Of a stretch of 38,020 bases of DNA, positions 1 to 38,020 are shown in pieces (the stretch's first letter is position 1; each line of letters begins with the position of its first letter). The stretch is from an uncultured Eubacteriales bacterium. Its GTDB lineage: Bacteria > Bacillota > Clostridia > Oscillospirales > Ruminococcaceae. The notes below the pieces were generated by a model. That model was not told the origin of the DNA. It did no database searches and saw nothing but the letters and a program-made list of their open reading frames with translations. Both the position numbers and the translations under genes were made by a program. Location: the NCBI GenBank assembly GCA_900314975.1, contig OMXI01000019.1, positions 1-38,020 on the forward strand, written 5' to 3'.

Positions 1-59
1 TAAATGACGTCAAGGCACAAAACTTATAACACTATACAAAGCGATAGAAGAACAACAAA

Positions 60-84
60 AGAAAAATCGGCGCAAAGCGCCGAC
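60..84 (-). terminator. Intrinsic terminator of the PH-che-mtnA unit
   Basis: A perfect 7-bp GC-rich stem (TCGGCGC / GCGCCGA, 67-73 with 77-83) has a 3-nt loop. On the minus strand it is followed by a T-rich run (plus-strand A's at 62-66). It lies just after the mtnA stop codon and would end the five-gene minus-strand unit. Confidence 0.8.
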
Positions 85-101
85 AAATTCTGATTTCTCT
101 G

Positions 102-1145
102 TCAGTTGAAATCAAACGGCGGATAGTTAATGCCGTCCTCGGTAATGATAGCTGTGATAAGCCGCGCGGGAGTGATATCGAGCGACGGGTTATAGCATTT
201 CACCTCAAGCGGAGCAACGGGCGACTTGAAATACTCTGTCTTTATCTCGTCGCCGTCGCGCTCTGTGACAGTCATTTTCGAGCCGTCGTCGCACCTGACA
301 TCAATAGTCGTGGTCGGGCAGAAAACATAGAACGGTATGCGGAAAGTCCTTGCGAGGATAGCAAGCCCGTAGGTACCGACTTTGTTTGCCGTGTCGCCGT
401 TTTTTGCGACTCTGTCCGCGCCGACAAAGCAAGCCTTTATCCTGCCCTCTTTCATCACCTGCGCCGCCATATTGTCGCAGATAAGCGTCGTGTCAACGCC
501 CGCGTTAACAAGCTCGTACGCAGTCAGGCGCGAGCCCTGCAGCATAGGTCTTGTCTCGCAGACATACGCCTTGATGTCCATTCCCTTTTCCGCACCCAGC
601 AGAATAGGACCCAAGCCCGTGCCGTAGCGCGAGGTCGCAAGCGCACCCGCGTTGCAGTAGGTCATTATCCCGTCACCGTCGTTTATCAGCGTAAGCCCGT
701 AGTTTGCGATAGTAAAGCAGGTCTGTATGTTCTGCTCGTGTATCTGCACTGCCTCGCGGCGCATAGCCTCAACAATAGTGTCAAAGCTGCGGCGCATATT
801 GTTTGCAGCAGTGCGTTCCATTCGCTTGAGCGCCCACGATAAGTCCACCGCCGATGGCATCGCCGCCGACAAATACTTTGCAAACTTGTGCAGCTGCTGA
901 TAAAAATGCTCCTTGTCGCTGCTCACCTGCGCAAACACCTTTGCCTCAATAAACATCGCATACGCCGCAAAAATGCCTATGCACGGCGCACCGCGCACCT
1001 GAAGCAGCTTTATTGCATCAAACATCTGCTCGGGAGTTTCAAGGCGTATGTACGCCACGCGCCCGGGCAAAAGCGTCTGGTCTATCGCAAGTATCGCCCT
1101 GCCGTCATCTGTCAGCCTTACAGGGTCGTTCACTTCATACTTCAT
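102..1145 (-). CDS. mtnA: S-methyl-5-thioribose-1-phosphate isomerase
   Basis: This enzyme converts the aldose S-methyl-5-thioribose-1-phosphate to the ketose methylthioribulose-1-phosphate in cytoplasmic methionine salvage. The 347-aa length is normal for the family. Visible motifs are RGAPCIG (51-57), MTYCNAGALA with the presumed catalytic Cys164, ETRPMLQGSRLTAYEL (197-212), and GADRVAKNGDTANKVGT with the presumed catalytic Asp244. It is the last gene of a minus-strand unit, 27 nt after cheW. An AAAGGAG Shine-Dalgarno lies about 12 nt before the ATG. Other salvage enzymes (MtnK, MtnB and so on) are not in the window. The family is related to eIF2B-like proteins, and some members also isomerise 5-deoxyribose-1-phosphate, so the in vivo substrate could differ. 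Confidence 0.93.
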   Translation of the reverse strand: MKYEVNDPVRLTDDGRAILAIDQTLLPGRVAYIRLETPEQMFDAIKLLQVRGAPCIGIFAAYAMFIEAKVFAQVSSDKEHFYQQLHKFAKYLSAAMPSAVDLSWALKRMERTAANNMRRSFDTIVEAMRREAVQIHEQNIQTCFTIANYGLTLINDGDGIMTYCNAGALATSRYGTGLGPILLGAEKGMDIKAYVCETRPMLQGSRLTAYELVNAGVDTTLICDNMAAQVMKEGRIKACFVGADRVAKNGDTANKVGTYGLAILARTFRIPFYVFCPTTTIDVRCDDGSKMTVTERDGDEIKTEYFKSPVAPLEVKCYNPSLDITPARLITAIITEDGINYPPFDFN

Positions 1146-1172
1146 TCGCTGAGATCTGCTCCTTTCAAAGAG

Positions 1173-1619
1173 TTACCGCTTGTCCCTCACAAGCTTTTCG
1201 GGGTCAAGCAGCGATATGCGCTTTTTGTTTGCGGTAATAAAGAACTTTACCGTACCGTTCTCAACAGGCGAACGCGCTATCATATCGGGGGTGATGTCCT
1301 CAACGTCGGACACCCTGTCAACCATTATCCCCGCCTGAAACGTCCCTATCTCCACCACGATAACGCAGCTTCGGTCGGAGTAAACAGGCGTCGGCAGTGC
1401 CATTCGCATTGCAAAATCAATCACGGGGATAGCTTTGCCTCGGTGATTCATAAGCCCCTTTATGTACGCAGGCAGAGCAGGTACAAAGGTTATCTCGGGT
1501 ATCTCTATTATGTCGGTGACATCGGTAATAAAGAAAGCGTAGAACTTGTTGTCAGCATAAAACGAAAGTATCTTGCCGCCGTTTTGCTCAAATTCCGCGT
1601 CCTTTTCGCTCAAAGCCAT
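1173..1619 (-). CDS. cheW: Chemotaxis coupling protein CheW
   Basis: CheW is the SH3-like adaptor that links chemoreceptors to the CheA kinase at the inner face of the membrane. This 148-aa protein is a single CheW domain: strands around ILSFYADNKFYAFFI (17-31), the conserved 'P.YIKGLMNHRGKAIPVID' stretch (about 50-66), and the closing VKFFITANKKRISLLD. It lies 21 nt downstream of cheA in the same direction, with a strong AAAGGAGAGG Shine-Dalgarno. No methyl-accepting receptor, CheY, CheB, CheR or CheC/D gene occurs in the window, so those partners would have to be elsewhere. Family assignment is firm; whether it serves motility or another output is not shown here. Confidence 0.93.
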   Translation of the reverse strand: MALSEKDAEFEQNGGKILSFYADNKFYAFFITDVTDIIEIPEITFVPALPAYIKGLMNHRGKAIPVIDFAMRMALPTPVYSDRSCVIVVEIGTFQAGIMVDRVSDVEDITPDMIARSPVENGTVKFFITANKKRISLLDPEKLVRDKR

Positions 1620-1640
1620 TTACACCTCTCCTTTCCTGCG

Positions 1641-3728
1641 TTATTTGCTGTCCTTGATAAACGGCTTTATCAGCTCGTTAACGTCAAGTGCTATGGTTAT
1701 CGTTCCGTCGCCGAGGATAGAGCAGCCGCTCATTCCCGTCTCTTTAAGCGGATAATCCGACAAAAGCGGCGAAAACGGCTTTACAACTATCTGCTGGTCG
1801 GAAATAATAGTGTCTGCAAAAAGCACCGCACCCGTGTCCTGCTCCATGCAGTACAGCATTATGCCCTTTTCTACGTCCTCAATGTCACTTGGTATGCCGA
1901 AATGCTTGTTCAGCCTTATCAGCGGCAGACACATTCCGCGCAGCATTATAAACTCGTTGCCGTCAGGGTCTAAAATGTAGTTTTCCGCCTTGCAGGAGAA
2001 TGCCTCGCGCACCGAGCTTATCGGCACAGACAGGCTGTTTTCGCCCACCTGTACGCTCAATACGTCAATGATAGACAGCGACAGCGGTATGCGTATTGTG
2101 AACACCGAGCCGACACCGAATTCCGAGTCAACAAGCAGCTTGCCGCCGACCTTTTCGATGTTCTTTTTAACAACGTCCATACCAACGCCGCGCCCCGAAT
2201 ACTCTGTTATCTGCTCGTTGGTGGAAAAGCCCGCCGCAACGGTGAATGCGTATACCTCCTTGTCGGTGTACTCGCCCTCGGGCTTTGTAAGCAAGCCGTT
2301 CTTTTTCGCCTTGGCAAGAATCTTTGCCCTGTCCATTCCCGCGCCGTTGTCGCGGCAGGAGATTACTACCTCTCCCGAATCGTACCCCGCCGAAAGCGTC
2401 ACTGTCGGCGGCTCTGTCTTGCCCGCAGCAGCTCTCTCCTCGGGCAGCTCAATGCCGTGATCTACCGCGTTTCTCGTTATGTGCATAAGCGGGTCGTTGA
2501 GTATATCGACAATACTCTTGTCTACCTCCGTGTCCTCGCCCTCAAATTCGAGTGTTACGCCCTTTCCGAGCTTCTGGTTCATATCGCGCACAACTCTGTT
2601 CATCTTCTGGAAGGCTGTCGAAACGGGCACCATTCGTATGCTCATTACCGAGTCCTGAAGCTCGTCCGTCAGCTTTTTAAGCTCGCGCGCAGACTTGTTG
2701 AAACGGTCAAGGTCAACACCCAAGCCTTTCAGGTCGGGACTTGATGTGACGCTTCCCTGCGTTATGACTATCTCTGCCACAAGGTCAAGCAGATGATCGA
2801 GCTTTTCAAGGTTTACTGTGATAAGGCTCTGCTCGTGCTTTTCCGCAGGCTTTTTTGGTGCCTGCTTTGCCTGCTGCTTGGGAGCCTGTTCTGCCTTTGC
2901 CTGCTCAACAGCCTTTTCTGCCTGCTGTGGCGTCGGTGCTGCCGCAGGTGCGGGCTTTGCCGCCTGTGCGGACTTATCCGGCTTGTGCAGCTGCTCCGCC
3001 TTTTCAACATTTATGCCGTCCTCTAAATATTCAAGCACCTTTTTCGCATCATCGGTTATCAGCTTGATGATAAGCCCGTGCGCCTTTATCTCGTCATCTG
3101 CGCTGTCATCGTCAAGGTCGGGCGGCATTGTCGAGCAGACCTCGGCTATCTGTCCGAGGTTTCGCAAAAGCACGAAACCGCGCGCCGACGGCATAGCACA
3201 GCTCTCCTGATACGTCACCCTGTATGTCAGAATACTCTCGTCCTCGTCATCGGGGAAAAGGTGCGAGATATCCTCACCGCCCGATGACTGCGCAGCAGCT
3301 GCCGCAGGTGCGCTCTCGCCCTTCATCTGCGCCGCAAACGCGTGTATCTTGCCCTCCAGCTCGGTAAAATCAGAAAGCGGGATATCGTCGTCCTGTATGT
3401 TGTCAAGCTCGTTTTTAAGGTTGTCAGAGCTTGCAAACAAAAGCTCGTACAGTCCGGGCTTGTCGTACTTTACCTCGGGGTCGTCGCGGATAATGTAAAA
3501 CAGATCCTCCACCGCGTGCGCAAGGGTAGACATGTTCTGCAAACCCATCATCGACGCAGAACCCTTTATCGTATGCATCGTACGGAAAATCTCGTTGATG
3601 TCCTCCGTGCCGATAGTTTCCTCCTGTTCGGTGCGCATAAGGATATCGTCGAGCTTTTCGAGCAGGTCGCCCGTCTCGAACACGAACATATCCAGCATGC
3701 TTTCCATTCCCGCTTCAAATTTCGGCAT
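1641..3728 (-). CDS. cheA: Chemotaxis sensor histidine kinase CheA
   Basis: CheA autophosphorylates and passes phosphate to response regulators. All five domains are visible in the 695 aa. The HPt domain has phospho-acceptor His52 in TMHTIKGSASMMG. A P2-type regulator-docking segment lies at about 165-245, followed by a long Ala/Pro/Gln/Lys linker (about 250-300). The dimerisation helices begin at LDHLLDLVAEIVI (310-322). The GHKL ATPase has an N box ITRNAVDHGIE (Asn420), a G1 box DNGAGMD (460-466) and GRGVGMD (512-518). The C-terminal CheW-like domain spans about 555-690. It follows the YdbT-like gene by 31 nt and precedes cheW by 21 nt. No cognate CheY is nearby. Confidence 0.95.
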   Translation of the reverse strand: MPKFEAGMESMLDMFVFETGDLLEKLDDILMRTEQEETIGTEDINEIFRTMHTIKGSASMMGLQNMSTLAHAVEDLFYIIRDDPEVKYDKPGLYELLFASSDNLKNELDNIQDDDIPLSDFTELEGKIHAFAAQMKGESAPAAAAAQSSGGEDISHLFPDDEDESILTYRVTYQESCAMPSARGFVLLRNLGQIAEVCSTMPPDLDDDSADDEIKAHGLIIKLITDDAKKVLEYLEDGINVEKAEQLHKPDKSAQAAKPAPAAAPTPQQAEKAVEQAKAEQAPKQQAKQAPKKPAEKHEQSLITVNLEKLDHLLDLVAEIVITQGSVTSSPDLKGLGVDLDRFNKSARELKKLTDELQDSVMSIRMVPVSTAFQKMNRVVRDMNQKLGKGVTLEFEGEDTEVDKSIVDILNDPLMHITRNAVDHGIELPEERAAAGKTEPPTVTLSAGYDSGEVVISCRDNGAGMDRAKILAKAKKNGLLTKPEGEYTDKEVYAFTVAAGFSTNEQITEYSGRGVGMDVVKKNIEKVGGKLLVDSEFGVGSVFTIRIPLSLSIIDVLSVQVGENSLSVPISSVREAFSCKAENYILDPDGNEFIMLRGMCLPLIRLNKHFGIPSDIEDVEKGIMLYCMEQDTGAVLFADTIISDQQIVVKPFSPLLSDYPLKETGMSGCSILGDGTITIALDVNELIKPFIKDSK

Positions 3729-3759
3729 AACAGTCTATCCTTTCCGAAAAATCAAAATC

Positions 3760-5268
3760 TTATTCGCTGTCGGTAGCTTTATCGGCGATAAAGCTGAAAC
3801 CTTTCTCTTTGAGTATCCGCAGTGTCTTTTTATAATTCACGCCGCCGATCAGGTGCTTGCGCGAGTCCTCGCCCGTGGTGTAGATGACCACCGTACAGGT
3901 GCCGAACATACGCGCCAGCGGATTTCGCCTTATCGTGACCTTGGTGATATTGCCGCGCTTGAGTGCGACCTTGTGGAAGGTGTACCAGCGGCAGTAAGAA
4001 AGCGTCACATTGTCGCCCTCAAAGCCCATAGATGTCGTCACAGCCGCCTCGCACTTAACGATAGTCAGCCAGATAAACGGCAGGGCGAGCATTATCTCGA
4101 TAAAAACTATCTGCTGTCTGCGCCACGGGAAAAAGTACTGCATCACTACCCCCAGCAGTATCGCCGCCACAGCCGACAGCGCGGGCAGCACAATAAATCC
4201 CGGCATACAAGCCTTGCTCGTCTTTACCTGCGGCTTGCACAGAGAAAATTCGGGCGCGATAAGCTTTGCGCTCTGCACAGCGTCCTTTGTGGTCGTTATC
4301 GGGATAAGCGCGCTTATCTCCTTCCAGCGCTTGCCGTAGCCTGTACAGCTCACCTCGACCGAGCAGATGTTGAACATACGCATAAAGAACGACTGCGTAA
4401 AATCAAGGTAGTTCATATACTTTCGCCGCAGCAGATGATGTCTGCGCGCGCCCTTGCCGCTGCGTATGCGAAGATAGTCCTTTCCGCGCTTGCAGGTGAA
4501 ATCCCAGTGCCGCAGAAGATTTGAAAGAAAAGACATCAGCCAGATAAAGCCTATCAGCAGACCCGCCGCAAGAAAATATATCCATATGCTCGAATCCTCT
4601 ATCATCTGTATCTGCGAGTTAACCTCGCTCAGCACGCGCCTGTCAAACTCCTTATCCGTAATAAGATACGCCTGATAAAGCACCGTCAGCAGCACGGCTG
4701 TTCCCGATATCGCCGACGTGAACAAAAGCGAAAACAGCACCATCTGCTTTTTGGGCGACTTGAAAACAAACCCCGGCTGCGCCTTTGCCTTTTGCGAAAC
4801 AATGTGGTATATCTCCATAGCCTTTGACTTTGTAAGGTCAATGCGTATGTCTGTCGACTGCACACAGTCAGCGTCTGTGTCTATATACACCGCACAGCTA
4901 TGCACAAGAAACGATATCGGACCCTGACACAGCGATACCGACGAAATATCGTCAAAGAAAACCACCGTCTTTGTCATTCCCAGAAAGCCCGTGTGTGTGA
5001 TTATCCTGTCCTTGCCAAGCTCAAAATACACCGTTATCCAGCGTATAAACGCAAATCCGAAAATGACCATCAGAATGACAAGGTCAAACCAGTTTGCCTC
5101 TATCCAGCTTTTCACATCAAAATGCGACGCAATAAGATACTTTGCCAGTGACAGCAAAAGCAGCCACAAATACTTCGCCATGTACTTGATTATCTTTATC
5201 GGGTGCTGTCGGAACGACAAGAATTCCTTTGCGCGCTGGGACAGCTTTTTATCGGCAGAACCGTTCAT
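3760..5268 (-). CDS. Membrane protein with bacterial PH domains (YdbT/YdbB type)
   Basis: This 502-aa integral membrane protein has paired hydrophobic segments at about 29-72, 175-200 and 230-252, and near 360-405. Each pair is followed by a soluble segment resembling the bacterial PH (bPH2) fold, for example 'DRIITHTGFLGMTKTVVFFDDISSVSLCQGP' and 'VTLSYCRWYTFHKVALKRGNITKVTIRRNPL'. This alternation of TM pair and PH domain is the YdbT arrangement of Bacillus. Its start overlaps the stop of the YdbS-like gene by 4 nt, so the two are translationally coupled and probably form a complex. In Bacillus such pairs have been linked to envelope stress and bacteriocin resistance; that role here is inference. 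Confidence 0.8.
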   Translation of the reverse strand: MNGSADKKLSQRAKEFLSFRQHPIKIIKYMAKYLWLLLLSLAKYLIASHFDVKSWIEANWFDLVILMVIFGFAFIRWITVYFELGKDRIITHTGFLGMTKTVVFFDDISSVSLCQGPISFLVHSCAVYIDTDADCVQSTDIRIDLTKSKAMEIYHIVSQKAKAQPGFVFKSPKKQMVLFSLLFTSAISGTAVLLTVLYQAYLITDKEFDRRVLSEVNSQIQMIEDSSIWIYFLAAGLLIGFIWLMSFLSNLLRHWDFTCKRGKDYLRIRSGKGARRHHLLRRKYMNYLDFTQSFFMRMFNICSVEVSCTGYGKRWKEISALIPITTTKDAVQSAKLIAPEFSLCKPQVKTSKACMPGFIVLPALSAVAAILLGVVMQYFFPWRRQQIVFIEIMLALPFIWLTIVKCEAAVTTSMGFEGDNVTLSYCRWYTFHKVALKRGNITKVTIRRNPLARMFGTCTVVIYTTGEDSRKHLIGGVNYKKTLRILKEKGFSFIADKATDSE

Positions 5269-5738
5269 TCGCCGTCACCCCCGCCGCCGATACGCTTTTT
5301 TATCGCACCGTTGACAATGTCCGATATCTCTCTCGCCTGCCGCCTTGTCACAAACGGCATAATGCTCTTTGACCCGGGACAGTTGAGCACAACGAAATTA
5401 AACCCCGTCAGTACGCTCAAAGGTGTCGTCACCGTCGTAACGCTTGATACCGAGCTTAATGGCACATACTGGTGCGAGATTATAAAAAAGCCCTTGCGCA
5501 GCTTAACATCGCGCTGCGTTATCTCGTACTTTGCCACAAGCACATATATCGGGAAAACAATGACCGCAAGTATAAGCAGCGAGGCAAAGACCATATCCGC
5601 GATAATAAGAATATTCTGCGCCACATAGCCGCTTATCGCACGCAGCAGGCTCTTAAAGCCCGCTTCAAGCCCGAAAGCGAACAGGAAAAACCAAAATACC
5701 GTGCGTCTGCACGCGCGGCAGCATTTTGGGGATACCAT
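5265..5738 (-). CDS. Membrane protein with one bacterial PH domain (YdbS type)
   Basis: This 157-aa protein has a cysteine-containing N-terminus (SPKCCRACRRT), a hydrophobic region at about 13-27, and a longer hydrophobic pair at about 38-68. A PH-like domain follows (KYEITQRDVKLRKGFFIISHQYVPLSSVSSVTTVTTPL and onward). The size and TM-then-PH order match YdbS, the usual partner of YdbT. It is the first gene of the minus-strand unit that continues into cheA, cheW and mtnA. A GAGGAG Shine-Dalgarno precedes the ATG. The divergent symporter gene starts 66 nt away, so the promoters of both must lie in or near that gap; I could not identify a convincing one. Confidence 0.78.
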   Translation of the reverse strand: MVSPKCCRACRRTVFWFFLFAFGLEAGFKSLLRAISGYVAQNILIIADMVFASLLILAVIVFPIYVLVAKYEITQRDVKLRKGFFIISHQYVPLSSVSSVTTVTTPLSVLTGFNFVVLNCPGSKSIMPFVTRRQAREISDIVNGAIKKRIGGGGDGE

Positions 5739-5804
5739 AGTAAAATCTCCTCAAAGCTGAATTATCAAGGCTCGCCTTTCATATAGATGATTTGAGGTGA
5801 TACC

Positions 5805-7142
5805 TTGAACAGTACTATTATATCCGTTTATTGCTCAATAAGCACAATAAACGAATTTATCTGGGGAGTCCCCGTTCTTGTTCTTATGCTTGCAGGCGGT
5901 CTTTATCTTTCTTTTCGTCTGCGATTTGCTCAATTGCACATTTTTCGCCTTTTCCGCGAGATCATCAAAATGCTCAAAGCCCCGCGCAAAAGCTCACAGC
6001 ACGGCATATCACAGCTGCAAAGCTTTTCCACAGCACTTGCCGCGACCGTCGGTACAGGCTCCGTCACAGGTGTTGCCTGCGCCCTTTGCACAGGCGGAAA
6101 GGGCTGTATCCTGTGGATGTGGGTCAGCGCGCTTATCGGTATGGCACTGTCATATTGCGAAAACTACCTCGCCGTGCGCCACTCAAACCATTCATCAAAT
6201 GACAAAAACGCCAGCGGCGCATACAGCTATCTGCGCACCGTCGGCAAAGTCCCCGCGGTGTGCTACGCACTTTTCTGCGTACTTGCATCGCTTGGCATGG
6301 GCAATATGGCACAGTCATCGTCTGCCGTCAGCGTCGCATCAAGCGGCTTTGGCTTGCCTTATTCATTCTGTGCGCTTGCCGTGGTGTGCTTTTGCGCCCT
6401 CGCCGTGAGCGATACCTCACGCTGCGCGCGCATCTGCGAAAAGGTCGTACCCTTTGCCGCACTGCTGTTTATCCTCACAAGCCTTGCGCTGCTGCTTTTG
6501 TCGCCTTTAAAGACTTTAAACGCCCTTGCAGACATTTTCAAGGACGCTTTTTCGGTAAAGGCGTGCGCAGGCGGAACGCTCGGCTGGTTTTTCACCAAAG
6601 TATGTGTAAACGGTTTGCGCCGCGGCGCGTTCTCACACGAGGCAGGGCTTGGCTCGACCTGTGCCGTGCATTCAAGCTGCGACATCACAGACCCCGAAAA
6701 ACAAGGCAAGCTCGCTATGTCGGAGGTCTTTATCGACACTATGGTCATCTGCACCGTAACAGCGCTTGTTATTCTTATCTCGGGTGCAGACTTTTCGGGC
6801 AGCGACTACTCGCTCACCGTTTCAAACGCATACAGCGTCTTTCTCGGCAGCGCAGGAAAGCTGTTTGTCAGCCTTTGCCTTACGCTTTTTTCCCTTTGTA
6901 CCCTCACAGGCTGGTTTTTCATCGGGGAAAAATCCTTTTGCTGTCTTTTTCCCAAAAAAAGCATTATCTATAAGCTTTTGTACCTGCTGTGCGCCTACCT
7001 CGGCTCACAGTTCCCTATGCAGACGGTCTGGGAGATAAGCGATATTTTCAATGCCCTTATGGCGCTGCCGAACATCATCTGCGTGCTGCTGCTGTCAAAG
7101 CAGGTAAGTGCGCCTAAATTTCGCCGCTTGCGTGGCGGGTAA
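5805..7142 (+). CDS. Sodium:alanine/glycine symporter (AGCS family)
   Basis: This is a predicted inner-membrane sodium-coupled amino-acid transporter of 445 aa with about ten or eleven hydrophobic helices. Family landmarks are visible: FSTALAATVGTGSVTGVACAL (close to the usual TALAATVGTGNIAGV), WMWVSALIGMALSYCENYLAVR, 'GNMAQSSS', and RRGAFSHEAGLGSTCAVHSS followed by 'SEVFIDTMVICTVTALVIL'. The likely start is a TTG at 5805 with GAGGTG 5 nt upstream. The 3' end overlaps the end of the convergent fumarase gene by 29 bp. Sequence around the sodium and substrate sites is more divergent than in typical AlsT proteins (many extra Cys), so the substrate is uncertain. Confidence 0.88.
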   Translation: MNSTIISVYCSISTINEFIWGVPVLVLMLAGGLYLSFRLRFAQLHIFRLFREIIKMLKAPRKSSQHGISQLQSFSTALAATVGTGSVTGVACALCTGGKGCILWMWVSALIGMALSYCENYLAVRHSNHSSNDKNASGAYSYLRTVGKVPAVCYALFCVLASLGMGNMAQSSSAVSVASSGFGLPYSFCALAVVCFCALAVSDTSRCARICEKVVPFAALLFILTSLALLLLSPLKTLNALADIFKDAFSVKACAGGTLGWFFTKVCVNGLRRGAFSHEAGLGSTCAVHSSCDITDPEKQGKLAMSEVFIDTMVICTVTALVILISGADFSGSDYSLTVSNAYSVFLGSAGKLFVSLCLTLFSLCTLTGWFFIGEKSFCCLFPKKSIIYKLLYLLCAYLGSQFPMQTVWEISDIFNALMALPNIICVLLLSKQVSAPKFRRLRGG

Positions 7143-7956
7143 CGTGGCAGCCCACATTCACCGAAACAGGCAAGCCCGCAATGTGTGTCGGTGCCTGCTC
7201 TATGTTCACCGCAAGGCAGGTCTGCGTGCCGCCGAAGCCCTGCGGTCCGATACCGAGCTTGTTTATCTTTTCAAGCATTTTCGCCTCAAGCTGCGCATAA
7301 AGCGGCTTGGGGTTTCTTACTGTAACATCTCTGCAAAGCGCCTTTTTGGCGAGGTACGCGCACTTTTCAAAGTCGCCGCCTATGCCTACGCCTATAACTA
7401 TCGGCGGGCAGGGGTTAGAGCCTGCCTTTGCCACAACGTCTGTCACCCAGTCTATTATCTCCTCGTGCGTAACGCTGGGAGTCATCATCTTCAGCTGGCT
7501 CATATTCTCGCTGCCAAAGCCCTTTGGCGCAACGGTTATCTTCACCTTGTCGCCGCTCACAAATTTCATATGCACCACAGGCGGCGTGTTGTCGCCCGTG
7601 TTCACTCTCTCAAGCGGGTCTGCAACTATCGAGCAGCGAAGCCTGCCGTCGATATATCCCTGCGAAACGCCCTCGTTAAGCGCCTCGTTTATGTCGCCGC
7701 CCACAAAGTGAACGTCCTGCCCGACCTCCATAAAGATTATCGCCATGCCCGTATCCTGACAGATAGGTATCGTCTGCTCGCGGGCAACATTTATGTTGTC
7801 GATAATGTCGCCAAATACGTTCTTTCCGACGCTTGACTGCTCAAGCTGCGCACACTTGCGGATACACTCCTCCATATCCTTTGGCAGATACAGATTTGCC
7901 TTTATGCAAAGCTCTTTTACAAGCTGCCTGACCTGATTTACGTCTATCTCTCTCAT
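7114..7956 (-). CDS. Class I (iron-sulfur) fumarate hydratase, alpha subunit
   Basis: This 280-aa protein matches the N-terminal (alpha, TtdA/FumA-N) half of two-subunit [4Fe-4S] hydro-lyases that interconvert fumarate and malate or act on tartrate. The three cluster cysteines are present in IPICQDTG, GSNPCPPIVIGVGIGGDFE and VNVGCHVTRH. The protein looks full length for the alpha subunit. It overlaps the upstream nucleoside phosphorylase gene by 4 nt (ATGA). A beta subunit (TtdB/FumB) is needed for activity and normally follows immediately. Here the downstream space is occupied by the convergent symporter, so beta must be elsewhere. Fumarase versus L(+)-tartrate dehydratase cannot be settled from alpha alone. 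Confidence 0.87.
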   Translation of the reverse strand: MREIDVNQVRQLVKELCIKANLYLPKDMEECIRKCAQLEQSSVGKNVFGDIIDNINVAREQTIPICQDTGMAIIFMEVGQDVHFVGGDINEALNEGVSQGYIDGRLRCSIVADPLERVNTGDNTPPVVHMKFVSGDKVKITVAPKGFGSENMSQLKMMTPSVTHEEIIDWVTDVVAKAGSNPCPPIVIGVGIGGDFEKCAYLAKKALCRDVTVRNPKPLYAQLEAKMLEKINKLGIGPQGFGGTQTCLAVNIEQAPTHIAGLPVSVNVGCHVTRHASGEI

Positions 7957-8786
7957 TGCTTGATACTCCTGAAATAGCCGCGCAGCATTTTTTCAACGCT
8001 CTCTGCACCGAATTTTGATGCCCAGCGAACGTCCTCGTGCGAAAGCTCCTTGTCCGAAAGACCTGCCGCAGCGTTTGAAATATACGACAGTCCGCACACC
8101 TTGACCTTTGCGTGTCTTGCAGCGATAGCCTCGCAGGCGGTAGACATACCCACCGCATCAGCGCCCAGCGCCGCAGCCATTTTTATTTCCGCAGGCGACT
8201 CAAACGACGGACCTGTAAACTGAATGTACACGCCCTCTCTTACAGGTATGCCGTTTTGCTTTGCAACCGTAACGAAAGCCTCTCTCATCTGCTTGTCGTA
8301 GATATTTGACATATCGGGGAACCTGATACCCAGATTGTCAACATTCTTACCAATAAGCGGATTAGGTACAAACGATGAAATATGGTCTGTTATCACCATA
8401 ATATCGCCTACGTTGAAATCCTTGTTGATACCGCCCGCAGCGTTTGTAAGGATAATGCTCTCAACGCCCATTATCGCCATAAATCTGATAGGCAGCACAA
8501 CGTCCTCCATAGAATATCCCTCGTAGTAGTGAACTCTGCCCTGCATACAAACAACAGGAACGTCCTCAAAATAGCCGAACAGGAAATGTCCGACATGACC
8601 TTCAACTGTTGATACGGGGAATCCGCTGAAATCAGTGAAAGCCTGCTCGTAAACAACGGTCATCTTTTCTGCCATCTCACCCAGTCCCGTGCCCAGCACA
8701 AGACCAACTCTTGGCTGAAAGCCTATCTTCGTGCTGATTTTCTCCGCATACTGCTCAAGTCTTTCGTAATCGTACATATAAATCAT
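7953..8786 (-). CDS. Purine nucleoside phosphorylase (trimeric, PNP-I type)
   Basis: This enzyme phosphorolyses purine (deoxy)ribonucleosides to base plus (deoxy)ribose-1-phosphate for salvage in the cytoplasm. The 277-aa length is standard for trimeric PNP. Motifs are LVLGTGLGEMA (phosphate loop), EGHVGHF, GRVHYYEGY, ILTNAAGGI, 'QFTGPSFESPAEI' with the purine-contacting Glu, and GLSYISNAAAG, where an Asn favours 6-oxopurines (inosine/guanosine) over methylthioadenosine. The gene has its own near-consensus minus-strand promoter and is translationally coupled to the fumarase alpha gene. Confidence 0.93.
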   Translation of the reverse strand: MIYMYDYERLEQYAEKISTKIGFQPRVGLVLGTGLGEMAEKMTVVYEQAFTDFSGFPVSTVEGHVGHFLFGYFEDVPVVCMQGRVHYYEGYSMEDVVLPIRFMAIMGVESIILTNAAGGINKDFNVGDIMVITDHISSFVPNPLIGKNVDNLGIRFPDMSNIYDKQMREAFVTVAKQNGIPVREGVYIQFTGPSFESPAEIKMAAALGADAVGMSTACEAIAARHAKVKVCGLSYISNAAAGLSDKELSHEDVRWASKFGAESVEKMLRGYFRSIKQ

Positions 8787-8896
8787 TTCCTTTCATTGTG
8801 TTAATTTTCGTTATTGATCGTTTTGTGGTATAAACGTCCGTGCTTTGTGCAAAACTTACAACTTGACCTCGTTTTGCAGACAATTTGCTACTATAT

Positions 8897-8925
8897 ATTT
8901 TACAACAATATTGTTAATTTGTCAA
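8897..8925 (-). promoter_or_regulatory. SigA-type promoter for the nucleoside phosphorylase gene
   Basis: On the minus strand TTGACA (8925-8920), a 17-nt spacer and TAAAAT (8902-8897) form a near-consensus housekeeping promoter. It lies about 110 nt upstream of the ATG at 8786. The spacer contains the short palindrome AACAATATTGTT (8903-8914), a possible operator. Confidence 0.75.
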
Positions 8926-8942
8926 CGGCTTTTAGAGATAAC

Positions 8943-8964
8943 AGGTAAGAAGTAAGAAATAAGA
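8943..8964. repeat. Degenerate heptanucleotide tandem array (short)
   Basis: Three consecutive 7-mers (GGTAAGA, AGTAAGA, AATAAGA) lie in the gap between the jag terminator and the phosphorylase promoter. They match the GARGYAA heptad seen at three other intergenic sites in the window. Confidence 0.6.
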
Positions 8965-8984
8965 ATGTTCACTTGCAAAATCTG

Positions 8985-9027
8985 CGAAAAAAATAAGAGG
9001 CAAGAACATCAATCTTACCTCTTATTT
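8985..9027 (-). terminator. Terminator of the rpmH-rnpA-yidD-yidC-jag operon
   Basis: Arms AAATAAGAGG (8991-9000) and CCTCTTATTT (9018-9027) pair perfectly, with a partly paired 17-nt loop (AGA/TCT). On the minus strand a run of T follows (plus-strand A's 8987-8993). It lies 12 nt beyond the jag stop codon. The stem sequence is itself built from the AAGAGG/GGTAAGA words of the heptad repeat. Confidence 0.82.
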
Positions 9028-9039
9028 CTTAACTTTTAA

Positions 9040-9837
9040 TCAAAACTCAATCTTGGAGTACAGACCTGCGCCCTTCATTGAATCCTCAGGTTTTGGCTTT
9101 TTGTAGTCCTTCTCAAAGCTGGTGGTGATATCAAATCCCTTTGAGCGACCGCCTCTGCCGCCGCCGTTTCTTCTGCCTCTGCCGCCTCTCTTGAAGCCGC
9201 CCCTGTCGTCAAACTTTCTTGGGCTGGTAGAAGAGATAATGACCTTTCTGTACGGCTCTTCGCCCTTCGACTGACTTGTAACGCCCTCAATCTCCGAAAC
9301 AGCCGCGTGAACGATCCTTCTTTCGTATGGGTTCATCGGCTCAAGCGCAGAGCTTCTGCCGTTTTTCTTAACGTTGTTCGCGATTTTTCTTGCCAGCTCC
9401 TCAAGCTGTGCCTTTCTTCTCTCTCTGAAGCCGTTGCAGTCGGTAGATATCCTGAAATACTCCTTATCCACCTTGTTGCAGACCAGCGATGCAAGGTACT
9501 GCAAAGAGTCAAGCAACTCTCCCTTTTTACCCAGCATCTCCTCAAAGCCGTCGCCGCCTATCTCGATAACAGCGCCGTCCTCGTTTTCGGCTGCCACGAC
9601 CGTTGCATTGGCTATCTCCATAGCCTCAAGCACGCTCTTGATATACTTAACAGCAACATCAGTCTTTGTCTCGCTGTATTCTGCCTCAACCTTTGCCTCT
9701 CCCTTGACCTTTCCGAAAAGTCCCTTTTTAGGCTCTTCCAGCACATTGAACGTGATGTTTTCTTCACTTGTGCCAAACACTTCTGCTGCAAGCTGCTTTG
9801 CTTCTTCCACGCTTGCCGCGGTAAAAACCTGTTTCAC
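9040..9837 (-). CDS. jag: RNA-binding protein Jag/KhpB (SpoIIIJ-associated)
   Basis: This 265-aa protein has the three Jag domains: Jag-N (1-50, MKQVFTAASVEEAKQLAAEVF and EPKKGLFGKVKGEA), a KH domain (about 75-150, GGDGFEEMLGKKGELLDSLQYL), and an R3H domain (about 155-205, MNPYERRIVHAAVSEIEG with 'GEEPYRKVII'). KhpB forms an RNA-binding complex with KhpA and affects cell division and envelope synthesis in Firmicutes. After R3H there is an unusual Gly/Arg tract (DRGGFKRGGRGRRNGGGRGG) like an RGG box, then a short tail. The start is a GTG at 9837 preceded by GAGAGGAGAAAGG. It lies downstream of yidC, its usual neighbour. Confidence 0.93.
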   Translation of the reverse strand: MKQVFTAASVEEAKQLAAEVFGTSEENITFNVLEEPKKGLFGKVKGEAKVEAEYSETKTDVAVKYIKSVLEAMEIANATVVAAENEDGAVIEIGGDGFEEMLGKKGELLDSLQYLASLVCNKVDKEYFRISTDCNGFRERRKAQLEELARKIANNVKKNGRSSALEPMNPYERRIVHAAVSEIEGVTSQSKGEEPYRKVIISSTSPRKFDDRGGFKRGGRGRRNGGGRGGRSKGFDITTSFEKDYKKPKPEDSMKGAGLYSKIEF

Positions 9838-9937
9838 TTTACCTTTCTCCTCTCGATAAATGATTCACTATATCTCACGAAGCCTTGTTGCCCGCTTTCT
9901 TTGGGCTTAAAGTCGAAATGCGGCTCCGTTAGTGTGC

Positions 9938-11521
9938 TTATTCTTCCTCACTGTCATCGTCTGCTTCGCTCTGCTGCTCATCAGACTCCTGCACATCGGC
10001 TTTTTCGGCATTGCTGTTCTTGTTTGAGTTATTGCCGCCGTTATTGTTATTATTCCTGTTTTTATTCTTTTTCTTTTTGCCGCTGTTCTGAGGCTTTGGC
10101 TTTTCCTCTTCCTCCTCGTCGGCAAACTCCTGGTATTCCTCGCCGTACTTTTCAGCCATACGCTTTCTTGCGGCAGCTATCTTTCGGCGGTCCTCGGCAG
10201 CCTTTTCAGCCTTGGAGAGCTTCTTTTCCTCGGTGTCCTCGTTCTCGTCATCATCAGACTTATACGCTGCACCGCCCATTCTTTCGAGGTTCTGCTCTGC
10301 CATTTTTGCAAACATGGTCTTCTTGCCGCTCTTTTTGTTCTTTTCGTTTTCAGCCTCTATCATAGCCTGTATCTTTGCAGGGTTATAAACCACATTGAGA
10401 ACAACCGTCTGAAGCAATGCGAACAGTGAAGAGTAGCACCAGTACAGACCCAGACCTGCAGGGTAGCTGAAACCTATCCACAGCGAGAACACAGGCAGAA
10501 TGATAAATGTTATCTTCATGCCCATACCCATAGCCTTTGCGGCAGCAGGGTTGTTCTTTTTCTGGAAGAACTGCGAAACGATAGTGACCGCTATCTGAAG
10601 TATAAACGATGCAAACGGGATAATCCATGTCATGTCCTTGAATGACGGGATAACGCCCATATCAAGACCGAAGCTCTTGTAGTCGATATCCTCTGCCGCA
10701 CTCTTTACCGAGTCAGGCAGCACATCTGCATACTCTCCGCCTGCGTTATTGACAAACGAAAATGTCATAAGCTCAGGGCGTGAGGTCGCAAGGTTCTTTG
10801 AAATATACTCCTCGTTGAGCATAAACGAGTCTATATCAGGGTGCTTTTTGACAGCCTCAATTATCCTCTTGACCTGCTTTTCCTCGTCTTTAAGGCTCTT
10901 TGCTGCGTTCTTGCAGTTGTCCGAATCAAGAAAATACTTGGAAAACTCCTCGTATATCTCATCGTCCTTTTTGCCGTTCTTTTCAAATACATACAGGTAC
11001 TTCTGGAAAACAGTCTTGCCCTTGACCTCGTCCTTTTCACTGTCTGAAAGCGACAGCTTTTCTATCTCGTCGTTGATATACTCTACATTCTTATCGCTGT
11101 GCATATCGCTTGAGACCACATACAGTCCTGCGATAAGGTTGTTTGAGTTGTTCAGTTCGTCCTTGTCAGCGTTTGAAATGTACGTCAGCGGTCCGTAAAT
11201 GATAGGGATAAGTGCAAAAAGTATCAGCATCGTTACTATCATCGGCAAGCAGCTTGCCATAGGGTTTATGCCCGTTTTAGCGTAAAGAGCCATCTGCTCT
11301 TCCTGCATCTTCTGCTGATTTTTGCCGTACTTTTTCTTTATCTTCTCAAGCTCGGGCGCAATAAGTGCCATCTTTGCCGTGCTTTTCTGCTGCTTTACAG
11401 CCAGCGGAAAAACAATAAGCCTTGTTACAAACGTAAACAGTAAAAGCGCTATACCGTAGTTTTTAACAACATAGTACAGGCCCTTCATTATCCACCCTAA
11501 AGGGATAGCTATAATACCCAT
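9938..11521 (-). CDS. yidC: Membrane protein insertase YidC/OxaI (SpoIIIJ type)
   Basis: YidC inserts and folds inner-membrane proteins. The 527-aa protein has TM1 (about 12-45, containing 'TFVTRLIVFPLAVKQQ' with groove Arg34), the cytosolic coiled hairpin (KIKKKYGKNQQKMQEEQ), TM2 (about 90-113), and three further TMs around 290-385. It is roughly twice the length of Bacillus SpoIIIJ for two reasons: a charged extracytoplasmic insertion of about 170 aa (about 118-290) between TM2 and TM3, and a long Lys/Glu tail with an Asn-rich stretch ending in acidic residues. No N-terminal lipobox is visible. It lies between yidD and jag, separated from yidD by a 261-bp gap that holds a structured repeat. 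Confidence 0.94.
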   Translation of the reverse strand: MGIIAIPLGWIMKGLYYVVKNYGIALLLFTFVTRLIVFPLAVKQQKSTAKMALIAPELEKIKKKYGKNQQKMQEEQMALYAKTGINPMASCLPMIVTMLILFALIPIIYGPLTYISNADKDELNNSNNLIAGLYVVSSDMHSDKNVEYINDEIEKLSLSDSEKDEVKGKTVFQKYLYVFEKNGKKDDEIYEEFSKYFLDSDNCKNAAKSLKDEEKQVKRIIEAVKKHPDIDSFMLNEEYISKNLATSRPELMTFSFVNNAGGEYADVLPDSVKSAAEDIDYKSFGLDMGVIPSFKDMTWIIPFASFILQIAVTIVSQFFQKKNNPAAAKAMGMGMKITFIILPVFSLWIGFSYPAGLGLYWCYSSLFALLQTVVLNVVYNPAKIQAMIEAENEKNKKSGKKTMFAKMAEQNLERMGGAAYKSDDDENEDTEEKKLSKAEKAAEDRRKIAAARKRMAEKYGEEYQEFADEEEEEKPKPQNSGKKKKNKNRNNNNNGGNNSNKNSNAEKADVQESDEQQSEADDDSEEE

Positions 11522-11555
11522 TATTGTCCTCCGTTTTACTTTCCTTTAATTTGTG

Positions 11556-11730
11556 CAGAACAGCTGGGGGAAACCCTTTTGGAGAAGGGTTATCCCCCAG
11601 ACCCCCTTCCTAAACCTTTTAATGACTTTTCAGCAACGGGAGGCAAAGCTCCCGTCACTGAAAAGTGTTAGAGAATTCAGAAAAGAAAGTTTGAGAATAA
11701 CACTTCCAAGAGATTTTCTCAATTATTCTG
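11556..11730 (+). repeat. Structured interspersed repeat, copy A (MITE-like)
   Basis: This non-coding element between yidD and yidC is oriented opposite to those genes. It contains hairpin 1 (11564-11600, CTGGGGG...CCCCCAG enclosing ACCCTT/AAGGGT), a conserved linker ending in AAACCTTTTAATGA, hairpin 2 (11625-11666, ACTTTTCAG...CTGAAAAGT enclosing ACGGGAG/CTCCCGT), and a 3' part ending CTCAATTATTCTG. The end CAGAATAATTGAG (reverse complement) resembles the other end, CAGAACAGCTGGG. Copies B, C and D in this window share its layout. Confidence 0.8.
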
Positions 11731-11782
11731 TACACATAAAATGCAAATCAAATATACAAAAATACACTTATTCTTTATTTCA

Positions 11783-12040
11783 TTACTTAACAGCTTTTTT
11801 CTTTATTCTGAAATAATCCCTGCTCAATTTATCGGGGACATAGTCCACACCGCCGCTGCTCCACGGATTGCACCGCAAAAGTCTCCATACCGTCAGCAGC
11901 AGACCCTTGAAAAACCCGTGCTTTTTAAACGCCTGTGCCGAGTACGCCGAGCAGCTCGGGTAGTACTTGCACCGCGCGGGAAACAGCGGACTTATAAACT
12001 TTTGATATATCTTCACAAAGAATAAAGCTATATATTTCAT
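11783..12040 (-). CDS. yidD: Membrane protein insertion efficiency factor YidD
   Basis: This small peripheral membrane protein (85 aa) assists YidC-dependent insertion. The family hallmarks are clear: an amphipathic N-terminal helix, 'YQKFISPLFPARCKYYPSCSAY' with the conserved cysteines, SAQAFKKHGFFKGLLLTVWRL, then RCNPWSSGGVDYVP. It overlaps the end of rnpA by 4 nt, which indicates coupled translation in the classical rpmH-rnpA-yidD-yidC order. Confidence 0.94.
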   Translation of the reverse strand: MKYIALFFVKIYQKFISPLFPARCKYYPSCSAYSAQAFKKHGFFKGLLLTVWRLLRCNPWSSGGVDYVPDKLSRDYFRIKKKAVK

Positions 12041-12393
12041 TTCTTTTTATTGTGAACAAATGGCTTGTCCATTTCCTTTGCCAGCCGCTTCTGGATAAAA
12101 TCCTGCACGTCACAGCTTGATTTTTCCTGTATGCCGTTTCTGCCCACAAAGACTACATCGTAGCCTATCGGCAAGCCCTGTTCGCTTTGGCGGTAAGCAG
12201 CCCTTATTATCCGCTTGACTCTGTTTCGCGTCACAGCGTTGCCCAGCTTTTTGCCCGCGGTTATACCAAGCCTTGAAACAGGCATATTGTTCGGAAAAAA
12301 ATGTACGCACAGCCACTCACAGCCGACACGTCTTCCCTTTTTGTAGCAGCGCATAAAGCCGCCGTTGTCCTTCAGGACGGTTGTAAATAACAT
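12037..12393 (-). CDS. rnpA: Ribonuclease P protein component
   Basis: RnpA is the basic protein cofactor of RNase P, which removes the 5' leader of tRNA precursors. The 118-aa protein begins 'MLFTTVLKDNGGFMRCYKKGRR', matching the usual LKKN..F..VYK.GK start. It carries the RNR signature in GNAVTRNRVKRIIRAAYR (about 51-68). The ATG at 12393 directly abuts a heptanucleotide tandem array, and no good Shine-Dalgarno is visible apart from AAGAG-like words within that array. The stop overlaps the yidD start by 4 nt. Confidence 0.93.
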   Translation of the reverse strand: MLFTTVLKDNGGFMRCYKKGRRVGCEWLCVHFFPNNMPVSRLGITAGKKLGNAVTRNRVKRIIRAAYRQSEQGLPIGYDVVFVGRNGIQEKSSCDVQDFIQKRLAKEMDKPFVHNKKK

Positions 12394-12628
12394 ATCTCTT
12401 ACTTCTTGGTTCTTACCTCTTACCTCTTACTTCTTACCTCTAAAAAACTAAAAACGACCTTGTACCCTTCAATTTTTTTGAATGGTAAAGGTCGGTCATA
12501 AGGGGAAAGCGCCTTTAAATAAAGTTCACCGATAATTTACCCCCGAAGCTGCGGCATTGTTTCTTTTGCCGCGGCAGTCAATGTCCTCCGCCATTATCGG
12601 CGGACGACGCTGCACAGCTGCAAGATTA
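12394..12628 (-). promoter_or_regulatory. Structured rpmH-rnpA spacer with hairpins
   Basis: This 235-nt spacer holds three inverted repeats. (a) An 18-bp stem with two mismatches lies at 12455-12494 (CGACCTT...AAGGTCG, T-rich loop) and is followed on the minus strand by T runs, so it could act as a partial terminator before rnpA. (b) A 9-bp stem with one mismatch lies at 12548-12556/12567-12575 (GCTGCGGCA/TGCCGCGGC). (c) TCCGCC/GGCGGA lies at 12587-12604, close after the rpmH stop. Next to rnpA lies the heptad array (12396-12444). No convincing -35/-10 pair is seen, so rnpA is probably reached by transcription from the rpmH promoter. Confidence 0.55.
12396..12444. repeat. Heptanucleotide tandem array upstream of rnpA
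   Basis: Seven units of 7 nt run in perfect phase on the plus strand: CTCTTAC, TTCTTGG, TTCTTAC, CTCTTAC, CTCTTAC, TTCTTAC, CTCTAAA. On the transcribed strand the unit reads GTAAGAR. The array ends 2 nt before the rnpA start codon. Confidence 0.85.
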
Positions 12629-12763
12629 TCAATAGCTGAGTCTTGCTCTGCCCTTTGCTCTTCTTCTTGCAAGTACCTTTCTGCCGTTGGCAGTTGCCAT
12701 TCTCTTTCTGAAACCGTGAACCTTCTGTCTGTGAAGCTTCTTAGGCTGGTATGTTCTCAACAT
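12629..12763 (-). CDS. rpmH: 50S ribosomal protein L34
   Basis: A 44-aa ORF reads [20 protein letters not shown] at its N-terminus, continues with [19 protein letters not shown] and ends ARLSY. This is an essentially canonical bacterial L34, a basic protein of the large ribosomal subunit. The ATG at 12763 has a strong AAGGAGGATG Shine-Dalgarno (plus-strand 12773-12782). It is the first gene of the minus-strand operon and lies divergently from dnaA, as in most bacteria. Confidence 0.97.
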
Positions 12764-12813
12764 AATAGTTCATCCTCCTTCCATTGACCTTTCCAAGCAA
12801 TATTTACACAAAT

Positions 12814-12853
12814 ATCACTCACGTCAGTTTTATTATGCGGACTGACAAGTGAT
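12814..12853 (-). promoter_or_regulatory. Leader hairpin upstream of rpmH
   Basis: ATCACT (12814-12819) and GTCAGT (12823-12828) pair with ACTGAC (12841-12846) and AGTGAT (12848-12853). The result is a 12-bp stem with a small asymmetric internal loop and a 12-nt apical loop. It lies in the predicted 5' leader of the rpmH mRNA, between promoter and Shine-Dalgarno. Position suggests an autoregulatory or stability element; that is inference. Confidence 0.55.
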
Positions 12854-12882
12854 AATTCTTGACATAGCCCTTGTAATTTTAC

Positions 12883-12912
12883 ATTATAGCTTATTTCATA
12901 CTCATTTGTCAA
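12883..12912 (-). promoter_or_regulatory. SigA-type promoter of the rpmH operon
   Basis: On the minus strand TTGACA (12912-12907), an 18-nt spacer and TATAAT (12888-12883) are both exact consensus hexamers. A leader of about 110 nt follows before the rpmH ATG, consistent with strong ribosomal-protein gene expression. Confidence 0.85.
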
Positions 12913-13117
12913 GACCTTTTTTCAAGTTTTTTTACCAAATGTACAGCTTTTGAAAGGGATTTTGTGCAGCTTTTCTTAAACTTTTTATGTACTGGCAATA
13001 ATCAAATTGTTATAAATACAACATATAGTTTGAATGTCGCGATTTTTCAGCCTATTTTGTATTTTTGCAAGCCTTGTCCTTTGCTTTAAAAAAATACTAT
13101 TTATTATATATATACGC

Positions 13118-13146
13118 TTGAAATTCTCAACAGTTTGTGATATAAT
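13118..13146 (+). promoter_or_regulatory. dnaA promoter with an internal candidate DnaA-binding motif
   Basis: TTGAAA (13118-13123), a 17-nt spacer and TATAAT (13141-13146) form a good housekeeping promoter about 120 nt before the dnaA start. The spacer contains ATTCTCAACA (13123-13132), the same motif that is clustered in the dnaA-dnaN gap. If it binds DnaA, it would occlude the promoter and give autorepression. Confidence 0.75.
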
Positions 13147-13274
13147 TATTTAGAATTGAGCAATATGCCCTTTTGTTAAATTATGTTAATTTTAAAGCAA
13201 ACAAAAAGCAGCTGCCAAAACACGTGGGAATATCGAAAAACAGAGCATTTTGGCTATTATGGAGGAATAAATAA

Positions 13275-14630
13275 ATGGACAGCTTCAACGACGTATTTCT
13301 TGAGGTACTGAAATACTGCCACGACTATAAAACGGTCAGCGAGCCGGGGTACAACAGGTGGATAAAAATACTTGAACCGTATAAATTTGAGAACAACACC
13401 GCCTACCTGCTTGCCGATTCCGAATTTACAAAGACCACTACCGAGAATAACTACGGCAAGATAATCCACGAGGCTTTCAAGGAAGTTATGGGCTTTGATG
13501 TGCAGGTCAAGATACTTGTCAAGAGCAAGGAGGAAGAGTCCGAGGCGGAGAACGTGAGCGTCACGCCCGCTAAATATTCGGACAACCTTACAAATCTGCT
13601 CACCTTTGACAACTTTGTTCAGGGCGAGTCGAATAAGCTTGCATTTGCGTTTGCAAAGACAGTCGCAAACAGATACAACAACAATACCGAGCAGCAGGAT
13701 TTCAATACTATGCTTTTCAATCCCCTGCTTATCTACGGCGATTCGGGACTTGGCAAAACGCACCTTATGAAAGCTATCGAGTACGATGTAAGAAAAAACA
13801 ATCCCGAGCTTAAAATAGTCTACACAACGGGCGAATCATTCATCAACGAGCTTGTAAAGGCTATCGAAACAAAGGAAACGGTAAAGTTCCACGATAAGTA
13901 CAGAAATGCTGATTTTCTGCTGGTAGACGATATACAGACGATAGCGGGAAAGGAAAGAATGCAGGAGGAATTTTTCCATACCTTCAACGAGCTTTACAAT
14001 GCAGGCAAGCAGATAGTGCTGACCTCGGATATACACCCGTCAAAGATTTCAAAGCTGCAGGACAGGATACAGTCAAGGCTTTCAAACGGTATGCAGGTCG
14101 ATATCACACCGCCCGACCTTGAAACAAGAATGGCTATCATCAGAAATAAAGCCGACAGACTTGATCTGCACCTTTCCGACAGCGTAACAAGAATAATCGC
14201 GGAAAAGATAAAAAGCAACGTTCGTCAGATAGAGGGTACAGTCAAGAAGATAAAAGCCCTCACAATGTATACCAACGAACAGCCTACAATAGCTATGGCG
14301 CAAAAGGTCATCAAAGAGATAATGATAGAGAACCACCCCGCCGAGATAACCGTTGACAGAATAATCGGCGACGTGGCAGATGCCTTTGACGTTACCGCAG
14401 AGGATATCCTGTCAAAGAACAGACAGGCTAAAATATCCCTCGCAAGAAAAATAACCATATACGTTATGAAAAACGTAAAGGGAATGACATTTACCCAGAT
14501 AGGCGAGGCACTCAATAAGAACCACTCGACAATGACCATACACTATAACGAGATAGACCAGCTTCTCAATACCAATAAAGCACTCAAAGACAACGTTGAC
14601 GATATAATCAAAAATCTTCGCAGCAATTAA
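13275..14630 (+). CDS. dnaA: Chromosomal replication initiator protein DnaA
   Basis: DnaA binds origin boxes and opens the duplex. The 451-aa protein has domain I (1-80) and a short linker. The AAA+ core has Walker A GDSGLGKTH (155-163), Walker B FLLVDD (214-219), sensor TSD (250-252) and DRIQSRL with the box VII arginine. The DNA-binding domain IV spans about 356-451. In its helix-turn-helix signature the residues are N416-H417-S418-T419-M420, where most bacteria have DHTTV; the minor-groove arginine is kept (R391). The start ATG has GGAGG 9-10 nt upstream. The dnaA-dnaN gap that follows is the likely origin. Confidence 0.97.
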   Translation: MDSFNDVFLEVLKYCHDYKTVSEPGYNRWIKILEPYKFENNTAYLLADSEFTKTTTENNYGKIIHEAFKEVMGFDVQVKILVKSKEEESEAENVSVTPAKYSDNLTNLLTFDNFVQGESNKLAFAFAKTVANRYNNNTEQQDFNTMLFNPLLIYGDSGLGKTHLMKAIEYDVRKNNPELKIVYTTGESFINELVKAIETKETVKFHDKYRNADFLLVDDIQTIAGKERMQEEFFHTFNELYNAGKQIVLTSDIHPSKISKLQDRIQSRLSNGMQVDITPPDLETRMAIIRNKADRLDLHLSDSVTRIIAEKIKSNVRQIEGTVKKIKALTMYTNEQPTIAMAQKVIKEIMIENHPAEITVDRIIGDVADAFDVTAEDILSKNRQAKISLARKITIYVMKNVKGMTFTQIGEALNKNHSTMTIHYNEIDQLLNTNKALKDNVDDIIKNLRSN

Positions 14631-15080
14631 ATCCGTTTTTTAAGACTTTTAAACTTTTTCAACCGACTTTTCAACAGTTTTGCCCTTGTGCAAAGCCTGT
14701 TAAAGCAAAGCTGCGCACATAAATAAACATTTTTAACATCAAAATGCGTGCAAAAAAAGTTAGAATCTTAAAACAGTCTGTCGGATTTTGCACATTTTTT
14801 CTAACTTTCAACAAACATTTTCTCAACCAAACCAACACAAAAAAATCAATCAACTTATTCAACATTTTATCAACCCCTCACACAAAAACTCATACACCCC
14901 CTTTTCCTTATCTGATGTACTTTTCAGACAAATCAACATTTCCAACACACACTAATACTAATACTGAAACAAATATAAGTTAGATGGTTAACAACACACC
15001 AACTACATCACCTTAAAAAAACCCGTTTGTTGAAATCACTCACCCACATCAAAAATTTGTTTTTAGATAGGATGATACTT
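14631..15080. other. Predicted replication origin (oriC), dnaA-dnaN gap
   Basis: This AT-rich spacer of 450 bp lies at the strand-switch point. It holds one exact TTTTGCACA (14786-14794, fits TTWTNCACA) and two near matches on the minus strand (14687-14695, 14747-14755). A family of TTWTTCAACA-like motifs lies at 14655-14664, 14667-14676, 14804-14813, 14819-14828, 14855-14864 and 14866-14875, with an inverted copy at 15028-15037. The plus strand has no G from 14791 to 14913. A trinucleotide run CTAATACTAATACTG (14952-14966) resembles a DnaA-trio beside the presumed unwinding site. No gene is credible here. Confidence 0.8.
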
Positions 15081-16199
15081 ATGAAATTCACTTGTGAAAA
15101 GAAAATGCTTATCGATGCTGTAAGCAACGTATCAAAGGCGATCAGCGAAAAAGCTCCGTTCCCCGCACTTTCGGGCATGAAGCTCAGGCTTGACAGAGAA
15201 AACCTTGAGCTTACGGGCTACAATATGGAAATAGGCATAAGAACAACAATATCCGTTGAAAGCTCCGATTCGGGACAGTGCATCATCGATGCAGCACTGT
15301 TTTCCAATATGCTTCGCAAGCTTGACGAAAGCATAGTGCTTATCGAAATATCAAGCAACTATCAGGTGACCATATCAAGCGGCGTTACCACCTTTAACCT
15401 CGTTGCGCAGAATTCCGACGAGTACCCCGAGCTGCCGACAGTAAATTCAGATGACAGCATATGCGTTTCACAGCCGATACTTAAAAATATGATAGAGCAG
15501 TCTGTCTTTGCGGTCGCAGTTACAGATATGAAGCCTATCCTCAAAGGAGAGCTTTTCGAGATACAGGGCGGCAAGCTCACACTTGCAGCTATCGACGGCT
15601 ATAGACTTGCTGTAAGAAGCGAGCCTATCAAGTTTGAGGGCGAAAAGAAATTCGTAGTGCCTGCCGTTACACTTTCAAAGGTAACAGACCTGCTTTCCGA
15701 TAACGAGGAGGACACAGCAGAGCTTTGCCCCACACTTAAGCATATCATTTTCAAAATAAACGGCTATATGGTTTATTCACGACTTCTTGAGGGAGAGTTC
15801 CACCCGTACAGGTCAGCTATCCCCGCAGAAAGCAAAACAGAGGTCACCGTTGACAGAAAGCAGCTTATCGCAGCGCTTGAAAGAACAATGCTTATCATCA
15901 ATGACAGAGCGCCATCACCCGTAAGATGCTACTTTGAAAACAATACACTCAAGATAAACTGCAAAACCACAGTCGGCAATAAAATTTCCGACGAGATAAG
16001 CGCAGTCATCACAGGACCTGTTATCGAAATAGGCTTTAAGTGCAAGTATCTGCTTGACCCGCTGAAAGTCATTGACGATGAAAGAGTAAAGCTGCAGATG
16101 AACGGCAGCCTGCTGCCAATGAAGATAGTTTCGTGCGACGATAACGAAAGCGAAAAATATACCTACCTCGTGCTGCCTGTAAGACTGCCAAAGGATTGA
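15081..16199 (+). CDS. dnaN: DNA polymerase III beta sliding clamp
   Basis: DnaN is the ring-shaped processivity clamp for the replicative polymerase. The 372-aa length and the start [20 protein letters not shown] are typical. Three clamp domains follow, with GMKLRL, '[10 protein letters not shown]' and '[11 protein letters not shown]', and the terminus reads [12 protein letters not shown] (usual YLVLPVR.). I chose ATG 15081 because AGGATG lies 6-8 nt upstream and family proteins begin MKF; in-frame ATG 15072 and TTG 15027 would add unsupported residues. It leads the plus-strand cluster dnaN-yaaA-recF-remB-gyrB. Confidence 0.97.
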
Positions 16200-16204
16200 T
16201 CTTA

Positions 16205-16426
16205 ATGAAAACAGTTGAAATAAAGATACATACCGACTTTATCAAGCTTGACTCACTGCTCAAATTTGCAGGCGTGGTCGAAACAGGCGGTATCGCAAAG
16301 GAGATAATCGCCGAGGAAAGAATAAAGGTCGGCGGTGAGGTATGCACAATGCGCGGCAAAAAGATAAGACCGGGCGATACAGTGCAGATAGATGAAATAG
16401 ACACACAGATAGTTGTCACAAACTGA
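16205..16426 (+). CDS. yaaA: S4-domain RNA-binding protein YaaA (RlbA type)
   Basis: This 73-aa protein consists of a single S4 fold: [20 protein letters not shown], then [20 protein letters not shown], then '[15 protein letters not shown]'. This is the short S4 protein placed between dnaN and recF in most Firmicutes, thought to act in ribosome assembly. I favour ATG 16205 because AAAGGA (16190-16195) sits about 9 nt upstream and overlaps the dnaN end; TTG 16196 is an alternative. Confidence 0.92.
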
Positions 16427-16429
16427 TTT

Positions 16430-17574
16430 ATGTATATAACTAAAATTTACGCCGACGGTTTTAAGAATCTGAAAAAAATAGATATAACGCCCCACGAGGA
16501 AATAAATATCTTCTGGGGTAAAAATGCGCAGGGCAAAACAAATCTTATCGAAGCTGTATGGCTTTGTACGGGCGTCAGGTCATTTCGCAGTACAAAGGAT
16601 AAAGGCATGATAGATATAAATGCAGATGCAATGACTATCGAGGTCAGCTTCAAGGACAGCTTCCGCGACCAGACAGTGCGCTACTGCATGGATAAAAACA
16701 ACATCAAGGAAAAAGAGCTGTTTCTCAACGGCATAAAGGTCAAAAACCCCGCAAAGCTGTTCGGTCAGCTTGACTGCGTGGTGTTTACTCCCGAGGACCT
16801 TGAAATATCCAAAGGCTCGCCCGATAACAGACGGCAGTTTTTAGACCTTTGCGTCAGCCAGATAAAAAACAACTACTCAAATACCTGCGCAAAGTATGAA
16901 AGAATAATCGAGCACAGAAATGCGCTTTTGAAAAATATAGCGTTTGGCAAAAGCTCACGCGACGAGCTTGACGGCTGGGATGTCCAGCTTGCACAGCTTG
17001 GCTCGTATATCTCGCTTTTGAGATATAACTACACCAAAATACTCGCAAACTATGCCTCAAAGCTGTACAGCGAGATATCACAGGGCAAGGAAAAGCTGGA
17101 GATAAGCTATTATTCAACAGTCTTTTCAAAGCTCGAGGGCAGAAAGGATTTTGCAGGCGACCTTGCAAGAGAATATTTGCAGGTGATAAAAAACAATACC
17201 GATGAGGACATCAGGGCGGGCTTTACTATGAAAGGCGTTCACCGCGACGATATCATCGCAAAAATAAACGGTCTTGCCTGCAGGGATTTTGCCTCGCAGG
17301 GACAGCACAGGTCATGCGCGCTGATACTTAAGCTCGCACAGGCGTATATCTTGAAGCAGGAAACAGACGACGCGCCCGTGATATTGCTTGACGACGTTTT
17401 GAGCGAGCTTGACGAGTTCAGGCAGAGATTCGTGCTTTCAAAAATCGACGGTATTCAGGTTTTCATCACCTGCTGCGATAAGAATATACAGTTTGAGAAA
17501 AACAAGCACGGCAGACTTTACAACATCGAGGGCGGAAGGATAAAAACTCACAAGCGAAAGGAAAAGAAGGACTG

Positions 17575-17575
<1 letters not shown>
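16430..17575 (+). CDS. recF: DNA replication/repair ATPase RecF
   Basis: RecF is an ABC/SMC-like ATPase that helps load RecA at gaps and stalled forks. The 381-aa protein has Walker A GKNAQGKTN (30-38), a VFTPEDLEISKGSPDNRRQFLD region, the ABC signature area FASQGQHRSCALILKLAQA, and Walker B VILLDDVLSELDEFR. It starts 3 nt after the yaaA stop with no clear Shine-Dalgarno, which suggests translational coupling. Its stop TGA overlaps the remB ATG by one base. Confidence 0.96.
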
Positions 17576-19817
<2,242 letters not shown>

Positions 19818-19885
19818 CGCGCATATCAGGCGATATATATACACCATATCGTTTTTAACAAACAAGGAAAGGTATTTTTAAAATT

Positions 19886-20563
19886 ATGGCGGAGAAAAAC
19901 GATTTCAAGAGCTTTGAGGAAAAAGAGCTTGAAGAATACGAAAAGCAGGCACAGGCAGAGGCAGACAGCTTTTCCGAAGAGCCTATGCTCACCCTTGACT
20001 ACGACGTAAAAAACGACGAGGAGGACAGAGCCTTCAGGGCGTATCAGAAAAAGTTCGTTTACCCTCACAACTGGAAGGTCACAGCGGCATTTTCTGTAGT
20101 TGCGGCGGCGTTTATCGTTTCGATAATCAAGTACCCGAACGGCTACCTCAATTACATTCTGCTCGCAATATGCGTAACGGCTATCCTGCTCACCTGGTAC
20201 AACAGCGTAAGGATAAGAAAATATCTTGTCAAAGCGCTTAAAAACCTTGAGGACGACAAGTACAGATTTACACTGTACGAAAGCGGTTTCACTATCGAAA
20301 CGCTTGTGAGCGAGGAAGAAAAGCAGGCGCAGGATTACGTTCCCATAAAGCCGCGCCGCGTGCATCTTGGCGACAACAGCGATATAAACAACGATACCGT
20401 CGAGGTCATCGAGAACGACGAGATGTTCATCATCATTCTCGAAAAAGAGACTTTCTACGTGCTTTGCAAGCGCCTTATGACCGAGCAGCAGCAAAAGATA
20501 CTGCGCGATAAAATGACGGGCGAGCTTGCCGAGGGATACCACCTTATAACCGAAAATAAATGA
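19886..20563 (+). CDS. YcxB-like membrane protein between gyrB and gyrA
   Basis: This 225-aa protein has an acidic, charged N-terminus (1-50, Glu/Lys-rich), two hydrophobic segments (about 68-86 and 90-107), and a soluble C-terminal domain. That domain (DDKYRFTLYESGFTIET ... ETFYVLCKRLMTEQQQKILRDKM) resembles the YcxB-like C-terminal module, a PH-like fold. It probably sits in the membrane with both ends in the cytoplasm. It lies 68 nt after gyrB and 42 nt before gyrA, so it is likely cotranscribed with gyrase. Function unknown. Confidence 0.75.
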   Translation: MAEKNDFKSFEEKELEEYEKQAQAEADSFSEEPMLTLDYDVKNDEEDRAFRAYQKKFVYPHNWKVTAAFSVVAAAFIVSIIKYPNGYLNYILLAICVTAILLTWYNSVRIRKYLVKALKNLEDDKYRFTLYESGFTIETLVSEEEKQAQDYVPIKPRRVHLGDNSDINNDTVEVIENDEMFIIILEKETFYVLCKRLMTEQQQKILRDKMTGELAEGYHLITENK

Positions 20564-20571
20564 TTGATATA

Positions 20572-20587
20572 TTCCGCAAAAGCGGAA
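20572..20587 (+). promoter_or_regulatory. Small hairpin before the gyrA ribosome-binding site
   Basis: TTCCGC (20572-20577), an AAAA loop and GCGGAA (20582-20587) form a perfect short hairpin 4 nt before the GGAG that precedes the gyrA TTG start. There is no T run, so a terminator is unlikely; it may shape translation initiation or mRNA processing. Confidence 0.4.
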
Positions 20588-20605
20588 GAATGGAGTTGAA
20601 ATTTT

Positions 20606-23152
20606 TTGAGCGACTACAATGTTATTGACACAGATGTCGAAAGGATAATGAAAGAATCGTTTATCCAGTATTCTATGGCAGTAATCGTTTCCAGAGCGCT
20701 TCCTGACGTAAGAGACGGCTTGAAGCCTGTACACAGACGTATCCTTTACACTATGTACGAAAACGGACTTACTCCCGACCAGCCGTACAGAAAGTGCGCA
20801 GATACCGTAGGTTCGGTACTTGGTAAGTATCACCCTCACGGTGATGCTTCCGTTTACGATGCGCTTGTCCGTCTTGCACAGAGCTTCTCGCTTCGTTACC
20901 CTCTCGTTGACGGTCACGGAAACTTCGGTTCTGTTGACGGTGACCCGCCGGCTGCTTACCGTTACACAGAGGCTAAAATGGCGAAGATGTCGATGAATAT
21001 GCTCACCGACATCAACAAGAACACTGTTGATTTCCAGTCAAACTACGACGACAGACTCAAAGAGCCTGTTGTTTTGCCGTCGAGATTCCCAAATCTTTTG
21101 TGCAACGGTTCAACAGGTATCGCCGTAGGTATGGCAACAAATATCCCGCCGCACAATCTTCACGAGATAATCGAGGGTATGAAGTGCGTGATGAAAAACC
21201 CCGACTGCTCGCTTGACGAGCTTATGCAGCACGTTCAGGGACCCGATTTCCCGACGGGCGGCATCATCATGGGCAGAGCGGGCATAAGAGCCGCTTACGC
21301 AACGGGCAAGGGCAAGATAACCCTGCGTTCGCAGACCACTATCGAGGAAATAAACGGCAGAAACTGCATAATCGTCACCGAGATACCGTATATGGTCAAT
21401 AAGGCAAGACTGTGCGTTTCTATCGCAGACCTTGTCAAAGAAAAGAGAATAGAGGGCATACACGACCTCAACGACGAGTCGGGCAAGGACGGTATGCGTA
21501 TCGTTATCAAGCTCAAAAAGGACGCAAATCCGCAGGTAGTGCTCAATAAGCTGTTCTCCTACACACAGCTTCAGGATACCGTCGGCGTGAATATGCTCGC
21601 GCTGGTAAACGGCATACCGAAGATACTTACGCTTAAAGAGTGCCTTGAGCAGTACATTGATTTCCAGGTGGACGTTATCAGAAGACGTACACAGTTTGAT
21701 CTGAAAAAAGCCAAGGAAAGAGAGCATATCCTGCAGGGTCTGGTCATCGCCCTTGACAATATTGACGAGGTAGTTGAGATACTGCGTTCTTCAAAGACTA
21801 TTGCCGAAGGTAAGCAAAGACTTATGGACCGCTTTGACCTTACCGAAGTGCAGGCAGACCACATCGTTAATATGACACTTGGCAAGCTGACGGGTATGGA
21901 GCGTCAGAAACTGCTTGACGAGTTGGCAGAGCTGAAGATAAAGATCGCCGACCTCGAAGATATACTTGCAAATCATCAGAGAGTGCTTGATATCATCATT
22001 GAAGAGGTCGAGGCTATACAGGAAAAATTCGGCGACGAAAGAAGAACGAGAATAGAAAATGTCAGCGGCGAGGTAGATATCGAGGACCTTATCCCCGAGG
22101 AAGAAAGCTTTGTCACCTACACCAAGGGCGGCTATATCAAGAGAACGCCTATCAGCGAGTACCATGCACAAAAGCGCGGCGGCAAGGGCGTTACAGGTAT
22201 GAAACAGCGCGAGGACGACTACGTTGAGGAGATGTATACCTGCTCCACGCACGACTTTATGCTCTTCATCTCAAACAAGGGCATTATGTACAAGCTCAAG
22301 TGCTACGAGCTCCCCGAGGGCTCAAAGGCTTCAAGGGGAACCAATATCGTCAATGTACTGCCGCTTGAAAATGACGAAAAGATAGCCGCTATGATTAAGA
22401 CCGACTCCTTTGACGAGGGTAAGTTTATCGTTATGGTCACCAAAAACGGCAAGATAAAGCGTACACCGCTTTCGTCCTATAAAAACGTCAGAAAGAACGG
22501 TCTGCGCGCTATCGGTCTTGACGAGGGCGACGAGATAGAGGGCGTAAGAATGACAAGCGGTAAGAACCAGCTTATCATTGCTACCCACAACGGCTACGCT
22601 ATCAGAGTCAATGAAACGGACATCAGAGAGATGTCAAGAACAGCCCACGGCGTAAGAGCTATCAAGCTGCGTGAGGGCGACTATGTCGTTTCAATGGCGA
22701 GAGTGCGCGACGGTGCGACAGTGCTTACCGTTGCCGAAAACGGTCTTGGCAGACGCGTTGCGCTTGAAAATTACCGTATCCAAAGGCGCGGCGGCTACGG
22801 CATGATGAACTATAAAAACGGCGGCGTGTGCGGCATAAAGGTAGTTGACGACGAGGACGATATCATCATGATATCCACCGACGGCGTCGTTATCAGAATA
22901 AGAGCCTGCGATATCAGCATTATGGGCAGATATTCAAAGGGCGTTCGCCTTATGCGCGTAAGCGAGGACGGCAAGGTAGTTGCGTTCACACGTACCGAGC
23001 ACGAGGAAGATGCGGAGATATCCGAGGTCGAGCAGGCATCCGCCGAGGATATAGCACAGGCAGCCGAGGAAGAGGCAAACGAGGTCGTTGCAGAGGATAC
23101 AGCTCCCGATGATGAGGACGCTGTTGATGACGGAAACGATGACGAAGAATAA
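20606..23152 (+). CDS. gyrA: DNA gyrase subunit A
   Basis: GyrA is the DNA breakage-reunion and wrapping subunit. The 848-aa protein has [40 protein letters not shown] (76-95), and the catalytic tyrosine Tyr120 in AAYRYTEA. The C-terminal beta-pinwheel includes the gyrase-specific GyrA box ([10 protein letters not shown]). A Glu/Asp-rich tail follows. At the quinolone-determining position equivalent to E. coli Ser83 there is Ala81, followed by Ser82. The start is TTG 20606, with GGAG about 10 nt upstream. A terminator follows the stop. Confidence 0.96.
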
Positions 23153-23161
23153 ATAATCACG

Positions 23162-23195
23162 AAACCAACAGTACCGCTGTGTGCTGTTGGTTTTT
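23162..23195 (+). terminator. Intrinsic terminator after gyrA
   Basis: Arms AAACCAACAG (23162-23171) and CTGTTGGTTT (23184-23193) pair perfectly over 10 bp with a 12-nt loop and run into TTTTT. It lies 9 nt beyond the gyrA stop and closes the dnaN-gyrA transcription block. Confidence 0.88.
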
Positions 23196-23204
23196 GCGCC
23201 TCCG

Positions 23205-23246
23205 GAAGCAAAAGGCAAGAAACGAGAGAGAAGCAAGAGGCAAAAG
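23205..23246. repeat. Heptanucleotide tandem array downstream of gyrA
   Basis: Six consecutive 7-mers occur: GAAGCAA, AAGGCAA, GAAACGA, GAGAGAA, GCAAGAG, GCAAAAG. This is a degenerate array of the GARGYAA heptad. It ends at the purine-rich ribosome-binding site of the next gene. Confidence 0.6.
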
Positions 23247-23260
23247 GGGTGAACAGCTTT

Positions 23261-24469
23261 GTGAAAGAGCATAAAATGACTATCCTTGTCCCTGCAATGC
23301 TTGACGAGACCTTTGAGCTGTTAAAAGCGGCATTTGCCTCAAAATCAGTAAAGGTCGTGCTTTTGAAAAACTCAAACGGCGTTGTCAATACGGGACTTGG
23401 CTTTGTGCATAACGACTTGTGCTGTCCCTGCGCAATAATGGTCGGGCAGCTTGTCAATGCTCTGCGCTCTGGGCAGTACGATGTCAGCAAAACCGCGTTT
23501 CTGTGCGCGCAGGCAGGCGATTCGTGCAGAGGCTCAAACTATATACCGCTCATTCGCAAGGCGGTGAAAAAAGCAGGCTTTGACATACCCGTGCTTTCGC
23601 TGAATTTTTTCGATATGGAGCAGGGCGCGCGCTTTGATATAACGCCCGCGTTTTTGCTCAAGGCGCTTGCAGCCGTTATGTACTCTGATTTGCTTATGAT
23701 TCTGAAAAACCAGATACGTCCGTATGAACTGCATAAAGGGCAGACCGACGAGCTATGCCGCGTGTGGCAAAAGCGTCTGCGAAAGGATATTTTCAACGGC
23801 AAAGGTCTGCTTTCATACAAACGTAATTTTAACCGTATCTGCCGCGATTTTGCAGCGATCGGGCAAACGGGCGAAACAAAGCTGCGTGTGGGCTTTGCGG
23901 GCGAGCTGTATATGAAATACTGCAGCATAGGCAACCGCCGCCTGCTGCGCCATTACGAAAGCCGCGGGGCAGAGGTTCGTGTAAACGGCTTTTCGTGGTA
24001 TGTGCTGTACTATATCGACAGCCACCTGTATGATTTTTCACCCGTTGTAACGGCTGGCTATAAGGCTGCCGCGCGCATTATCGAGGGCGTCCAAAAGCTT
24101 ATGATACGCACCTTGCGAAAGTATGGATTTGAGTGCTTTGACAGCTTTACACCGTTTAAGCAAAAAGCGCAGAGCCGTATCCCCTGCAACTGTACCACGG
24201 GCGACGGCTGGCTTATCGGCGCAGAGATAGTCAACCACGCACTGTGCGGAACAAAAGGCGTTGCGTGCCTTCAGCCATTTGGCTGTATGCCCAACCACGT
24301 GTGCGGACACGGGCTGTACAGCTCGATACAGCGCCGTTTGAGCGATACGGGAGTGCGCCTTGTCAGCGTTGATTTTGATACCTCGGGCAGCGATGTCAAC
24401 ATCTATAACCGCGCCGAAATGCTGCTGACACCGCAGATAATTCTGAATAAAAAGGGAGAAAAGCTATGA
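23261..24469 (+). CDS. 2-hydroxyacyl-CoA dehydratase (HgdB/activase-associated) family protein
   Basis: This roughly 400-aa protein resembles the C-terminal half of large 'acyl-CoA dehydratase activase-related' proteins. Matching features are the cysteine-rich DLCCPCAIMVGQL, 'AGDSCRGSNYIPLIRKAVKKAGF', a central domain with RVGFAGELYMKYCSIGNRRL, and the diagnostic ACLQPFGCMPNHVCGHGL followed by VSVDFDTSGSDVNIYNRAEM. The cysteines could hold an iron-sulfur cluster. The classical enzymes dehydrate 2-hydroxyacyl-CoAs with a separate ATPase activase, which is not in this window; substrate unknown. I prefer GTG 23261 (AAAAGGGG upstream); GTG 23249 and ATG 23276 are alternatives. It overlaps the Nif3-like gene by 4 nt. 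Confidence 0.75.
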   Translation: MKEHKMTILVPAMLDETFELLKAAFASKSVKVVLLKNSNGVVNTGLGFVHNDLCCPCAIMVGQLVNALRSGQYDVSKTAFLCAQAGDSCRGSNYIPLIRKAVKKAGFDIPVLSLNFFDMEQGARFDITPAFLLKALAAVMYSDLLMILKNQIRPYELHKGQTDELCRVWQKRLRKDIFNGKGLLSYKRNFNRICRDFAAIGQTGETKLRVGFAGELYMKYCSIGNRRLLRHYESRGAEVRVNGFSWYVLYYIDSHLYDFSPVVTAGYKAAARIIEGVQKLMIRTLRKYGFECFDSFTPFKQKAQSRIPCNCTTGDGWLIGAEIVNHALCGTKGVACLQPFGCMPNHVCGHGLYSSIQRRLSDTGVRLVSVDFDTSGSDVNIYNRAEMLLTPQIILNKKGEKL

Positions 24470-25248
24470 CAACCGTTAAGGATATCTACAATTACATAAA
24501 CGAGATAGCGCCGTACTCTTTGCAGGAAAGCTACGATAACAGCGGTCTTTGCGTGGGTAACGGCAAAATGCGTGTCACTAAAGCACTTGTTGCCCTTGAC
24601 GTGACAAAGGACATAATAGCCGAGGCAAAGCAAAAAGGCGCGCAGCTTATCATCACCCACCACCCCGTTATTTTCCGCGCACTCAAAGCCGTCGACCCCG
24701 AAACTGTCGTGGGTATGCTGCTTTCGGGCGGCATCGCATCGGTCAGCGCGCATACCAATTTTGACAGTACCCTTATGAACGACCTTTTGTGCAAGCAGCT
24801 TGATTTGCGCCCAAGCGAGCCTCTGACCGAGGAGCACGGCGTGCCTATGGGCTGTGTGTGCGAGCTTGAAAATGCACTCAGCGCAGACGACCTTGCAAAG
24901 CATATACAGAAAAAACTCGGCAATACCGTCGTGCGCTATAACGACCTTGATAAAACCGCGCAGTATAAGGGCAAAACTATCTCGCGTGTCGGTGTCTGCT
25001 CGGGCAGCGGCGGTAGCTTCTGGAGAGATGCGCAGGCAAAGGGCTGCGACGCGCTCATCACGGGCGACGTTAAGCACGATATCTTTATCGACGCGCTCAA
25101 CGACGGCTTTTGCGTGATAGACGCAGGGCATTTCCATACCGAGAATATCTTCTGCGAGTATATGCAGCTGGAGCTGTCAGAGCAGTTCAAAGACGTACAA
25201 TTTGAGGTCGCAGACAGCAACGTTGATGTGGTGTCATATCGTATTTGA
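24466..25248 (+). CDS. Nif3-like dinuclear metal-centre protein
   Basis: This 260-aa protein belongs to the NIF3/YbgI family (annotated as GTP cyclohydrolase 1 type 2-like). Metal-ligand motifs are LIITHHPVIFRA, SAHTNFDS and the C-terminal DAGHFHTE. 'ALITGDVKHDIFIDALNDGFCVIDAGH' is also typical. It lacks the PII-like insertion that brings the Bacillus YqfO protein to about 370 aa. The ATG overlaps the previous gene's stop (ATGA), so the two are coupled. In many Firmicutes a Nif3 gene follows trmK; here the neighbour is a dehydratase-like gene. The true biochemical role of the family is unsettled. Confidence 0.9.
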   Translation: MTTVKDIYNYINEIAPYSLQESYDNSGLCVGNGKMRVTKALVALDVTKDIIAEAKQKGAQLIITHHPVIFRALKAVDPETVVGMLLSGGIASVSAHTNFDSTLMNDLLCKQLDLRPSEPLTEEHGVPMGCVCELENALSADDLAKHIQKKLGNTVVRYNDLDKTAQYKGKTISRVGVCSGSGGSFWRDAQAKGCDALITGDVKHDIFIDALNDGFCVIDAGHFHTENIFCEYMQLELSEQFKDVQFEVADSNVDVVSYRI

Positions 25249-25276
25249 TTTTTAACGATGTTTTGTATTTTCTTTT

Positions 25277-25450
25277 CCGAATAATTGAGGAAATTCTTCT
25301 GAAAAGAATATTTCCCGAACTCTTTCGGGTCTCTCATAACTTTTTCGTTATCGGGGACTTGTTCCCGATGGCGAAAAAGCAATAAAAGGTTTCTGAAAAG
25401 GGGTTTGGGGAAAAACTCTTCTCCAAAAGAGTTTTTCCCCAATTACTCTG
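25277..25450 (-). repeat. Structured interspersed repeat, copy B (MITE-like)
   Basis: This is the best-preserved copy and lies between the Nif3-like gene and rqcH. Terminal ends CAGAGTAATTGGGGAAA and (reverse complement of the other end) CCGAATAATTGAGGAAA agree at 14 of 17 positions. Hairpin 1 is a perfect 16-bp stem (25405-25420 with 25427-25442). Hairpin 2 is CTTTTTCG...CGAAAAAG enclosing ATCGGG/CCCGAT (25340-25379). Short stems CCCGAA/TTCGGG and ATTCTT/AAGAAT lie near the far end. On the minus strand the order matches copies A and C. Confidence 0.85.
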
Positions 25451-25465
25451 AAAGGAGAACGCATA

Positions 25466-27223
25466 ATGGCACTTGACGGAATATATTTAAGCTTACTGAA
25501 AAAAGAATTTGAAACGCTTATCGGTGCGCGTGTTGACAAAATACACCAGCCCACCCGCGAAGAACTGCTGATAGGCTTTCGCACCCGCGAGGGCGGCAAA
25601 AAACTGCTTATCAACGCAGGTTCAGGCTCGGCGCGCATACACCTCACCACGCAGGAGATAGAAAACCCCAAAACGCCGCCTATGCTTTGTATGCTGCTGC
25701 GCAAGCACTTATCATCTGGCAGGCTTGTCGACATTCGCCAGGACGGCTTTGAGCGCATACTTTTTCTTGACTTTGAGTCCACCGACGAGCTTGGCGACAG
25801 AGCCGACCTCACGCTCGTTGTCGAGATAATGGGCAGATGCTCAAACGTCATACTTGTCGGCGGCGAGGGAAAGATAATCGACAGCATACACCGCGTAAAC
25901 CCCGACGGCAGCGCGCGCCCCGTGCTGCCCGCAATGAAATACGAAACACCCCCGCGCGAGCAAAGACTGAACATTTTCACCGCACCGCGCGAGGAGCTTG
26001 AACTAAGGCTGAAACAGTTCCCAAAGGCAGAGCTTTGCAAAACGCTTCTGAAAGTGTGCGAGGGAATATCACCAATCTTTGCGCGCGAGTGTGAAAACTA
26101 CGCCCTGCGCGGCGTAGATAAGCCTGTCGAGGATATGCAGCCCGATAATTTTGACCGCCTTGCAGAGTATATCGGCAGTATCGGCGGGCAGCTGCAAAGC
26201 GGCACAAACCCCTATACTCTCGTCAAGACCAAAGAGGGCGCGTTCAAGGATTTCTGCTTTTGCGATATACGCCAGTACGGCTCGCTTATGGATACCAAAA
26301 GCTTTGAGTCCCCCAGCGAACTGCTTGATTATTTCTATTCGCAAAGGGATATGTTCGCGCGCGCAAAGCAAAAAGCAGCAGACCTTTTCAAGCTTGTGGG
26401 CAATCTCACCGAGCGCACACGGCGGCGCGTAGAGAATCAGAAAGCAGAGCTGCACGACTGCGCAGACCGCGACAAATACCGCATTTACGGCGATCTGATA
26501 ATGGCAAATATAAGCGACATCATCAAGGGCATGAGCTGGTGCAGAGTGACCAATTATTACGACGACGACCTTTCGCTCACCGAGATACCCCTTGACAAAA
26601 GGCTCTCGCCGCAGGAAAATGCGCAGAAATACTACAGCCTCTACCGCAAGCTCGACACCGCCGAGCATAAGCTGAAAAAGCTGATAGTGCAGGGCGAGGA
26701 GGAGCTTGTCTACCTCGACAGTGTCTATGAGTCGCTCACCCGCGCACAGACCGAAAGCGAGCTTGCAGAGCTTCGCCAGGAGCTTGCCGACGAGGGCTAT
26801 ATAAGGTGGCAGGGCGCGAAAAGCAAGCCCCCGAAAGCACTTCCGCCGATGCGATTTAAAACGCCCGACGGCTTTGTTATCCGCGTGGGCAGAAACAACC
26901 GCCAGAACGACAGGCTCACCTGCAAGGAATCGGAGAAAACTGATATGTGGCTTCACACCAAGGACATCACGGGCAGCCACGTAATCATCACAGCAGACGG
27001 GCGCGAAATACCCGAAATGGTCATTTATACAGCCGCACGCCTTGCCGCGTATTTTTCAAAGGGCAGAGAGTCCTCGCAGGTCGCGGTGGACTATACCCTC
27101 GTGAAAAATGTCAAAAAGCCAAACGGCGCAAAACCGGGAATGGTGATATTCACGAATAATAAAACACTGTACGTTTCACCCTTCTCACCCGAAGAAGTAG
27201 ACAGTCTGAAAACACCGCTGTAA
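25466..27223 (+). CDS. rqcH: Ribosome quality-control factor RqcH (NFACT protein)
   Basis: RqcH binds stalled 50S-peptidyl-tRNA complexes and recruits tRNA-Ala to add C-terminal alanine tails. It was earlier called fibronectin-binding protein A. The 585-aa protein has NFACT-N (MALDGIYLSLLKKEFETLIG, 'GARVDKIHQPTREELL', VVEIMGRCSNVILV), a middle coiled coil (about 285-440), and the NFACT-R domain (about 455-575, GFVIRVGRNNRQNDRLT, ESEKTDMWLHTKDITGSHV). The position of the Asp-Arg pair in Bacillus RqcH reads Glu-Arg (GFERIL). The ATG has GGAG upstream, directly after repeat copy B. Confidence 0.94.
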   Translation: MALDGIYLSLLKKEFETLIGARVDKIHQPTREELLIGFRTREGGKKLLINAGSGSARIHLTTQEIENPKTPPMLCMLLRKHLSSGRLVDIRQDGFERILFLDFESTDELGDRADLTLVVEIMGRCSNVILVGGEGKIIDSIHRVNPDGSARPVLPAMKYETPPREQRLNIFTAPREELELRLKQFPKAELCKTLLKVCEGISPIFARECENYALRGVDKPVEDMQPDNFDRLAEYIGSIGGQLQSGTNPYTLVKTKEGAFKDFCFCDIRQYGSLMDTKSFESPSELLDYFYSQRDMFARAKQKAADLFKLVGNLTERTRRRVENQKAELHDCADRDKYRIYGDLIMANISDIIKGMSWCRVTNYYDDDLSLTEIPLDKRLSPQENAQKYYSLYRKLDTAEHKLKKLIVQGEEELVYLDSVYESLTRAQTESELAELRQELADEGYIRWQGAKSKPPKALPPMRFKTPDGFVIRVGRNNRQNDRLTCKESEKTDMWLHTKDITGSHVIITADGREIPEMVIYTAARLAAYFSKGRESSQVAVDYTLVKNVKKPNGAKPGMVIFTNNKTLYVSPFSPEEVDSLKTPL

Positions 27224-27328
27224 GTATTTCATACCGCATATGCAGACTTTGAAAATAGTGATAAAAAACACGTCAATGTAACTTTACGATTTGTTCAATT
27301 AGATATATACCGCAAAGCGCAAATCCTA

Positions 27329-27357
27329 TTGACTTTTAGAGGAAAAAGCGGTATAAT
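27329..27357 (+). promoter_or_regulatory. serC promoter with flanking inverted repeat
   Basis: TTGACT (27329-27334), a 17-nt spacer and TATAAT (27352-27357) form a near-consensus promoter 39 nt before the serC ATG. TATACCGC (27306-27313) upstream and GCGGTATA (27348-27355) overlapping the -10 form an 8-bp inverted repeat. A third ATACCGC is at 27231-27237. These are candidate operator half-sites. Confidence 0.8.
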
Positions 27358-27396
27358 TGTAGTTGCCAGAAATCATAATAATTGGAGGTTTTTCAA

Positions 27397-28485
27397 ATGG
27401 GAAGAGTTTACAACTTTAGTGCAGGTCCCGCTGTACTTCCTGAGGAAGTGCTTAAAGAGGCTGCAGAGGAGATGCTCGATTACAAGGGCACAGGCATGAG
27501 CGTTATGGAGATGTCTCACCGTTCAAAGGCTTATGATAATATCATCAAAGAGGCTGAACAGGACCTGCGTGACCTTATGGGTATCCCCGACAACTACAAG
27601 GTAATCTTCAGACAGGGCGGCGCAAGCCTGCAGTTTGCAGAGGTACCAATGAACCTGATGTACAACGGCAAGGCTGCATACATCATCACAGGTCAGTGGG
27701 CAAAGAAGGCAGCTGCCGAGGCTGAAAAGTTCGGCGAGGTAGTAAGAGTTGCATCGTCTGCTGATAAGACATTCTCCTATATCCCTGATTGTTCCGACCT
27801 TGATATTCCCGAGGATGCAGACTATGTTTACATCTGCGAGAACAATACCATCTACGGCACAAAGTATAAGACTCTGCCTAACACAAAGGGCAAGACTCTG
27901 GTTGCAGACGTATCCAGCTGCTTCCTGTCAGAGCCTATAGATGTTACAAAGTACGGCGTTATATACGGCGGCGTTCAGAAGAACATAGGACCTGCGGGCG
28001 TACAGATCGTTATCGTTCGCGAGGATCTGCTCAAGGACGAGCCTGCAGTTAAGAACACACCGACAATGATGAACTGGAAGATCCAGGCTGACAACGATTC
28101 ACTTTACAACACACCTCCTTGCTACGGCATCTACATCTGCGGCAAGGTATTCAAGTGGATAAAGAAAATGGGCGGTCTTGAGGGCATGAAGGCTCACAAC
28201 GAGAAGAAGGCAAAGATCCTTTACGATTTCCTCGACAGCTCCAAGATGTTCAAGGGTACAGTAAGAGCTGAAGACAGATCGCTGATGAACGTTCCTTTCG
28301 TAACAGGCGACGAGGAGCTTGATAAGAAGTTTGTAGCAGAAGCAAAGGCTGCAGGCTTTGAGAACCTTAAGGGTCACAGAACTGTCGGCGGTATGAGAGC
28401 TTCCATCTACAACGCAATGCCGATCGAGGGCGTTGAAAAGCTTGTAGAGTTCATGAAGAAGTTCGAGGCTGAAAACACCAAGTAA
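27397..28485 (+). CDS. serC: Phosphoserine aminotransferase
   Basis: SerC converts 3-phosphohydroxypyruvate and glutamate to phosphoserine, the second step of serine synthesis. The 362-aa protein begins MGRVYNFSAGPAVLPEEVLK and carries FRQGGASLQFAEVPMNL, WAKKAAAEAE and the PLP-lysine motif GGVQKNIGPAGV (Lys195). It ends with RASIYNAMPIEGVEKLVEFM. I chose ATG 27397 because GGAGG lies 8 nt upstream. Codon usage is richer in highly expressed codons than that of the neighbours. It is followed by serA after an 86-nt hairpin-bearing gap. Confidence 0.97.
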   Translation: MGRVYNFSAGPAVLPEEVLKEAAEEMLDYKGTGMSVMEMSHRSKAYDNIIKEAEQDLRDLMGIPDNYKVIFRQGGASLQFAEVPMNLMYNGKAAYIITGQWAKKAAAEAEKFGEVVRVASSADKTFSYIPDCSDLDIPEDADYVYICENNTIYGTKYKTLPNTKGKTLVADVSSCFLSEPIDVTKYGVIYGGVQKNIGPAGVQIVIVREDLLKDEPAVKNTPTMMNWKIQADNDSLYNTPPCYGIYICGKVFKWIKKMGGLEGMKAHNEKKAKILYDFLDSSKMFKGTVRAEDRSLMNVPFVTGDEELDKKFVAEAKAAGFENLKGHRTVGGMRASIYNAMPIEGVEKLVEFMKKFEAENTK

Positions 28486-28497
28486 TAGAAACTTTAC

Positions 28498-28536
28498 GCA
28501 TACGGGGCAGCATTATGCTACTCCGTGTGCTAACTT
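28498..28536 (+). terminator. Hairpin between serC and serA (possible attenuating terminator)
   Basis: GCATACGGGGCAGCAT (28498-28513) pairs with ATGCTACTCCGTGTGC (28515-28530) with wobbles and one mismatch. A T run follows a few bases later (28535 onward). It could partly terminate after serC and set a serC:serA ratio, or protect the serC mRNA 3' end. Confidence 0.5.
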
Positions 28537-28571
28537 TTTAATAAAACTTTTTCGGAAAGAGGTAAGGAAAA

Positions 28572-29723
28572 ATGTACAACGTATTGACACTCAATAAAAT
28601 TGCCGCTGTCGGCACAAGCAGACTCGGTGCAGATTACAACGTAACAGATAACTGCGACGCTCCTGAAGCAATAATGGTGCGCTCGGCAAAAATGCACGAT
28701 ATGCAGTTCAAGGATAACCTGCTCGCTATCGCCCGTGCAGGCGCAGGCACAAACAATATCCCTGTTGATAAGTGCGCAGAAGAGGGCATCGTAGTTTTCA
28801 ACACCCCCGGCGCTAACGCTAACGCTGTTAAGGAGCTTGCAGTGTGCGGACTGCTTCTGGCTTCAAGAAAGATACCCGAGGCTATCGAGTGGGCAAAAAC
28901 CCTCAAGGGTCAGGGCGACGAGGTAGGTAAGCTGGTTGAGAAAGGCAAGTCCAATTTCGCAGGCAACGAGATCGCAGGCAAGACCCTCGGTCTTATCGGT
29001 CTTGGCGCTATCGGCGGAAAGCTCGCTAATATCGCTATTTCGCTGGGTATGGACGTTATCGGCTACGACCCGTTCCTTTCCGTAGGCGCAGCTTTGAGCC
29101 TCAAGCCGCAGGTAAAGGTTACAAACAATATCGCTGATATCTATGCCGGCAGCGACTTCATCTCCCTGCACCTGCCATATAACGCAGATACAAAGGATAC
29201 TATCAATAAGGATACTATCGCACAGTGCAAGGACGGCGTTCGTATCCTCAACTTCGCAAGAGGCGAGCTGGTAAACGGTGAGGCTATCGTTGAGGCTCTT
29301 GCAAGCGGCAAGGTCGCAAGATACGTTGTTGACTTCCCGTCTGACGCAGTTCTTTGCGTTGATAACGTTGTCGCTATCCCACACCTCGGCGCTTCCACAG
29401 AGGAGAGCGAGGATAACTGCGCAGTTATGGCAGCTGACGAATTGAGAGATTATATCGAGAACGGTACAATCAAGAACTCCGTTAACTTCCCTAATGCAGA
29501 GCTTGCAAAGACAGGCGACGCACTCGTTTGCGTACTGCACAAGAACGTTCCCGCACTGCTCACACAGATTACAGGCGCTGTTGCAGATAAGGGCGCAAAT
29601 ATCGAGAATATGGTCAACAAGTCCAAGAAGGACTGGTCCTACACAATGCTCGATGTTAAGGGCGAAGCAGATATCGACGCTATCAAGGCTATCGATGGCG
29701 TTGTAAGAGTAAGAGTGCTTTAA
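28572..29723 (+). CDS. serA: D-3-phosphoglycerate dehydrogenase with ACT domain
   Basis: SerA oxidises 3-phosphoglycerate to phosphohydroxypyruvate, the first step of serine synthesis. The 383-aa protein has ARAGAGTNNIPVD, the NAD-binding motif GLIGLGAIGGKLANIA, the substrate arginine in NFARGELVNGEA, and the catalytic-histidine motif 'IPHLGASTEESEDNCA'. A C-terminal ACT-like domain (about 318-383, VCVLHKNVPALLTQITGAVA) is the usual site for serine feedback. Length matches the short clostridial form. The ribosome-binding site AAGAGGTAAGG precedes the ATG. A terminator at 30062 and repeat copy C follow. Confidence 0.95.
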   Translation: MYNVLTLNKIAAVGTSRLGADYNVTDNCDAPEAIMVRSAKMHDMQFKDNLLAIARAGAGTNNIPVDKCAEEGIVVFNTPGANANAVKELAVCGLLLASRKIPEAIEWAKTLKGQGDEVGKLVEKGKSNFAGNEIAGKTLGLIGLGAIGGKLANIAISLGMDVIGYDPFLSVGAALSLKPQVKVTNNIADIYAGSDFISLHLPYNADTKDTINKDTIAQCKDGVRILNFARGELVNGEAIVEALASGKVARYVVDFPSDAVLCVDNVVAIPHLGASTEESEDNCAVMAADELRDYIENGTIKNSVNFPNAELAKTGDALVCVLHKNVPALLTQITGAVADKGANIENMVNKSKKDWSYTMLDVKGEADIDAIKAIDGVVRVRVL

Positions 29724-29750
29724 TTTATTGGCTTTATTACAATGAATATG

Positions 29751-30013
29751 CGGGATAATTGGGGAAAACTCTTTTGGAAGAAGCCAAAAACAGCTGCGCT
29801 GTTTTTTGAGAGTAACCATGGTAACGGTTACTCTGTTTTCCCCCGAGAATATCCTTTGGATATTCTCGCAAGCGACCGTAAGGTCGCTTATCCCCCTTTC
29901 AGAAACCTTTTAATGATTTTCGGCGGTTGGGAGTTTTACTCCAGACCGCCGAAAATGACTAATAGTCCCAAGAGAGTTCAAGAAAGATTCTTTTCAGAAG
30001 AACTATCCTAACC
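29751..30013 (+). repeat. Structured interspersed repeat, copy C (expanded form)
   Basis: This is the longest copy (about 263 bp), after serA. It opens with GGGATAATTGGGGAAAACTC and the shared CTCTTTTGGA word. A series of hairpins follows: AAAAACAGC/GCTGTTTTT (29786-29806), AGAGTAACC/GGTTACTCT (29809-29834), GAGAATATCC/GGATATTCTC (29845-29867), and AAGCGACC/GGTCGCTT (29870-29889). The conserved CCCCCTTTCAGAAACCTTTT linker is next. A 12-bp-plus hairpin based on ATTTTCGGCGGT/ACCGCCGAAAAT and the tail ATTCTTTTCAGAAGAA complete it. The central insertion sits where copies A and B have a simple loop. Confidence 0.82.
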
Positions 30014-30061
30014 ATACAGCATATACACCGAAACAAAATCCAATAAATCAAATTACTGTAT

Positions 30062-30092
30062 AGAGCTGTTGTATCTGCAATGGCTCTTTTTT
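30062..30092 (+). terminator. Intrinsic terminator after serA
   Basis: AGAGCTGTTG (30062-30071) pairs with CAATGGCTCT (30078-30087), with two G-T wobbles and a 6-nt loop, and runs directly into TTTTT. It lies between repeat copy C and yabP and would end serC-serA transcription. Confidence 0.7.
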
Positions 30093-30104
30093 CTTGCCTC
30101 TTGC
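30091..30104. repeat. Two heptad units upstream of yabP
   Basis: TTCTTGC followed by CTCTTGC is the reverse complement of GCAAGAG GCAAGAA. These are the same heptad words as the array at 23205-23246. Confidence 0.45.
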
Positions 30105-30164
30105 GGCGCATAGGACAAATTGTGTGTTTCATAGTATGTACAAAACAAATTGGGAGGCAGTACT

Positions 30165-30428
30165 ATGAACGAACGACACAATGCAATACTTGAAGACCGC
30201 CAAAGGCTGATGCTCACAGGCGTGACCGACGTTGACAGCTTTGACGAAAAGCTGGTGGAGCTTTTTACACAGCTTGGGGAGCTTACCATTCGCGGCAAAA
30301 ACCTGCACGTTAACGAAATGTCGCTCGAAAGCGGCGAGCTTACAGTCGAGGGCGATATACAGGCGCTTATCTACGGCGAAAAGGACAGAACAAAAAAGCT
30401 GGGCTTTATCGGCAAGCTGTTTCGGTAA
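30165..30428 (+). CDS. yabP: Sporulation protein YabP
   Basis: YabP is a small coat- or cortex-related protein made in the mother cell during endospore formation. The 87-aa protein fits the family: 'RQRLMLTGVTDVDSFDEKLV', LGELTIRGKNLHVNEMSLES, GELTVEGDIQALIYGE. ATG 30165 has GGGAGG 8 nt upstream. It starts the conserved yabP-yabQ-divIC-yabR order known from Bacillus and Clostridium. A weak SigE-like -10 (CATAGTAT, 30130-30137) lies upstream, but I do not regard it as established. Confidence 0.92.
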   Translation: MNERHNAILEDRQRLMLTGVTDVDSFDEKLVELFTQLGELTIRGKNLHVNEMSLESGELTVEGDIQALIYGEKDRTKKLGFIGKLFR

Positions 30429-30440
30429 GGGGGCGTTTGT

Positions 30441-30896
30441 GTGAGGGAAATGTCATTTACGCTTGAAGCCGAAACGCAGATCTACCTGCTGTCCATACTG
30501 CTCGGCGTCGGCATAAGTATAGTCTACGACTTTTTCAGAGCGGTGCGTGCGCTTTTTCACCACAAGACCTGGCTTGTGGCAGCCGAGGATATCGTCTTTT
30601 CGGTACTTGCAGGCTTTGCAATATTCACCTTTGCCACAGCGCTCACAGGCAAGCTGCGCGTGTTCACCCTTTTCGGAATGGCAGCAGGGTTTGTCGTGTG
30701 GCATTTCAGCGCAGGCAATCTGGTTCTTTTCGTGTTTCGCAAAATTGTAGGGTGGCTCAAACGGCGGTTTATCAAGCCTTTGGGTTCGATTATCCATAAA
30801 ATTGGACAAAAAATGCGCCCGCGCTTTGTGAAAAATCACGTTTCTTTGAATAAAAATAAAAAAATTAGCCAAAAGCCCTTGAAAGTTGACTTTTAA
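30441..30896 (+). CDS. yabQ: Spore cortex biosynthesis protein YabQ
   Basis: This 151-aa membrane protein has an N-terminal amphipathic start (SFTLEAETQIYLLSILLG) and hydrophobic segments at about 13-28, 50-68 and 76-98. A basic C-terminal tail follows (RFVKNHVSLNKNKK). YabQ is required for spore cortex formation in Bacillus and localises to the membranes around the forespore. The motif 'GVGISIVYDFFRAVR' is typical of the family. The start is GTG 30441 with AAGGGGG 8 nt upstream, 12 nt after yabP. Confidence 0.9.
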   Translation: MREMSFTLEAETQIYLLSILLGVGISIVYDFFRAVRALFHHKTWLVAAEDIVFSVLAGFAIFTFATALTGKLRVFTLFGMAAGFVVWHFSAGNLVLFVFRKIVGWLKRRFIKPLGSIIHKIGQKMRPRFVKNHVSLNKNKKISQKPLKVDF

Positions 30897-30908
30897 GTGT
30901 TGTATAAT
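30879..30908 (+). promoter_or_regulatory. Promoter for divIC inside the yabQ 3' end
   Basis: TTGAAA (30879-30884), an 18-nt spacer and a consensus TATAAT (30903-30908) lie about 42 nt before the divIC start. This lets the division gene be expressed during growth, independently of the sporulation genes upstream. Confidence 0.7.
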
Positions 30909-30949
30909 GTATAGGAGTAGGTATGTGTAAAAACCGAAAGGAGATAAAA

Positions 30950-31330
30950 ATGACAACACAGGATATAGAGATAGAGAAAACCGCAGAGGAATTTGACGAA
31001 CAAAACGAGCAGACCGAGCAGGAGGAGTACGAGGAGTATGCCCCGAAGAAAAAAAGAAAGCTCGCAAAGAGACTGTTTGTGATAATCGCCATCTGCTTCA
31101 GCGTGTATATGGGCATAACGATAATCTACGACAAAGCCGAGATAGCAAAGCTGCGCTCGGAAACCAGCGAAATTTCAAAGCAGATAGACGAGGAAAAAGC
31201 GCAGAATGACGAGTATTCCAGAATGCTTGAATCGGGCGAGAAGGAGTATATGAAAAAGATCGCTATCGACAAGCTGGGTTATGCGTATCCCGAGGAAAGA
31301 AGATTCTACATAGTCAACCAGAATAAATGA
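30950..31330 (+). CDS. divIC: Septum formation initiator DivIC (FtsB-like)
   Basis: DivIC is a bitopic divisome protein that works with FtsL and DivIB. The 126-aa protein has an acidic N-terminal cytoplasmic part (Glu-rich, 1-35), a basic KKKRKLAKR stop, one TM helix (about 45-62, LFVIIAICFSVYMGITII), and an extracytoplasmic coiled coil (AEIAKLRSETSEISKQIDEE). The end has the FtsB-type 'MKKIAIDKLGYAYPEERRFY'. I chose ATG 30950 because AAAGGAGA is 6-8 nt upstream. It sits between yabQ and yabR as in Bacillus. Confidence 0.92.
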   Translation: MTTQDIEIEKTAEEFDEQNEQTEQEEYEEYAPKKKRKLAKRLFVIIAICFSVYMGITIIYDKAEIAKLRSETSEISKQIDEEKAQNDEYSRMLESGEKEYMKKIAIDKLGYAYPEERRFYIVNQNK

Positions 31331-31387
31331 CCGTGAAAACGGCTCACTTATATATTTTCATTTTTTAGAATGGGGAAAGTAAATACG

Positions 31388-31873
31388 ATGCAGTTAGAAG
31401 TTGGAAACATCTACGAGGGCAAGGTCACAGGCATAACAAAGTTCGGAGCATTTGTCGAGCTTGACAAGAACACTACGGGAATGGTACATATTTCCGAGGT
31501 CGCAAACACATTTGTCAGCGAGATAAAAGACCACCTCACCGAAGGGCAGACGGTCAAGGTAAAGGTGTTGAGCCTTGGCGACGACGGCAAGATATCGCTG
31601 TCGATAAAGAAAGCGCTGCCCCAGCAGGAAAGACCGAACAAGTTCAGACAGGGCGCAAAGCAGGGCGGACAGAGCAGACCGCCAAAAAAGCAGTTTGAAG
31701 CAAAGCCCGTAGATCTCACCAAAAACCCGCCGCCCGTGTTTGAAAACACAAATTCGGGAAATGCCGATTTTGAGGATATGCTTTCAAAGTTCAAGGCGAG
31801 CAGCGAGGAAAGGTTTTCCGATTTGAAAAAGACAATGGATAATAAGAGAAGGTCACCTTCAAGGCGCAAATAA
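31388..31873 (+). CDS. yabR: S1 RNA-binding domain protein (YabR/GSP13-like)
   Basis: This protein of about 161 aa has an N-terminal S1 domain (residues 1-72): LEVGNIYEGKVTGITKFGAF, VELDKNTTGMVHISEVAN, VKVKVLSLGDDGKISLSIK. A low-complexity basic, Gln/Pro-rich linker and a short C-terminal part (NADFEDMLSKFKASSEERFS) follow, the typical YabR layout. S1 proteins of this type associate with ribosomes or RNA. The start could be ATG 31388 (GGGGAAAG about 11 nt upstream) or ATG 31370, which lacks a Shine-Dalgarno. It is the last of the conserved yabP-yabR block. Confidence 0.9.
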   Translation: MQLEVGNIYEGKVTGITKFGAFVELDKNTTGMVHISEVANTFVSEIKDHLTEGQTVKVKVLSLGDDGKISLSIKKALPQQERPNKFRQGAKQGGQSRPPKKQFEAKPVDLTKNPPPVFENTNSGNADFEDMLSKFKASSEERFSDLKKTMDNKRRSPSRRK

Positions 31874-31907
31874 AGGCTTTGAGGTGCAGGGGAATACCCC
31901 GCTTACA

Positions 31908-31957
31908 ATAAACATAAGGCGGACGGCGGCGCTTGGCTGGGGTTCGCCTTTTTTGCA
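31908..31957 (+). terminator. Possible terminator after yabR
   Basis: AAGGCG (31916-31921) can pair with CGCCTT (31945-31950) across a GC-rich loop and runs into TTTTTT. A small GGGG/CCCC hairpin (31890-31901) lies just before. The large loop makes this weaker than the other terminators in the window. Confidence 0.45.
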
Positions 31958-31968
31958 GGAGAGAAAAA

Positions 31969-32232
31969 ATGAAGAATTTCAAAAGAACATTCGCGTTTAT
32001 ATTTTTTATGCTTGCAGGAATAATCCTCGGCGCGTTTATCGCCTATATCTGCGACGGCAAGAGCTATGTAGGCTGGCTGGCGTGGGGAAAAAGCCTCGGC
32101 TTTGAAAACGTCTCGGTAGACCTTTATGTGATAAAATTCTCGATAGGTCTTATGGTAAGAGCTTGTATCGCACAGATATTTACGATAGCAGCGGCTTTGA
32201 TAGTCTATGCAAAGACCTGCAAAAATCTCTGA
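31969..32232 (+). CDS. DUF4321 family small membrane protein
   Basis: This 87-aa protein has two predicted TM helices (about 7-26 and 58-80) separated by a short loop (CDGKSYVGWLAWGKSLGFEN). The pattern FMLAGIILGAFIAYI, then a conserved SLGF region, then 'VDLYVIKFSIGLMVRACIAQI', matches DUF4321, a small family common in Clostridia. ATG 31969 has AGGAGAG upstream. It lies 20 nt before the lipoprotein gene. No function is known. Confidence 0.75.
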   Translation: MKNFKRTFAFIFFMLAGIILGAFIAYICDGKSYVGWLAWGKSLGFENVSVDLYVIKFSIGLMVRACIAQIFTIAAALIVYAKTCKNL

Positions 32233-32252
32233 CAGACAGGAGAAGAGCATAA

Positions 32253-32927
32253 ATGAAAACCAGAGCCTTGGCGCTTGTGATGTGCCTTTGCATCTTTGTC
32301 GCCCTCGCAGCCTGCGGCAAACCCGATATTATCGGCAATAACCTCGTTATGCAGGCAAGAGAGGACTATGAAAAGCTGGATTCGGCGCAGGTCGTAATGA
32401 CCGATACCGAAACGGGCGAGACCGTGCAGACGTTCACCTTCAAGTATTCGTCAAAAGGCGTGCTGACCTATAAGGACTGGAAGCTCGTCGACGGCGAGGA
32501 AGTTATCGAGTACAACGACGGCGAAACAAACGTCTATTTCAAGGACGGCAAGTATTATCAGTACGGCAGCGGCGACAAAAAATTCCTTAAATATACCCGC
32601 ACAAGACCGCATAAAAAAGCGCAGGATATTATGCTGACCTATATCCCGTCAGCGATAACCGGCGCGAGAATGCAGCACGTCGGCGATAAAGACGAGGTAA
32701 CGCATATCTACGATGTCAGCAAGGTCAGCCCCGCTGTCCCCGAGGGCGCGCAGGCAACGGGCTTTGCGGTGCAGTATGTGTTCAGAAAAAGCGGCGAGCT
32801 TGAATATTTCACCGAAACTACCATCTACGAGCTTGACGGCAAGGAATCAAGGGTCGAATATAAGACCGAAATAACGCAGAAAAACGCCGTTGACGAAATA
32901 GAAAACATCATAAACGAGCAGGAGTAA
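32253..32927 (+). CDS. Predicted lipoprotein of unknown function
   Basis: This 224-aa protein has a clear lipoprotein signal: basic start (MKTR), hydrophobic core and lipobox LAAC with Cys21. The mature part is mostly beta-strand-like with repeated Tyr/Lys/Asp ('DTETGETVQTFTFKYSSKG', VIEYNDGETNVYFKDGKYYQ), reminiscent of LolA/LppX-like half-barrels, but I cannot assign the family. It would be anchored outside the cytoplasmic membrane. It is probably cotranscribed with the DUF4321 gene and the next ORF, which begins 2 nt after its stop. Confidence 0.75.
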   Translation: MKTRALALVMCLCIFVALAACGKPDIIGNNLVMQAREDYEKLDSAQVVMTDTETGETVQTFTFKYSSKGVLTYKDWKLVDGEEVIEYNDGETNVYFKDGKYYQYGSGDKKFLKYTRTRPHKKAQDIMLTYIPSAITGARMQHVGDKDEVTHIYDVSKVSPAVPEGAQATGFAVQYVFRKSGELEYFTETTIYELDGKESRVEYKTEITQKNAVDEIENIINEQE

Positions 32928-32929
32928 AA

Positions 32930-33469
32930 ATGTATTGCAACGGGATAATCGTCAGACAGCAGTCTGACGAAAAATACAGAGGCTTGGACAGCTGCGGCGC
33001 GGTCGAGAACTGGTATCTGTGTACCGAGCCTGACTTCGAGCCTTTCTACGAGGAAAATATCGAGCGCACATATTACAACCTGCTGCCGCACAGCTGGGTC
33101 GCCGCCTGCACGGATATGGACTATATACGGCGCTATGTGGAAAAGTCCAAAGAACTTGGCATACCGTACCGCCTGATACTGTGCGAAACGGACATACCCC
33201 AGCCGCAGTTTGACCCGCAGGGTCTTGAAAAAACGTTTCTCGGCTACGACTACGCCTATACGGGCGGAGATTATTATTCGGCGGTGTATCAGGAAATGCC
33301 CTATGTATTCGCACATTTTGCCCTCAACGAAAACGGGCTGTTTGAAACACAAGATGAAATAAGAGCCTACCTCGCCGACAGGGAGGAGTTCATCAGCACC
33401 CACCCGCCGTATACCCTTGAAGACGGCGATTTTGCGGTGTACAGGCTGTGGGAGATAAAACATCTTTGA
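32930..33469 (+). CDS. Hypothetical protein, cytoplasmic
   Basis: This 179-aa acidic, tyrosine-rich protein has no signal peptide or TM helix. Readable features are a paired Cys (Cys3, Cys22) near the N-terminus, many aromatic residues (YYNLLPHSWVAACTDMDYIR), and an acidic middle (ETDIPQPQFDPQGLE). I do not recognise the family. It starts 2 nt after the lipoprotein gene, with AGGAG inside that gene's end, so the two are almost certainly cotranslated. A hairpin follows its stop. Confidence 0.65.
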   Translation: MYCNGIIVRQQSDEKYRGLDSCGAVENWYLCTEPDFEPFYEENIERTYYNLLPHSWVAACTDMDYIRRYVEKSKELGIPYRLILCETDIPQPQFDPQGLEKTFLGYDYAYTGGDYYSAVYQEMPYVFAHFALNENGLFETQDEIRAYLADREEFISTHPPYTLEDGDFAVYRLWEIKHL

Positions 33470-33476
33470 AAACCAA

Positions 33477-33508
33477 AAGCCATATAGACATCTCGCTCTA
33501 TATGGCTT
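33477..33508. promoter_or_regulatory. Perfect 11-bp hairpin upstream of the GH130 gene
   Basis: AAGCCATATAG (33477-33487) pairs with CTATATGGCTT (33498-33508) around a 10-nt loop. There is no T run on the plus strand; on the minus strand TTTTGGTTTT follows. It may separate the GH130 gene from the unit upstream, or act as an operator or mRNA stabiliser. Confidence 0.55.
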
Positions 33509-33532
33509 GAACTGTATTTACGGAGGTAAAAA

Positions 33533-34531
33533 ATGAACGTTAAAATTCTGAACGGACAAAGCATACCCAATATCCCCTGGCAAGATAAACCGCAGGGCTG
33601 CACAGACGTTGTCTGGAGATACTCACAAAACCCCGTTATAAAGCGCGATGCCGTAAAGTGCGCAAATTCGGTGTTCAACTCGGCAGTCGTGCCCTTTGAA
33701 AACGGCTTTGCAGGCGTTTTCAGAATAGACGACAAGCGCCGCTGTATGCAGCTGCACGCAGGCTTCTCCGACGACGGCATAAACTGGCGTATAAACGAGG
33801 AAAGAATACATTTCGTGCAGGCAGACAGCGCCACCGAAAAGGTCAACGACTGGCTCTACGGCTACGACCCGCGCGTAGTTTTTATAGAGGATAGATTCTG
33901 GGTAACATGGTGCAATGCGTTCAGCGGGCAGCCAACTATCGGCGTGGGCTATACTTTTGATTTCAAGACCTTTTACCAGTGCGAAAATGCCTTTTTGCCG
34001 TTCAACCGCAACGGCGTGCTTTTCCCGCGCAAAATAAACGATAGGTACGTTATGTTCTCCCGCCCGTCAGATTCGGGACATACCCCGTTCGGCGATATCT
34101 ACATCTCGCAGTCGCCCGATATGAAATACTGGGGCGAGCATAGGCACGTTATGTCACCCCTTATGCCGTGGGAGTCCAAAAAGATCGGCGCAGGACCTAT
34201 CCCCATAGAAACAAGCGAGGGCTGGCTGTGCTTTTACCACGGCGTGCTTGAATCGTGCAACGGCTTTGTCTACAGCTTTTCCGCGTGCATAACCGATTTG
34301 AACGAGCCGTGGCGGGTAAAGTACAGATGTGCAGAGTATCTTATCGATCCGCGCGAGCAGTACGAGTGTGTCGGCGACGTTCCGAACGTGACCTTCCCCT
34401 GCGCCGCGCTGTGCGATGCAGATACGGGCAGAGTCGCGATATACTACGGCTGCGCCGATACTGTCGTGGGACTTGCATTTACGACCGTTGATGACGTGGT
34501 GGAGTATGTCAAGGCAAATTCATCAGTCTAA
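33533..34531 (+). CDS. GH130 beta-1,4-mannoside phosphorylase
   Basis: This 332-aa protein is a five-bladed beta-propeller glycoside phosphorylase. Motifs are [39 protein letters not shown] (Asp112 in the D-P-R motif proposed as general acid), '[20 protein letters not shown]', [20 protein letters not shown], and the C-terminal [13 protein letters not shown]. Length and motifs fit the mannooligosaccharide phosphorylase branch (RaMP2-like) of Ruminococcus, which releases mannose-1-phosphate from beta-1,4-mannooligosaccharides; the exact substrate is inference. No signal peptide, so it is cytoplasmic. Its stop overlaps the end of the convergent DUF4363 gene by 4 bp. Confidence 0.9.
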
Positions 34532-34899
34532 AATATCGACGACAGATCGGGGAACTGCGTATCATACAGCAGCTGTGCCCAATCGCTGATACTTTTCAAT
34601 TCCGCGAGAAAATCATCACTGCCCGCCTCGTACAGCTCGGGCAGTTTTTTTACCGCGCGCGACATATCAGGCATAGTCGGCTCTGCGGTGATGTAGGTCA
34701 TAGCAAGATAATATTTTTCCCAGTAGTCCTCAAGCTCACCGAGGGCTTTTTTTACGTCACCGCCGCCATAGTAAGCCTGCTCGGTGCTTTGTACAAGCTC
34801 GTCCAGATGCTCGTTGCACCGCTTTATCGTGTACACCGAAAACCCCGAGATAAGCGCAATAAGAGCAAGTATCGCAATGCTCACATAAAGCCGCTTCAT
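34528..34899 (-). CDS. DUF4363 family membrane-anchored protein
   Basis: This 123-aa protein has an N-terminal TM helix (about 5-25, [20 protein letters not shown]) and an extracytoplasmic helical domain rich in Tyr, Trp and Glu ([20 protein letters not shown], '[16 protein letters not shown]'). This is the DUF4363 pattern. The gene overlaps the YetF-like gene by 4 nt, a pairing seen repeatedly in Clostridia that suggests a joint role. Function unknown. Confidence 0.8.
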
Positions 34900-35588
34900 G
34901 CGCTCTCACCTCCGTTTGCCTGCTCAAACGGCACAACCGTCGTGTTGCCGTCCTCGTCGCAGGTCATAAGAAAAATATCCCTCACTCGCCTGCCCTGCTT
35001 TTTTAAAACCCCGTCAAGCCACGCGCGGTCAAATCCCAGGCTGCGCAAAGACTCTTTCAAAAGCCGCCCGCTGTCGATGATAAGCTTCGGAGGGTCAGCG
35101 TCCTCACCCTTTATCTTCATATCCTTGCAGGTCACGTTCTGAAACTTCTGCTTTTGATAAATGCTTATCTTGCCCGTCGTCTCCACCACCGCAAGCTGTA
35201 CCTGCGAAACGTCGAACACCTGCTGACTGCGCAGGCTCTGCATAAGGTCATCGACCGAGAACCGCAGGTCCTTCATCACCTTCTGGTCTATCTCCCCGCC
35301 CGATATTATGATTTTTGCCGAGCCGCAGATAGCCTTTCGCAAGGGTCTGAATTTCAGCGAAAGGTGGGACAGTATCACGTCAAGGCTTACCAGCGTGAAG
35401 ATAGGCACAATTCCCATTATCATCGGAACATTCACGTTCTCAACAGGCAGCGTCGCGATGTTTGATAAAAGCACCGTCACCACAAGCTCCGACGGCTGAA
35501 GCTCGCCCAGCTGGCGCTTGCCCATCATCCGTATCGAGATAACAATGACCGCATAGAGTATTATCGCCCTGAAAAATACAATAAACAT
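34896..35588 (-). CDS. YetF-like membrane protein (DUF421)
   Basis: This roughly 230-aa protein has three N-terminal TM helices (first about 80 residues) with RMMGKRQLGELQPSELVVTV, 'LLSNIATLPVENVNVP', then the cytoplasmic YetF/YcaP domain (KPLRKAICGSAKIIISGGEI; RFSVDDLMQSLRSQQVFDVS; QLAVVETTGKISIY). I place the start at ATG 35588, preceded by GGAGG; the longer in-frame start at 35630 lacks support. It is followed by the coupled DUF4363 gene. Related proteins influence spore germination or envelope traits in Bacillus; that role is not shown here. Confidence 0.87.
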   Translation of the reverse strand: MFIVFFRAIILYAVIVISIRMMGKRQLGELQPSELVVTVLLSNIATLPVENVNVPMIMGIVPIFTLVSLDVILSHLSLKFRPLRKAICGSAKIIISGGEIDQKVMKDLRFSVDDLMQSLRSQQVFDVSQVQLAVVETTGKISIYQKQKFQNVTCKDMKIKGEDADPPKLIIDSGRLLKESLRSLGFDRAWLDGVLKKQGRRVRDIFLMTCDEDGNTTVVPFEQANGGESA

Positions 35589-35639
35589 TTTCTGCACCTC
35601 CAAAACCGCTTGTGAAAACAGTCTTGACAAATCAAAGCG

Positions 35640-35681
35640 AAACTATACACAAGTGCGTAAATACGCTGTTTGTGATAGTTT
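35640..35681. promoter_or_regulatory. Long imperfect inverted repeat between yetF and the zinc-ribbon gene
   Basis: AAACTAT, CACAA and GCGT on the left pair with ACGC, TTGTG and ATAGTTT on the right over 42 nt, with a bulged A, a small internal loop and an AAAT apex. No T run follows on either strand, so an operator or regulatory RNA hairpin is more likely than a terminator. A second dyad TGACC-N8-GGTCA is at 35713-35730. Confidence 0.55.
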
Positions 35682-35777
35682 GGTGAAATCTGTCGGCAGC
35701 ATATTGTTCAAATGACCAAAAAACAGGTCAGCCAGTCTTTAAAATTGCGTAAATTGTATGAAATAGCGATTATTTTA

Positions 35778-35806
35778 TTGACAAAGAAATAAGTATACTA
35801 TATAAT
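35778..35806 (+). promoter_or_regulatory. Consensus promoter of the zinc-ribbon membrane protein gene
   Basis: TTGACA (35778-35783), a 17-nt spacer and TATAAT (35801-35806) match the housekeeping consensus exactly. The start codon is 66 nt from the -10. This predicts strong vegetative expression. Confidence 0.88.
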
Positions 35807-35871
35807 TAAACTGTGCAAATGTCCAAAAATCTTTTTATGGTCAGAACAGTTTTTTGATGGAGGAAGAGAGA

Positions 35872-37866
35872 ATGAATACTATCAAATTTTGTCTCAAATG
35901 CGGTCATCCTGTAGGACCCGAAGACAAGTTCTGCCTGGGGTGTGGTGCAAACATTGCTGATATGCAGGCGCAGCAGAGCGCAGGCGCAGCAGGCGGCGAC
36001 CAGCCGACCCAGAACACTATGAATACCCAGAATACACAGAACACACAAAACACCATGAACACACAGAATACGTTCAACCAGCCGCAGCAGAATGCTTTCC
36101 AGCAGCCGCAGCAGCAGGGCGGAGCAGGCTTCCAGCCGCAGCAGAATAACTTCTATGCTGCACAGCCGCAGGCAGGCTTCGGCGCACCCGGCGCAGCTGT
36201 TAAGAAGGGCGACAGCTGGTTCGCAAAGAACCTCAAGCTGATAATCATTATCGCAGCCGCACTCGTGCTTTGTATCGTAGGCTTCTTTGTAATCAAGCAC
36301 ATCTTCTTCAGATTCCAGAAGATAGATGCAAAGGACCTTATCAAAGTAGACTTCAAGGGCATCGAAACTGCGGGCGTTGCAACAGCAAAGCTCAATAAGT
36401 ACTCCGACAACGTCTACGACAATGAAGAGACTGCTTCTTTGCTTATCGATTACGATACAGATACAGATACCGACAGCGATAACGCTAAATCACCTTACTT
36501 TGAGGTCGGCTCAAAGCTCGAAAAGGCTTGGACAAAGGCAAGCGACCTTAAGGAAGCCCGCAAGATGCGTAATGCACTGCTCAGCGAGAACGCAGGTCTG
36601 AAAATACTTATCAACGGCGAAGAGGGCAACGCAAAGGGTCTTAGCAACGGCGATAAGGTAACCATCAAGCTTGAGTTCAACGAGACATACCTCAAGGATA
36701 ACAACATCAAGATCGAGAACGCCGAGTACGAGGTAGAGGCAGAGGGTCTCAAGACAGGTACAAAGGTAGATCTGTTCAAGGGCGTTGACGTTAAGTTCAC
36801 AGGCAACGACGGTTCAGGCTATGCACAGCTTGATACCGAAAGCGCACAGCCTTTCGTAAGATACTCCTTCAAGGATACATCCAACAACAGAAAGCTCAAG
36901 AACGGCGACAAGATAATAGTTGTTGCAAGACTCAGAGGCGCAACACTCGTTGACGACAGTGACCCGACAGGTGCAGCATTCCTTGAGTACGACGGCAATT
37001 ACTATACATCTGAAAAAGTAACTGAGGAAAAGGAATTCACAGTTTCAGGTCTTAAGGAAATGAACAAGGTCGATATCTTCGAGGGCATCAAGATCGAGTA
37101 CAGATACGCAGTACCTTATCTGCGCGCTTACAAGGTAAATACCGATGGCTGCTCCGATATCGTAAAGAACGGCATAAGATTCTATATCGACACCCAGTCT
37201 AAAGACATTCTTAAGGTCGGCGACAAGATACTGGTAAAGGCTTACCCGAAGACCTCCTTCACAGAGGCTGGCAACGTTCCCGACGGCACACCTGACGAGG
37301 ACGGCTACTATGTAAAGGAAATCACTGTCGGTGATGACGCTCCTGCATATTTGACAAAGGAATCTGCTCCTGCAAACAGCGCAAAGTTCAATACATACTT
37401 TGATGCAGCTACCAAGGATATCACTGCAAAGGGTACTGACAGAACCTATATCAGCGGCTTCAGTGCAGGCGGCAAGATAAGTGCTATGGCATTCAAGGAG
37501 ACCAAGACCTACCTTATGGAGAACAACGAGGCTTCAACCTCTTCTATCAAGGCTTATATCGCAAAGACCTATACCGTTACCGTTACAACCGATAAGGGCA
37601 CAAAGACTGCTTACGGTCTTATCCTGATGAGGAACCCGATCGTTGAGGGCAGCGAGGTCAAGGTAGATATGAACGATGAGATCCCAAGCTACACCGCTTA
37701 CATCTACGAGAAGGAAGAAAATATCACTTCCCGTCTTGAAAGCCTTAACAAGAACTACTCGCTTATCGATATCGCAGGCGCAGCTCCTGCAACTACCGAA
37801 AAGCCTGCTGAAACAACAGCAGAGACTAAAAAGCCTGAGGAAACTACAACCACAAAGGCTGCTTAA
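35872..37866 (+). CDS. Zinc-ribbon membrane protein with repeated extracytoplasmic modules
   Basis: This 664-aa protein starts with a zinc ribbon (CLKCGHP...CLGCGAN, Cys7, Cys10, Cys21, Cys24). A low-complexity Asn/Thr/Gln/Pro linker (about 33-110, including NTQ repeats) leads to one TM helix (about 121-143). A large outside region contains at least three related modules (near 151, 299 and 400). Each has an 'hDhFcGhch.a' opening and a later NGDKhhV motif (SNGDKVTIKL, KNGDKIIVVA, KVGDKILVKA). The C-terminus is Thr/Glu/Lys/Pro-rich. The ATG at 35872 has GGAGGAAGAG upstream. A strong promoter and terminator make it a single-gene unit. Function unknown. Confidence 0.8.
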   Translation: MNTIKFCLKCGHPVGPEDKFCLGCGANIADMQAQQSAGAAGGDQPTQNTMNTQNTQNTQNTMNTQNTFNQPQQNAFQQPQQQGGAGFQPQQNNFYAAQPQAGFGAPGAAVKKGDSWFAKNLKLIIIIAAALVLCIVGFFVIKHIFFRFQKIDAKDLIKVDFKGIETAGVATAKLNKYSDNVYDNEETASLLIDYDTDTDTDSDNAKSPYFEVGSKLEKAWTKASDLKEARKMRNALLSENAGLKILINGEEGNAKGLSNGDKVTIKLEFNETYLKDNNIKIENAEYEVEAEGLKTGTKVDLFKGVDVKFTGNDGSGYAQLDTESAQPFVRYSFKDTSNNRKLKNGDKIIVVARLRGATLVDDSDPTGAAFLEYDGNYYTSEKVTEEKEFTVSGLKEMNKVDIFEGIKIEYRYAVPYLRAYKVNTDGCSDIVKNGIRFYIDTQSKDILKVGDKILVKAYPKTSFTEAGNVPDGTPDEDGYYVKEITVGDDAPAYLTKESAPANSAKFNTYFDAATKDITAKGTDRTYISGFSAGGKISAMAFKETKTYLMENNEASTSSIKAYIAKTYTVTVTTDKGTKTAYGLILMRNPIVEGSEVKVDMNDEIPSYTAYIYEKEENITSRLESLNKNYSLIDIAGAAPATTEKPAETTAETKKPEETTTTKAA

Positions 37867-37880
37867 TCTACTAAATAAAA

Positions 37881-37911
37881 AAGAGGACCGTTCATTCGGT
37901 CCTCTTTTTTT
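37881..37911 (+). terminator. Intrinsic terminator after the zinc-ribbon gene
   Basis: AAGAGGACCG (37881-37890) pairs perfectly with CGGTCCTCTT (37897-37906) around TTCATT and continues into a T run to 37911. It begins 14 nt after the stop codon. Confidence 0.93.
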
Positions 37912-37945
37912 ACTACAAATAAGAATTTGCAGGGGTACGTTTGGT

Positions 37946-38020
37946 GAATAATCGGGCTGGAACTCTTTTGGATGAAGAAAAAAATGCAAAGCATTTTTTG
38001 AGAGTAACCGTGGTAACGGT
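37946..38020 (+). repeat. Structured interspersed repeat, copy D (cut by window end)
   Basis: It begins GAATAATCGGGCTGGAAC and shares the ACTCTTTTGGA word. A hairpin AAAAAATGC/GCATTTTTT (37979-37999) lies exactly where copy C has AAAAACAGC/GCTGTTTTT. GAGAGTAACCGTGGTAACGG follows, nearly identical to copy C. The rest lies beyond the window. Confidence 0.75.

Follow-up and report, generated by a model that had tools for sequence, protein, structure and literature searches.

An abundant, mobile palindromic repeat family of Ruminococcus and the inverted host flanks of its copies

Bacterial MITEs such as Correia/NEMIS and ERIC are short, non-coding and dispersed elements with imperfect inverted ends. 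REPINs are extragenic, high-copy inverted doublets of REP sequences with a spacer hairpin that shows compensatory changes and a clover-like alternative fold (PMC3116915), and the REPs measure 20-40 bp and have a tag defined as GTAG or CGTC at the palindrome (PMC3733652). In pneumococcus, one study gives 125 BOX and 110 RUP elements in one genome, which spread in the past, with BOX being modular (PMC3049150). Template switching, according to two reports, creates or repairs hairpin stems by reverse-complement copying (PMC8794818, PMC8604942).

Here, we describe a repeat of Ruminococcus whose plan is already known from MITEs, REPINs and BOX elements, and whose copy-specific inverted host flanks are unusual. 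Like MITEs, it is short, non-coding and dispersed in many copies (67 in the source genome), and it has terminal inverted repeats, either as a palindromic core or as the ends AAATCAGAATTT/AAATTCTGATTT of larger D-type units flanked mostly by T...A; unlike MITEs, its A-C type has no shown target duplication or known parent transposon, and its outer arms are copy-specific. It shares with REPINs inverted conserved ends, a spacer hairpin, compensatory changes, extragenic placement, high copy number and a clover-like fold, so that the combination of inverted doublet, spacer hairpin and compensatory change is present. However, its core is about 155 nt with long arms against the 20-40 bp given for REPs, its host genome has no Y1 transposase, and it shows copy-specific inverted host flanks and modular long forms. 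Compared by architecture only, it resembles BOX, RUP and SPRITE of Streptococcus pneumoniae as a folded small interspersed repeat with MITE features, but it belongs to another lineage and its extra modules are single palindromes instead of tandem boxB arrays. Reverse-complement copying, as in template-switch hairpins, is a possible source of its matched stems, whereas here the substrate would be a dispersed mobile repeat, and ends of host genes would be copied as well. Within the coverage of our literature search there was no such repeat in Ruminococcus, and the available parts of the papers made no mention of copy-specific inverted host flanks of such a repeat.

The window analysed here is the entire contig C54, 38,020 bases, from a source genome (G000) of 2.92 Mb in 91 contigs. 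An earlier note on this DNA had claimed that four sites (A to D) hold one structured repeat family and share short conserved words in all four copies. The family stood, beyond chance, while the words were less widely shared than claimed: ACTCTTTTGGA was exact in B, C and D with one mismatch in A (4 matches against a chance mean of 0.67, 0 of 100 shuffles having as many), AATTGGGG was exact in B and C only (2 matches against 0.82, 18 of 100 shuffles), ATTCTTTTCAGAAGAA was likewise exact in B and C only, and CAGAAACCTTTTAATG was exact in C with 1 mismatch in B and 2 in A, was not found in the truncated D, and had its fourth match (3 mismatches, 35824) outside the copies. A covariance model (R1), built from 24 short copies, recovered A at 120 bits, B at 149 bits and the 3' part of C at 105 bits. 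Copy A lies in a 261-base gap from the yidD stop to the yidC start, copy B between a Nif3-like and an NFACT/RqcH-like gene, and copy C between a serA-like gene and yabP, the serA and NFACT names being matches that score under curated cut-offs. Copy D is truncated because the window is the whole contig, which ends inside it. The hairpins, both orientations and the intergenic placement described earlier were all borne out at the sites, whose features are as follows.

11562..11717, plus strand: copy A core, matched by model R1 at 120.3 bits, between yidD and yidC
11534..11560, plus strand: copy A left outer arm, the yidC upstream region read antisense, an imperfect inverted match to 11726-11752
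11726..11752, plus strand: copy A right outer arm, inverted match to the left outer arm 11534..11560
11564..11600, plus strand: copy A hairpin 1 (HP1), CTGGGGG...CCCCCAG, from the sequence and pair counts over the family
11609..11624, plus strand: copy A linker CCTAAACCTTTTAATG, from a word search
11625..11666, plus strand: copy A central hairpin 2 (HP2), from the sequence and family counts
25291..25443, minus strand: copy B core, model match in the gap between the Nif3-like and NFACT/RqcH-like genes
25340..25379, minus strand: copy B hairpin 2, from the sequence and family counts
25446..25466, minus strand: outer arm of copy B at the HP1 end, taking in the NFACT-like gene's start codon and the region upstream of it, an inverted match of 25261-25279
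25261..25279, minus strand: second outer arm of copy B, opposite the HP1 end, inverted match to 25446..25466
29751..30013, plus strand: long form of copy C, located after the serA-like gene
29866-30005, plus strand: copy C 3' part, matched by covariance model R1
29809..29834, plus strand: copy C extra palindrome module AGAGTAACC...GGTTACTCT, variants in loci L002, L004 and L017
29845..29867, plus strand: copy C extra palindrome module GAGAATATCC...GGATATTCTC, variants in L002 and L004
29872..29887, plus strand: copy C extra palindrome module GCGACCGTAAGGTCGC, variants in L002 and L004
37917..38020, plus strand: copy D, left end (AAATAAGAATTTG...) and core start of a larger MITE-like unit that is truncated where the contig stops

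The core, about 155 nt long, is an imperfect palindrome with conserved ends and linker and a highly variable but paired HP2. In the reading direction, the left end (A)ATTGGGG is followed by hairpin 1 GGGGAAAACTCTTTTGGAGAAGAGTTTTCCCC, the linker CAGAAACCTTTTAATG, hairpin 2, a purine-rich stretch and the right end, which is a degenerate inverted copy of hairpin 1. Since the core is palindromic, the model recognises most copies in both directions, with 189 matches in 97 sources. Over HP1, HP2 and the tail of 24 copies, 90.4% of 823 pair cells were paired, and 23 of 35 pairs showed two-sided change against 13.3 in shuffles, a signal that was destroyed by sliding the partners; the tail hairpin was weak in these copies, with 76.7% pairing and no two-sided change. 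The same pairing pattern appeared in 149 distinct rows fitted to the model, in an alignment that follows the structure and in which about 42 of 150 rows are reverse-strand readings. In long forms, hairpin 1 contains additional palindromes; L012 and L002 differ in these and share the remainder. Cores also occur as tail-to-tail pairs (plus, then minus) whose two starts are separated by about 210-260 nt, and some of the pairs share one larger unit of 440-540 nt; the pairs were located on contigs C1, C23, C25, C35 and C76 of the source genome and at loci L229, L240 and L249.

For the tests that follow, we used 99 copies from a survey of the genus. They come from 100 hits picked by hand, mostly with the best scores and thus neither complete nor random, which left out most near-identical units of relative G020 and several others that were already in the collection or near contig ends; 4 hits less than 400 bases from a contig start were dropped and 3 window copies were added. 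The Rickettsia palindromic element is an example of a repeat that lies in frame within genes. A coding element of this type was rejected here, for the 99 cores have no consistent frame, as the earlier reading without a convincing ORF had it: at most 17 of 99 are open throughout in any single frame of six, and their lengths span all three classes modulo 3.

A search for further copies, which the earlier note had proposed, found many beyond the four. With copy C as query, blastn gave 58 matches in the source genome, and the linker word with at most one mismatch gave 20 sites there against 0 for the reversed word. The word was present in 8 of 40 relatives, all of the same genus (9 of 41 counting G000), and absent from 16 genomes of other genera. 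The covariance model gave 113 hits on both strands, which are 67 non-overlapping places in the source genome, a count that may be a lower bound, as 150 of 852 first-look candidates were scored, and that includes some contig-end fragments; a first count of about 100 copies was revised to 67 because the palindrome is matched on both strands. Of 29 genomes from the genus, 21 had model matches, with 105 candidates scored in each and both strands counted; G044 had only 1 hit and G021 only 2, and G022 (5 contigs) carries a diverged, more symmetrical version. A two-part exact pattern run over a named genome collection matched 48 stretches, all titled Ruminococcus, uncultured Ruminococcus, uncultured Clostridia or uncultured Clostridiales, in agreement with the Ruminococcus host suggested before. 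A known Rfam RNA family was rejected, as the window and six element loci gave 0 matches above the gathering score, and copy A gave only chance-level ones. The repeat is real, abundant and mobile, and the searches run here found it only in Ruminococcus and close relatives. The repeat also stands at many contig ends of these assemblies. At the contig end opposite to copy D, window positions 85-96 hold a D-type end AAATTCTGATTT adjoining GGCGCAAAGCGCC, so that both ends of this contig lie at such repeats.

Some copies, D among them, sit inside a larger MITE-like unit with the ends TAAATCAGAATTT. Among the loci examined, we found 17 end-to-end units of 219-541 nt with distinct flanks, and G020 holds eight closely similar units of two subtypes (distinguished by eye) with differing flanks. 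The larger unit has therefore spread recently, and it is for this related form that the recent spread claimed by the earlier note was seen. The base before the D-type unit is T in 15 of 17 and the base after it is A in 14 of 17, with both in 13 of 17; these flanks fit a TA target but also a longer end. Of the target duplications that had been anticipated, none was seen for the A-C type, and a TA duplication for the D type is only suggested. No clean empty site was found for the D type. Paired exact ends in G008 and G020 stand about 300-540 nt apart, none of those listed enclosing a stretch of gene size. Another short repeat with a D-type end, AAATCAGAATTTGCCGCCGCGGCGGCGCGCTTGTCCGTCGCGCATTAG, was noted at L015, L028 (a variant), L043 and L049.

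We then compared the flanks outside the core. Family-wide conservation ends about 8-10 nt beyond the core (49 copies without D ends), and past that limit the flanks pair with each other, copy by copy. In a cross-pair test on the 97 copies with enough flank, 26 copies had their own flanks as the best partner of all, and in 56 the own flanks ranked within the best 5%. Of the window copies, C was its own best partner, A was equalled or beaten by 3 of 96 cross partners and B by 4 of 96, B having had 0 of 24 as good in a smaller test. The outer arms of copy A have 20 matches and 7 mismatches, and the match reaches past the sequence conserved in the family. Fifty of 96 copies had unique flanks, and among these, against cross pairs, 25 reached p<0.01 and 14 p<0.001 at 25 nt, 19 and 1 at 15 nt, and 19 and 16 at 40 nt, with an arm offset of 8 or 9 in 30 of 50 (ties assigned to 8); about half of the unique-flank copies had no significant outer arms. 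Inverted matches over 700-base flanks were noisy, the cross controls often being as high, and co-change of outer arms in 23 orthologous pairs gave no clear signal.

The arms can reach into genes. In 66 of 94 copies, a same-strand open frame stops no more than 60 nt from the core, and the last 48 coding nt scored in the top 5% of cross scores in 12 of these 66 (3.3 expected), 7 beating all 93 cross pairs. The gyrA end in G009 is an example of an inverted gene-end copy. Further matched ends belong to genes that we take to be DNA polymerase I in the source genome, a V-type ATPase subunit and an NFACT-like gene in G020, and a response regulator in G011; two of six example frames (L202 and L195) may be spurious. 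At copy C the outer arm was matched and the serA end was not.

On this evidence, we give a probability of roughly 0.6 to the reading that this is a mobile palindrome of a non-autonomous, MITE/REPIN-like type, in which fold-back template switching maintains the match between the arms. The repeat would spread as DNA with an enzyme supplied in trans; a single strand of the element would fold back, and DNA synthesis on the folded strand, that is, template switching, together with exchange between copies would keep the hairpin arms matched. Such fold-back synthesis could extend the palindrome into the host flanks, even into gene ends. Template switching would explain both the matched yet fast-changing hairpins and the inverted copies of host flanks. 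A more specific version is tentative and, in our judgement, somewhat doubtful: at or after insertion, fold-back synthesis may reproduce as much as about 80 nt of host flank, including gene ends, in inverted form on the opposite side of the element, and the matched stem may then be kept as a single-stranded molecule on one defined strand, where G-U/G-T is allowed and A-C is not. If this were true, the repeat family would manufacture host-derived stem-loops at gene ends. If the element does make inverted host arms, these genomes hold dozens of natural records of fold-back synthesis, and how template switching creates and maintains hairpins could be tested directly in a bacterium.

The mismatches within the stems bear on which strand is kept paired. 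Among 1816 HP2 cells in 107 distinct forward rows, 1684 were Watson-Crick, 108 A-C, 14 G-U and 10 other. An A-C pair as read is G-U on the complementary strand, so 98.7% of the HP2 cells would pair there; in HP2 of copy A, two A-C mismatches on the plus strand are G-T/G-U on the opposite strand. We accordingly dropped HP2 as a pure DNA-level palindrome with G-U nearly absent, since its departures are mostly A-C. Counted by 75 arm haplotypes, the bias was 64 A-C against 11 G-U, and counting only distinct position/type events it was 15 against 6 (p=0.08), weaker once shared ancestry is counted; single-linkage clustering of the haplotypes was a coarse control, merging nearly all 75 into 3 clusters. 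The outer arms lean the same way, with 64 against 33 (p=0.002) in 15 unique-flank copies scoring at least 24 and 163 against 120 in a wider, less independent set of 44 copies scoring at least 26 (some flanks shared), both sets favouring well-matched arms. Hairpin 1 had the opposite lean by cells (44 G-U against 24 A-C) and none by haplotype (12 against 11), and the tail had 81 G-U against 53 A-C. One strand thus seems to be favoured in HP2 and the arms, as RNA or single-stranded DNA. Simple template switching does not predict strand-asymmetric mismatches, which point to selection on a single-stranded molecule, and the bias may reflect such selection. Paired counts of G-U against A-C mismatches offer a simple test for which strand of a palindromic repeat matters.

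The same counts raise the possibility that the element acts as a structured RNA (cis-regulatory, an RNase III target or a small RNA) on the strand opposite to the reading direction and is spread by DNA mobility. The 98.7% pairing of HP2 on that strand with G-U allowed and the lean of the unique-flank outer arms favour this reading, as do two promoter-like consensus matches at copy A, where the favoured strand is the sense strand; these are 2 of 5 weak sites (1.5 expected in shuffles), consensus matches only, and lie at the copy's right end. However, among 43 copies between same-direction genes (from 92 copies, with gene classes set by crude open-frame rules), 34 read with the genes and 9 against, so that in most cases the favoured strand runs antisense to its neighbours. 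The mismatch counts in hairpin 1 and the tail, the event-level p value in HP2 and the lack of an Rfam match above the gathering score also argue against it. There was no terminator-like site in 11450-12450 either, and an intrinsic terminator was rejected for the same stretch. We regard the structured RNA as unlikely.

Alternatively, the element might prefer the loop of an existing hairpin, so that the arms would be the target and not the product of insertion. G006, which lacks the copy A core, retains TGTGCAG...CTGCACA at that gap, as this reading would have it, but this sequence may equally be a deletion scar. At the gyrB end, G004 and G008 have the core and an inverted match (0 of 500 single-base shuffles and p=0.006), whereas G000 and G006 have neither core nor a significant match (p=0.44 and 0.46), and the gyrA gap of G000, without the element, shows no arm by eye. 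These comparisons make insertion into existing palindromes rather improbable. Part of the gyrB flank that forms the arm in G004 and G008 is alignable to G000 and G006, and the arms of G004 and G008 score no lower against the gyrB end of G000 (30 and 28) than against their own ends (28 and 24); arms could therefore also decay or build up by substitution. The gyrB 3' gap holds a different multi-hairpin repeat of about 250 nt, GTCAAACCCTGAAGGGTTTGAGGAAAA..., in G010 (L274), G009 (L278) and G013 (L280), and yet another long hairpin-rich insert in G020 (L275).

The shared plan of two inverted conserved palindromic ends and a hairpin spacer with compensatory changes, as given in the REPIN report (PMC3116915), would also fit a true REP/REPIN moved by RAYT, a Y1 tyrosine transposase. 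A PF01797 profile search of the carriers found no mobilising enzyme for the family: the profile is absent from G000 (98.5% complete) and G006 (91%), both with dozens of repeat hits, and from the less complete carriers G011 and G001, and it is present in the carriers G008, G009, G010, G013, G020, G004, G022 and G002. No GTAG or CGTC tag was noticed in a boundary profile of 49 copies, the only place consulted for a tag beside hairpin 1. A REPIN with RAYT was rejected on the missing Y1 gene of G000 and G006, and we consider it very improbable. G008 and G022 have several fragmentary or repeated Y1 matches, and 4 of the 8 in G008 lie at contig starts.

For the mobile palindrome that we prefer, orthologous sites are also informative, and we read 11 of the genomes with matches at site A, 11 at site B and 10 at site C. 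In the yidD-yidC gap, the element is present in G020 and G010, as a remnant in G009 and as short arms only in G006, and the gap is without it in G004, G013, G008, G016, G003 and G044. The copy B gap lacks the element in G006, G013, G004, G003, G016 and G044; G020, G010 and G008 have different copies in this gap, either in another orientation or of the larger type, and a remnant lies in G009. Copy C was seen in G000 alone, the place after the serA-like gene being without it in G006, G020, G009, G010, G008, G013, G044 and G003, of which only G006, G009 and G010 (3 of 8) share the following gene with G000; in G004 the gap was not visible at this locus. Presence thus differs between relatives at A, B and C, as the earlier note's empty-site comparison was meant to reveal. 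Orthologous flanks across species were found for 23 pairs among the 99 copies, and many copies are hence old residents. These pairs and the sharing of copy A with G020 and G010 are what vertical inheritance of gene-specific elements at fixed places would give, but such an account is barely credible and is refuted in general by copy C, which G000 alone shows, by copy B, which three near relatives lack, and by the closely similar units at different sites of G020.

Copy A itself had been taken for a recent insertion that interrupts a conserved operon. Its presence at the same gap in G020 and G010, with the remnant in G009, speaks against a private insertion, and no gene is broken, as the copy begins after the yidD stop and finishes ahead of the yidC start; placed upstream of the yidC ribosome-binding site as well, it would be transcribed through, and it looks like a tolerated resident or passenger of the gap. 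Its core is 94 and 92% identical to two copies of the source genome with unrelated left flanks and 82% identical to the same-site copy in G020, and being nearer to copies of its own genome than to its counterpart points to exchange between copies or re-insertion.
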